A stretch of 40,430 nucleotides of DNA, from contig CALKWG010000528.1 of assembly GCA_938004315.1 (NCBI GenBank), positions 1 to 40,430 on the forward strand, in the 5' to 3' direction. Every line of letters begins with the position of its first letter. The stretch's first letter is position 1. Positions 1 to 40,430 of this stretch are shown here, one piece after another. The notes under the pieces were generated by a model. That model had not been told where the DNA came from. It saw only the letters and a list, made by a program, of their open reading frames with translations, and did not search any database. The stretch is from an uncultured Spirochaetaceae bacterium (GTDB taxonomy: Bacteria; Spirochaetota; Spirochaetia; Treponematales; UBA12059). Made by a program: the position numbers and the translations under genes.

Positions 1-46
1 AGATCGTATTCGGTGACTGGAGTTCAGACGTGTGCTCTTCCGATCT
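1..46. other. Illumina TruSeq adapter remnant (not genomic)
   Basis: The first 46 bases are the reverse complement of the TruSeq read-1 read-through adapter, followed inward by the usual CTCTTCCGATCT junction. They include an 8-base i7 index that reads CGAATACG on the opposite strand. The same index occurs at the right end. Any protein running into this stretch carries artefact residues: the truncated lnt product would end in EIGRAHV. Genomic sequence begins at 47. Confidence 0.98.
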
Positions 47-485
47 CCGTATTCCAAGTATACGGCAGGAGCCCCCAGGGATAGCCGAGGAAGCCGTTCG
101 ACTTGCTCCATTCGAAAACCGCCCAGGCGGCCGCGAACAAGAGCGGCCTATAGAGCCCGCCGTGGCGCAGGCAAGCGTAGAGATAGAGCCCGAAGATCCC
201 GTAGACCAGCATGTAGGCCGCGACGGTGGAGCCGAGGGTCCAGAAGCGGAAGTCTTGGAAGAACCACAGCCAATAGCTGGAGAGGCCGTGCGCCAGGCCG
301 CCGAAGAGCGCGCCGCGGACGAAGGCGCCGCGATAGCTCCGCGCGCCGAGGAACGAGAGGTAGAGCGGCGCCAGGCATATGAGCCCGAGGGCCGGATTGC
401 CCCAGGCGAAGTACTCGTTGGGCAGCGCCAGCGGCAATAAAAAGCCCGAAAGGACGGCGAGGGCGAGGCTAGCGAGGGTCTTCAT
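47..485 (-). CDS. lnt: Apolipoprotein N-acyltransferase, N-terminal part only (cut by contig end)
   Basis: Only about the first 146 residues of Lnt are present. Lnt is the inner-membrane enzyme that adds the third acyl chain to the N-terminal cysteine of lipoproteins. The fragment is a run of hydrophobic segments separated by short charged loops, as in the Lnt membrane domain. It ends with the family's W..FEW....GFLGYPWG region (GYPWGLLPYTW), just ahead of where the nitrilase-like catalytic domain would begin. That domain with its Glu-Lys-Cys triad lies beyond the adapter. ATG at 485 (MKTLAS) is preferred; a GTG at 503 would add six residues. Neither has a convincing ribosome binding site. 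The gene diverges from coaD across about 70 bases. The truncation is technical, not biological. Confidence 0.88.
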
Positions 486-553
486 CGGAAGCCGATTGTA
501 CACGAAGGCCGCTCGCTTGACGATAGTTCCCGCGCGGGTTTATGGTAGCGCCC

Positions 554-1036
554 ATGGTTAAGGCTGTCTTCCCGGGCTCGTTCGACCCGCCGACCTACGG
601 TCACCTCAACATCATCGAACGGGCTAGGACCGTCTTCGAGGAAGTGCTCGTGGTGGTGGCGGTCAACCGCTCCAAGAGCTCGAATTTCAGCGCGGACGAA
701 CGGGTCGCCTTCATGCGGGAGCTCGTCTCCGGCTGGCCGAACGTCTCGGTCCATACCTGCGACACCCTCATCGTCGACTTCGCGCGCGCCCACAAATGCC
801 GGGTGCTCCTGCGCGGGGTCCGTAGCGTGCAGGACTTCAGCTACGAGTTCGAGCTGTCGGTGATGAACAAGGGCCTCGGGCCCGAGATCGAGACCTTCTT
901 CATGCCCACCGACCCGCGCTTTTTCGTCCTCCGCTCCAGCGCCATCAAGGAATTGGCCAGTTTCGGCGGCGACGTGAGCAAGATGGTGCCGCCGGTCGTA
1001 GCCGAGGCCTTGAAGCGCTTCCACCCCAAGGCGTAA
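554..1036 (+). CDS. coaD: Phosphopantetheine adenylyltransferase
   Basis: CoaD transfers AMP from ATP to 4'-phosphopantetheine, the penultimate step of coenzyme A synthesis in the cytoplasm. The 160-residue product has the normal family length. It opens with the nucleotidyltransferase signature [14 protein letters not shown], including the T/HxGH ATP-binding motif. It also has the family blocks [17 protein letters not shown] and the late [19 protein letters not shown] (the SSS/R..KE loop). ATG 554 is chosen because the FPGSFDP strand follows immediately, as in other CoaD proteins. An in-frame ATG at 542 would add only MVAP. CoaD and the downstream acpP share 4'-phosphopantetheine metabolism, which may explain their adjacency, although a promoter appears to separate them. 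Confidence 0.95.
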
Positions 1037-1053
1037 CTGGTCCATCGCTCTTA

Positions 1054-1082
1054 TTGACAAAAGAGCCCGCATCCGTTACCTT
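1054..1082 (+). promoter_or_regulatory. Probable sigma-70 promoter for rpmF-acpP
   Basis: A perfect TTGACA lies at 1054-1059. A weak -10 (TACCTT, three of six matches) follows after 17 bases at 1077-1082. This sits in the 92-base gap between coaD and rpmF and would start transcription near 1089, about 40 bases before the rpmF ATG. The -35 is strong and the -10 poor, so this is a prediction. Confidence 0.45.
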
Positions 1083-1128
1083 AGCGCGGTATCCGTATAG
1101 GCAATATCCCACCGGGAATGAGGTTTTT

Positions 1129-1317
1129 ATGGCTGTACCTAGGTTTAATACTTCGAAGGCCAGGACGCGCAGGCGCCGCTCTATCAATATGAAGCTCGTC
1201 GCCCCCACCGTCGTCTCTTGCGGAAACTGCGGCAACGCCGTCATGCTCCACAGGGTGTGCCCGAAGTGCGGCTTCTATCGCGGCAGGCAGGTAATCAACC
1301 CCGCGACCAACGCGTAA
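1129..1317 (+). CDS. rpmF: 50S ribosomal protein L32 (zinc-binding form)
   Basis: A 62-residue basic protein with the L32 start MAVPRFNTSKARTRRRR, then a zinc ribbon of two CxxC pairs (C31, C34 and C44, C47). All four cysteines are present, so this is the zinc-dependent C+ form of L32, a component of the large ribosomal subunit. ATG 1129 is chosen because MAVP is the universal L32 N-terminus and a GAGG ribosome binding site sits at about 1119-1123. The stop codon TAA overlaps the Shine-Dalgarno of acpP, so the two genes are almost certainly one transcript. An rpmF-acpP pairing is common in bacteria. Confidence 0.97.
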   Translation: MAVPRFNTSKARTRRRRSINMKLVAPTVVSCGNCGNAVMLHRVCPKCGFYRGRQVINPATNA

Positions 1318-1328
1318 AGGAGTATTCT

Positions 1329-1562
1329 ATGGACGAACTGTTCGAGAAAATCAAGAAGATAATCGCCGACAAGCTCGAAGTCGAAGAGGACAAGATCACC
1401 CTCGACGCCAGCTTCCGCCAGGACCTCGGCGCCGACAGCCTCGACACCTACGAGCTGGTCTACGGCATCGAGGAGGAGATGAAGATCCGCATCCCCGACG
1501 AGAAGGCCAACGAGTTCGAGACCGTCCGCGACGCCTACGAGTTCATCAAGTCCCAGATGTAA
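1329..1562 (+). CDS. acpP: Acyl carrier protein
   Basis: A 77-residue acidic protein, the carrier of growing acyl chains in type II fatty-acid synthesis. The GADSLD motif places the phosphopantetheine-accepting serine at residue 37. Length, acidic helices and the C-terminal A..FIKSQM helix are typical. The residue after DSLDT is Tyr-Glu-Leu rather than the usual Val-Glu-Leu, a mild variation. ATG 1329 follows a strong AAAGGAG at 1317-1323 that overlaps the rpmF stop codon. An intrinsic terminator follows immediately, ending the rpmF-acpP transcript. Upstream coaD makes the CoA precursor from which the ACP prosthetic group derives. Confidence 0.97.
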   Translation: MDELFEKIKKIIADKLEVEEDKITLDASFRQDLGADSLDTYELVYGIEEEMKIRIPDEKANEFETVRDAYEFIKSQM

Positions 1563-1575
1563 ATCTCGGGCGACG

Positions 1576-1609
1576 AAAGGCCGGCCTCCTTGGGGCCGGC
1601 TTTTTTTTT
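1576..1609 (+). terminator. Intrinsic terminator after acpP
   Basis: A perfect 7-bp GC stem (1580-1586 with 1594-1600) with a 7-base loop is extended by A:T pairs and followed by nine consecutive T residues at 1601-1609. It lies 14 bases past the acpP stop, so rnc must be reached by read-through or its own promoter. Confidence 0.93.
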
Positions 1610-1625
1610 CTAGCGGCGGGCGGCC

Positions 1626-1685
1626 GGACCGAGCCCGGCCGAACCGAGCCCGGCCGAACCGAGCCCGGCCGAACCGAGCCCGGCC
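1626..1685 (+). repeat. Four tandem copies of a 15-bp GC-rich unit upstream of rnc
   Basis: The unit GRACCGAGCCCGGCC occurs at 1626-1640, 1641-1655, 1656-1670 and 1671-1685. Copies 2-4 are identical; the first differs at one base (G for A). The repeat lies between the acpP terminator and the Shine-Dalgarno of rnc. In the rnc frame it would read as a Pro-Ala-Glu-Pro-Ser repeat, but no start codon precedes it, so it is more likely untranslated leader or spacer. Fifteen-bp perfect tandem units can change copy number by slippage. Confidence 0.95.
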
Positions 1686-1712
1686 GCGCCGCCCGATCTC
1701 GCCGCCCGAAGC

Positions 1713-1727
1713 AAGGAGAGCCGTATC
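1713..1727 (+). promoter_or_regulatory. Shine-Dalgarno and putative ATC start codon of rnc
   Basis: AAGGAG at 1713-1718 is followed after six bases by an in-frame ATC at 1725-1727. No ATG, GTG or TTG exists in the rnc frame between the stop at 1611 and a GTG at 1914, which is already inside the catalytic domain. The spacing makes ATC the best visible initiation site, unless a base error has altered an ATG here or a frameshift lies just downstream. Confidence 0.5.
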
Positions 1728-2495
1728 GCCACGTCGCTTGATGGCCCCGAGGGCAAGGGGCGTAAGGAGAGGCTCCTCGCCTTCCAGAAATCCATAGACT
1801 TCCGCTTCAAGGACCTCGAGCTCCTCAATCAGGCCCTGACCCACCGTTCGTACGTCAACGAGGATCCGCGATCTCGCGGCAACAACGAACGCCTGGAATT
1901 CCTGGGCGACGCCGTGCTCGGCCTCGTAGCCGCCGCCGAGCTCTTCTCCAAGCTCGGCGACCGGGCGGAGGGCGAGCTGGCGCGCGTGAAAAGCTTCGTC
2001 GTGTCCGAGGATACGCTCTCCGAGATAGCCAAGGCCATAGGCGTCGACGCCCTGCTCCTCGTGGGCAAGGGCGAAGAGCGCACCGGGGGCCGGGCCAAGA
2101 AGGCCATACTGGCCGACGCGATGGAGGCCATCTTCGGGGCCGCTTATCTAGACGCCGGCTTCGAACGCGCTCGCGAGCTCGTGCTACGCTTCATGGTGCC
2201 CGCCATCGGCGACGTGCTCGGCGACCGCCACCGTCGCGATTACAAGACTATCCTGCAGGAATACGCCCAAAAATGGCTTAAGACCTACCCCGTCTACGCG
2301 GTCGCCGGCAAATCCGGCCCCGACCACGACCGCACCTACGAAGTCACCTGCGAGCTCAAGGGTAGGCGCTACGGCCCGGCTTCAGGCAAGAATAAGAAGG
2401 AGGCCGAGCAGGCCGCCGCCGCCTTGGCCTATGAGTCCATCGTCGCCGAGGGCGGCGAGGAGGCGGAGCGGCTCCTCGCCGGCAGGCGGATCTAA
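1725..2495 (+). CDS. rnc: Ribonuclease III
   Basis: RNase III cleaves double-stranded RNA in rRNA and mRNA processing. From the proposed start the product is 256 residues, a normal length. It has the nuclease domain with ALTHRSYVNE, the signature NNERLEFLGDAVLG (catalytic metal-binding Glu and Asp), and the second acidic pair in ADAMEAIFGAAYLD. A C-terminal double-stranded-RNA-binding domain contains DYKTILQEYAQK and the final KKEAEQAAAALAY helix. Homology clearly extends upstream to about KERLLAFQKSIDFRFKD, so the GTG at 1914 cannot be the start. No standard start codon exists; see the separate start-site entry. An out-of-frame ATG at 1741 would be correct if one C were missing from the CCCC run at 1745-1748. 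The gene converges with cca, with stop codons overlapping by two bases. Confidence 0.93.
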   Translation: MATSLDGPEGKGRKERLLAFQKSIDFRFKDLELLNQALTHRSYVNEDPRSRGNNERLEFLGDAVLGLVAAAELFSKLGDRAEGELARVKSFVVSEDTLSEIAKAIGVDALLLVGKGEERTGGRAKKAILADAMEAIFGAAYLDAGFERARELVLRFMVPAIGDVLGDRHRRDYKTILQEYAQKWLKTYPVYAVAGKSGPDHDRTYEVTCELKGRRYGPASGKNKKEAEQAAAALAYESIVAEGGEEAERLLAGRRI

Positions 2496-3844
2496 CCCAG
2501 CCCGTACTTCGGTTTAATCTTCTCGGCTATCTCTAGGAGCCGCCCGCGCTCGTTGAGCGCGGGGTCGTCCAGGACGGCCTCGAGGAGCTCCGCCAGGGCG
2601 CGGCCCATGAGCGGCCCGCGCGGCCAACCGGCCGCCGCCAGGTCATGGCCGCCTATGGCCAGGTCCTTAAGGCCGAAGGCTTGGTCCTTGGCCTTGAGCT
2701 CCTCCACGCGCTCCACGAGCGGGAGCACGAGGCGCGGGTCGGCCGGGCGTCCGCTCACGCCGGCCATGTCGGCCAGGCGAAGCCTGGCCAGGGGCAGGAC
2801 CGCCTCGAGCCCGACGCGATTCACGAAGCGGCGCACGGCCGCGTCAGTCCAGTCGGGCGAGTAATCGAACATATGGTGCCGCACGAGGAGGCTAACCTTC
2901 TCGATGACGGCGTTCGGGTACTTGAGGCGCTTAAGCGCGGCCTCGGCCAGGCGCGCCGATTCCTGGTCGTGGCCGTAGAACGACAGCCCGCCGCCGGGCT
3001 CCTCGATCCGCTTGGCGGGCTTGCCGATATCGTGGAGCAAGGCCGCCAGGCGTAGCTCGAGCTCCGCGGGCGCCGCGTCGCAAGAGGCCAAGAGGTGGCC
3101 GAATACGTCGTAGCGGTGGGGGCCGCCCTGCCCCACCCCGGCGCAGACGTCCAGCTCAGGAAGAATCCCGGGCAATAAGCCGGTCTCCTTCATTATGCCC
3201 AGGCCGTATGACGGCCGCTCGGTTATGAGTATCTTCGACAGCTCGTCGCGCACGCGCTCCGCCGAGACCATGCGGAATTTATACAGGCGCGCCGGGATGG
3301 CCGCCAAGGTATCTGGATGGATGGCGAAGCCGAAGCGGCAGGCGAAGCGTACGGCGCGCAGGGGCCTTAAGCCGTCCTCGTCGAAGCGCTCCAAGGGGTC
3401 GCCGATGGCGCGGACGACGCCGGCCTTCAGGTCGTCGCGGCCGCCGTAGGGGTCTACCACCTCGCCCGAGGCCGGGTCGGCGGCCATGCCGTTTATGGTG
3501 AAGTCGCGGCGCGACAGGTCGTCAAGAAGCTCGCCGGTAAAGCGCACGCCCTCGGGCCGGCGGCCGTCGCGGTACTCGCCCTCCACCCTGAAGGTGGTCG
3601 TCTCTATCGAAGCGCCGCGCCAGCGAACGGTCACCGTGCCGTGCTTTATGCCGGTGGGTATGACGCCGCGGAACAGGCGCATCACCTGCTCGGGACGCGC
3701 GTCGGTCGCCGCGTCCCAATCCGCCGCCGCCTTACCCAGGAGGCTATCGCGTACGGCCCCGCCCACGAAATAGCAGCGGAAGCCGGCGTCCTGAAAGACG
3801 CGGGCGAAGTCCTTAAGGGCCGGCGGGATGTTTATACGCTTCAC
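2492..3844 (-). CDS. cca: CCA tRNA nucleotidyltransferase / polynucleotide adenylyltransferase family, with HD domain
   Basis: A class II nucleotidyltransferase of 450 residues that adds or repairs the 3' CCA of tRNAs. The head domain has FVGGAVRDSLLG (about residues 26-37), the catalytic DWD pair at 42-44, and RRDFTINGMA. A neck/body domain follows, then an HD domain with LLHDIGKP. The start is GTG 3844 (MKRINIPPAL), because a GGAG lies six bases upstream and the conserved fold begins right after; an ORF extension further upstream would overlap the divergent gene at 3939. The only tRNA in this window (tRNA-Gln at 38007) lacks an encoded CCA, consistent with need for this enzyme. Poly(A) polymerase activity cannot be excluded from sequence alone. 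Confidence 0.9.
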   Translation of the reverse strand: MKRINIPPALKDFARVFQDAGFRCYFVGGAVRDSLLGKAAADWDAATDARPEQVMRLFRGVIPTGIKHGTVTVRWRGASIETTTFRVEGEYRDGRRPEGVRFTGELLDDLSRRDFTINGMAADPASGEVVDPYGGRDDLKAGVVRAIGDPLERFDEDGLRPLRAVRFACRFGFAIHPDTLAAIPARLYKFRMVSAERVRDELSKILITERPSYGLGIMKETGLLPGILPELDVCAGVGQGGPHRYDVFGHLLASCDAAPAELELRLAALLHDIGKPAKRIEEPGGGLSFYGHDQESARLAEAALKRLKYPNAVIEKVSLLVRHHMFDYSPDWTDAAVRRFVNRVGLEAVLPLARLRLADMAGVSGRPADPRLVLPLVERVEELKAKDQAFGLKDLAIGGHDLAAAGWPRGPLMGRALAELLEAVLDDPALNERGRLLEIAEKIKPKYGLG

Positions 3845-3938
3845 GATATGCTCCGATAGGCCTGGCGGGGCCGTCGCTAGATTACTCCGCCGACGCGGGC
3901 CTGGGCAAGGCGCGGCTCGCCTGCTATGCTTTGGCTTC

Positions 3939-4580
3939 ATGGATAGCGCCCTCCTGGTCACCGGCGGCCTAGCGCCGGAATATTCAGTCTTATCATCCCG
4001 CATGGCCGACTTCTCCTTCGTCTGCGCCGCCGACTCGGGCCTCGATACCCTGCGGACCTGGGGCGTCCGGCCCGACCTGGTGCTGGGCGACTTCGACTCC
4101 TTACGCGATCCGGCCGTCTTAGCCGAGTACGAGGGCGTCGTCAGGCATCCGACGGATAAGGACGATACCGATACGGAGCTCGGCCTTAAGGAGCTACGGG
4201 CGCGGGGCTACGGCCGGGTGACGATGGCCGGGGGCGGCGGCGGGCGGCTCGACCACCTGTTCGCCCTGCGCGCCCTCTTCGAGCTACCCTGGGGGCCGGA
4301 CGCCTGGTACGCGCCAGGCGAACTCGTCCTGCGTATACGAGGGCCTTTAGAACTGGACCTTAAAGACGGCGGTTTAATATCGGCCTTTCCGACGGCGCGC
4401 GGCGCCTCGGGGATGAGGAGCGAGGGCCTCCGCTGGCCCTTGGGCGGCCTACGCTGGGGGCCCGGCGAGTTCGGGATATCCAATCGGGCCTTGGGCGGCA
4501 AGGCGCTCATAACGCCCGGGGATGGCGAGCTCATCGTCGTCGTACCCTACGAGAGCTTCGACTCGCCCTATGCGGAATAG
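3939..4580 (+). CDS. Thiamine pyrophosphokinase
   Basis: The 213-residue product matches the thiamine pyrophosphokinase family, which makes thiamine diphosphate from thiamine and ATP. Diagnostic motifs are VLGDFDSL (about 48-55), HPTDKDDTDTELGL (70-83, acidic metal/ATP-binding loop) and AGGGGGRLDHL (97-107). The rest is a beta-rich C-terminal domain with the family's ALGGKA.I.....ELIVVVP ending. ATG 3939 is selected because MDSALLVTGG begins the first beta strand. It is divergent from cca with a 94-base gap. No TPP riboswitch-like leader is visible. The enzyme salvages imported thiamine; no thiamine biosynthetic genes are in the window. Confidence 0.9.
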   Translation: MDSALLVTGGLAPEYSVLSSRMADFSFVCAADSGLDTLRTWGVRPDLVLGDFDSLRDPAVLAEYEGVVRHPTDKDDTDTELGLKELRARGYGRVTMAGGGGGRLDHLFALRALFELPWGPDAWYAPGELVLRIRGPLELDLKDGGLISAFPTARGASGMRSEGLRWPLGGLRWGPGEFGISNRALGGKALITPGDGELIVVVPYESFDSPYAE

Positions 4581-4610
4581 CCCTTCGGCCGCCGGTTCCC
4601 CGGCCGCGGC

Positions 4611-5108
4611 TTAGCCTGACGCGGCGGCGACCCGCTTGGCGAAGGCCGGGGCGAGTATAGCCTGGGTGTCGCGAGGATCCTGCACGAGGACGCGCTTCCC
4701 GGCCATGAGCTCGGCGATGCCTATCTCGCGGGCGTAGCGCGGTATGACGTGCTGGTGCAGGTGGTCGATGCTGGCGCCGGCCACGAGTCCCATGTTATAG
4801 CCCACGTTATAGGCCGCCGGATGATACGCCTCGTCCAGCACGTCGAGACAGAGGCGGGTCAGGCGGTCGCCCTCCGCCCGCTCTTCGTTCGAGAGCTCGC
4901 GTATATCCTGCACATGCCTCAGCGGAAAAAGCATGAGGTGGCCGGGGTTGTAGGGATAAAGGTTCAGGGTGACGAGCCATGAGCCGCCCCTATGGACGAC
5001 GAGGCTCTCTACGTCGGGCGAGCCGTCCCGCACGAGGCAGAGGATGCAGCCCTCGGGCTTGGCGCCGGTCAGATAGCGCATCTTATCGAAGTTGAAGAAA
5101 TAATCCAC
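4611..5108 (-). CDS. HIT-family nucleotide hydrolase/phosphorylase
   Basis: A 165-residue histidine-triad protein. The catalytic triad is visible in SIDHLHQHVIPRY, preceded by the usual beta-strand block NLYPYNPGHLMLFPLRHV. A Cys pair in GCILC near residues 21-24 resembles the zinc-binding cysteines of AP4A phosphorylase-like HIT proteins, so hydrolysis or phosphorolysis of dinucleoside polyphosphates or nucleotide conjugates is likely; the exact substrate is not decidable. The start is GTG at 5108, and an ATG at 5084 (MRYLTGAK) is an alternative. It lies nine bases after the stop of the upstream membrane protein on the same strand and was probably cotranscribed with it. Confidence 0.88.
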   Translation of the reverse strand: MDYFFNFDKMRYLTGAKPEGCILCLVRDGSPDVESLVVHRGGSWLVTLNLYPYNPGHLMLFPLRHVQDIRELSNEERAEGDRLTRLCLDVLDEAYHPAAYNVGYNMGLVAGASIDHLHQHVIPRYAREIGIAELMAGKRVLVQDPRDTQAILAPAFAKRVAAASG

Positions 5109-5117
5109 GGCGGCCGC

Positions 5118-5969
5118 CTACTGCCCGGTCCGGGTAGACGGGATCCCGTTCGCCGGCGCCGCCGGCCGCGGCGCGATGCCGGCTTCGATGGCCAGGTAGT
5201 CGATGAGGCTCGGGTATTCCGAGAGGAGCTGCCCGTAGCGGCGCAGGAGATCCATCCGTACCTGGTCGCGGGCCGCCAGCTCGCTGGCCTCCGCCAAGGC
5301 CGGCTCGACGCTCGCCCTAAAGCGCTCGACGTAGCCTAGGTACAGCTCCCTGGCCCGCGCGTAGAGCGCCAGGTCGGGCAGGCGCGCCTCGCTTATGCCG
5401 AATTCCAGGATCTCGAGCAGAGGCCGCTTGGCCGCCAGACCCGCACGTACGGCGTCGTCGGCTCGGCCCGAGACCAGGAGCTGAGCGCCCTCCTCGTCGG
5501 CGAAATGCGCTAACACCAGGGCTCGGGCGTCGCCCAAGGCCGAATCCAGCTCCGCGGAGAGCCAGGCGGCCAGGGCCTCGTCGCTATCGACGCCGTAGCG
5601 CGAGAAGAGTTCGGGGAGGGCCGCCGGCTTGGGCGCGGCCTTGAGCGCGAGGGTAAGGCGCCAACTGAAGTCGGGCTCGCCCGCCATGAAGGCGCGGTAG
5701 GCGGCGGCCGAAGGGAGCTCGCCTTCCAGGCTTAGGCTCCGGCCGGCGGGCTTGGGCGAGAAACTCACGACCCGTAGGTTGGTCGGCAAGAGGGCCGCCG
5801 GCGACCAGGCGAAGCGGCCGGCGCGGAGCGGCTCGGGCTCGACCCCGCCGGTCTTGCTGGCCACGACGGCCACGGCGCCGGGGCGGACGCGGAGCGAAAG
5901 CCAGCCGACGCAGAAAACGCTTAGGCTGGCTATGAGTAGCAGCACGACGGACCAGGTAAATCGCCTCAT
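5118..5969 (-). CDS. Single-pass membrane protein, possibly SPFH/prohibitin-like
   Basis: A 283-residue protein with one N-terminal membrane segment (about residues 7-27), followed by VRPGAVAVVASKTGGV, a phrase resembling the start of SPFH (band-7) domains. Next come a beta-rich stretch and an alpha-helical C-terminal half rich in Ala, Leu and charged residues (about 110-265). The C-terminus is a Pro/Ala-rich tail. This layout suggests a membrane-anchored scaffold with its bulk outside the cytoplasm, but sequence similarity to SPFH is only impressionistic. I do not recognise a specific family. It precedes the HIT gene on the same strand and diverges from xseA. Confidence 0.6.
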   Translation of the reverse strand: MRRFTWSVVLLLIASLSVFCVGWLSLRVRPGAVAVVASKTGGVEPEPLRAGRFAWSPAALLPTNLRVVSFSPKPAGRSLSLEGELPSAAAYRAFMAGEPDFSWRLTLALKAAPKPAALPELFSRYGVDSDEALAAWLSAELDSALGDARALVLAHFADEEGAQLLVSGRADDAVRAGLAAKRPLLEILEFGISEARLPDLALYARARELYLGYVERFRASVEPALAEASELAARDQVRMDLLRRYGQLLSEYPSLIDYLAIEAGIAPRPAAPANGIPSTRTGQ

Positions 5970-6052
5970 GTATTCCGTTATAACCGATGCGCGGCGCTTT
6001 TTCCACCGAAAAGCACCTTGCGCCGCGGGCTCGGCGAAGGCTAGAGTGAGCC

Positions 6053-7255
6053 ATGGCCCAGCCGCTCGTATTCTCGGTCTCCGAGCTCACCGAGCTCGTC
6101 AAGCGTAGCCTTGAGGAAAGCTTCTCCGCCGTCGCCGTCGAGGGCGAGATATCCAACTGGCGGCCGGCGCCCTCGGGGCACCTCTACTTCACCTTGAAGG
6201 ACGGCGGCGCGATGATCCAGGCCGTCATGTTCAAGGGCAAGACGCTCAGGCTCGCGTTCAGGCCCAAGGACGGGATGCTCGTCCGCGCCGTAGGGAGCCT
6301 CTCCGTCTACGCGGCCCGCGGCCAATATCAGCTGATCGTCGATTCGATGTCCTTGGCCGGCGAAGGCGACCTCCTCCTCATGCTGGAGGAGCGGAAGCGG
6401 CGCCTGGCCGCCGAGGGCCTCTTCGACGAGGCGCGCAAGCGACCCATCCCCGCCTTCCCCTCCCGCGTCGCCGTCATCACCTCGCCGTCCGGCGCGGCCG
6501 TGCGCGACGTCCTTAACGTGCTCGGGCGACGGAACGCCGGGCTCCGCGTCACCGTCATCCCGACCCTCGTGCAGGGCGAGGAGGCGCCAGCGCAGCTGGT
6601 ACGCGCCTTGCGCGTCGCGAACGAGCATAAGCTAGGCGAGGTGATCATCATCGGGCGGGGCGGCGGCTCGCTCGAGGACCTCTTAGCCTTCTCCGACGAG
6701 GCCGTCGTCCGCGCGGTCGCGTCATCGGCCATTCCGGTGATCAGCGCCGTCGGCCACGAGATAGACTGGAGCCTCTGCGATTACGCCGCCGACCTCAGGG
6801 CTCCGACGCCGAGCGCCGCGGCGGAGCTCGTGTCGGAGAGCGCCGCCAGCGTTCTCGAGCGGATGGGCGCCGCCGCCGAGGCGCTCGAAGGAGCCATGCG
6901 CTCCAGGCTGGAGCGCGCCAGGCTCCTGGTGAAAAGCTTCGCCCCCGACGCCTTGGAGCTGCGCCTGGAGCGCGCGCTCCTACCGCGTCGGCAGCGCTTC
7001 GACGACGCCAAAGAAACGCTCATAGACGGCGTCCGCCGGGCGGCCCGCGACGCCCGGGGGCGGCTCGAGAAGGCCTACTCCCTGCTTTCTGCGTCGAACC
7101 CGAGCGACATCCTAGCGCGGGGCTACGCGGTCGTGCGCGTGAAAGGCGGCCGGAAGGCGCTATGCGACGCGGCGGAGCTCTCCGCCGGCCAGGAACTCTC
7201 TATACAATTCGCGCGAGGCCGGGCCGACGCGCTGACGACGGAGGTACGGGCATGA
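6053..7255 (+). CDS. xseA: Exodeoxyribonuclease VII large subunit
   Basis: XseA is the catalytic subunit of exonuclease VII, which degrades single-stranded DNA from either end into oligonucleotides. The 400-residue product has the N-terminal OB-fold (FSVSELTELVKRSLEE...VEGEISNW...GHLYFTLKD). The catalytic domain contains VAVITSPSGAAVRDVLNV, GRGGGSLEDLLAFSDE and ISAVGHEIDWSLCDYAADLRAPTPSAAAE. A charged coiled-coil stretch follows and a C-terminal LARGYAVV strand. It is somewhat shorter than the E. coli protein, mainly in the coiled coil. The stop overlaps the xseB start as ATGA, the usual translational coupling of the two subunits. Confidence 0.96.
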   Translation: MAQPLVFSVSELTELVKRSLEESFSAVAVEGEISNWRPAPSGHLYFTLKDGGAMIQAVMFKGKTLRLAFRPKDGMLVRAVGSLSVYAARGQYQLIVDSMSLAGEGDLLLMLEERKRRLAAEGLFDEARKRPIPAFPSRVAVITSPSGAAVRDVLNVLGRRNAGLRVTVIPTLVQGEEAPAQLVRALRVANEHKLGEVIIIGRGGGSLEDLLAFSDEAVVRAVASSAIPVISAVGHEIDWSLCDYAADLRAPTPSAAAELVSESAASVLERMGAAAEALEGAMRSRLERARLLVKSFAPDALELRLERALLPRRQRFDDAKETLIDGVRRAARDARGRLEKAYSLLSASNPSDILARGYAVVRVKGGRKALCDAAELSAGQELSIQFARGRADALTTEVRA

Positions 7256-7482
7256 AGGATTTCGAAGGCCGCCTGCGCCGGCTCGAGGAGCTGGCGGAGC
7301 GCATCAAGGAAAAGGACCTGCCGCTCGAGGACGCCCTCGCGGTGTTCGAGGAGGGGGTCAAGCTCTCCAAGGGCTTGGAGCGCGACCTCGAGAAGATAGA
7401 GGGCCGCGTGGAGATACTCATCAACCAACCGGCCGGGCCGGATGAGAAGCCCGAGCTCGACCTGTTCTCTAGCGAGGGCTGA
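7252..7482 (+). CDS. xseB: Exodeoxyribonuclease VII small subunit
   Basis: A 76-residue, largely helical protein matching XseB: FEGRLRRLEELAERIKEKDLPLEDALAVFEEG is reflected in the segment from residue 4, with the family's LE..L..FEEGV.L core. Several small subunits wrap the coiled-coil arm of XseA. ATG 7252 lies inside the xseA stop region (ATGA overlap), supporting coupled translation. The 3' end overlaps the convergent Nudix gene by 14 bases. Confidence 0.93.
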   Translation: MKDFEGRLRRLEELAERIKEKDLPLEDALAVFEEGVKLSKGLERDLEKIEGRVEILINQPAGPDEKPELDLFSSEG

Positions 7483-7888
7483 GCAGGGGCAGGACGAAGG
7501 GCAGGAGCGATCGGTCGGATTCGGCCAGGTCCAGGGCGACGAGCTCCTCGGCCGAGGCCCAACGGAACTCATCATGCTCGCGCCGGGCGAACTCGTCGCC
7601 CGCTACGGATAGGGCCACGGCGACGAGCTCGTAAGGCCTACCCCTATGCTCGAAGGAGCTCCTGCCCAGGCGGCCGAGCGCCGTCGCCTCGACGCCGAGC
7701 TCCTCGTCGTATTCTCGGACCAGCGCGTCCTCGGCCGTCTCGCCGGCCTCCAGCTTGCCGCCGGGGAACTCCCAGCGGCCGCCTAGGTCCCCGCCGGGCT
7801 TGCGCCGACCGACCAGCACGCGGCCCTGATGTACGGCTATGCCGGCGGCCGAGCGGCCTAGGCGCGTAGCATCAAAGGAAGAGGACAT
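7469..7888 (-). CDS. Nudix hydrolase, MutT-like
   Basis: A 139-residue single-domain Nudix protein. The Nudix box G(x5)E(x7)REx2EEx G is complete, running from GGKLEAGE through REYDEELGV (about residues 42-64). It is preceded by RWEFPGG, which is typical of MutT-type enzymes that sanitise oxidised nucleotides. The substrate cannot be read from sequence. The start ATG at 7888 lies within the last codons of the upstream membrane-protein gene (overlap 17 bases), and the 3' end overlaps xseB on the other strand. This packing suggests it is the last gene of the minus-strand transcript starting near 8370. Confidence 0.92.
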   Translation of the reverse strand: MSSSFDATRLGRSAAGIAVHQGRVLVGRRKPGGDLGGRWEFPGGKLEAGETAEDALVREYDEELGVEATALGRLGRSSFEHRGRPYELVAVALSVAGDEFARREHDEFRWASAEELVALDLAESDRSLLPFVLPLLSPR

Positions 7889-8288
7889 TCGGGAAGAGGA
7901 AATGGGCGAAGCCTATCGCCATGGCCGCGATCCCGAGGAGGCGGCGCCTATGCAAGAAGATGGCGTCGAGCCGCTCCATTCCTTCGGCGTTGATGGTCGC
8001 GGTGGATCGATAGAACTCGAAGAGCAGCGCGAAACCGGAGGCCATGCCGGCCAAGGCGGGCAGGAAATCCCCGACGACGGGCACGTCGCCGCGCATCACG
8101 GTCAAGAGCTTGAAGAAGCCCACGACGAAGCCGAGCACGCCCAGTATGAGCCTAACGGTCGGATCCTGCAGGAAGCCGCGAAGGCCGTCGAAGGGCGTGG
8201 CCCGCGCTTCTTTACCGTAGACTATGAGGGCGTAACCGGCCAGTATGTTCAAGAGGACGCTGAGCAGGTAAAACTGAATCATGCTCAT
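7872..8288 (-). CDS. Small four-helix membrane protein of unknown function
   Basis: A 138-residue hydrophobic protein with about four predicted transmembrane segments: roughly residues 5-24, 45-64, 75-92 and 118-136. It has short charged loops, including an ERLDAIFLHRRR segment that is probably cytoplasmic. I recognise no family motif. ATG 8288 is supported by a GGAG close upstream and by a good promoter at 8376-8404. It overlaps the start of the Nudix gene by 17 bases, so the two are likely cotranscribed. Confidence 0.8.
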   Translation of the reverse strand: MSMIQFYLLSVLLNILAGYALIVYGKEARATPFDGLRGFLQDPTVRLILGVLGFVVGFFKLLTVMRGDVPVVGDFLPALAGMASGFALLFEFYRSTATINAEGMERLDAIFLHRRRLLGIAAMAIGFAHFLFPNVLFL

Positions 8289-8375
8289 TTCTCCGTTCGA
8301 CCAAAGCTGAGCGCAGGCGCGGTCATCGATCCGTCCGGCTTGGGGAGGATCGAAAGGCGCGGCCGCGTAGCTAAA

Positions 8376-8404
8376 ACCATACTTGAAAGCCCCGGTGCGG
8401 TCAA
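8376..8404 (-). promoter_or_regulatory. Sigma-70 promoter for the membrane protein-Nudix transcript
   Basis: On the minus strand TTGACC (8404-8399), a 17-base spacer and TATGGT (8381-8376) form a good sigma-70 promoter. Expected initiation is near 8369, about 80 bases upstream of the ATG at 8288. It lies in the 169-base gap between the two small membrane-protein genes. Confidence 0.6.
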
Positions 8405-8417
8405 GCGAAGGCTTGCG

Positions 8418-8432
8418 CGGCCTCGGAGGCCG
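8418..8432 (-). terminator. Weak hairpin downstream of the 8458-8976 gene
   Basis: A 15-base palindrome (7-bp arms around one central base) lies 25 bases past the stop codon of the upstream minus-strand gene and just ahead of the next promoter. No T-tract follows, so if it terminates transcription it is not a classical intrinsic terminator. Confidence 0.3.
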
Positions 8433-8457
8433 ACCGCGGGCGCCCGGACGGCCGAGC

Positions 8458-8976
8458 TTAGCGCATCCGGACCGCTAATTCAGCCTGGGAATCGCCCGAG
8501 ACGATCAGGGCGGCGGCCCATTCGGGCTTGGCGACGGCCGGGAGCTTCAGCTTCAGCTCGTGCACGCCGGGGAGGAACTCGCCTTCAGCCGCCTGTCCGC
8601 CCACGGTGACCCGGACCGTCGCCAGGCCCGCCTCGCGCGCGCCTAAGCCGCGTTCCCGCCTGAGCGACAGATAGGCGTCGCCTTCGAACCAGAGGGCATC
8701 CATGGAATATGACCAACCGGCCAGGCGCGCGCTCTCCTTGCCGCCGCTCACCCAGTCGACGAGGAAGGCGGCTACCAGCATGAAGATGAGGCCGTAGAAC
8801 AGCATGGCCAAGGACCGCGTCGCCGTCATGGTACGGAGGAGCCCGGGGCGCTTGGCGTGGTGCAAGCTCTCGGCGAAGCGGGCGTAGCGGCCGGCGCCCT
8901 CCATGCGTCGCTCGCGATTATAGTAATAGGTGACGTTAGCCTTGTCGTTCTTCTCTCGCGTCTCCCACTTATCCAT
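8458..8976 (-). CDS. Single-pass membrane protein of unknown function
   Basis: A 172-residue protein in three parts. First is a strongly charged N-terminal cytoplasmic region of about 50 residues (MDKWETREKNDKANVTYYYN...). A single membrane helix follows at about 54-74. The C-terminal domain of about 95 residues is probably periplasmic, with beta-strand-like alternation (VRVTVGGQAAEGEFLPGVHELKLKL is within it). I do not recognise a family. The start ATG 8976 is chosen because AAAGGA lies seven bases upstream; an in-frame ATG at 9024 is less likely. The start overlaps the stop of the upstream NAD(P)HX-repair gene by eight bases, so it is translationally linked to that operon. Confidence 0.78.
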   Translation of the reverse strand: MDKWETREKNDKANVTYYYNRERRMEGAGRYARFAESLHHAKRPGLLRTMTATRSLAMLFYGLIFMLVAAFLVDWVSGGKESARLAGWSYSMDALWFEGDAYLSLRRERGLGAREAGLATVRVTVGGQAAEGEFLPGVHELKLKLPAVAKPEWAAALIVSGDSQAELAVRMR

Positions 8977-10597
8977 GCTTCGTCCTTTCATAAGCCAGGG
9001 ACGCCAGGGCCTCGGGAAGCTCACCGGCGTCGTAGAAGCCTTTTTGGGCGGCCAGCCGTCGGCCGGCCAGTCCGTGGGCGATGACGCCGGCGCGGGCCGC
9101 GTCCCAGGCGGGCGCTCCGCGGGCCAGGAGCCCGGCTATGAAGCCGGCTAAGGCGTCGCCCGAGCCGCCGACGCCTAGGCTCGGCTCGCGGCCGTCCCAG
9201 ACGGCGAGGCGGCCGTCGGGCATAGCGATAAAGCTGGTCGCGTCCTTGCAGACGAGCGCGGCGCCGTAGGCCCGCGCCGTCTCGAGGGCCAAGGCGGCCG
9301 CGTCGTAGCGCCAACGCTCGGCGGCCAAGGCGACGGCCTCGGGATCGCCCGGACGTCCGAGGGCCGCGGCCGCGAGCGCCGCGAGCTCGCCGGGGTGCGG
9401 CGTCATGATCAGGGGCGCGGCTCGCTTGGGTTTATCGGGCGCGCCCGCCCCCGCGGTACCGCCGACGGCGCCGCGCGCGACGAGCCTGAGCGCGTCGGCG
9501 TCGACGACCAAGGGAAGGGAACTTTCCCATAGGTCTTTAAGCGCGCCCTCCGCCGCCTCGTCCAGGCCGAGCCCCGGCCCGACGAGCGCGGCGTCCAGAA
9601 GCCGGCCTGAGCCTAAGGATAGGGGCCTCACGATCTGTCCCTGCAGGCGGCCGGCCGCCTGCGCGTAGCTTTCATCCCTGACTATAAAGCTGACGACGCC
9701 GGCCCCGGCGGCCGAGGCGGCGCGCGCGGCGATGAGCCCGGCGCCCAGAGTCCCGAGGGCCCCGCCGTAGACCCCGACGGCGCCGCGGCTCCCTTTGTGC
9801 GCCTCGGGCGCCAAGGGCGGGAGGAGCTCCGCGAGATCCGCATCCTCCAACAGGCGGGCGTCTGCCATCGCTTCGACGCGGCCGAGGGGAAAGATGCCTT
9901 CGGCCGCCGCGATACGGCCCGCCGCGCCGCGATATGCCGGAAAATATAGCTCAAGCTTACGCGGCGCGACGCAAACGGTGAGCTCCGCCTTCGGCGGCGC
10001 GGGGCGAGCTGATTCAGCCGCCGGCGAAGGCGATAAGCTCCCGGCTCGGCCACCATAGGCCCCTACCCCGCTCGGCAAGTCCAAGGCGACGAGGCGGCCG
10101 CGCGCGCTCCCGCAGAGCTCGGCCGCCTCTAAGGCTCGGCCGCGGAGAGGGCCGCGTACGCCGGTCCCGGCGACCGCGTCGATGACCAGGGCGGCCTCGG
10201 CGACGGCCTTAAGCGCCTCGGGCGAGCCTAGCCCGATAAGCCGGACCCCGGCCGCCTCAGCCTCTCGCGCTCGGGCGGCCGCCGCCTCGCCGAGGCGATC
10301 GGGAACCACGGCCGCCAAGCCGGGCTCGCCGGCGAAGGCAGCCATGCGCAAAAGGGCCAGGGCGTCGCCGGCGTTATTGCCCGAGCCGCAGATCGCCGCC
10401 ACCTTGGTCGCCCCCGCCCAGCCCGCGCGAGCCGCGACGCCGCCGGCAGCGGCGGCGGGCCAGACGCCTTCGGCGATCAGGACGTCCAGGATGCGCGCGG
10501 CCGCGAGCTCCATGAGCCGCTCGGCGGAGACGCCGTACTCGGCCTGGGTCAGCGCGTCCAACGCCGCGGCCGCGGCGCAGGACAGGAGGGGCCTCAT
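8969..10597 (-). CDS. nnr: Bifunctional NAD(P)H-hydrate epimerase / ADP-dependent NAD(P)H-hydrate dehydratase
   Basis: This enzyme repairs hydrated NADH/NADPH (NAD(P)HX). The N-terminal YjeF epimerase domain covers about residues 1-220, with GSGNNAGDALALLR (71-84) and VIDAVAGTGVRGPLRG. The C-terminal ribokinase-fold dehydratase has KGSRGAVGVYGGALGTLGAG, the MTPHPGELA block and the catalytic VGGSGDALAGFIAGLL. Length 542 is usual for the fusion. In the N-domain loop the common GNNGGDG appears as GNNAGDA, a conservative change at the nucleotide-binding turn. ATG 10597 is chosen because it forms an ATGA overlap with the stop of the upstream lipoprotein gene. Alanine-rich linkers reflect the GC-rich genome. 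Confidence 0.92.
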   Translation of the reverse strand: MRPLLSCAAAAALDALTQAEYGVSAERLMELAAARILDVLIAEGVWPAAAAGGVAARAGWAGATKVAAICGSGNNAGDALALLRMAAFAGEPGLAAVVPDRLGEAAAARAREAEAAGVRLIGLGSPEALKAVAEAALVIDAVAGTGVRGPLRGRALEAAELCGSARGRLVALDLPSGVGAYGGRAGSLSPSPAAESARPAPPKAELTVCVAPRKLELYFPAYRGAAGRIAAAEGIFPLGRVEAMADARLLEDADLAELLPPLAPEAHKGSRGAVGVYGGALGTLGAGLIAARAASAAGAGVVSFIVRDESYAQAAGRLQGQIVRPLSLGSGRLLDAALVGPGLGLDEAAEGALKDLWESSLPLVVDADALRLVARGAVGGTAGAGAPDKPKRAAPLIMTPHPGELAALAAAALGRPGDPEAVALAAERWRYDAAALALETARAYGAALVCKDATSFIAMPDGRLAVWDGREPSLGVGGSGDALAGFIAGLLARGAPAWDAARAGVIAHGLAGRRLAAQKGFYDAGELPEALASLAYERTKHG

Positions 10598-11832
10598 GGG
10601 GCGCGGCCGCCGATCACGCGGTCGAAGCGCCACCAGACGATGCGGGCCTCGAAGCGAGTCGCCAGGAGGGCCGATACGATGCCGTCGGGCGAAAGGTGCA
10701 TGGTCTTGTACATAAGCTCGTCCGGCTCTATGACCAGGGAGAAACGCGACAGGGCTTTGGATGCCGGATCGAAGACGCCGAAATAGGTCGCGCCTTCGTC
10801 GTCCACCGCCGACATGAAGACCTTACCCAGGGCTACCCCGACGAGATCCCAGCTCCTGGGCACCGGCTTCGGCGCCCCGCGCCTGGCTTGCGGCGGCTCG
10901 AAGCCGGGCAGCTCGAAATCGTCCTCGAAGCCCCCGCGGCTACGCGAGAGGATCCAGGCGCGGCTCGAGGCGAACTCCACGCCGGTGCGCGAGCGGGTCG
11001 CCTGGTCGACCACGTCGCGGTAGTAGTCGACTTTGAGGAGAAGCCCGTCGCCGTCGGGGCTGAGGCCTATGCCGTCCATCGACGGGAAGAGGTCGGCTTC
11101 GCCGGCCGGGAGGGGCAGGCGATCGCGCCGAATGCGAACGGTCGATTCAAGGAGGCCCGCCTGGGAGAACCAAAAGGCCGTCCAACCTTCGCCGGTGACG
11201 CATACCACCACGCAGCCGTCTGAGGGGGTGATGAGGATGGAGGCGATAAGCGGGAACGGCGTACCTCCGAGGCCCTCTTGGCCTAGGTAGTCCTGGTACT
11301 CGCCGTCGCGGCTGAAGCGCAGCACCACGTATTCCAGGCTGGATTGCGTGGTTTCGTCGTAGCTGCGCCGCTCCTCGGGAACCCGCTCCTCGACGAAGAA
11401 GCTACGGCGGGAGTCGACGGCTATAGCCCCCGGCGCGTTGAAGGGATAGGTCCGGGCGACGCGTCCCTGGGCCGGCTCCCCCGCTTGGGCGAGACGTAAG
11501 ATGACGGGGGCCGGATTCCTGTCCGGATTATAGACCATGGACAGGAGGTCGCCGAACGAGGAGAGGCTGATCACCTTGCCTGCGTTGCCGTTCGCGATAA
11601 AGAAGATGCCGTCGCGCATGGCTATCGAGCTCGGTAGCGGCGGGGCGTTCCCCGAGAGGCTGAAGAGGTTGAGCTGATCCTCCATGGTGCCGAAGCCCAG
11701 GGTAAAGAGCTGCTCCCGCTTCAGCGCGCGGAGCTCGCCGGCGTCCGAGCAAGAGGACGCGGCCAGGGCTGCGAGCGCGGCGAGGGCCGCTAGGGCTACG
11801 GGCATAGCGAGGCGGGAAGGGCGAGCGGGCAC
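10594..11832 (-). CDS. Lipoprotein with beta-propeller-like body, function unknown
   Basis: A 412-residue exported protein. An Ala/Leu-rich signal segment ends in a lipobox LAASSC (Cys 28 from the GTG at 11832, Cys 19 if the ATG at 11805 is used). The mature part contains repeated strand-turn units such as AMRDGIFFIANGNAGKVISLS, IAVDSRRSFFVEE and IGLSPDGDGLLLKVDY, suggestive of a beta-propeller with SPDG-type blades. It resembles a family of spirochaete lipoproteins (LIC_12708-like) from memory, but I cannot verify this. Start choice between GTG 11832 and ATG 11805 is open. It is the first gene of a lipoprotein-nnr-membrane protein run with overlapping stops and starts, so all three are probably cotranscribed. 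It diverges from secA. Confidence 0.8.
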   Translation of the reverse strand: MPARPSRLAMPVALAALAALAALAASSCSDAGELRALKREQLFTLGFGTMEDQLNLFSLSGNAPPLPSSIAMRDGIFFIANGNAGKVISLSSFGDLLSMVYNPDRNPAPVILRLAQAGEPAQGRVARTYPFNAPGAIAVDSRRSFFVEERVPEERRSYDETTQSSLEYVVLRFSRDGEYQDYLGQEGLGGTPFPLIASILITPSDGCVVVCVTGEGWTAFWFSQAGLLESTVRIRRDRLPLPAGEADLFPSMDGIGLSPDGDGLLLKVDYYRDVVDQATRSRTGVEFASSRAWILSRSRGGFEDDFELPGFEPPQARRGAPKPVPRSWDLVGVALGKVFMSAVDDEGATYFGVFDPASKALSRFSLVIEPDELMYKTMHLSPDGIVSALLATRFEARIVWWRFDRVIGGRAP

Positions 11833-11923
11833 GGGCGAACCTCCGAAGCGGCCATGGCGGCCGCGGGAACAGCCCCCGCGCCGCGGCGTATAGAGCGCCC
11901 TGACGGCGCCGCCGGAGCTAAGC

Positions 11924-11951
11924 TTGACCGCTTATTCTTAAAAGATATAGA
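11924..11951 (+). promoter_or_regulatory. Candidate secA promoter close to the start codon
   Basis: TTGACC (11924-11929), a 16-base spacer and TATAGA (11946-11951) resemble a sigma-70 promoter. Initiation would fall near 11958, only about three bases before the secA ATG at 11961, implying a leaderless or near-leaderless message. No good Shine-Dalgarno is visible before this ATG, which fits. Prediction only. Confidence 0.4.
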
Positions 11952-11960
11952 GTAAGCGAC

Positions 11961-14747
<2,787 letters not shown>

Positions 14748-14750
14748 GGC

Positions 14751-16151
14751 ATGTCGCTTAACTGGAACGAGATAGATAGGGTCTTAGGCGAGCTGGATCT
14801 CGTCGGGGCCCAGCTGCAGCGCATCGCGCAGCCCTCGTACGACACGCTCCTCTTGTCCTTCTATAAGCCGGGCAAGGCGACCGAGCTCATGATCTGCGTG
14901 GCGCACGGCGCCTGCCGCCTGCACGCCACGAAGCTGGCCCTGCCCAAGGCGCCCAAGCCCCAGCGCTTCACCGAGCTCCTGCGCGCCCAGGTCCGCGGCG
15001 CCCGCGTCGAGGCCGTCGGGCAGCTGGGCGCCGAGCGCATCGTCCGCCTGCGCATCGGCCGCGACGAGGGCGAGCGCCTCCTGTACGCTAGGCTCTGGTC
15101 AAGCGCGGCCAACGTGATACTCACCAAGCCGGACGGGACCATCGTCGACGTCCTCACGCGGAAGCCCTCCAAGGGCGAGCTCGCCGGCGGCCGCTACGCG
15201 CCGGAGGCCGGCCCCGCCCCCGACAAGGCCTTCCCGGCGCGCGATTTCCCCGGCGAGGGTAGCTATAACGAGCGCGTCGACGCCTACTACGCCGAGCACG
15301 GCTCGGAGCTATCGCGCCAGGCCCTCCTCGAGCGGGCCAAGAAGCATTTCGCCTCGAAGCGGGCGTCTATAGAGCTCCGCGTCGCCTCCCTCGAGAAGGC
15401 GCTGGCGGCCTACGCCGAGCCCGAGCGATTGAAGGAGCTCGGCGACATACTCATGGCCAACCCCGCCGGCCCCGTCGAGCGCTCCTGCGTCCGAGCCGAC
15501 GATTTCTACCGCGGCGGCTCGGTGATCATCCACGTCGACGAGAAGAAGAGCGTCGTCGAGAACGCCAAGGACTATTACGAGAAGGCCAGGAAGGCCCGTT
15601 CGGGCCTCGCCGACGCCCGCGACGAGCTGGCCGAAGCCCGCGCCGCCCTGGCCGAGCTCGCGGCCGAGGAGCGGGCGATCGAGGCGGAGGAGAACCCCTA
15701 CCGCATCCGAGCCTACCTGGCCAAGCGGCGCACGGCGCCGGCCGAGGCGCCCAAGCGCTACCCGGGGCTATCCCTCGAGCTGGACGGCTGGCTCATCCTG
15801 GTCGGCCGCTCGGCCGCCGAAAACGACCAGCTCCTACGCCGGTACGTCCGCGGCAACGACCTATGGATGCACGCGCGCGACTACGCCGGCTCGTACGTCT
15901 TCGTACGAGCGCGGGCGGGTAAGAGCTTCCCCCTGGATATTATGCTGGCGGCCGGCAATCTGGCGCTGTACTATTCCAAAGGCCGAAGCTCGGGCTCGGG
16001 GGACCTCTACTATACCCAGGTGAAGTACCTACGACGCGCCAAGGACGGCCCCAAGGGCCTCGTGATACCCACGCAGGAGAAGAATCTGCGCGTCAAGCTC
16101 GACGAGGATCGCCTGCGCGCTTTGAAGCGGCTCATTGGCCGCGAGGACTAG
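14751..16151 (+). CDS. NFACT-family protein (RqcH / fibronectin-binding-protein A-like)
   Basis: A 466-residue NFACT protein. In bacteria RqcH binds stalled 50S-peptidyl-tRNA complexes and adds C-terminal alanine tails that mark nascent chains for ClpXP or similar proteases. The N-terminal NFACT-N domain (about 1-190) is followed by a long charged coiled coil (about 195-320). The NFACT-R domain follows (about 335-450), with GWLILVGRSAAENDQLLRRY, DLWMHARDYAGSYVFVR and a YYSKGRSSGSGDLYYTQVKY block. It is shorter than B. subtilis RqcH, so a reduced helical region is likely; whether it is tailing-competent is not decidable here. It begins three bases after secA and ends facing clpC. Its genomic company (ClpC, McsA, FtsH) fits protein quality control. 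Confidence 0.9.
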   Translation: MSLNWNEIDRVLGELDLVGAQLQRIAQPSYDTLLLSFYKPGKATELMICVAHGACRLHATKLALPKAPKPQRFTELLRAQVRGARVEAVGQLGAERIVRLRIGRDEGERLLYARLWSSAANVILTKPDGTIVDVLTRKPSKGELAGGRYAPEAGPAPDKAFPARDFPGEGSYNERVDAYYAEHGSELSRQALLERAKKHFASKRASIELRVASLEKALAAYAEPERLKELGDILMANPAGPVERSCVRADDFYRGGSVIIHVDEKKSVVENAKDYYEKARKARSGLADARDELAEARAALAELAAEERAIEAEENPYRIRAYLAKRRTAPAEAPKRYPGLSLELDGWLILVGRSAAENDQLLRRYVRGNDLWMHARDYAGSYVFVRARAGKSFPLDIMLAAGNLALYYSKGRSSGSGDLYYTQVKYLRRAKDGPKGLVIPTQEKNLRVKLDEDRLRALKRLIGRED

Positions 16152-16160
16152 GCCCCCTCG

Positions 16161-16179
16161 CCGCGGCGGGACGCCGCGG
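16161..16179. terminator. GC-rich hairpin between convergent NFACT and clpC genes
   Basis: A perfect 8-bp inverted repeat (16161-16168 with 16172-16179) with a three-base loop sits in the 36-base gap between convergent stop codons. No T-tract follows on either strand, so it may act as a weak bidirectional terminator or simply stabilise 3' ends. Confidence 0.45.
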
Positions 16180-16187
16180 GCGCGGCT

Positions 16188-18701
<2,514 letters not shown>

Positions 18702-18704
18702 CGC

Positions 18705-19787
18705 CTACCCCTTGGCCGGCTTGAGCCTGGCCGCCGCGTCGCGTAGGAGGCGCGCGCGTTCGGCCGCGTCGCCGCCTTCCGAACTCGGGCCCGCCTCGAC
18801 ATGAGGTCCCGCCCCGGCCTCGGACGCGCCGTCCGGCCGCGATCCTCTGGCCATACGTAAAGATAGCCATAATTCGGCGGTCTCGGCCATGCCGAGCCCC
18901 GTTAATAATCCGCAGGACAAGCCCAGGCGCAGGGCCGAGACGAGCTCGTCCGCCTCGTCGCGCCCCAGGAGCAGCGCCTCCCGCGCGACGCCGTAGGCGC
19001 GCCCCACGAGGTCGCCGAGCTCCAACGCCCGCCGCTCGGCGAGCTCGGCACGGGCCCGTCGCTCGTACTCCGCTATCAAGGCCGCGCTCCTCTGCAGGCG
19101 CTCGAGGGAGGCGGCCTCCGCTTCCCGATAAGCCTCCGGCAGGGCTAAGGAGTACGCGGAGCCGGCGCTCGTCTGCCTGGCGCTATAGGCGCCTTCGATG
19201 ATGAAGCCGGCCTCCAAGGCCTTCCTAAAGACGCCGTCGAGGAGGCCGGCCATAGAGAGCCCAGGCAGGTGCAGCCTGACCCAGGCGGCCAGGCCGCTGC
19301 CGCAGCGCAGGGCGTCGGCCTGCACGTAGCCGGCCTCGGGATCGAAGGCCCAGGCGACCGAAGAGGCCAGCCGGTCGTCGATAGACGAGGCGGCGGACCA
19401 GGGAGTTTCCAAATCCAAGCCGGCGCAGGCGCATGAGATAGCGCAGTGCGCGCCGTCATTGAAGCGTAGCCAAGCGCGCCGACCGGGGTCGAAGGCTAGG
19501 AGGCGCCCATCGTCCATTAAATAGGCGCGCGAGGCGACGCCCCGTTCGGCCGCGGCGTCGCGGCCGGCCTGCCCGAGGGAGGCGGCGGCAGAGAGCGTTA
19601 GCCCGGCGCAGGCGGCGGCCTCGGCCAGCTCGCCGGCCGCGGCGCGCGCTTCCTCCGCACTCGCCCGCCAGGGGAAAGGATAGCTCGCTAAATTTCTATC
19701 GAGGCGCACGGTCGACTCGATGGCTACGTCGTCGTCGGGAGCCGGAAGGAGGGGATACGGCGAGAGCGCGGGGGGGAGGCCCGTCAC
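18705..19787 (-). CDS. McsB-like protein, probable catalytically dead protein-arginine kinase (pseudokinase)
   Basis: The 360-residue protein aligns by eye along its whole length with McsB, the arginine kinase that tags proteins for ClpCP. Landmarks are IESTVRLDRNLASYPFP (residues 23-39, for SSRIRLARN), RFNDGAHCAISC (108-119, for NEEDHIRIQ), DALRCGSGLAAWVRLHLP (158-175, for SCPTNVGTGLRASVMMHLP) and EGAYSARQTSAGSAY (198-212, for RGIYGEGSEAVGNIF). At these sites the catalytic Glu pair, the active-site Cys, the second catalytic Glu and several ATP-binding Arg residues are replaced. The C-terminal RDxxRA phosphoarginine-docking motif also appears as DAAERA. The reading frame is intact. It starts with a GTG overlapping the mcsA stop (GTGA) and lies between mcsA and clpC, so it is expressed but likely an adaptor or regulator. 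Confidence 0.82.
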   Translation of the reverse strand: MTGLPPALSPYPLLPAPDDDVAIESTVRLDRNLASYPFPWRASAEEARAAAGELAEAAACAGLTLSAAASLGQAGRDAAAERGVASRAYLMDDGRLLAFDPGRRAWLRFNDGAHCAISCACAGLDLETPWSAASSIDDRLASSVAWAFDPEAGYVQADALRCGSGLAAWVRLHLPGLSMAGLLDGVFRKALEAGFIIEGAYSARQTSAGSAYSLALPEAYREAEAASLERLQRSAALIAEYERRARAELAERRALELGDLVGRAYGVAREALLLGRDEADELVSALRLGLSCGLLTGLGMAETAELWLSLRMARGSRPDGASEAGAGPHVEAGPSSEGGDAAERARLLRDAAARLKPAKG

Positions 19788-20212
19788 GAACCGGCCTCCA
19801 CGTCGGGACAGCCTAGGCCGGAGCGCAGGAGGTCGCGCAGGGCGGCCGCGCGCTCAAAGTCCTCGGCGGCGACGGCGGCCGCCAGCTCGGCCCGGAGGGT
19901 ATCGGCCTCCGGCGAAGGGGCGCGCGGCCCGGAGCCGGGCACCTTGCCGGCGTAGGAGGCGGCCCTCCCGCCGCGCCGCCACTGCGCGACGAGCTCCCGA
20001 CGTAGCGAACCTACGCAGACGGGGCAGCCAAGGCGCCCCTGCCTCCTTAGGCTCTCCGCGTCCAAGCCGCAGCGCGGGCAGCGCGAGGCGGCGGATTCCG
20101 CCTCGTCGCCGAGCTTAGCCAGGCAGTCTGCGCAGAGGCGGGTATATCCGTGCCGGGCGTCGAGGCTGACGAGGTAGCTGACGCCTTCGCGGCCGCAGGA
20201 ATCGCAACGCAT
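19784..20212 (-). CDS. mcsA: McsA-like zinc-finger/UVR protein, ClpC regulator
   Basis: A 142-residue protein with four CxxC pairs: C3/C6, C27/C30, C45/C48 and C63/C66, as in McsA, the zinc protein that activates McsB and binds ClpC. The family phrases GRLGCPVC and Y.GK.P are present, followed by a linker and a C-terminal UVR motif (about residues 106-138, ELAAAVAAEDFERAAALRD). All zinc ligands appear intact, in contrast to the degraded McsB homologue that follows. ATG 20212 (MRCDSCG) is chosen so the first zinc knuckle sits at the N-terminus as in relatives; a TTG at 20230 is possible. It heads the mcsA-mcsB-clpC operon; no CtsR box or CIRCE element is visible upstream. Confidence 0.88.
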   Translation of the reverse strand: MRCDSCGREGVSYLVSLDARHGYTRLCADCLAKLGDEAESAASRCPRCGLDAESLRRQGRLGCPVCVGSLRRELVAQWRRGGRAASYAGKVPGSGPRAPSPEADTLRAELAAAVAAEDFERAAALRDLLRSGLGCPDVEAGS

Positions 20213-20372
20213 GGTTATGAGTATAGGCAAAACGGGCGGATTACGAAAGGCCGCCGACGCCTGCCGGCGATGGGAGCCGGCGACGGGGTCCGCCGGCGGG
20301 AGGCCGCGCGCGGGCCGGAGGCCAGGAATAGACGTTTTTCGTTAATTTTTACCCGATTACACCCAGCTCGTC

Positions 20373-20402
20373 TTGTCGCGTCCCGGCTCGAGGCGGTACT
20401 AT
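20373..20402 (+). promoter_or_regulatory. Candidate promoter for the ABC importer operon
   Basis: TTGTCG (20373-20378) and TACTAT (20397-20402) are separated by 18 bases, giving four of six matches in each box. Initiation near 20409 would place the start of the GGGGC...GCCCC hairpin right at the 5' end of the message. The 232-base region from 20213 also contains the mcsA upstream sequence, in which I could not identify a clear promoter. Confidence 0.4.
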
Positions 20403-20408
20403 ACGATC

Positions 20409-20428
20409 GGGGCACTCAGTTAAGCCCC
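20409..20428 (+). promoter_or_regulatory. Short 5' leader hairpin ahead of the substrate-binding protein gene
   Basis: GGGGC (20409-20413) and GCCCC (20424-20428) can pair around a 10-base loop, ending three bases before the GGAGG ribosome binding site (20431-20435) of the gene at 20445. It is too small for a known riboswitch class; no TPP or other riboswitch consensus is visible. Confidence 0.4.
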
Positions 20429-20444
20429 CTGGAGGATAGAAGCG

Positions 20445-21437
20445 ATGAAGAGACTTATCGTTATCGCGGCGCTGGCCGCGCTCGCCATACAACCGGCCTT
20501 GGCGCTCGGCCGTAAGGAGGCTCCCCGGGCGGAGCTCGCCCCGCTGTCGATCCGGGTCGGCGCCATCAAAGGCCCGACGGGCATCGGCATGGTCGCCCTC
20601 TTCGAGGCCCCGCCTGCCCTACCCGAGGGCCTTACGCCGAGTTTCGAGGCCTTGGCGGGAGCCGACGCCGCGGCGGCTAAGCTCCTCTCAGGCGAGCTGG
20701 ACGCCGCCGTCTTGCCTATCAATATGGCCGCTAAGCTCTACAACGCCGGGTTGCCCTATCGCATGGTCGCCCTGGTCGGCAACGGCATGGTCCGGGTCCT
20801 CACGAACGACCCCGGCCTCGACTCGGTCGCCGGCCTGCGCGGAGCCGAGCTCCACGTCGCCGGACAAGGCGCCACGCCGGACTTCGTAGTACGGACGATC
20901 CTTAATCATGCAGGCCTCGACCCCGAGAGCGCGGTACGGTTGAATTACAGCCTTCCTTACCCCGAGCTGGCCGCGAGCCTGGCCTCGGGCAAGATTAAAA
21001 CCGCCGTCCTACCCGAACCCTTCGTCACGGTGGCGCTGCGGGCCAACCCGTCGCTCCGCGAGGCCTTCAGCCTAGACGCCGCCTGGAAAGCCGCGACCGG
21101 CCAGGAGAGCTACCCGATGAGCGTCTTCGTGGTCCGCGACGCGCTCATCCGCGAGCGCCCCGCCGGCGTCCGCGCCTTAGCCGAGGCGTATCGGGGCGCC
21201 ATACGGCAGGCGCTGGCCGATCCCGCCGCGGTCGGAGCCCTGGTGGAGAAGCATGATTTCGGCCTGAAGGCGCCTATCGCCGCCGCGGCCATACCCAACT
21301 CGGCCTACGTCTTCACGCCGGCTCCGGCGGCGCGAGCCGCGGTCGAAGCGCTCCTGTCGGTATTCCTCAAGGCCGCCCCTATATCGATAGGCGGTAAGCT
21401 CCCCGATGCCGCGTTTTACGCCGAGCTCGGGCTCTAG
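20445..21437 (+). CDS. ABC transporter substrate-binding protein, NMT1/SsuA-like
   Basis: A 330-residue periplasmic binding protein. It has a signal peptide (MKRLIVIAALAALA, cleavage likely near ALALG at 19-23) with no lipobox Cys, then a type-2 periplasmic-binding fold. Recognisable blocks are LSGELDAAVLPINMAAKLYN, typical of NMT1/ThiY/SsuA-like proteins, and TAVLPEPFVTVAL, the second lobe hinge block. This family binds sulfonates, nitrate or thiamine-pyrimidine precursors; the ligand is not decidable from sequence. A strong GGAGG precedes ATG 20445. It overlaps the permease gene by 32 bases and begins a three-gene importer operon. A link to the thiamine pyrophosphokinase at 3939 would be speculation. 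Confidence 0.9.
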   Translation: MKRLIVIAALAALAIQPALALGRKEAPRAELAPLSIRVGAIKGPTGIGMVALFEAPPALPEGLTPSFEALAGADAAAAKLLSGELDAAVLPINMAAKLYNAGLPYRMVALVGNGMVRVLTNDPGLDSVAGLRGAELHVAGQGATPDFVVRTILNHAGLDPESAVRLNYSLPYPELAASLASGKIKTAVLPEPFVTVALRANPSLREAFSLDAAWKAATGQESYPMSVFVVRDALIRERPAGVRALAEAYRGAIRQALADPAAVGALVEKHDFGLKAPIAAAAIPNSAYVFTPAPAARAAVEALLSVFLKAAPISIGGKLPDAAFYAELGL

Positions 21438-22191
21438 GCAGGGCTCCGCCGGCCGGAAAGCGGCCGACGCCGCCCTCTCCGCCGCCCTCCTCATAGCCGT
21501 CTGGAAGCTCGGCGCGTCGGCGGTCGGTATAGAAATGATCTTGCCCGCGCCCGAGCGCGTGGCCGCCAGCTTCGCCGAGCTCCTGCGTTCGGAACGCTTC
21601 AGGGCAGCCTTGGCCGCTACGGCCGGACGCGGCCTGGCCGCCTTCGGCCTCTCTATGGCCCTAGGCTCCGCCCTCGGCCTGGCCATGGGCGTTTCAAGGC
21701 GCTTCGAGTCGCTCGCCTGGGCGCCGCTTACCGTGATACGCGCTACGCCGGTCCTCGCGGTCATACTCCTGGCCCTCGTCTGGTTCCCCTCGGGCGCCGT
21801 GCCCGTATTCTCCGCGGTCGTGATGGCCGCGCCCATCGTCGCCGCCGAGCTGGCCGCCGCGGCGAGGGCCCTCGATCCTAAGCTCGTCGAGATGGCCACG
21901 ATCTTCGGTCTTAGCAAGCGCCAAGTGGCCCTAGAGCTGCGCCTACCCGCCGCCCTCCCGTCCTTGAGCTCGGCCGCAAAGAACGCCCTGGGGCTATCGT
22001 GGAAGGTAGTCGTGGCCGGGGAGGTCCTCAGTCAACCGGCGCGGGCCCTGGGCACCGGGATGCAGAACGCGCGCGTGATGCTCGAGACGGCCGAGGTCTT
22101 CGCCTGGGCCGCGGCCGGCGTGCTCCTCTGCGCCTTGAGCGACGCTCTCTTCAACGCCGTCGGGAGGCGTCTGTCATGGCCTACCGCCTAA
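21406..22191 (+). CDS. ABC transporter permease, SsuC/TauC-like
   Basis: A 261-residue inner-membrane permease with about six hydrophobic segments. It has the binding-protein-dependent permease 'EAA' loop, here ARALDPKLVEMATIFGLSKR followed by LRLPAALPSL, which contacts the ATPase. The N-terminal phrase LPAPERVAASFAELL is typical of SsuC/TauC/ThiX-type permeases. The start ATG 21406 lies inside the binding-protein gene (32-base overlap); the first ~18 residues are polar and could be trimmed if a later start is used, but no better ribosome binding site is visible. It overlaps the ATPase gene by 16 bases. Confidence 0.9.
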   Translation: MPRFTPSSGSRQGSAGRKAADAALSAALLIAVWKLGASAVGIEMILPAPERVAASFAELLRSERFRAALAATAGRGLAAFGLSMALGSALGLAMGVSRRFESLAWAPLTVIRATPVLAVILLALVWFPSGAVPVFSAVVMAAPIVAAELAAAARALDPKLVEMATIFGLSKRQVALELRLPAALPSLSSAAKNALGLSWKVVVAGEVLSQPARALGTGMQNARVMLETAEVFAWAAAGVLLCALSDALFNAVGRRLSWPTA

Positions 22192-22886
22192 GGAACGTCC
22201 GCAAACGCTACGGCGAGCTCCTGGTGCTAGACGGCGTCGATCTCGAGCCGCGTACGGGCGGCGTCAGCGCGGTGCTCGGCCCTTCGGGCTGCGGTAAGAC
22301 GAGCCTCCTCAACATCATCGCGGGGCTGGACGGCGATTACGAAGGCGAGCTCAAGGGTTTCGGGCCGGCCCGTCCGAGCTACGCCTTTCAGGAGGATAGG
22401 CTCCTGCCCTGGAAGAGCGCCATGGCCAACGTGGCGCTGCCGCTCGAAGCCCTCTACGGCCGGGCCGAGGCCCGCGACCGGGCCATGGAGGCCTTAAAAT
22501 CGGTCGGGCTCGAACGCGACGCGAAGAGCCGCCCAGGCGCGCTCTCGGGCGGCATGAGGAAGCGGGTCGCCCTGGCTCGGGCCTTCGCCTTCCCCTCGGA
22601 GCTCATGCTCCTGGACGAGCCCTTCTCGTCGCTCGACCTTAAGACGAGGTTATCGGTGATGGACCTCTTCCTGGAGCTACGCGAACGCTCGGGCCGCACG
22701 GCCTTGGTCGTCACGCACGACGTGCGCGAGGCCATCTACCTCGGGGACCTGATCTACTGCCTCTCGGACAAGCCGTCCAAGGTGGCGATGCGCGCGGAGC
22801 CCGGGCTCGGCCGCGCCGGGCGCTCCTTCACGAGCCCAGCCTCGGCCGAAGTGGAAGCCGCGCTCTACGAGGCTCTTTTGTCTTAG
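22176..22886 (+). CDS. ABC transporter ATP-binding protein, SsuB/TauB-like
   Basis: A 236-residue ATPase of the sulfonate/nitrate/taurine importer class. Walker A GPSGCGKTS, Q-loop FQEDRLLPW (with the LLPW typical of this class), signature LSGGMRKRVALARA, Walker B LMLLDEPFSSLD and switch His in VVTHDVREA are all present, so it should be active. The start ATG 22176 follows GGGAGG at 22162-22167 and overlaps the end of the permease gene. Longer in-frame ORF sequence upstream is the permease in another frame. Its stop overlaps by two bases the stop of the convergent histidine kinase. Confidence 0.95.
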   Translation: MAYRLRNVRKRYGELLVLDGVDLEPRTGGVSAVLGPSGCGKTSLLNIIAGLDGDYEGELKGFGPARPSYAFQEDRLLPWKSAMANVALPLEALYGRAEARDRAMEALKSVGLERDAKSRPGALSGGMRKRVALARAFAFPSELMLLDEPFSSLDLKTRLSVMDLFLELRERSGRTALVVTHDVREAIYLGDLIYCLSDKPSKVAMRAEPGLGRAGRSFTSPASAEVEAALYEALLS

Positions 22887-24751
22887 CTTCCCAGGAGGGC
22901 ATCCAAAGCCCTGAGGAGCTCCGCCTGATCGAAGGGCTTGGGGAGCATGGCGCTACTCGGCAGGGCGGGGCCGGCTTCGTCGGCGTAGCCGCTCATGAAG
23001 AGCGTCGGCAGGCCCGGGCGATCGCGCCTTAAGCGCTCGGCCAGCTCGTCGCCGCGCATGAGCGGCATGGCGAGGTCCGTGATCAGGGCTACGACGGGGC
23101 GGCGTTCGCGCTCGGCTATAATCAGCGCGGAGCCGGGGCCGTCGGCGGCCAGGACCTCGTAGCCCCCTCGCTCCAAGAGGCGCTCGCTCACCGACCTGAG
23201 CTCGGCGTCGTCCTCTACGAGGAGTATGAGCCCGCCCTTGCCGGCCGGTAGCTGGGCGACTAAGCCGCTCGGAGCCGCCGCCTCCGCGGCCGCGGCGGGG
23301 ATGTACAAGGTAAAGGAGCTGCCCTTGCCGAGCTCGCTCCGCACCTCGACGCCGCCCCCGGCTTGGCGTACCGTATCGGCCACCATGGCTAGGCCGAGGC
23401 CCGTGCCCTTGTCGGGCGCCTTGGTGCTGAAGAAGGGATCGAAGATGCGCCTGATGAGCTCGGGCTCCATGCCCGAGCCTTCGTCGTCGACGCGTACGAA
23501 GGTCCAGACGCCGGGCTCGAGTCGGCCGACGGTCAGGTCCGTCGGGGAGTCGAAGCGCTTGGCTCCCGTGGCGACCGTTATGCGCCCGCGACCGTCCATG
23601 GCGTCCCGCGCGTTGACGGCGAGGTTCATCACCGCCTGTTCTATCTTGCCCTTGTCGGCCAACGCGACGTCGCCCTCGCCGCGATGGATGCGCAGGCGCA
23701 CGTCGTCGCCGGCCAGGCGGGCGAGCATGCGCTCAAGGCCCGCCACGGCCTCGCCGAGCGAGAACACGCCCGGCTCGCCCGACTCGCTCCTGGAGAACAC
23801 CAGGAGCTGCCGTGCCAAGACCGCCGCCCGTCGGGCCGCCTCCTCGATGCCGTCGAGCTCCGCGTTCAGCTCCGGGCGCCCCGAGACGTCGTCGCGTAGG
23901 AGCTTAGCGTAGCCTAAAACCGCGGTGATGATATTGTTGAAGTCATGCGCGGCGCCGCCGGCGATGCGGCCGAGGGCTTCCATCTTCTGGGCCCGCTGCA
24001 ATTGCGACTGAAGCGAGGCGCGGTCGGATACGTCCAGGGCTTGGAATATGAACGAGGCTCCGTCCGATCCCTCGGCGGCGGCCGCCGAGACGATGGCGCG
24101 GGCGCCGCGGCCGGCCAGCTCGAGCTCCACGGGGCCGAAGGCGCGGCCGTCGGCCAGCGCCGTCCGCAGAACGGCCCGTACGTCCGGGTCGGGCAGCAGC
24201 TGCTCCTCCCTGGCGCAGCCGGGCGCCAGCGCCTCGAAGGCGCGGTTGGCCTCGATGAGCCGGCCGCCTGAGTCGAAGAGGCCCAAGGCGGCGAGCCCGC
24301 CCTTGAAGAGGCCGCGATAGCGCGCCTCGCTATCGCGCAGGCGCCCTTCCATCTCGGCGCGATAGAGGCCTATGGTTATGGCCGTCCGGAGCTCCCGCTC
24401 GTCGAAGGGCTTGATGACGTAGCCGAAGGGCTGGGTGAGCTTGGCCCGGTCTATGGTCGAGGCGTCGGCGTAGGCCGTAAGGAAGATGACGGGGATGGAC
24501 CAGCGTTCGTAAAGGCGGGCCGCCGCCTCTACGCCGTCCATAGGCCCTTCCAGGTGCACGTCCATGAGGACGAGCTCCGGCCGGGCGGTCTCGACCGCCT
24601 CCAGCAGCTCCTCGGCCGAAGGATAGAGCCCCGTCACCTCGAAGCCGCTGCGGGAGAGGAAGGTCTTAATATCGAGCGCGACGATGCGCTCGTCCTCGCA
24701 GATCGCGAGCTTCGCCCGCCGGACCGGCTCGTTTTGTATTTCGGGCTTCAC
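22883..24751 (-). CDS. Soluble hybrid histidine kinase: receiver-PAS-HisKA-HATPase-receiver
   Basis: A 622-residue cytoplasmic kinase with no membrane segment. The N-terminal receiver (about 13-133) has the acidic pair E19/D20, phosphoacceptor D64 in LVLMDVHLEGPMDG and conserved Lys in GYVIKPF. A PAS-like domain lies at about 137-245. The dimerisation/phosphoacceptor helix has H269 in GGAAHDFNNIITAVLGYA. The HATPase has NLAVNARDAM, DEGSGM and GTGLGLAM boxes. A C-terminal receiver has phosphoacceptor D559 in LITDLAMP. All phosphotransfer residues are present, so it could run an internal relay and also receive from elsewhere through the N-terminal receiver. The start is GTG 24751, with a GGGAGG about 12 bases upstream. 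It follows the single-domain regulator gene on the same strand. Confidence 0.9.
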   Translation of the reverse strand: MKPEIQNEPVRRAKLAICEDERIVALDIKTFLSRSGFEVTGLYPSAEELLEAVETARPELVLMDVHLEGPMDGVEAAARLYERWSIPVIFLTAYADASTIDRAKLTQPFGYVIKPFDERELRTAITIGLYRAEMEGRLRDSEARYRGLFKGGLAALGLFDSGGRLIEANRAFEALAPGCAREEQLLPDPDVRAVLRTALADGRAFGPVELELAGRGARAIVSAAAAEGSDGASFIFQALDVSDRASLQSQLQRAQKMEALGRIAGGAAHDFNNIITAVLGYAKLLRDDVSGRPELNAELDGIEEAARRAAVLARQLLVFSRSESGEPGVFSLGEAVAGLERMLARLAGDDVRLRIHRGEGDVALADKGKIEQAVMNLAVNARDAMDGRGRITVATGAKRFDSPTDLTVGRLEPGVWTFVRVDDEGSGMEPELIRRIFDPFFSTKAPDKGTGLGLAMVADTVRQAGGGVEVRSELGKGSSFTLYIPAAAAEAAAPSGLVAQLPAGKGGLILLVEDDAELRSVSERLLERGGYEVLAADGPGSALIIAERERRPVVALITDLAMPLMRGDELAERLRRDRPGLPTLFMSGYADEAGPALPSSAMLPKPFDQAELLRALDALLGS

Positions 24752-24767
24752 CTGGCCTGGGCCTCCC

Positions 24768-25175
24768 TCAACTCCGCGGCTTGAAACCCAGTTTGGCCAG
24801 CTCGGCCCTGAGGACGAGCCGCTCGACCGGTTTGACCAGGTACGAGGTTGCGCCGCCCTTGAAGTAGGCGCCGACGACGTTATGCGGATCCTCGAGCACC
24901 GTCGTCATGAGGACGGGCGTCTCGTCGGAAGGCTGGATGCCGCGCGCCCGCTCCTCCTCGCGCATCTTGGCCAAAGCCTCGTGCCCGTCCATCCTAGGCA
25001 TCATGATGTCCAAGAAGACGATATCGTATCGGCGTTCCTGCTCGAGGGCCTCGGTGAAAAGCTCCAGGCCCTCTTGGCCGTCGACGGCCGCGTCGACCGC
25101 GCCGAACTCCTCGAGGAGCTTCTGCATCATCTTCCTACTGCCGAAATCGTCCTCGACGACGAGGATCCGCTTCAT
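24768..25175 (-). CDS. Single-domain response regulator
   Basis: A 135-residue receiver with no output domain. Acidic residues are in VVEDD (8-10), phosphoacceptor D56 in IVFLDIMMPRMDG, a Thr-rich beta-4 end (LMTTVLEDPHN) and the conserved Lys in SYLVKPVE. It probably acts as a diffusible relay or CheY-like output for the flanking hybrid kinases. ATG 25175 overlaps the stop of the upstream kinase (ATGA), indicating coupling, and 16 bases separate it from the next kinase. The longer upstream ORF is the other frame of the kinase gene. Confidence 0.92.
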   Translation of the reverse strand: MKRILVVEDDFGSRKMMQKLLEEFGAVDAAVDGQEGLELFTEALEQERRYDIVFLDIMMPRMDGHEALAKMREEERARGIQPSDETPVLMTTVLEDPHNVVGAYFKGGATSYLVKPVERLVLRAELAKLGFKPRS

Positions 25176-26641
25176 GGGCGCCTCCGCGCTTCGGTCTCGG
25201 CGGAGCCGCCGAGCGCCGATCGTATTGAATCGCTTAGGGCGTACAGGCCCAAGGGATAAGGTCGGACGCAGACGGGAACGTCGGGGCAAGCCGCCGATCT
25301 GCGGACGGCGGCGGGCTCGACGGGCGAGCCTAAGGCGAGGCAAGGCCGCCCTCCCGGCGGGCCGTCATGGAGCGCCGACAGCTCGGCGACGACGAGCTCG
25401 CACGCCCCTCCGTCACCCGCCGGAACGACGCTGAACCCCAGGGCCTCAGCCCACCGGCGGAGCTCAGGCGCGCAACGCGGCGGCGGATCGGCCAAGCCCA
25501 GCCTGAGGCCGCGCAGCGTCGGCGCGACTTCGTCGCGCACGCTCGGGCCGCGCGCGTCCGCCGGCTCGGCGAGCCGCAGGCTCATCGTCACGCCGCCCGA
25601 GTAGCCTTCGAGCCGCAGCTCGGCGCCGAGCAGCGCGGCCAGGCCGCGCGACAGGGCCAAGCCCAAGCCCAGCCCTCCCGCCTTGCGCGTCGGCGAATCG
25701 TCGCCTTGCACGAAGGTGCCGAAGACGCGTTCGGCGTCCTCGGCCGGTATGCCGGGGCCCGTATCGCTCACACGGATGACGAGCCGCTCGTCCTCGCGCT
25801 CCGCCGACAGGAGCACCGAGCCCGACGAGGTGAATTTGACCGCGTTATCGACGAGCGCGCGTACGATCAGGCCGATCTTGGCCGAGTCGCCGCGGAACGA
25901 GCGCGGGAGGTCGGGGTCGATAAAATAGCGCGGGGCTAAGCCCTTGGCGTAGGCCTCCACCTGAAAGGGCGCCCAACAGGAGAGCAGGAAGTCCTCAAGA
26001 TAGAACTCGCTCTTCACGACGCTCAGGGAGCCGCTCTCCAGCTTGGCGAAGTCCAGGAGGCTGCGTACGAGGTTCTCAAGCCGGTGGGCGCTCGAGGCGA
26101 TGAGGCCGAGGTACTCGGCGAGCTCGGCGTCGGCGCTCATAGAGCCGGCCAGCTCTACGAAGCCGAGCATGGAATTGATGGGCGTGATGAACTCGTGGCT
26201 CAGGTTGGCCAAAAACCGGGTCTTGGCGCGATCGCTCTCCTCGGCGGCCCGCTTGGCCCGCAGGAGCTCCAGCTCGGATTGGTGCTTGGCCACCGCCAGC
26301 TCGATGGCTATGCGCAGCTCCCGCTCATGGTAGGGCTTGACGATATAGCCGTAGGGGCTGGTCGCCTTGACCCGCTCGAGGGTCTCCTCGTCGCTGAAGG
26401 CGGTGACGAAGATGATCGGCACGTCCATCGCGGCGCGGATGCGCGCGGCCGCGGAAACGCCGTCCCCGTCGCCCTTGAGCATGATATCCATGAGGACGAG
26501 CTGGGGCCGCGTCTCCCTCGCCAGGGCGAAGGCCTTATCGGGGCTATCTGCTATGCCGCAGGGCTCGTAGCCTAGGCAGCGCAGGCGCTCGCGCAGGTCG
26601 AGGGCGACGATGGTTTCGTCTTCTACGATCAGTACGCGCAA
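25172..26641 (-). CDS. Soluble receiver-first histidine kinase with degenerate C-terminal receiver-like domain
   Basis: A 489-residue cytoplasmic protein. The N-terminal receiver (1-120) has E7/D8, phosphoacceptor D52 in LVLMDIMLKGDGDG and the Lys in YGYIVKPY. HisKA has H149 in FLANLSHEFITPINSMLGF, and the HATPase has VDNAVKF, DTGPGIP and GGLGLGLAL. After the kinase core, about residues 380-480 look like a receiver fold (GLRLGLADPPP..., SVVPAGDGG, ELVVAELSAL, CVRPYPL), but the aspartate phosphorylation site and the Lys are not recognisable. So a pseudo-receiver is likely. The N-terminal receiver closely resembles that of the other hybrid kinase at 22883, suggesting duplication. It overlaps the following regulator gene by ATGA, and cheW lies just upstream. 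Confidence 0.88.
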   Translation of the reverse strand: MRVLIVEDETIVALDLRERLRCLGYEPCGIADSPDKAFALARETRPQLVLMDIMLKGDGDGVSAAARIRAAMDVPIIFVTAFSDEETLERVKATSPYGYIVKPYHERELRIAIELAVAKHQSELELLRAKRAAEESDRAKTRFLANLSHEFITPINSMLGFVELAGSMSADAELAEYLGLIASSAHRLENLVRSLLDFAKLESGSLSVVKSEFYLEDFLLSCWAPFQVEAYAKGLAPRYFIDPDLPRSFRGDSAKIGLIVRALVDNAVKFTSSGSVLLSAEREDERLVIRVSDTGPGIPAEDAERVFGTFVQGDDSPTRKAGGLGLGLALSRGLAALLGAELRLEGYSGGVTMSLRLAEPADARGPSVRDEVAPTLRGLRLGLADPPPRCAPELRRWAEALGFSVVPAGDGGACELVVAELSALHDGPPGGRPCLALGSPVEPAAVRRSAACPDVPVCVRPYPLGLYALSDSIRSALGGSAETEARRRP

Positions 26642-26654
26642 AGCCGGCTCCGCC

Positions 26655-27110
26655 CTAGGCGACCGCGGCGGACAGGAGGGCCGCGTCGATGTCGAGTATG
26701 AGTATGAAGCCTTCGCCCTGCCTGGCTACCTTGCGGACGAAGGAGCGGCCGCGGGCGCTTAAGGCCGGCGGCTCTTCCAAGGCCTCGTCCGGGATATCCA
26801 GGACCTCGCGCACGCCGTCGGCCAGGACGCCGGCGGTGATGATCTCCCCCTCGAAGAAAAGCTGCATGACGACGATGGAGGCCGAAGTCAGCTCCGTCGC
26901 CCGGCCCTCGCCGAAGCTGACGCGTGGGTCGATGACGGGCACGACGCTGCCGCGGTGGTTGATCACGCCGCGGATCTGCTCGCGGGCGTTGGGCACGCGG
27001 GTGACGGCCTGCATCTCGAGGACCACCTCGACCCTCTCGACCGGCACGCCGTAGAGCTCCTCCCCAAGGGAGAAGCTCAGGTAGCGCGCCGAGCTCGCCG
27101 CCTCCGCCAT
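26655..27110 (-). CDS. cheW: Chemotaxis coupling protein CheW
   Basis: A 151-residue single CheW domain: YLSFSLGEELYGVPVERV at the start, then the core VPNAREQIRGVINHRGSVVPVIDPR, which is the most conserved CheW block. It couples chemoreceptors to CheA. It is the last gene of the STAS-cheA-cheR-cheB-cheY-cheW run, starting three bases after cheY on the same strand. The downstream gene is a receiver-first histidine kinase 13 bases later, so transcription may continue into the two-component genes. No chemoreceptor (MCP) is encoded in the window. Confidence 0.94.
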   Translation of the reverse strand: MAEAASSARYLSFSLGEELYGVPVERVEVVLEMQAVTRVPNAREQIRGVINHRGSVVPVIDPRVSFGEGRATELTSASIVVMQLFFEGEIITAGVLADGVREVLDIPDEALEEPPALSARGRSFVRKVARQGEGFILILDIDAALLSAAVA

Positions 27111-27113
27111 GGC

Positions 27114-27476
27114 CTACTCCGCCACTTTCTTGACGACGGCCAGGAGCTTGTCGGCGCTGAAGGGCTTCACTATCCAGCCGGTGGCGCCGGCCTCCTTGCC
27201 CTCGTTCATCTTGCTGCCCTGGGATTCGGTGGTCAGGACCAGGATGGGCGTGAACTTGAACTTGGGGTTCTCCCGGGCCTTGCGTATGAAGGTGATGCCG
27301 TCCATGTTCGGCATATTGACGTCGGTGACGATGCAGTCGAATTTATCGGCGCCGTCGAGCTTGCCCAGGGCCTCCAGGCCGTCTGAGGCCTCAACAGTTT
27401 CATAGCCTTCTTGCTGCAATATGTAGCTTATGCTCTGCCGTATGGCGGCCGAATCGTCTATGACCAGGATCTTCAT
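27114..27476 (-). CDS. cheY: Chemotaxis response regulator CheY
   Basis: A 120-residue single receiver with D7/D8 in VIDDSAAIR, phosphoacceptor D52 in CIVTDVNMPNMDG, T82/T83 in LVLTTESQG and K104 in WIVKPFS. The TTESQGSKMNEGKEAGATGWIVKPF type of sequence is characteristic of CheY rather than of DNA-binding regulators. It would carry the phosphate from CheA to the flagellar switch. A GGAGG ribosome binding site about nine bases before ATG 27476 supports the start. It sits between cheB and cheW, 45 bases after cheB. Confidence 0.95.
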   Translation of the reverse strand: MKILVIDDSAAIRQSISYILQQEGYETVEASDGLEALGKLDGADKFDCIVTDVNMPNMDGITFIRKARENPKFKFTPILVLTTESQGSKMNEGKEAGATGWIVKPFSADKLLAVVKKVAE

Positions 27477-27521
27477 GGCTTAAAACCTCCGTTTAGCGAA
27501 CTGCGGCTTAGGATAGCACGA

Positions 27522-28592
27522 TTATCGGGCATGGTGCACCACGCCTTCGGCGATTTTAGGTAGGGGCAGGACCAGGTCGACCCCGCCGAGCTTGATGGCT
27601 TCGTTAGGCATGCCGAATACGACGCAGCTCTGCTCGTCCTGGGCTATGGTGAAGGCGCCGGCGTCGTGCAGCTCCTTCATGCCGCGCGCGCCGTCGTCGC
27701 CCATGCCGGTCATGATGACGCCGAGGGCGTTCTTGCCGGCGTAGCGCGCCGCCGATCGGAACAGCACGTCCACGCTCGGCCTATGGCGGCAGACCAGGGG
27801 GCCGTCCTTGACCTCGACGTAGTAGCGGGCGCCGGAGCGCTTTAAGAGCGTATGCCTATTGCCCGGGGCGATGAGGGCGCGGCCGCGTATGACCGTGTCG
27901 TTATCCTCGGCTTCCTTGACGCCGACGCGGCATAGCCCGTCCAGGCGCTTGGCGAAGGCGGCGGTGAAGTGCTCGGGCATGTGCTGCACGATGACGATGC
28001 CCGGGGCGTCCTCGGGCAGGGCCTCGAGGAACTCGCGCAGGGCCTCGGTGCCGCCGGTCGACGCGCCTACGACCACGACCTTCTCGGTCGTCTCGATGAC
28101 GTTCGCCGTGGCCTTCGGGAGGATCACGTCGGCCGTCAGCTTAGGCGCCACATCGCGCAGGGGCGGCGCCGGCAGGCGGCGCTTATGGCGGGAGAGGTGG
28201 GCGGCCTTGACCACGTCGCAGAGCGAGACCCGCGACTCCTCTAAGAACTGCTTCGTACCGAGCTTGGGCTTCTGGATGATCTCGACCGCGCCGTATTCCA
28301 TGGCCCTGAGCGCGTTCTCCGAGCCGGTCTCGGTCTTGCTCGAGCAGATGACCACGGGTATGGAGGGGCTGTCCTCCATCACCTTCTTCAGGAACGAGAG
28401 CCCGTCCATCCTGGGCATCTCGACGTCGGAGATGATGACGTCCGGCTTCTCGGTCTCCATGCGCTTGAGCGCGAAGAGCGGATCGGAGGCCACGGCCATC
28501 ACCTCGAGCTGCGGATCCGACTCCAGGAGCTCCTTCAGGGTCTGCCTGACCACGGCCGAATCGTCGACGACCAGCACCTTGATGCGTTCCAT
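27522..28592 (-). CDS. cheB: Chemoreceptor methylesterase/deamidase CheB
   Basis: A 356-residue CheB that removes methyl groups from, or deamidates, chemoreceptor glutamates. The N-terminal receiver has D10/D11 and phosphoacceptor D56 in [14 protein letters not shown] linker leads to the esterase domain with catalytic Ser 178 in [16 protein letters not shown], His 204 in VQHMPEHFT and the Asp in [14 protein letters not shown]. All three catalytic residues are visible. ATG 28592 lies nine bases after the cheR stop. Together with CheR it implies methylation-based adaptation in this pathway, although the receptors must be encoded elsewhere. Confidence 0.97.
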
Positions 28593-28601
28593 ATGGGTCT
28601 A

Positions 28602-29450
28602 CTACAGGCGCTCGTATACGGTGGGCGCAATACCGCGTAGCGGCAAGGCCATGCCGGTCAGGGTTTCGGAGTGTCCGAGGATCAGGTTGCCGCCCTGCTG
28701 CAGGTAGCCGCTCATGCGGCCGAGCAGGCTCTCCTGGGTCTTCCTATCGAAATAGATGATCACGTTGCGGCAGAAGATCACGTCGAAGAGGCCGTCGAAG
28801 GGATAGCGCTCGTCCATGAGGTTGAGCCTGAAGAACTGGATCTTATCGCGCAGGACGGCCTTGATCCTGACCTGGTCGGTGCCGGGGTCCTTGGAGCGGA
28901 GCATATAGCGCCGCTTGACGCTCATGGGCACCGTGGAGACGCGTTCGGTCTCGTAGACCGCGTTCACCGCCTTCTCGAGCGCCCGTGTCGAGATGTCGGT
29001 GGCCACGATGTTGTAGTCGAAGCCCGGTTCGGCCTGCCTATGGTCCTCGAGCACCATGGCCAAGGTATAGGGCTCCTCGCCCGTGGCGCAGCCGGCCGAC
29101 CAGAAGGACAGGTGGCGCCTGCCGGGGTTCCGTTCGAGTATGGTCGGGATCAAGCGCTTCGTAAGCGTCTCGAAATGGTCGGGCTCGCGGAAGAAATCGG
29201 TCTTATTGGTGGTCACCGCGTCGATCATCTGCACGAGTTCCGTGGCGCCGTCGGGGCCGAAGACGTAGTCGAGGTAGGCGTCGTAATGGGGCATGCCTAA
29301 GACCCGCAGGCGCTTTTGAAGGCGGCTCTCCAGCATTACGCGCTTGGTATCGGGCATGCGTATGCCCAGCTCCGACTCGATATAGGCGGAGAGGCGCTTG
29401 AAGGTCCGGTCGCCGAGCCCGGCGTAACCGCCGCCTTGATCCGAAATCAT
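28602..29450 (-). CDS. cheR: Chemoreceptor methyltransferase CheR
   Basis: A 282-residue CheR that transfers methyl groups from S-adenosylmethionine to receptor glutamates. The N-terminal helical domain (about 10-85) is followed by TTNKTDFFREPDHFE, a family hallmark. The SAM-binding domain has FWSAGCATGEEPYTLAM, ATDIS and the FDVIFCRNVIIYFD block. No TPR or other extension follows. Its start overlaps the cheA stop as ATGA, so the two are translationally coupled. It is followed nine bases later by cheB. Confidence 0.97.
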   Translation of the reverse strand: MISDQGGGYAGLGDRTFKRLSAYIESELGIRMPDTKRVMLESRLQKRLRVLGMPHYDAYLDYVFGPDGATELVQMIDAVTTNKTDFFREPDHFETLTKRLIPTILERNPGRRHLSFWSAGCATGEEPYTLAMVLEDHRQAEPGFDYNIVATDISTRALEKAVNAVYETERVSTVPMSVKRRYMLRSKDPGTDQVRIKAVLRDKIQFFRLNLMDERYPFDGLFDVIFCRNVIIYFDRKTQESLLGRMSGYLQQGGNLILGHSETLTGMALPLRGIAPTVYERL

Positions 29451-31546
29451 GCCGACCTCGCTTTCGGGCGCCTGGCCTGGGCGTTGACGCGCTTATGGTC
29501 CACGATGAGAGCCACGGTGCCGTCGCCCAGGATCGTGGCCCCGGAAATGCCCTCGGCCTCCTTGAAGATTCGCCCCAGGGGCTTAATGACGGTCTGATAG
29601 TCGCCTATCACCGCGTCCACCACGTAGCCCGAGCGCGTGCCTTGGTCGTTCGCCACGACCACCTGCCTGAGCTCGGGGCATTCGCCGGGCACGGCGAAGG
29701 CCTCGCGGAGGTCCACCACGGGTATGAGCTCGTCGCGGTACCGTATGAGCGAAGTAGCCCCCTCGCCGTCCTTGTCGGCGCGCTCGAGCTCGACGCAGGC
29801 CTCGACCGTGGCCAGGGGCATCACGTAGCGCTCCTCCCCGATGCGCACGAGGAGACCCTCGATGATAGCTAGGGTGAGCGGTATGAACAGGATGACCGTG
29901 GAGCCGCGGCCGTCGCGGCTCTCGAGCTTGACGCTGCCGCCCAGGGCGTCGATCTCGCGCTTGACCACGTCCATGCCGACCCCGCGTCCGGAGACGGCGC
30001 TCACGGTCTTGGCGGTGCTGAAGCCCGGCCTGAAGATCAGCTGCAGAGCTTCGTCGCGCGGCAACTCTTCGTGCGGGCCTATGAGGCCGCGCTCACGAGC
30101 CTTGCGTAGGATGGCCTCGAGGTCCATACCCTTGCCGTCGTCGCTGACGGCGATCTCGACCGTCGCCCCGCTATGCGAGGCGGCTAGGCGTATGGAGCCG
30201 CCGCGGGGCTTGCCGGCGGCGAGCCGCTCCTCCGGGGTCTCCACGCCGTGGTCGAGCGAGTTCCTGATGATGTGGACGAGCGGGTCGTTCAGGCGCTCGA
30301 TGACGGTCTTGTCCAGCTCCGTGTCCTCGCCCGAGGTGTAGAGCTCCACTTCCTTGCCGAGCTCGCGCGAGAGGTCGCGGACCACGCGCCTGAATTTGCT
30401 GAAGGTCGAGCCGATGGGCAGCATACGTACGCTCATAGCCGTATCGCGCAGCTGGGACACCAAGCGTTCGAGCTGCTCCGAGATGGCGCCGAGGGCCTGG
30501 TCGGCGATCTGGCCCGAGGTGCGGGTCAGCCTGGCCTGCAAGGTAACGAGCTCGCCGACCAAGTCCACGAGCTCGTCCAGCTTTTCGCTGGCGACGCGGA
30601 CGGATGAGGATCCCTCGACGTGCCGCTCCTGGGCGCGCTTCAAGTGCTCCTGCTCGGCGAGCGCCGCCTGGAGCTGCTCCGGCTTCACCGCCTTGGTCTC
30701 GACGAGCACTTCGCCGAGCTTGCGCTGCGATTGCAGGGCCTTATCGAGCTCCGCCTTCTCGACGGCGCCGCGTTCGAGGAGTATCTCGCCTAAGCGCTTA
30801 GCGCCGCCCTCCTCGGTATCCAGCTCCCCGAGGCTTTCGATGCTGAGCTCTCCCCGGCCCTCCACGAAGATGAAGACGTCCTTGACGGCGTCCAGGCCCT
30901 TATCGGTGGAGAGGATGGCTTCCCAGCCCGCATAGCAGGCTTCGGGATCCATCTCCTCGAGGGTCGGCACCGCCGAGAGGTCGGCTACCACGCTCAGTTC
31001 GCCCAAGGCGCGTAGCTCGTCCAGGAGCTTGAGCGGCCGCGTGCCGTCCTTAAACAGATCGCGGGCGGGCCTGAAGCGAATCCGAAAGCCCTCGAGGGCG
31101 CGCGGCTCGGCCTTCGGCGCCTCGGCGACCGCGGCCACGCTTTGCCCCGCTCCCTGAACGGGATCCGGCCGCCCCTCGACCGCGGCGCGGAAGGCTTGGA
31201 TGAGGCCTTGCGCCTCCTCGTCGAAGGGGCCGCCCGATTCGTCGCATTCGATCATAGAGCGGATCTTGTCGCGCGCCCTGAGCGTGAGGTCGATCACCTG
31301 CTTATCGACCGCGCGGCGTCCGGCCCGGCATGCGTCTAGAAGGTTCTCGAGGTCGTGGGCGAATCGGCCGGGCTTTTCGAAGCCGAACATGCCGGCCGAG
31401 CCCTTGATCGTATGGATGGCCCGGAAGGCGGCGTTTATGAGCTCAGGTTTCTCAGGATCCGCCTCGAGCTCCAGGAGTATGGTCTCGAGCTGGGTGAGGA
31501 GCTCGTAGGCCTCCTCCCTGAACGCCTCTTTAAATTTATCTATCAT
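29447..31546 (-). CDS. cheA: Chemotaxis histidine kinase CheA with tandem GspE-N-like repeats
   Basis: A 699-residue CheA. The Hpt (P1) domain has phosphoacceptor H45 in AIHTIKGSAGMFGF. A second domain (about 152-237, FRIRFRPARDLFKDG...VFIFVEGRGELSIE) resembles the P2-type regulator-docking region of alternative CheAs. Two similar ~24-residue units follow at 251-274 and 276-299 (RLGEILLERGAVEKAELDKA and KLGEVLVETKAVKPEQLQAA). They resemble the N-terminal repeat of type II secretion ATPases. Next come the dimerisation helices, the HATPase (HIIRNSLDHGVE, DDGKGMD, GRGVGMDVVK) and the C-terminal CheW-like domain. All kinase residues are present. GGAG lies eight bases upstream of ATG 31546, inside the end of the STAS gene. 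Confidence 0.96.
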   Translation of the reverse strand: MIDKFKEAFREEAYELLTQLETILLELEADPEKPELINAAFRAIHTIKGSAGMFGFEKPGRFAHDLENLLDACRAGRRAVDKQVIDLTLRARDKIRSMIECDESGGPFDEEAQGLIQAFRAAVEGRPDPVQGAGQSVAAVAEAPKAEPRALEGFRIRFRPARDLFKDGTRPLKLLDELRALGELSVVADLSAVPTLEEMDPEACYAGWEAILSTDKGLDAVKDVFIFVEGRGELSIESLGELDTEEGGAKRLGEILLERGAVEKAELDKALQSQRKLGEVLVETKAVKPEQLQAALAEQEHLKRAQERHVEGSSSVRVASEKLDELVDLVGELVTLQARLTRTSGQIADQALGAISEQLERLVSQLRDTAMSVRMLPIGSTFSKFRRVVRDLSRELGKEVELYTSGEDTELDKTVIERLNDPLVHIIRNSLDHGVETPEERLAAGKPRGGSIRLAASHSGATVEIAVSDDGKGMDLEAILRKARERGLIGPHEELPRDEALQLIFRPGFSTAKTVSAVSGRGVGMDVVKREIDALGGSVKLESRDGRGSTVILFIPLTLAIIEGLLVRIGEERYVMPLATVEACVELERADKDGEGATSLIRYRDELIPVVDLREAFAVPGECPELRQVVVANDQGTRSGYVVDAVIGDYQTVIKPLGRIFKEAEGISGATILGDGTVALIVDHKRVNAQARRPKARSA

Positions 31547-31548
31547 GC

Positions 31549-31896
31549 TTACGCTCCAATCGCGGAGAATCCTATGAAGGCCTCGGCCAAGGCTTCGCCG
31601 TCGGCTACGCGCCGGCTTACGAGCCCGCCGGCGAGGAGGCGCTTGGAGACCTCGGGGTTAATGGCGCCGGCGAACCCGAAGGCCAGCCCTCGGCGTACGC
31701 AGCTGCGCCGCGCCGCGTACAGCAGCTGTACGGCGGGCAAGTCCAGCTCCTCTACCTCGTCCAGCTCGATGAGCAAGCCGGGCCTTCCCTTGGCATCCTG
31801 CAGGGCGGCTCTTAGCGCGCTCGCCAGCTCGGCGGCGCGCTCGATGCCGTACGCTCCCGATAGTATGATCCGTAATGCTTCGCCGGTATTAGCCAT
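31549..31896 (-). CDS. STAS-domain protein at the head of the chemotaxis operon
   Basis: A 115-residue single STAS domain (anti-sigma-factor-antagonist fold): LLIELDEVEELDLPAVQLLYAA covers the central strand and helix. In SpoIIAA-like proteins the phosphorylated Ser sits in a DSSG-type turn at the helix start; here the corresponding turn reads DLPA, with no Ser or Thr, so regulation by Ser phosphorylation is unlikely. It may act as a protein-protein or ligand-binding module for CheA. ATG 31896 follows a purine-rich AAGGGGA site, and cheA begins two bases after its stop. The leader contains a strong hairpin. Confidence 0.82.
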   Translation of the reverse strand: MANTGEALRIILSGAYGIERAAELASALRAALQDAKGRPGLLIELDEVEELDLPAVQLLYAARRSCVRRGLAFGFAGAINPEVSKRLLAGGLVSRRVADGEALAEAFIGFSAIGA

Positions 31897-31915
31897 CTCG
31901 TCCCCTTCTCGAAGC

Positions 31916-31937
31916 GCCGCCCCTTAAACGGGGCGGC
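31916..31937 (-). promoter_or_regulatory. Stable leader hairpin before the STAS-che operon
   Basis: An 8-bp perfect GC stem (31916-31923 with 31930-31937) and a six-base loop lie between the predicted transcription start and the ribosome binding site of the STAS gene at about 31902-31907. There is no proper T-tract on the minus strand, so it does not look like a terminator for the upstream TPR gene. The CCCC of the 5' arm could alternatively pair with the GGGG of the ribosome binding site. Confidence 0.6.
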
Positions 31938-31954
31938 GGTTTGAGGCGAACTTA

Positions 31955-31983
31955 AGCATAGGGCCTGGTCCGCCGGCTTGCAA
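31955..31983 (-). promoter_or_regulatory. Sigma-70-type promoter for the STAS-che operon
   Basis: On the minus strand TTGCAA (31983-31978), a 17-base spacer and TATGCT (31960-31955) form a plausible promoter; four of six bases match in each box. It begins 13 bases past the stop of the upstream gene and would start transcription near 31948. No sigma-28-type (TAAAGTTT-N11-GCCGATAA) promoter is visible. Confidence 0.5.
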
Positions 31984-33920
31984 ACGCGGCGCGCGATTAG
32001 TCGGCGAGGATTTCAGCCAGGTACTCGTCGCCGACGCGTATGAGCGCGTAGCGTAGCCCGTCCCGGTGGTAGCTGCCCGGCGGCGGCGGATTCGGGCCTA
32101 GGTCGAAGGGCTTGCGTCCTATCCAGCGGACGCGACCGCCTGCATCGGCTATAAGACCTTTACTCTCCCCGCCGACGCGCAGCTCGACGAGCCGACCGTC
32201 CCGGTAATAAGCGGCCAGGGGCGGCGCGTCGCGCCAGCTGGGGCTCAGGCCCCGGCGCTCGCGGCCGTCGGGCAGCTCCTCTATGGTGAAGTCGGGCGCG
32301 CCGTCCCCGTCTAGGTCCCAGGAGCGGAGGAAGGGGGCGGCCAGAGTCTCGCGGTAATCGAACAGGCCGTCGCCGTTCGTATCGACCTCGAGCAGCGGGG
32401 CGGCGGACGAGCCGGGGGACGGCCAGCGTTTCCTAGCCTCGACGCGGCCGTCGCCGTCGGCGTCGATCTCCTCGATCCGCGGCCGGCCGTCCTCGTAGCG
32501 TCGATAGCCGCGCGAGCCGCCCGCGTCGATCCAATGCAGGCCGACGGGCAGGCCGTCGTCGAGCGTGGCGTTGAGCACGGTCGATCCGGCCTTCTCCTCT
32601 ACGCGGAAGGCCGCCCCGGCGAGGGATCGCTCGGCGGGGAAGGCCAGGCCGCTCGGCCGTATGAGAGCCGGGCGGGGGGCCCCGGCCGGACGCGGGCCCT
32701 CGCCGAAGGGCTCGAAGATCAGGGCCTCGTAGCGGTAGGCGACGGGCCCGAACTGATAGCGGCGGGAGGAGCGGGCGTCGGCCATCCGGACGGCCAGCGC
32801 GAAGGGCCAGCGGCCGTATTCAATAGCGGCCTTGACCGAACCGGCGACGAGCTCGACTGCGCTCGGCTCGCCGGCTTTGAAGGCCGCGCTCAGCTCGGGC
32901 CGCCCGTCCTGGTCGGCGTCGAGGGCGTAGGCTACCGGCAGCCCCGCCTCATAGCGGGTATAGGCGTCGGGAACGCCGTCTCGGTTCGCGTCGTCGTAGA
33001 CGAGGCCGCCGTAGGAAGCGAAGGCGGCAAGGAAATCGGCGCGCGCGTCGTCGTCGGGAAGGAGGCGCCAAAGCGTTCTGATATCATCGCTCGCGACGAA
33101 CCCGGCGGAGAAGAGCTCGGCGACGGCCGAGGAGGGGCTTAAGAGGCCGTATTCAAGGGCCAGGACCGAGGCCAGCGGATCGCTTCCGCCGTTGGCCCGG
33201 TATTCGCGCAGGAGGAGCCTAGCCTCGCCGGCGTCGTAGGCGTAGGGGACGAGCGCCAGGACCAGGCCGGGCTCGATGTCGCGGAGGCTATCGAGCGAGT
33301 CGAAGGCCCTAGCGACGAGGGCGGCGTCGGCCGGGTCGGAGGCCAGGGGCTCGCCTCGCTTAAGCCAGGCGACGAGGGCCCGCGGATCGAAGGGCTCCGC
33401 GCGCATCGATCGCTCGACGGCCGAGCGGGCGTTGGAGCGGTCGCCCAAGGCCATCCTCGCCCGGGCCTCGATATAGAGCGTAGCCGCGTCGCGGGGCTTG
33501 GCTTGGATGAAGCGCAGGGCTTGATCGGGGCGCCCCGTGTCGACCAGTACGGAGGCGTAGAGTATCTCGGCGTCGTCTCGCCGATATAGCTCGAAGTTGG
33601 AGGCGGCGAAGGCTTCGGCCAGGAGCTCCTCGACGAACCGGGCCGGCTCGCCGTTCGCCCTGGCCAGGACGGCGCGGAGGTATCGGGCGTCCGAGGATTG
33701 GTAGCTCAAGGCTAGCGCCGCATCGGCGAGTCGGACGGCCTCGGCCGGATAGCCTAAGGCCAGGTAGTCCCGCGCCGCCTCGACGTAGGAGCGGACGGCG
33801 GGCGCGTAGCGGGCGGCCTCGGCCGCGCCGGCCGGCCGCCCCTGGGCGAAGGCTCCGGCCGCCGGGAGGGCGAGCGCCAGGGCGACGGCCGGCAGTACGA
33901 GGATGGGGGGCCTTCGAGGC

Positions 33921-35807
<1,887 letters not shown>

Positions 35808-35813
35808 GATGGG

Positions 35814-37208
35814 TTAGAAGACTCCTTTCAATTCTATGGCGAGCGCGCGTTCGGCGCGCGGATTCAGCTCCCTGCGTCGGTAGCGGTCGAGTCCGCCGTA
35901 GGCCGATGCCAAGACCGCGACCAGCCCGTCGGGGTCTTCAAGGACAGGCACGGCGCCCCGAGCCATTGCCGGGAGGCCTTGCTCGGCGACGAGCTCGTCA
36001 GGGCTTTTGGAACCTAGGGCCGTGGCCAGCTTATCGCCGGGCCTCCGCGAGCGTATGACGAGCGGCCATCGGAAACTGCCTTCAAGCGGCCCTGACCCGC
36101 CTTCGCGCCAGTATACCGTACAGCTCCCGTGCGTGCCTATGCGATACTCGCCGGGGCCGCGTATGGCCAGGGCATAGCCTGCGGCGGGAGCCTGGCCGGC
36201 GGCTACCCTGCCGCCCGCGTCCGGCTCGGCCCGAATGGCCCCGTCGGCGAGCGAGAACGCTATCCCTGACCAGGTACCGAGACGACGAGGGGCGGAGACG
36301 CCGGCCGCGTCGCCGAGGGCGAGGATCTTCCGGTCGATATCCTGCGCGAAGCGCCAGGGGATCCGAGCCTCCGTTAGCCCGCCCTCGGGCCGGCCGGTTA
36401 TGGCGGCGTCCCCGAGGAGGAAGATAGCTCGGAGGCGTACCGCTTGCGGCGCGGCTCGGTACGGCGACGAGGGAACGGCCCCGCCGCGAACCAGGCTTTT
36501 AGCCCAGGATACTAGGGCTTCATCGTCGGCCGCGGCCTTCTCGGCCAGGGAATCGAGCGCGCCGAGGTAAGAAGGGAAAACCTCGGCGAGGACGGGCGTC
36601 AGGCGGGAGCGGATCCTGTTCCGCAGGTAGAGGCCGGAGGCATTCGTCGAGTCGTCGCGGTAGCCCAGGCCCCTGGCATCAAGATAGGCGAGGAGATCGC
36701 CTTTCGTAAGGCCGAGGAAGGGCCGAGCCAGATCGACCGCGACGGCGGCCATGCCCCGAAGCCCGCCTGGACCCGAGGCGTTAAATAGGCGCATAATGAT
36801 GGTCTCGGCGTTATCCTCGGCGTGATGGGCGGTCAGTATCCATCGCAGTCCGAGAGCCGCCTTAAGCTCCCGCAGGGCCGCGTAGCGGAAGGCGCGCGCC
36901 GCCGCCTCTACCCCGCCCCGCCTTCCGGCCTCAGCCTCGAGGCGGCCGGGTTCGGCCCGGCGCGTATGGAGCTCTATGCCCAAGTCGCGCGCCGTCGCCG
37001 CGGCGAAGGCGGCCTCCTCGTCGAGCTCAGCCCGCGGGCGGATACCGTGGTCGATCCAGCACGCCCGCGGCGCCCCGCCGTCGGAAAGCTCGGCCGCCGC
37101 CGCCAGCAAGGCCGTAGAGTCGGCGCCGGCCGAATAGGCGACGAGGCAAGCGTCGAGGGCGATAGCGTGCCCCTCGAGGAAAGCCCGTAGGACGTCGACG
37201 GGCTTCAT
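35814..37208 (-). CDS. tilS: tRNA(Ile)-lysidine synthase
   Basis: TilS converts the wobble cytidine of tRNA-Ile(CAU) to lysidine so that it reads AUA. The 464-residue protein starts with a PP-loop ATP-pyrophosphatase motif, YSAGADST at 25-32 (usual form SGGxDS, here SAGADS). The family's TAHHAEDNAETIIMRL, LARPFLGLTKGDLLAYL, and YLRNRIRSRLTPVL blocks follow, then a C-terminal domain with RSRRPGDKL. The N-type ATPase core is complete despite the Gly-to-Ala change in the PP-loop. It is directly upstream of ftsH, as in many bacteria. The start ATG 37208 lacks a strong Shine-Dalgarno. Confidence 0.95.
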   Translation of the reverse strand: MKPVDVLRAFLEGHAIALDACLVAYSAGADSTALLAAAAELSDGGAPRACWIDHGIRPRAELDEEAAFAAATARDLGIELHTRRAEPGRLEAEAGRRGGVEAAARAFRYAALRELKAALGLRWILTAHHAEDNAETIIMRLFNASGPGGLRGMAAVAVDLARPFLGLTKGDLLAYLDARGLGYRDDSTNASGLYLRNRIRSRLTPVLAEVFPSYLGALDSLAEKAAADDEALVSWAKSLVRGGAVPSSPYRAAPQAVRLRAIFLLGDAAITGRPEGGLTEARIPWRFAQDIDRKILALGDAAGVSAPRRLGTWSGIAFSLADGAIRAEPDAGGRVAAGQAPAAGYALAIRGPGEYRIGTHGSCTVYWREGGSGPLEGSFRWPLVIRSRRPGDKLATALGSKSPDELVAEQGLPAMARGAVPVLEDPDGLVAVLASAYGGLDRYRRRELNPRAERALAIELKGVF

Positions 37209-37237
37209 CGCGCCTTAGGCTCCATCGTATCCTCCAT

Positions 37238-37254
37238 GCTTAGCCGGGCTAAGC
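37238..37254. repeat. Short perfect palindrome between rplY and tilS
   Basis: GCTTAGCC and GGCTAAGC (37238-37245 and 37247-37254) form a near-continuous palindrome with a single central base. It lies about 30 bases upstream of the tilS start on the minus strand and could be a protein-binding site or an RNA structure. Confidence 0.5.
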
Positions 37255-37260
37255 GATTCG

Positions 37261-37276
37261 GCCGCCGTCGGGCGGC
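37261..37276. repeat. 6-bp inverted repeat with following T-run on the plus strand
   Basis: GCCGCC (37261-37266) pairs with GGCGGC (37271-37276) around GTCG, with GTTTTAT after it on the plus strand. No plus-strand gene lies upstream, so it may be the distal part of the rplY-tilS intergenic structure rather than a true terminator. Confidence 0.3.
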
Positions 37277-37280
37277 GTTT

Positions 37281-37314
37281 TATAAAGGCAGAGGCCGCCC
37301 CAGCGGACGGCCTC
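37281..37314 (-). terminator. Probable rplY terminator
   Basis: On the minus strand a 7-bp perfect GC stem (37314-37308 with 37297-37291) and 10-base loop is followed by TGCCTTTATA. It lies about 25 bases past the rplY stop. The T-tract is imperfect, so some read-through into tilS is likely. Confidence 0.55.
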
Positions 37315-37339
37315 GGTCGTTTGAATGAAAGAAAGGGGG

Positions 37340-37969
37340 CTATTTCGCCGCGGGAGCGGCCGCGGCGGCGGGAGCCGCGGCGGCGGGGGCGGCCTCGGCC
37401 TCGGCGGCGGGCGCCTCGCCCTTGGCGTACTTCACCAGGACGACGACCTGATCCTCGGGCGCCAGGATCCTGACGCCGTCGGCGCGCTTGATATCGCGGA
37501 CATGGATCGAGTGATTGGCCTTGAGCTCGCTGATATCCAGCTCGAAGCGCTCGGGCATATCCTTGGGCATGCACTCGACCTCGACCTCGTGAACGGGATG
37601 CTCGAGGATGCCGCCTTCGCGGACGCCGACGGGGGTGCCGTTCAGGTGCACGGGCACCTTAGCGCGCATGGCGACGCCGCTCTGGACTTCGAAAAAGTCT
37701 ACGTGCTCGATAGTGCCGCGGAGCCAGTTTAACTGGCGATCCTTAATCGTGCACTCGTAGGAATCCTTGCCCACGACGAGCTTGACGATGGTACTTTCGG
37801 ACACGCCTTTGACGGCCTTACCGAATTCCTTTGCGTCGAGGGTCAAGGCGATGGAGCCGCCCTGGCGGTTGTAGATGACGGCGGGGATTTTGCCCTCCCT
37901 GCGGAGGCTGTTCAGGGCGCCTTTGCCGCTCGGCTCGCGGAGGCCGGCGTTCAGTACATGCTGGCTCAT
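37340..37969 (-). CDS. rplY: Ribosomal protein L25 / general stress protein Ctc
   Basis: A 209-residue protein of the long (Ctc) form of L25, which binds 5S rRNA. The N-terminal L25 domain has SGKGALNSLRREGKIPAVIYN and DFFEVQSGVAMRAKVPVHLNG near the domain junction. The C-terminal TL5/Ctc beta domain has ISELKANHSIHVRDI and ILAPEDQVVVLV. A ~25-residue tail is almost pure Ala/Pro with few charged residues, a low-complexity extension seen in many L25 proteins. ATG 37969 follows a GAGGAG site. It lies 37 bases downstream of tRNA-Gln and in the same direction, so the tRNA and rplY probably share a transcript. Confidence 0.96.
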   Translation of the reverse strand: MSQHVLNAGLREPSGKGALNSLRREGKIPAVIYNRQGGSIALTLDAKEFGKAVKGVSESTIVKLVVGKDSYECTIKDRQLNWLRGTIEHVDFFEVQSGVAMRAKVPVHLNGTPVGVREGGILEHPVHEVEVECMPKDMPERFELDISELKANHSIHVRDIKRADGVRILAPEDQVVVLVKYAKGEAPAAEAEAAPAAAAPAAAAAPAAK

Positions 37970-38006
37970 GGATATGTTCTCCTCGCTCGTGGCGTATGTT
38001 CGTGCG

Positions 38007-38078
38007 CTGGGACGGAAGGATTCGAACCTTCGATTGGCGGCACCAAAAACCGCTGACTTACCGCTTGTCGACGTCCCA
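38007..38078 (-). tRNA. tRNA-Gln (anticodon UUG)
   Basis: On the minus strand the sequence folds into a standard cloverleaf. A 7-bp acceptor stem starts with TGGGACG and ends with CGTCCCA, D-arm region AAGCGGTAAGTC, and a 5-bp anticodon stem GCGGT/GCCGC (last pair a wobble) closes the loop TTTTGGT, giving anticodon TTG. The T-arm is GAAGG-TTCGAAT-CCTTC. The discriminator is G and no CCA is encoded, so CCA must be added by the enzyme at 2492. It overlaps no gene and lies between spoVG and rplY. Confidence 0.96.
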
Positions 38079-38117
38079 AAGGCCGCCGAGTCCTAGGAAG
38101 ACGGCGGATCGGACAAC

Positions 38118-38147
38118 GTTATACACTAAACAGCCGCTCCGTGTCAC
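38118..38147 (-). promoter_or_regulatory. Promoter for tRNA-Gln (and probably rplY)
   Basis: On the minus strand GTGACA (38147-38142), an 18-base spacer and TATAAC (38123-38118) give five of six matches in each box. Initiation near 38111 would leave about 33 bases of 5' leader before the mature tRNA, to be trimmed by RNase P. Confidence 0.65.
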
Positions 38148-38198
38148 GGGGGTCGGCGCGTCTTTTATGAGATTTCGCGTCGGGACGCGCTCGGCGCG

Positions 38199-38477
38199 CT
38201 AGATGGGCATCTCTTCGTCCGAGTTATCCCCTCGATCGTAGGAGCTTACGATGAGGTCCTGGAGCTTCTGGCGGAATTCAGGGCAGATAGGATGCGCGAT
38301 GTCCTTGTATTCTCCGGTCTTCGTCTTGCGGCTCGGCATCGCGATGAAAGCGCCGGCCTTACCTTCGATGATCTTTACGTTATGGATCACGAAGCAATTA
38401 TCGAAGGTTACCGTCACATAGGCTTTCAGTTTGCCCTCGGAGCTGACCCTGCGGATGCGGATGTCGGTGATTTCCAT
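38199..38477 (-). CDS. spoVG: SpoVG family RNA/DNA-binding regulator
   Basis: A 92-residue SpoVG, a small nucleic-acid-binding regulator found in Firmicutes and spirochaetes. Family hallmarks are [11 protein letters not shown] at the start, [20 protein letters not shown], and [20 protein letters not shown] near the end. In this organism its targets are unknown. ATG 38477 is chosen because of AAGGAG eight to nine bases upstream and the matching family N-terminus; longer ORF sequence upstream is not coding. It heads the spoVG-tRNA-rplY-tilS-ftsH order, all minus, which parallels the spoVG...ctc arrangement in Bacillus and relatives. Confidence 0.95.
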
Positions 38478-38517
38478 GCGGCGCTTCTCCTTGCCGATCG
38501 TTGTACGAGCCGCCGTT

Positions 38518-38546
38518 ATTCTAAACCGAGTATCGGTAGCGCGCAA
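38518..38546 (-). promoter_or_regulatory. Promoter for spoVG
   Basis: On the minus strand TTGCGC (38546-38541), a 17-base spacer and TAGAAT (38523-38518) form a plausible sigma-70 promoter with a five-of-six -10. Initiation near 38511 would give a leader of about 33 bases. A separate perfect TATAAT on the same strand (38604-38599) has no good -35. Confidence 0.5.
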
Positions 38547-38605
38547 GCGGAACAGTCCGAACGCCCCGAAGCCGTGAAATAAGCGCTATTCCCGATAGAT
38601 TATAG

Positions 38606-38635
38606 TTGACAGACCGATCAGGTCTCTTTTAGATT
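38606..38635 (+). promoter_or_regulatory. Promoter of the acidic protein gene with an internal operator-like palindrome
   Basis: A perfect TTGACA (38606-38611), an 18-base spacer and TAGATT (38630-38635) form the promoter. Between the boxes lies AGACC-N5-GGTCT (38611-38625), a perfect inverted repeat suitable for a dimeric repressor. The same 5-bp stem followed by CTTTT could alternatively act as a tiny attenuator, but it lies upstream of the expected start. The leader to the ATG at 38719 is about 77 bases. Confidence 0.5.
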
Positions 38636-38718
38636 TCAGCGTACGACAGCCGAAGACGCTGCTTAAATACCGGCGCGGGAGCCACCCGTAACGGCCGATG
38701 ACATAGGGAGGACCTGAT

Positions 38719-39024
38719 ATGGACCCGATACGGGAAACGGCAAGCTCGAGCGACGCGTTTGAACTCACGCTCATGGGCGTCGGCGAGTTCGTCCAGGAAA
38801 CCCAGTCCCCCTTCGTTCGTTTCGACGACTACGAGGACGATTACGAAGACGACTTCGAGGAAGAGGACGATTTCGACGACTTCGGCGACGAGGACGATGA
38901 TTTCGACGATGACGACGACTTCGACGATGATTTCGACGACGAGGATGATGACTTCGGCGAAGAAGAAGAGGAAGAAGACTACGACTACGAGGATGACATA
39001 GACTACAACGACTTCGACGAGTAG
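38719..39024 (+). CDS. Extremely acidic Asp/Glu-aromatic small protein, function unknown
   Basis: A 101-residue protein in two parts. Residues 1-35 are ordinary and partly hydrophobic (AFELTLMGVGEFVQE). Residues 36-101 are almost only Asp and Glu, punctuated by Phe or Tyr every three to eight residues, as in DDYEDDYEDDFEEEDDFDDF. The net charge must be about -50. GGGAGG at 38706-38711 is well placed before ATG 38719, a promoter lies upstream and a strong terminator downstream, so this is a real monocistronic gene. It resembles acidic tails of RNA polymerase delta or nucleic-acid mimics only in composition; I recognise no family. Possible roles are nucleic-acid mimicry, cation binding or chaperoning of basic proteins. 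It diverges from spoVG, an RNA-binding regulator. Confidence 0.85.
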   Translation: MDPIRETASSSDAFELTLMGVGEFVQETQSPFVRFDDYEDDYEDDFEEEDDFDDFGDEDDDFDDDDDFDDDFDDEDDDFGEEEEEEDYDYEDDIDYNDFDE

Positions 39025-39042
39025 CCGAAGCCGCTCAAAGGA

Positions 39043-39084
39043 AAGGCCGCCGTCTCCCTCGGGAGGCCGGCGGCCTTCGTTTTT
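39043..39084 (+). terminator. Strong terminator after the acidic protein gene (bidirectional)
   Basis: A perfect 10-bp stem (39043-39052 with 39068-39077) encloses a second small hairpin, and is followed by TCG and five T residues at 39080-39084. It starts 18 bases past the stop. On the minus strand the same hairpin is followed by TTCCTTTG, so it may also stop transcription of rsfS. Confidence 0.9.
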
Positions 39085-39111
39085 GCTCGGATCTTTCGCG
39101 GAGCGGGCCGG

Positions 39112-39156
39112 CTAGCAGGGTGATGACAAACTCGATGCTTGTCATCACCCTACTAG
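39112..39156. repeat. 18-bp inverted repeat overlapping the rsfS stop codon
   Basis: 39112-39129 pairs with 39139-39156 with a single mismatch (C39116 against A39152) around a nine-base loop. The uninterrupted inner stem is 13 bp (AGGGTGATGACAA and its complement). Five more pairs are possible outside a three-base bulge. There is no T-tract on either strand. The rsfS stop at 39153-39155 lies inside one arm. Confidence 0.93.
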
Positions 39157-39533
39157 GCCCGATCCGCCCCTGTTCGCGGGGTGAAGGCCGTCTTTTCGGC
39201 CTCGAACCAGAGCTTCTCCAGCTCATAGAACTCCCTGGCCCCGGCGCTCATAATATGCAGCACGAAGGGACCGTAGTCCACGAGGCACCATTCCTCGTCG
39301 TCGGACGGGCTGGGGCGCCTGATGGGCGCGTAGCCCCGAGGCCCGAGGAACTCATCCGCATGCTTTAAGAGGCCGCGCATATGCGTGGAGCTCGTCGCCC
39401 CGGTCACGATGAAGAAGTCGGTCCACGACGACAGGGGCCGCAGGTCTAAAAGGACCGTATCGCCGCCGTTGCGGTCCGCGAGCTCCTGGGCGCAGTCGAT
39501 TAGCAGCTCTCGTAGCTCAAGCTCAGTCGACAC
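39153..39533 (-). CDS. rsfS: Ribosomal silencing factor RsfS (Iojap family)
   Basis: A 126-residue RsfS, which binds L14 on the 50S subunit and blocks joining of the 30S subunit in starvation. The family core is visible: LLDLRPLSSWTDFFIVTGATSSTHMRGL, then DDEEWCLVDYGPFVLHIMS and a C-terminal REFYELEKLW. The tail after LW is slightly extended. The start is GTG 39533, inside the last codons of the LytR-type gene (11-base overlap). Gene order lytR-rsfS is common among spirochaetes and Firmicutes. The stop codon lies inside a long inverted repeat. Confidence 0.93.
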   Translation of the reverse strand: MSTELELRELLIDCAQELADRNGGDTVLLDLRPLSSWTDFFIVTGATSSTHMRGLLKHADEFLGPRGYAPIRRPSPSDDEEWCLVDYGPFVLHIMSAGAREFYELEKLWFEAEKTAFTPRTGADRA

Positions 39534-40380
39534 AATACCTCCCGTTAAAATCCCTACCGAGTATGATGACGAAGTCGGCCCTGGCGCCTCCGGCCTGGAC
39601 GAAGGTCGCCTGGCCCAGGTTGGCGCAGCGTATGATGCCGGCGACTATCGAAGCGGCCGCCTCGTCGTTTAAATAATAAAGCACCTGGGTCTTAGCCAGG
39701 TCTTGCCTGTCGGCGTTCCCGACGGATACCACCTCGTAGCCGAAGCTCGCGTATATCTCCGCCGTACGTTGCGCCAGGCCGCGCTGCCCCGTGCCGTTCA
39801 AGATCTCTATCGTAAAGACCTTGTCCTCGACGGCCGTCGCCTCCGCGTTGAGGAGCGCGTTTAAGGTCTGCTTGACGATATCCTTGACGAGCTGGCCGTC
39901 CCATGCCGGAAAGAGGAGCTCGACCCCCTCTACGGAGCGATAGGTCCCGGTCACGCGCTGGAAGACGACGCGGTCCAAGTCCATGCGCGCGAACTCGGCG
40001 ACGAGGCGCATTACGGAATCGTCCTTCAAATCGCTCCGCATCCGGTCGAGCAGCGCCCGACGCAGGTCGGGATGGACTAGGCGCTCCGCCCGCTCGCCTA
40101 TCCGCCTGAGGAGGGCTTGAAACAGGACCTGGCGACGCTGTACCAGCTCGGCCTCGAGCCGCTCGGCGTCCCGGAATCGGGCGTAGATGGCTATCTTAGC
40201 CCCGTCCATGACGACGAGCCCCGAGGGCACGACCTCGCGGCGGCCGTCCCGCTCGACGCTTATGCGGTTGGGTACGAAAATCGTCACGCCGCCCAGGATA
40301 TCGACGAGCTCGCTATACGCCTGGAGGCTCATGACGAGGTAGTGGTCGATACCGACGCCGGTCAAGCCCTCGAGCTCGGC
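39523..40380 (-). CDS. LytR-CpsA-Psr family protein with LytR_C domain, 5' end missing
   Basis: About 285 residues of the C-terminal part of an LCP protein, a membrane-anchored phosphotransferase that attaches glycopolymers to the cell envelope in Gram-positives; its role in spirochaetes is less clear. The fragment starts inside the LCP domain (GIDHYLVMSLQAYSELVDIL, then VTIFVPNRI and YARFRDAERLEAELVQRRQ, which carries the R....D...R active-site-type residues). A LytR_C domain follows (about residues 190-280, IEILNGTGQRGLAQRTAEIYASFGYEVV). The N-terminal membrane anchor and the first half of the catalytic domain lie beyond the adapter at 40381. Residues MTEFRRVLFRS that would precede it are adapter translation. 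Confidence 0.9.
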   Translation of the reverse strand, partial: AELEGLTGVGIDHYLVMSLQAYSELVDILGGVTIFVPNRISVERDGRREVVPSGLVVMDGAKIAIYARFRDAERLEAELVQRRQVLFQALLRRIGERAERLVHPDLRRALLDRMRSDLKDDSVMRLVAEFARMDLDRVVFQRVTGTYRSVEGVELLFPAWDGQLVKDIVKQTLNALLNAEATAVEDKVFTIEILNGTGQRGLAQRTAEIYASFGYEVVSVGNADRQDLAKTQVLYYLNDEAAASIVAGIIRCANLGQATFVQAGGARADFVIILGRDFNGRYCVD

Positions 40381-40430
40381 AGATCGGAAGAGCACACGTC
40401 TGAACTCCGTCACCGAATACGATCTCGTAT
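40381..40430. other. Illumina TruSeq adapter remnant (not genomic)
   Basis: AGATCGGAAGAGCACACGTC begins the TruSeq read-1 adapter, followed by the i7 index CGAATACG and ATCTCGTAT of the flow-cell primer. One A is missing before GTCAC compared with the standard adapter. The index matches the one at the left end, so both are read-through from one library. Genomic sequence ends at 40380. Confidence 0.98.

Follow-up and report, generated by a model that had tools for sequence, protein, structure and literature searches.

Does a gene that lies between mcsA and clpC, in the place of mcsB, still encode a protein arginine kinase when the signatures of its active site have been replaced, and if not, what might its product do? 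The question arises from a stretch of 40,430 nucleotides from an uncultured Spirochaetaceae bacterium (contig CALKWG010000528.1; hereafter the window), in which a first-pass annotation had recognized a full-length mcsB frame in the order mcsA-mcsB-clpC. The coordinates hold, and the three genes form one tight operon (Table 1). The profile and structure comparisons proposed at that stage agree with the family assignment: the frame matched PF00217 at 53.3 bits (cut-off 22.4), residues 6-306 matched solved McsB structures (E 8e-27), and the top-ranked matches of its AlphaFold model (pLDDT 82.8, with low confidence at the McsA-docking/Cys loop, residues 149-162, and at the lid, residues 201-206) were McsB, so that homology to McsB protein arginine kinases and their fold were found across the whole protein. 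Scores against the NCBIfam McsB equivalogs were below the cut-offs (140 bits versus 385 and 114.8 versus 500), which is a weak criterion alone, since the complete-looking spirochaete McsB of loci L121 and L280 also fall below. The window McsA matched McsA in the PDB (8wtb_B, E 3e-9 over residues 47-136) and UVR (PF02151), with its CxxC motifs read from the translation, and reached 40 bits with the NCBIfam McsA model (cut-off 210). The window ClpC matched ClpC/MecB in the PDB (3j3s, E 6.5e-252) and contains Clp_N, AAA_2, UVR and ClpB_D2-small domains. No CIRCE element was found upstream of mcsA at up to 5 mismatches, and there was one weak match elsewhere.

Table 1. Genes of the mcsA-mcsB-clpC operon in the window.
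Feature	Position	Strand	Remarks
McsA homologue	19784..20230	minus	four CxxC motifs, UVR motif; 4-base overlap with mcsB
McsB-family pseudokinase	18705..19787	minus	360 aa, GTG start
ClpC unfoldase	16188..18701	minus	begins 3 bases after mcsB stop

The roles of active-site residues in McsB are assigned in part by analogy with arginine kinase. The arginine cluster of that enzyme consists of R124, R126, R229 and R280, and the role of the McsB cysteine is described for Cys157 of Staphylococcus aureus (both from the available text of PMC12467219). Aligned with Bacillus subtilis McsB, whose numbering was taken from the 8wtb chain and anchored on R337 and D338 (PMC8370763, in the part available), the window protein has the replacements that the first-pass annotation had listed. 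NEED reads NDGA at residues 110-113 (N119-E-E-D122 = N110-D-G-A113), the Cys of CPTN is Asp (C167 = D158), the Glu of GEGSEA is lost (E212 = A203), and the Arg residues of LRASV and RGIYGEG are Ala and Glu, respectively (R176 = A167, R207 = E198). Two further ATP arginines are changed (R125 = A116, R29 = T26). The catalytic Glu pair, E121 and E212, is consequently absent (G112, A203), as is the catalytic Cys, and only one of the five ATP-phosphate arginines (R29, R31, R125, R176 and R207) is kept, R31 as R28. RDxxRA reads DAAERA, so that the phosphoarginine receptor R337, D338, R341 reads D, A, R. N119, H123 and Y210 are kept in addition to R31 and R341. Judging from these residues, it is very probable that the window McsB has lost kinase activity.

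A protein homology search, in which the 8000 candidates with the most shared words were scored, found ten proteins, one of them the window's own. E121 and C167 were absent from all ten, the nine others being 40-89% identical to the window McsB, and two of them (P0005 and P0006) are labelled 'protein arginine kinase' yet lack both residues. All eight residues were kept in 60 of 60 controls, the 30 best-scoring loci each of Planctomycetota and Verrucomicrobiota, a choice showing that the method reads intact sites and not that these phyla are free from loss. Because all ten proteins (down to 40% identity) share the loss of E121 and C167 and the same kind of alignment reads every control as complete, a sequencing or alignment accident is excluded; the first-pass annotation had argued against alignment error from the loss at every signature. 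An alignment scan of contigs gave twelve loci, eight from spirochaete metagenome-assembled genomes and four from a Verrucomicrobiales bacterium, two planctomycetes and one further bacterium; three of these four are catalytically intact and one (L011) is partly altered, while none of the eight spirochaete loci has E121 and C167 together. Intact relatives at the same locus, named at the outset as evidence against a pseudokinase, gave a mixed picture: all three catalytic residues are kept in 8 of 194 spirochaete loci and in none of the 11 loci of the window clade, where L007 still has E121. By residue content, this shows loss at this locus and not an intact enzyme.

Across the phylum, PF00217 matched in 241 of 392 spirochaete genomes, with a single match in 239 of the 241; absences in this search need caution, as its built-in control matched 0 of 14 control genomes, Bacillus subtilis included. 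B. subtilis has McsB (PF00217) and CtsR genes, and the copy in the control set may lack the ctsR-mcsA-mcsB-clpC stretch. The 194 loci read comprise the McsB of 188 positive spirochaete genomes, five further relatives and the window; they were chosen by listed coordinates, best scores first, with the weakest matches under-sampled and 53 positive genomes outside the reading. E121 is kept in 56 of these loci, C167 in 29 and E212 in 17; 29 have both E121 and C167, 8 have all three, 132 have none, and only L121 and L280 combine all three with the five arginines. The 165 loci in which E121 and C167 are not both kept include fragments and unreadable positions. A gap or unread base falls on at least one of the three catalytic positions in 35 loci, and the 159 fully readable loci keep 0, 1, 2 and 3 catalytic residues in 101, 28, 22 and 8 cases, respectively. 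Outside the catalytic trio, H123 is kept in 193 loci, E251 in 191 and R341 in 189. For one typical pseudo-form, L098, the 120 of 560 matches listed include relatives annotated as 'hypothetical protein [Treponema sp.]' and others as 'protein arginine kinase'. A second, intact McsB covering for the pseudokinase was considered and rejected, given the single PF00217 matches in nearly all positive genomes and in each of 8 close-relative genomes, where no second McsB was seen (the window's own genome was outside this search). Two genomes (G143 and G206) had two PF00217 matches each, the pieces read from them being a fragment at a contig end and a sequence that contains unread bases. The window-family profile gave two matches in 8 genomes (G011, G091, G143, G206, G300, G322, G326 and G365). 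One McsB homologue (L279, in G326) has an internal stop codon, possibly a recent gene loss.

The history of these losses was examined in a main tree of 62 selected rows from which the catalytic columns had been removed; the pseudo or intact label was taken from the residues, and an earlier tree had already been seen before the tree test. In this tree, which was built without the low-scoring Verrucomicrobiota loci described below, the spirochaete rows form one group (support 99/98). The spirochaete pseudo-forms are not one clade: the log-likelihood is 169 lower if they are held together (AU p 3e-81), and the starred branches force at least five changes between the pseudo and the intact state. 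Change counts alone cannot tell gain from loss, and the changes are read as losses because it is implausible that a complete site was regained several times; active-site loss, as recorded in the residues, thus recurred within Spirochaetota.

Verrucomicrobiota also have a low-scoring McsB tail (L346-L365): in 24 of the 141 positive genomes the match scores less than about 150 bits, and 20 of these were read. The 20 loci, from the 24 lowest-scoring matches, are degenerate, with E121 in 5, C167 in 2 (L354 and L355), E212 in 3 and all three residues in none, and they are likely an independent origin of pseudo-McsB. When this tail was added to the tree, the window group moved beside it on long branches and spirochaete unity was not rejected (AU p 0.48); a true sister relationship between the window clade and these pseudo-forms was set aside as possible long-branch pull.

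The operon has largely been retained around the altered gene. An McsA-like frame lies directly upstream in 128 of 133 pseudo-loci (accepted at E up to 1, a permissive cut-off), ClpC lies directly downstream in 111, and both are present in 107, compared to 16 of 16 intact loci for each neighbour and for both. In 127 pseudo-loci, the number of CxxC motifs in McsA is four in 111 and two in 14, and a UVR-like motif is present in 108; all 16 intact loci show four CxxC motifs and the UVR-like motif. The 22 pseudo-loci without clpC directly downstream, one of which ends at a contig end, mean that a ClpC role of pseudo-McsB may not be universal. L202-L204 and L206-L218, a group of spirochaete genomes, have mcsB mostly with mcsA, no clpC directly downstream and mostly their own YSKISIYR and SNEH signatures; in this group the McsA/McsB system may have left ClpC.

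The first-pass annotation had found both pocket glutamates for phosphoarginine, E32 and E108, in the window ClpC and had considered their presence beside a dead kinase puzzling. The glutamates are indeed present. Of 111 ClpC N-domains encoded next to pseudo-McsB, 3 are gaps and the 108 readable ones all have E32 and E106; next to intact McsB, all 16 have E106, and E32 is present in 13 and replaced by Asp in the other 3. Both glutamates are also found in chloroplast ClpC1 and in other ClpC1 chains, which we take to be mycobacterial, and to our knowledge plants have no McsB. The puzzle is therefore weaker than stated, since chloroplast ClpC1 keeps both residues and the pockets serve other contacts, being resting-state contacts and MecA docking sites according to the portion of PMC12583610 available. 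For the same reasons, retention of the glutamates is no proof of phosphoarginine use, and we did not accept it as a sign of another arginine kinase. Such a kinase may nevertheless exist in general, as phosphoarginine sites have been reported in mycobacteria, for which the available text of PMC9604228 gives no known McsB homologue.

Other parts of the phosphoarginine pathway were looked for as well. A search of 24 spirochaete genomes, including 8 whose McsB is better preserved, found no CtsR, a weak result in that the control matched Lactococcus lactis but missed B. subtilis. A YwlE-type loop (CTGNTCRSP, in which we take Thr to mark YwlE), searched as a DNA pattern that captures exact loops only, occurred in two of the 392 genomes; these, G020 and G044, are the genomes of L121 and L280, respectively, the only complete McsB in the set read. 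The McsB of G044 was read after its YwlE hit, the two genomes are sister lineages (McsB 43% identical) and hence represent one coincidence rather than two, and 27 of the 29 loci with E121 and C167 lie in genomes without the loop; the coincidence of YwlE loop and complete McsB is only suggestive. NCBIfam gave no YwlE model for the two YwlE-loop candidates. Low-molecular-weight phosphatase matches in 19 of 24 genomes (the 24 include G098, whose McsB was outside the reading) were rejected as arginine phosphatases, as their loops are by inspection mostly arsenate-reductase-like or tyrosine-phosphatase-like. L121 with L282 (G020) and L280 with L281 (G044) are the strongest candidates in Spirochaetota for a functional phosphoarginine system.

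If the window protein is not a kinase, it could be a decaying, functionless gene kept by linkage to clpC, which would fit its fast, uneven evolution on long branches and the stops inside the matched stretch in three listed spirochaete matches (G139, G313 and G326). Its relatives, however, are under purifying selection. Among the 45 lowest-dS pairs, 44 pseudo pairs have dN/dS of 0.06-0.23 (62-97% identity; pairs overlap and are not independent), compared to 0.04 for the single intact pair, and L004/L005 of the window clade gave 0.19, these values being taken from relatives of the window gene. Synteny extends across the phylum, and H123, G132, G162 and E251, outside the catalytic set, are among the residues invariant in 133 of 133 pseudo-loci, which makes decay the least probable of the readings considered. 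Lineage-wide catalytic loss under purifying selection, the mark of an McsB-derived pseudokinase, was found in the ten proteins, the trees and the dN/dS of relatives; loss of catalytic and ATP residues, retained fold and operon, selection and recurrence can all be read in the sequences. Conservation of the nine catalytic/ATP columns falls from 0.86 in intact to 0.38 in pseudo-forms, a difference partly built in, because the groups are themselves defined by two of these columns. The McsA-docking loop is conserved at 0.56 versus a domain average of 0.40 in pseudo-forms, and at 0.78 versus 0.59 in the window clade; in S. aureus McsB this loop binds the McsA zinc finger (PMC12467219). Because the loop stays above the domain average while the catalytic/ATP columns fall to it, docking of McsA seems to have been retained despite the loss of the Cys that McsA orients. 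It is highly improbable that the protein is an active but strongly rebuilt arginine kinase using other residues, such as the clade-specific D158 or the RCGSG motif. The window clade does show clade-specific conservation next to the former site (C162 in at least 90%, and G163 and W146-A-F-D149 in all, of 18 aligned proteins; invariant substitutions relative to B. subtilis in the 11 loci include Y155>W, N158>D and Q250>Y), and the ClpC pocket glutamates are kept; but the two Glu and the Cys have been lost together with four of the five phosphate-binding Arg, we know of no other guanidino-kinase solution, and the lost columns vary widely in residue across the phylum (S, D, E, N and A at C167), as under relaxed constraint.

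We consider it likely that the window gene encodes an McsB-family pseudokinase that keeps the McsB fold, dimerisation domain and McsA-docking loop and acts as an adaptor or restraint, and a ClpC-side role with McsA is, overall, its likely function. Such a pseudo-McsB would transfer no phosphate to arginine; together with McsA it would most likely serve ClpC(P) as an adaptor or restraint that needs no phosphorylation; the McsA zinc thiols would sense stress and pseudo-McsB would bring the complex to the ClpC N-domain, hold the client, or both. The first-pass annotation had likewise proposed an adaptor or regulator without kinase activity, and its pseudokinase half is upheld by residues, relatives, fold and selection. 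Like the absence of kinase activity and the binding of McsA and ClpC, we infer the adaptor half, here from retention of the operon and of McsA and from conservation of the docking loop; as membership evidence for a predicted ClpC adaptor there is the operon neighbourhood. A kinase-free McsB adaptor is without precedent in B. subtilis, where the adaptor role needs kinase activity according to the available part of a review (PMC5506225). The same review reports that McsB freed from oxidised McsA removes CtsR from DNA kinase-free, and the main rival accordingly makes pseudo-McsB and McsA a partner switch that responds to redox state or stress and targets a protein other than ClpC, such as a repressor. 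The four CxxC motifs kept in most McsA and the mcsB genes without adjacent clpC in L202-L204 and L206-L218 would suit this role, which we consider unlikely given that clpC adjoins most pseudo-loci, that CtsR was missing from the 24 genomes (with the weak control) and that no substitute target is known. A more far-reaching version of the ClpC-side reading, which we regard as unlikely, is that phosphoarginine degradation in Spirochaetota was replaced several times by a phosphorylation-free system in which McsA and pseudo-McsB, as a built-in ligand, occupy or gate the ClpC phosphoarginine pockets, the old site of the window clade being rebuilt as a conserved pocket for another ligand.

MecA belongs to a different protein family from McsB. 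The likeness of pseudo-McsB to MecA and other kinase-free ClpC adaptors would lie in the proposed role, binding the ClpC N-domain and feeding or restraining it without phosphorylation. From the McsB protein arginine kinases of B. subtilis, Geobacillus and S. aureus (PDB 6tv6, 6fh1, 8gqd and 8wtb) the window protein differs in lacking E121, C167, E212, R29, R125, R176, R207, R337 and D338. Bacterial serine-threonine pseudokinases have similarly lost catalytic residues while keeping fold and conservation, but belong to a different kinase superfamily; in the available text of PMC12599244, McsB is named in the reference list. No description of a catalytically dead McsB or of a spirochaete McsB was found among the open-licence PMC papers surveyed. 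Evolution seems to have separated adaptor function from kinase repeatedly, and pseudo-McsB makes the effect of McsA-McsB on ClpC without phosphoarginine directly testable. These findings also indicate that a 'protein arginine kinase' label may be mistaken, as for P0005 and P0006, and that arginine phosphorylation cannot be assumed in spirochaetes, where pseudo-McsB is probably a non-enzymatic partner of the ClpC protease.

Additional features were observed in the window and its relatives. In the window clade, WAFD (residues 146-149) and, in most members, RCGSG (161-165) adjoin the dead site and may mark a new binding pocket. An NFACT (RqcH-like) gene of 466 aa (window 14751-16151) is convergent to clpC, and the placement of ribosome quality control beside ClpC may exceed chance. 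Further along (window 31997-33991), a 664-aa frame with no Pfam match at E 0.001 lies between an FtsH-like gene and a chemotaxis cluster.
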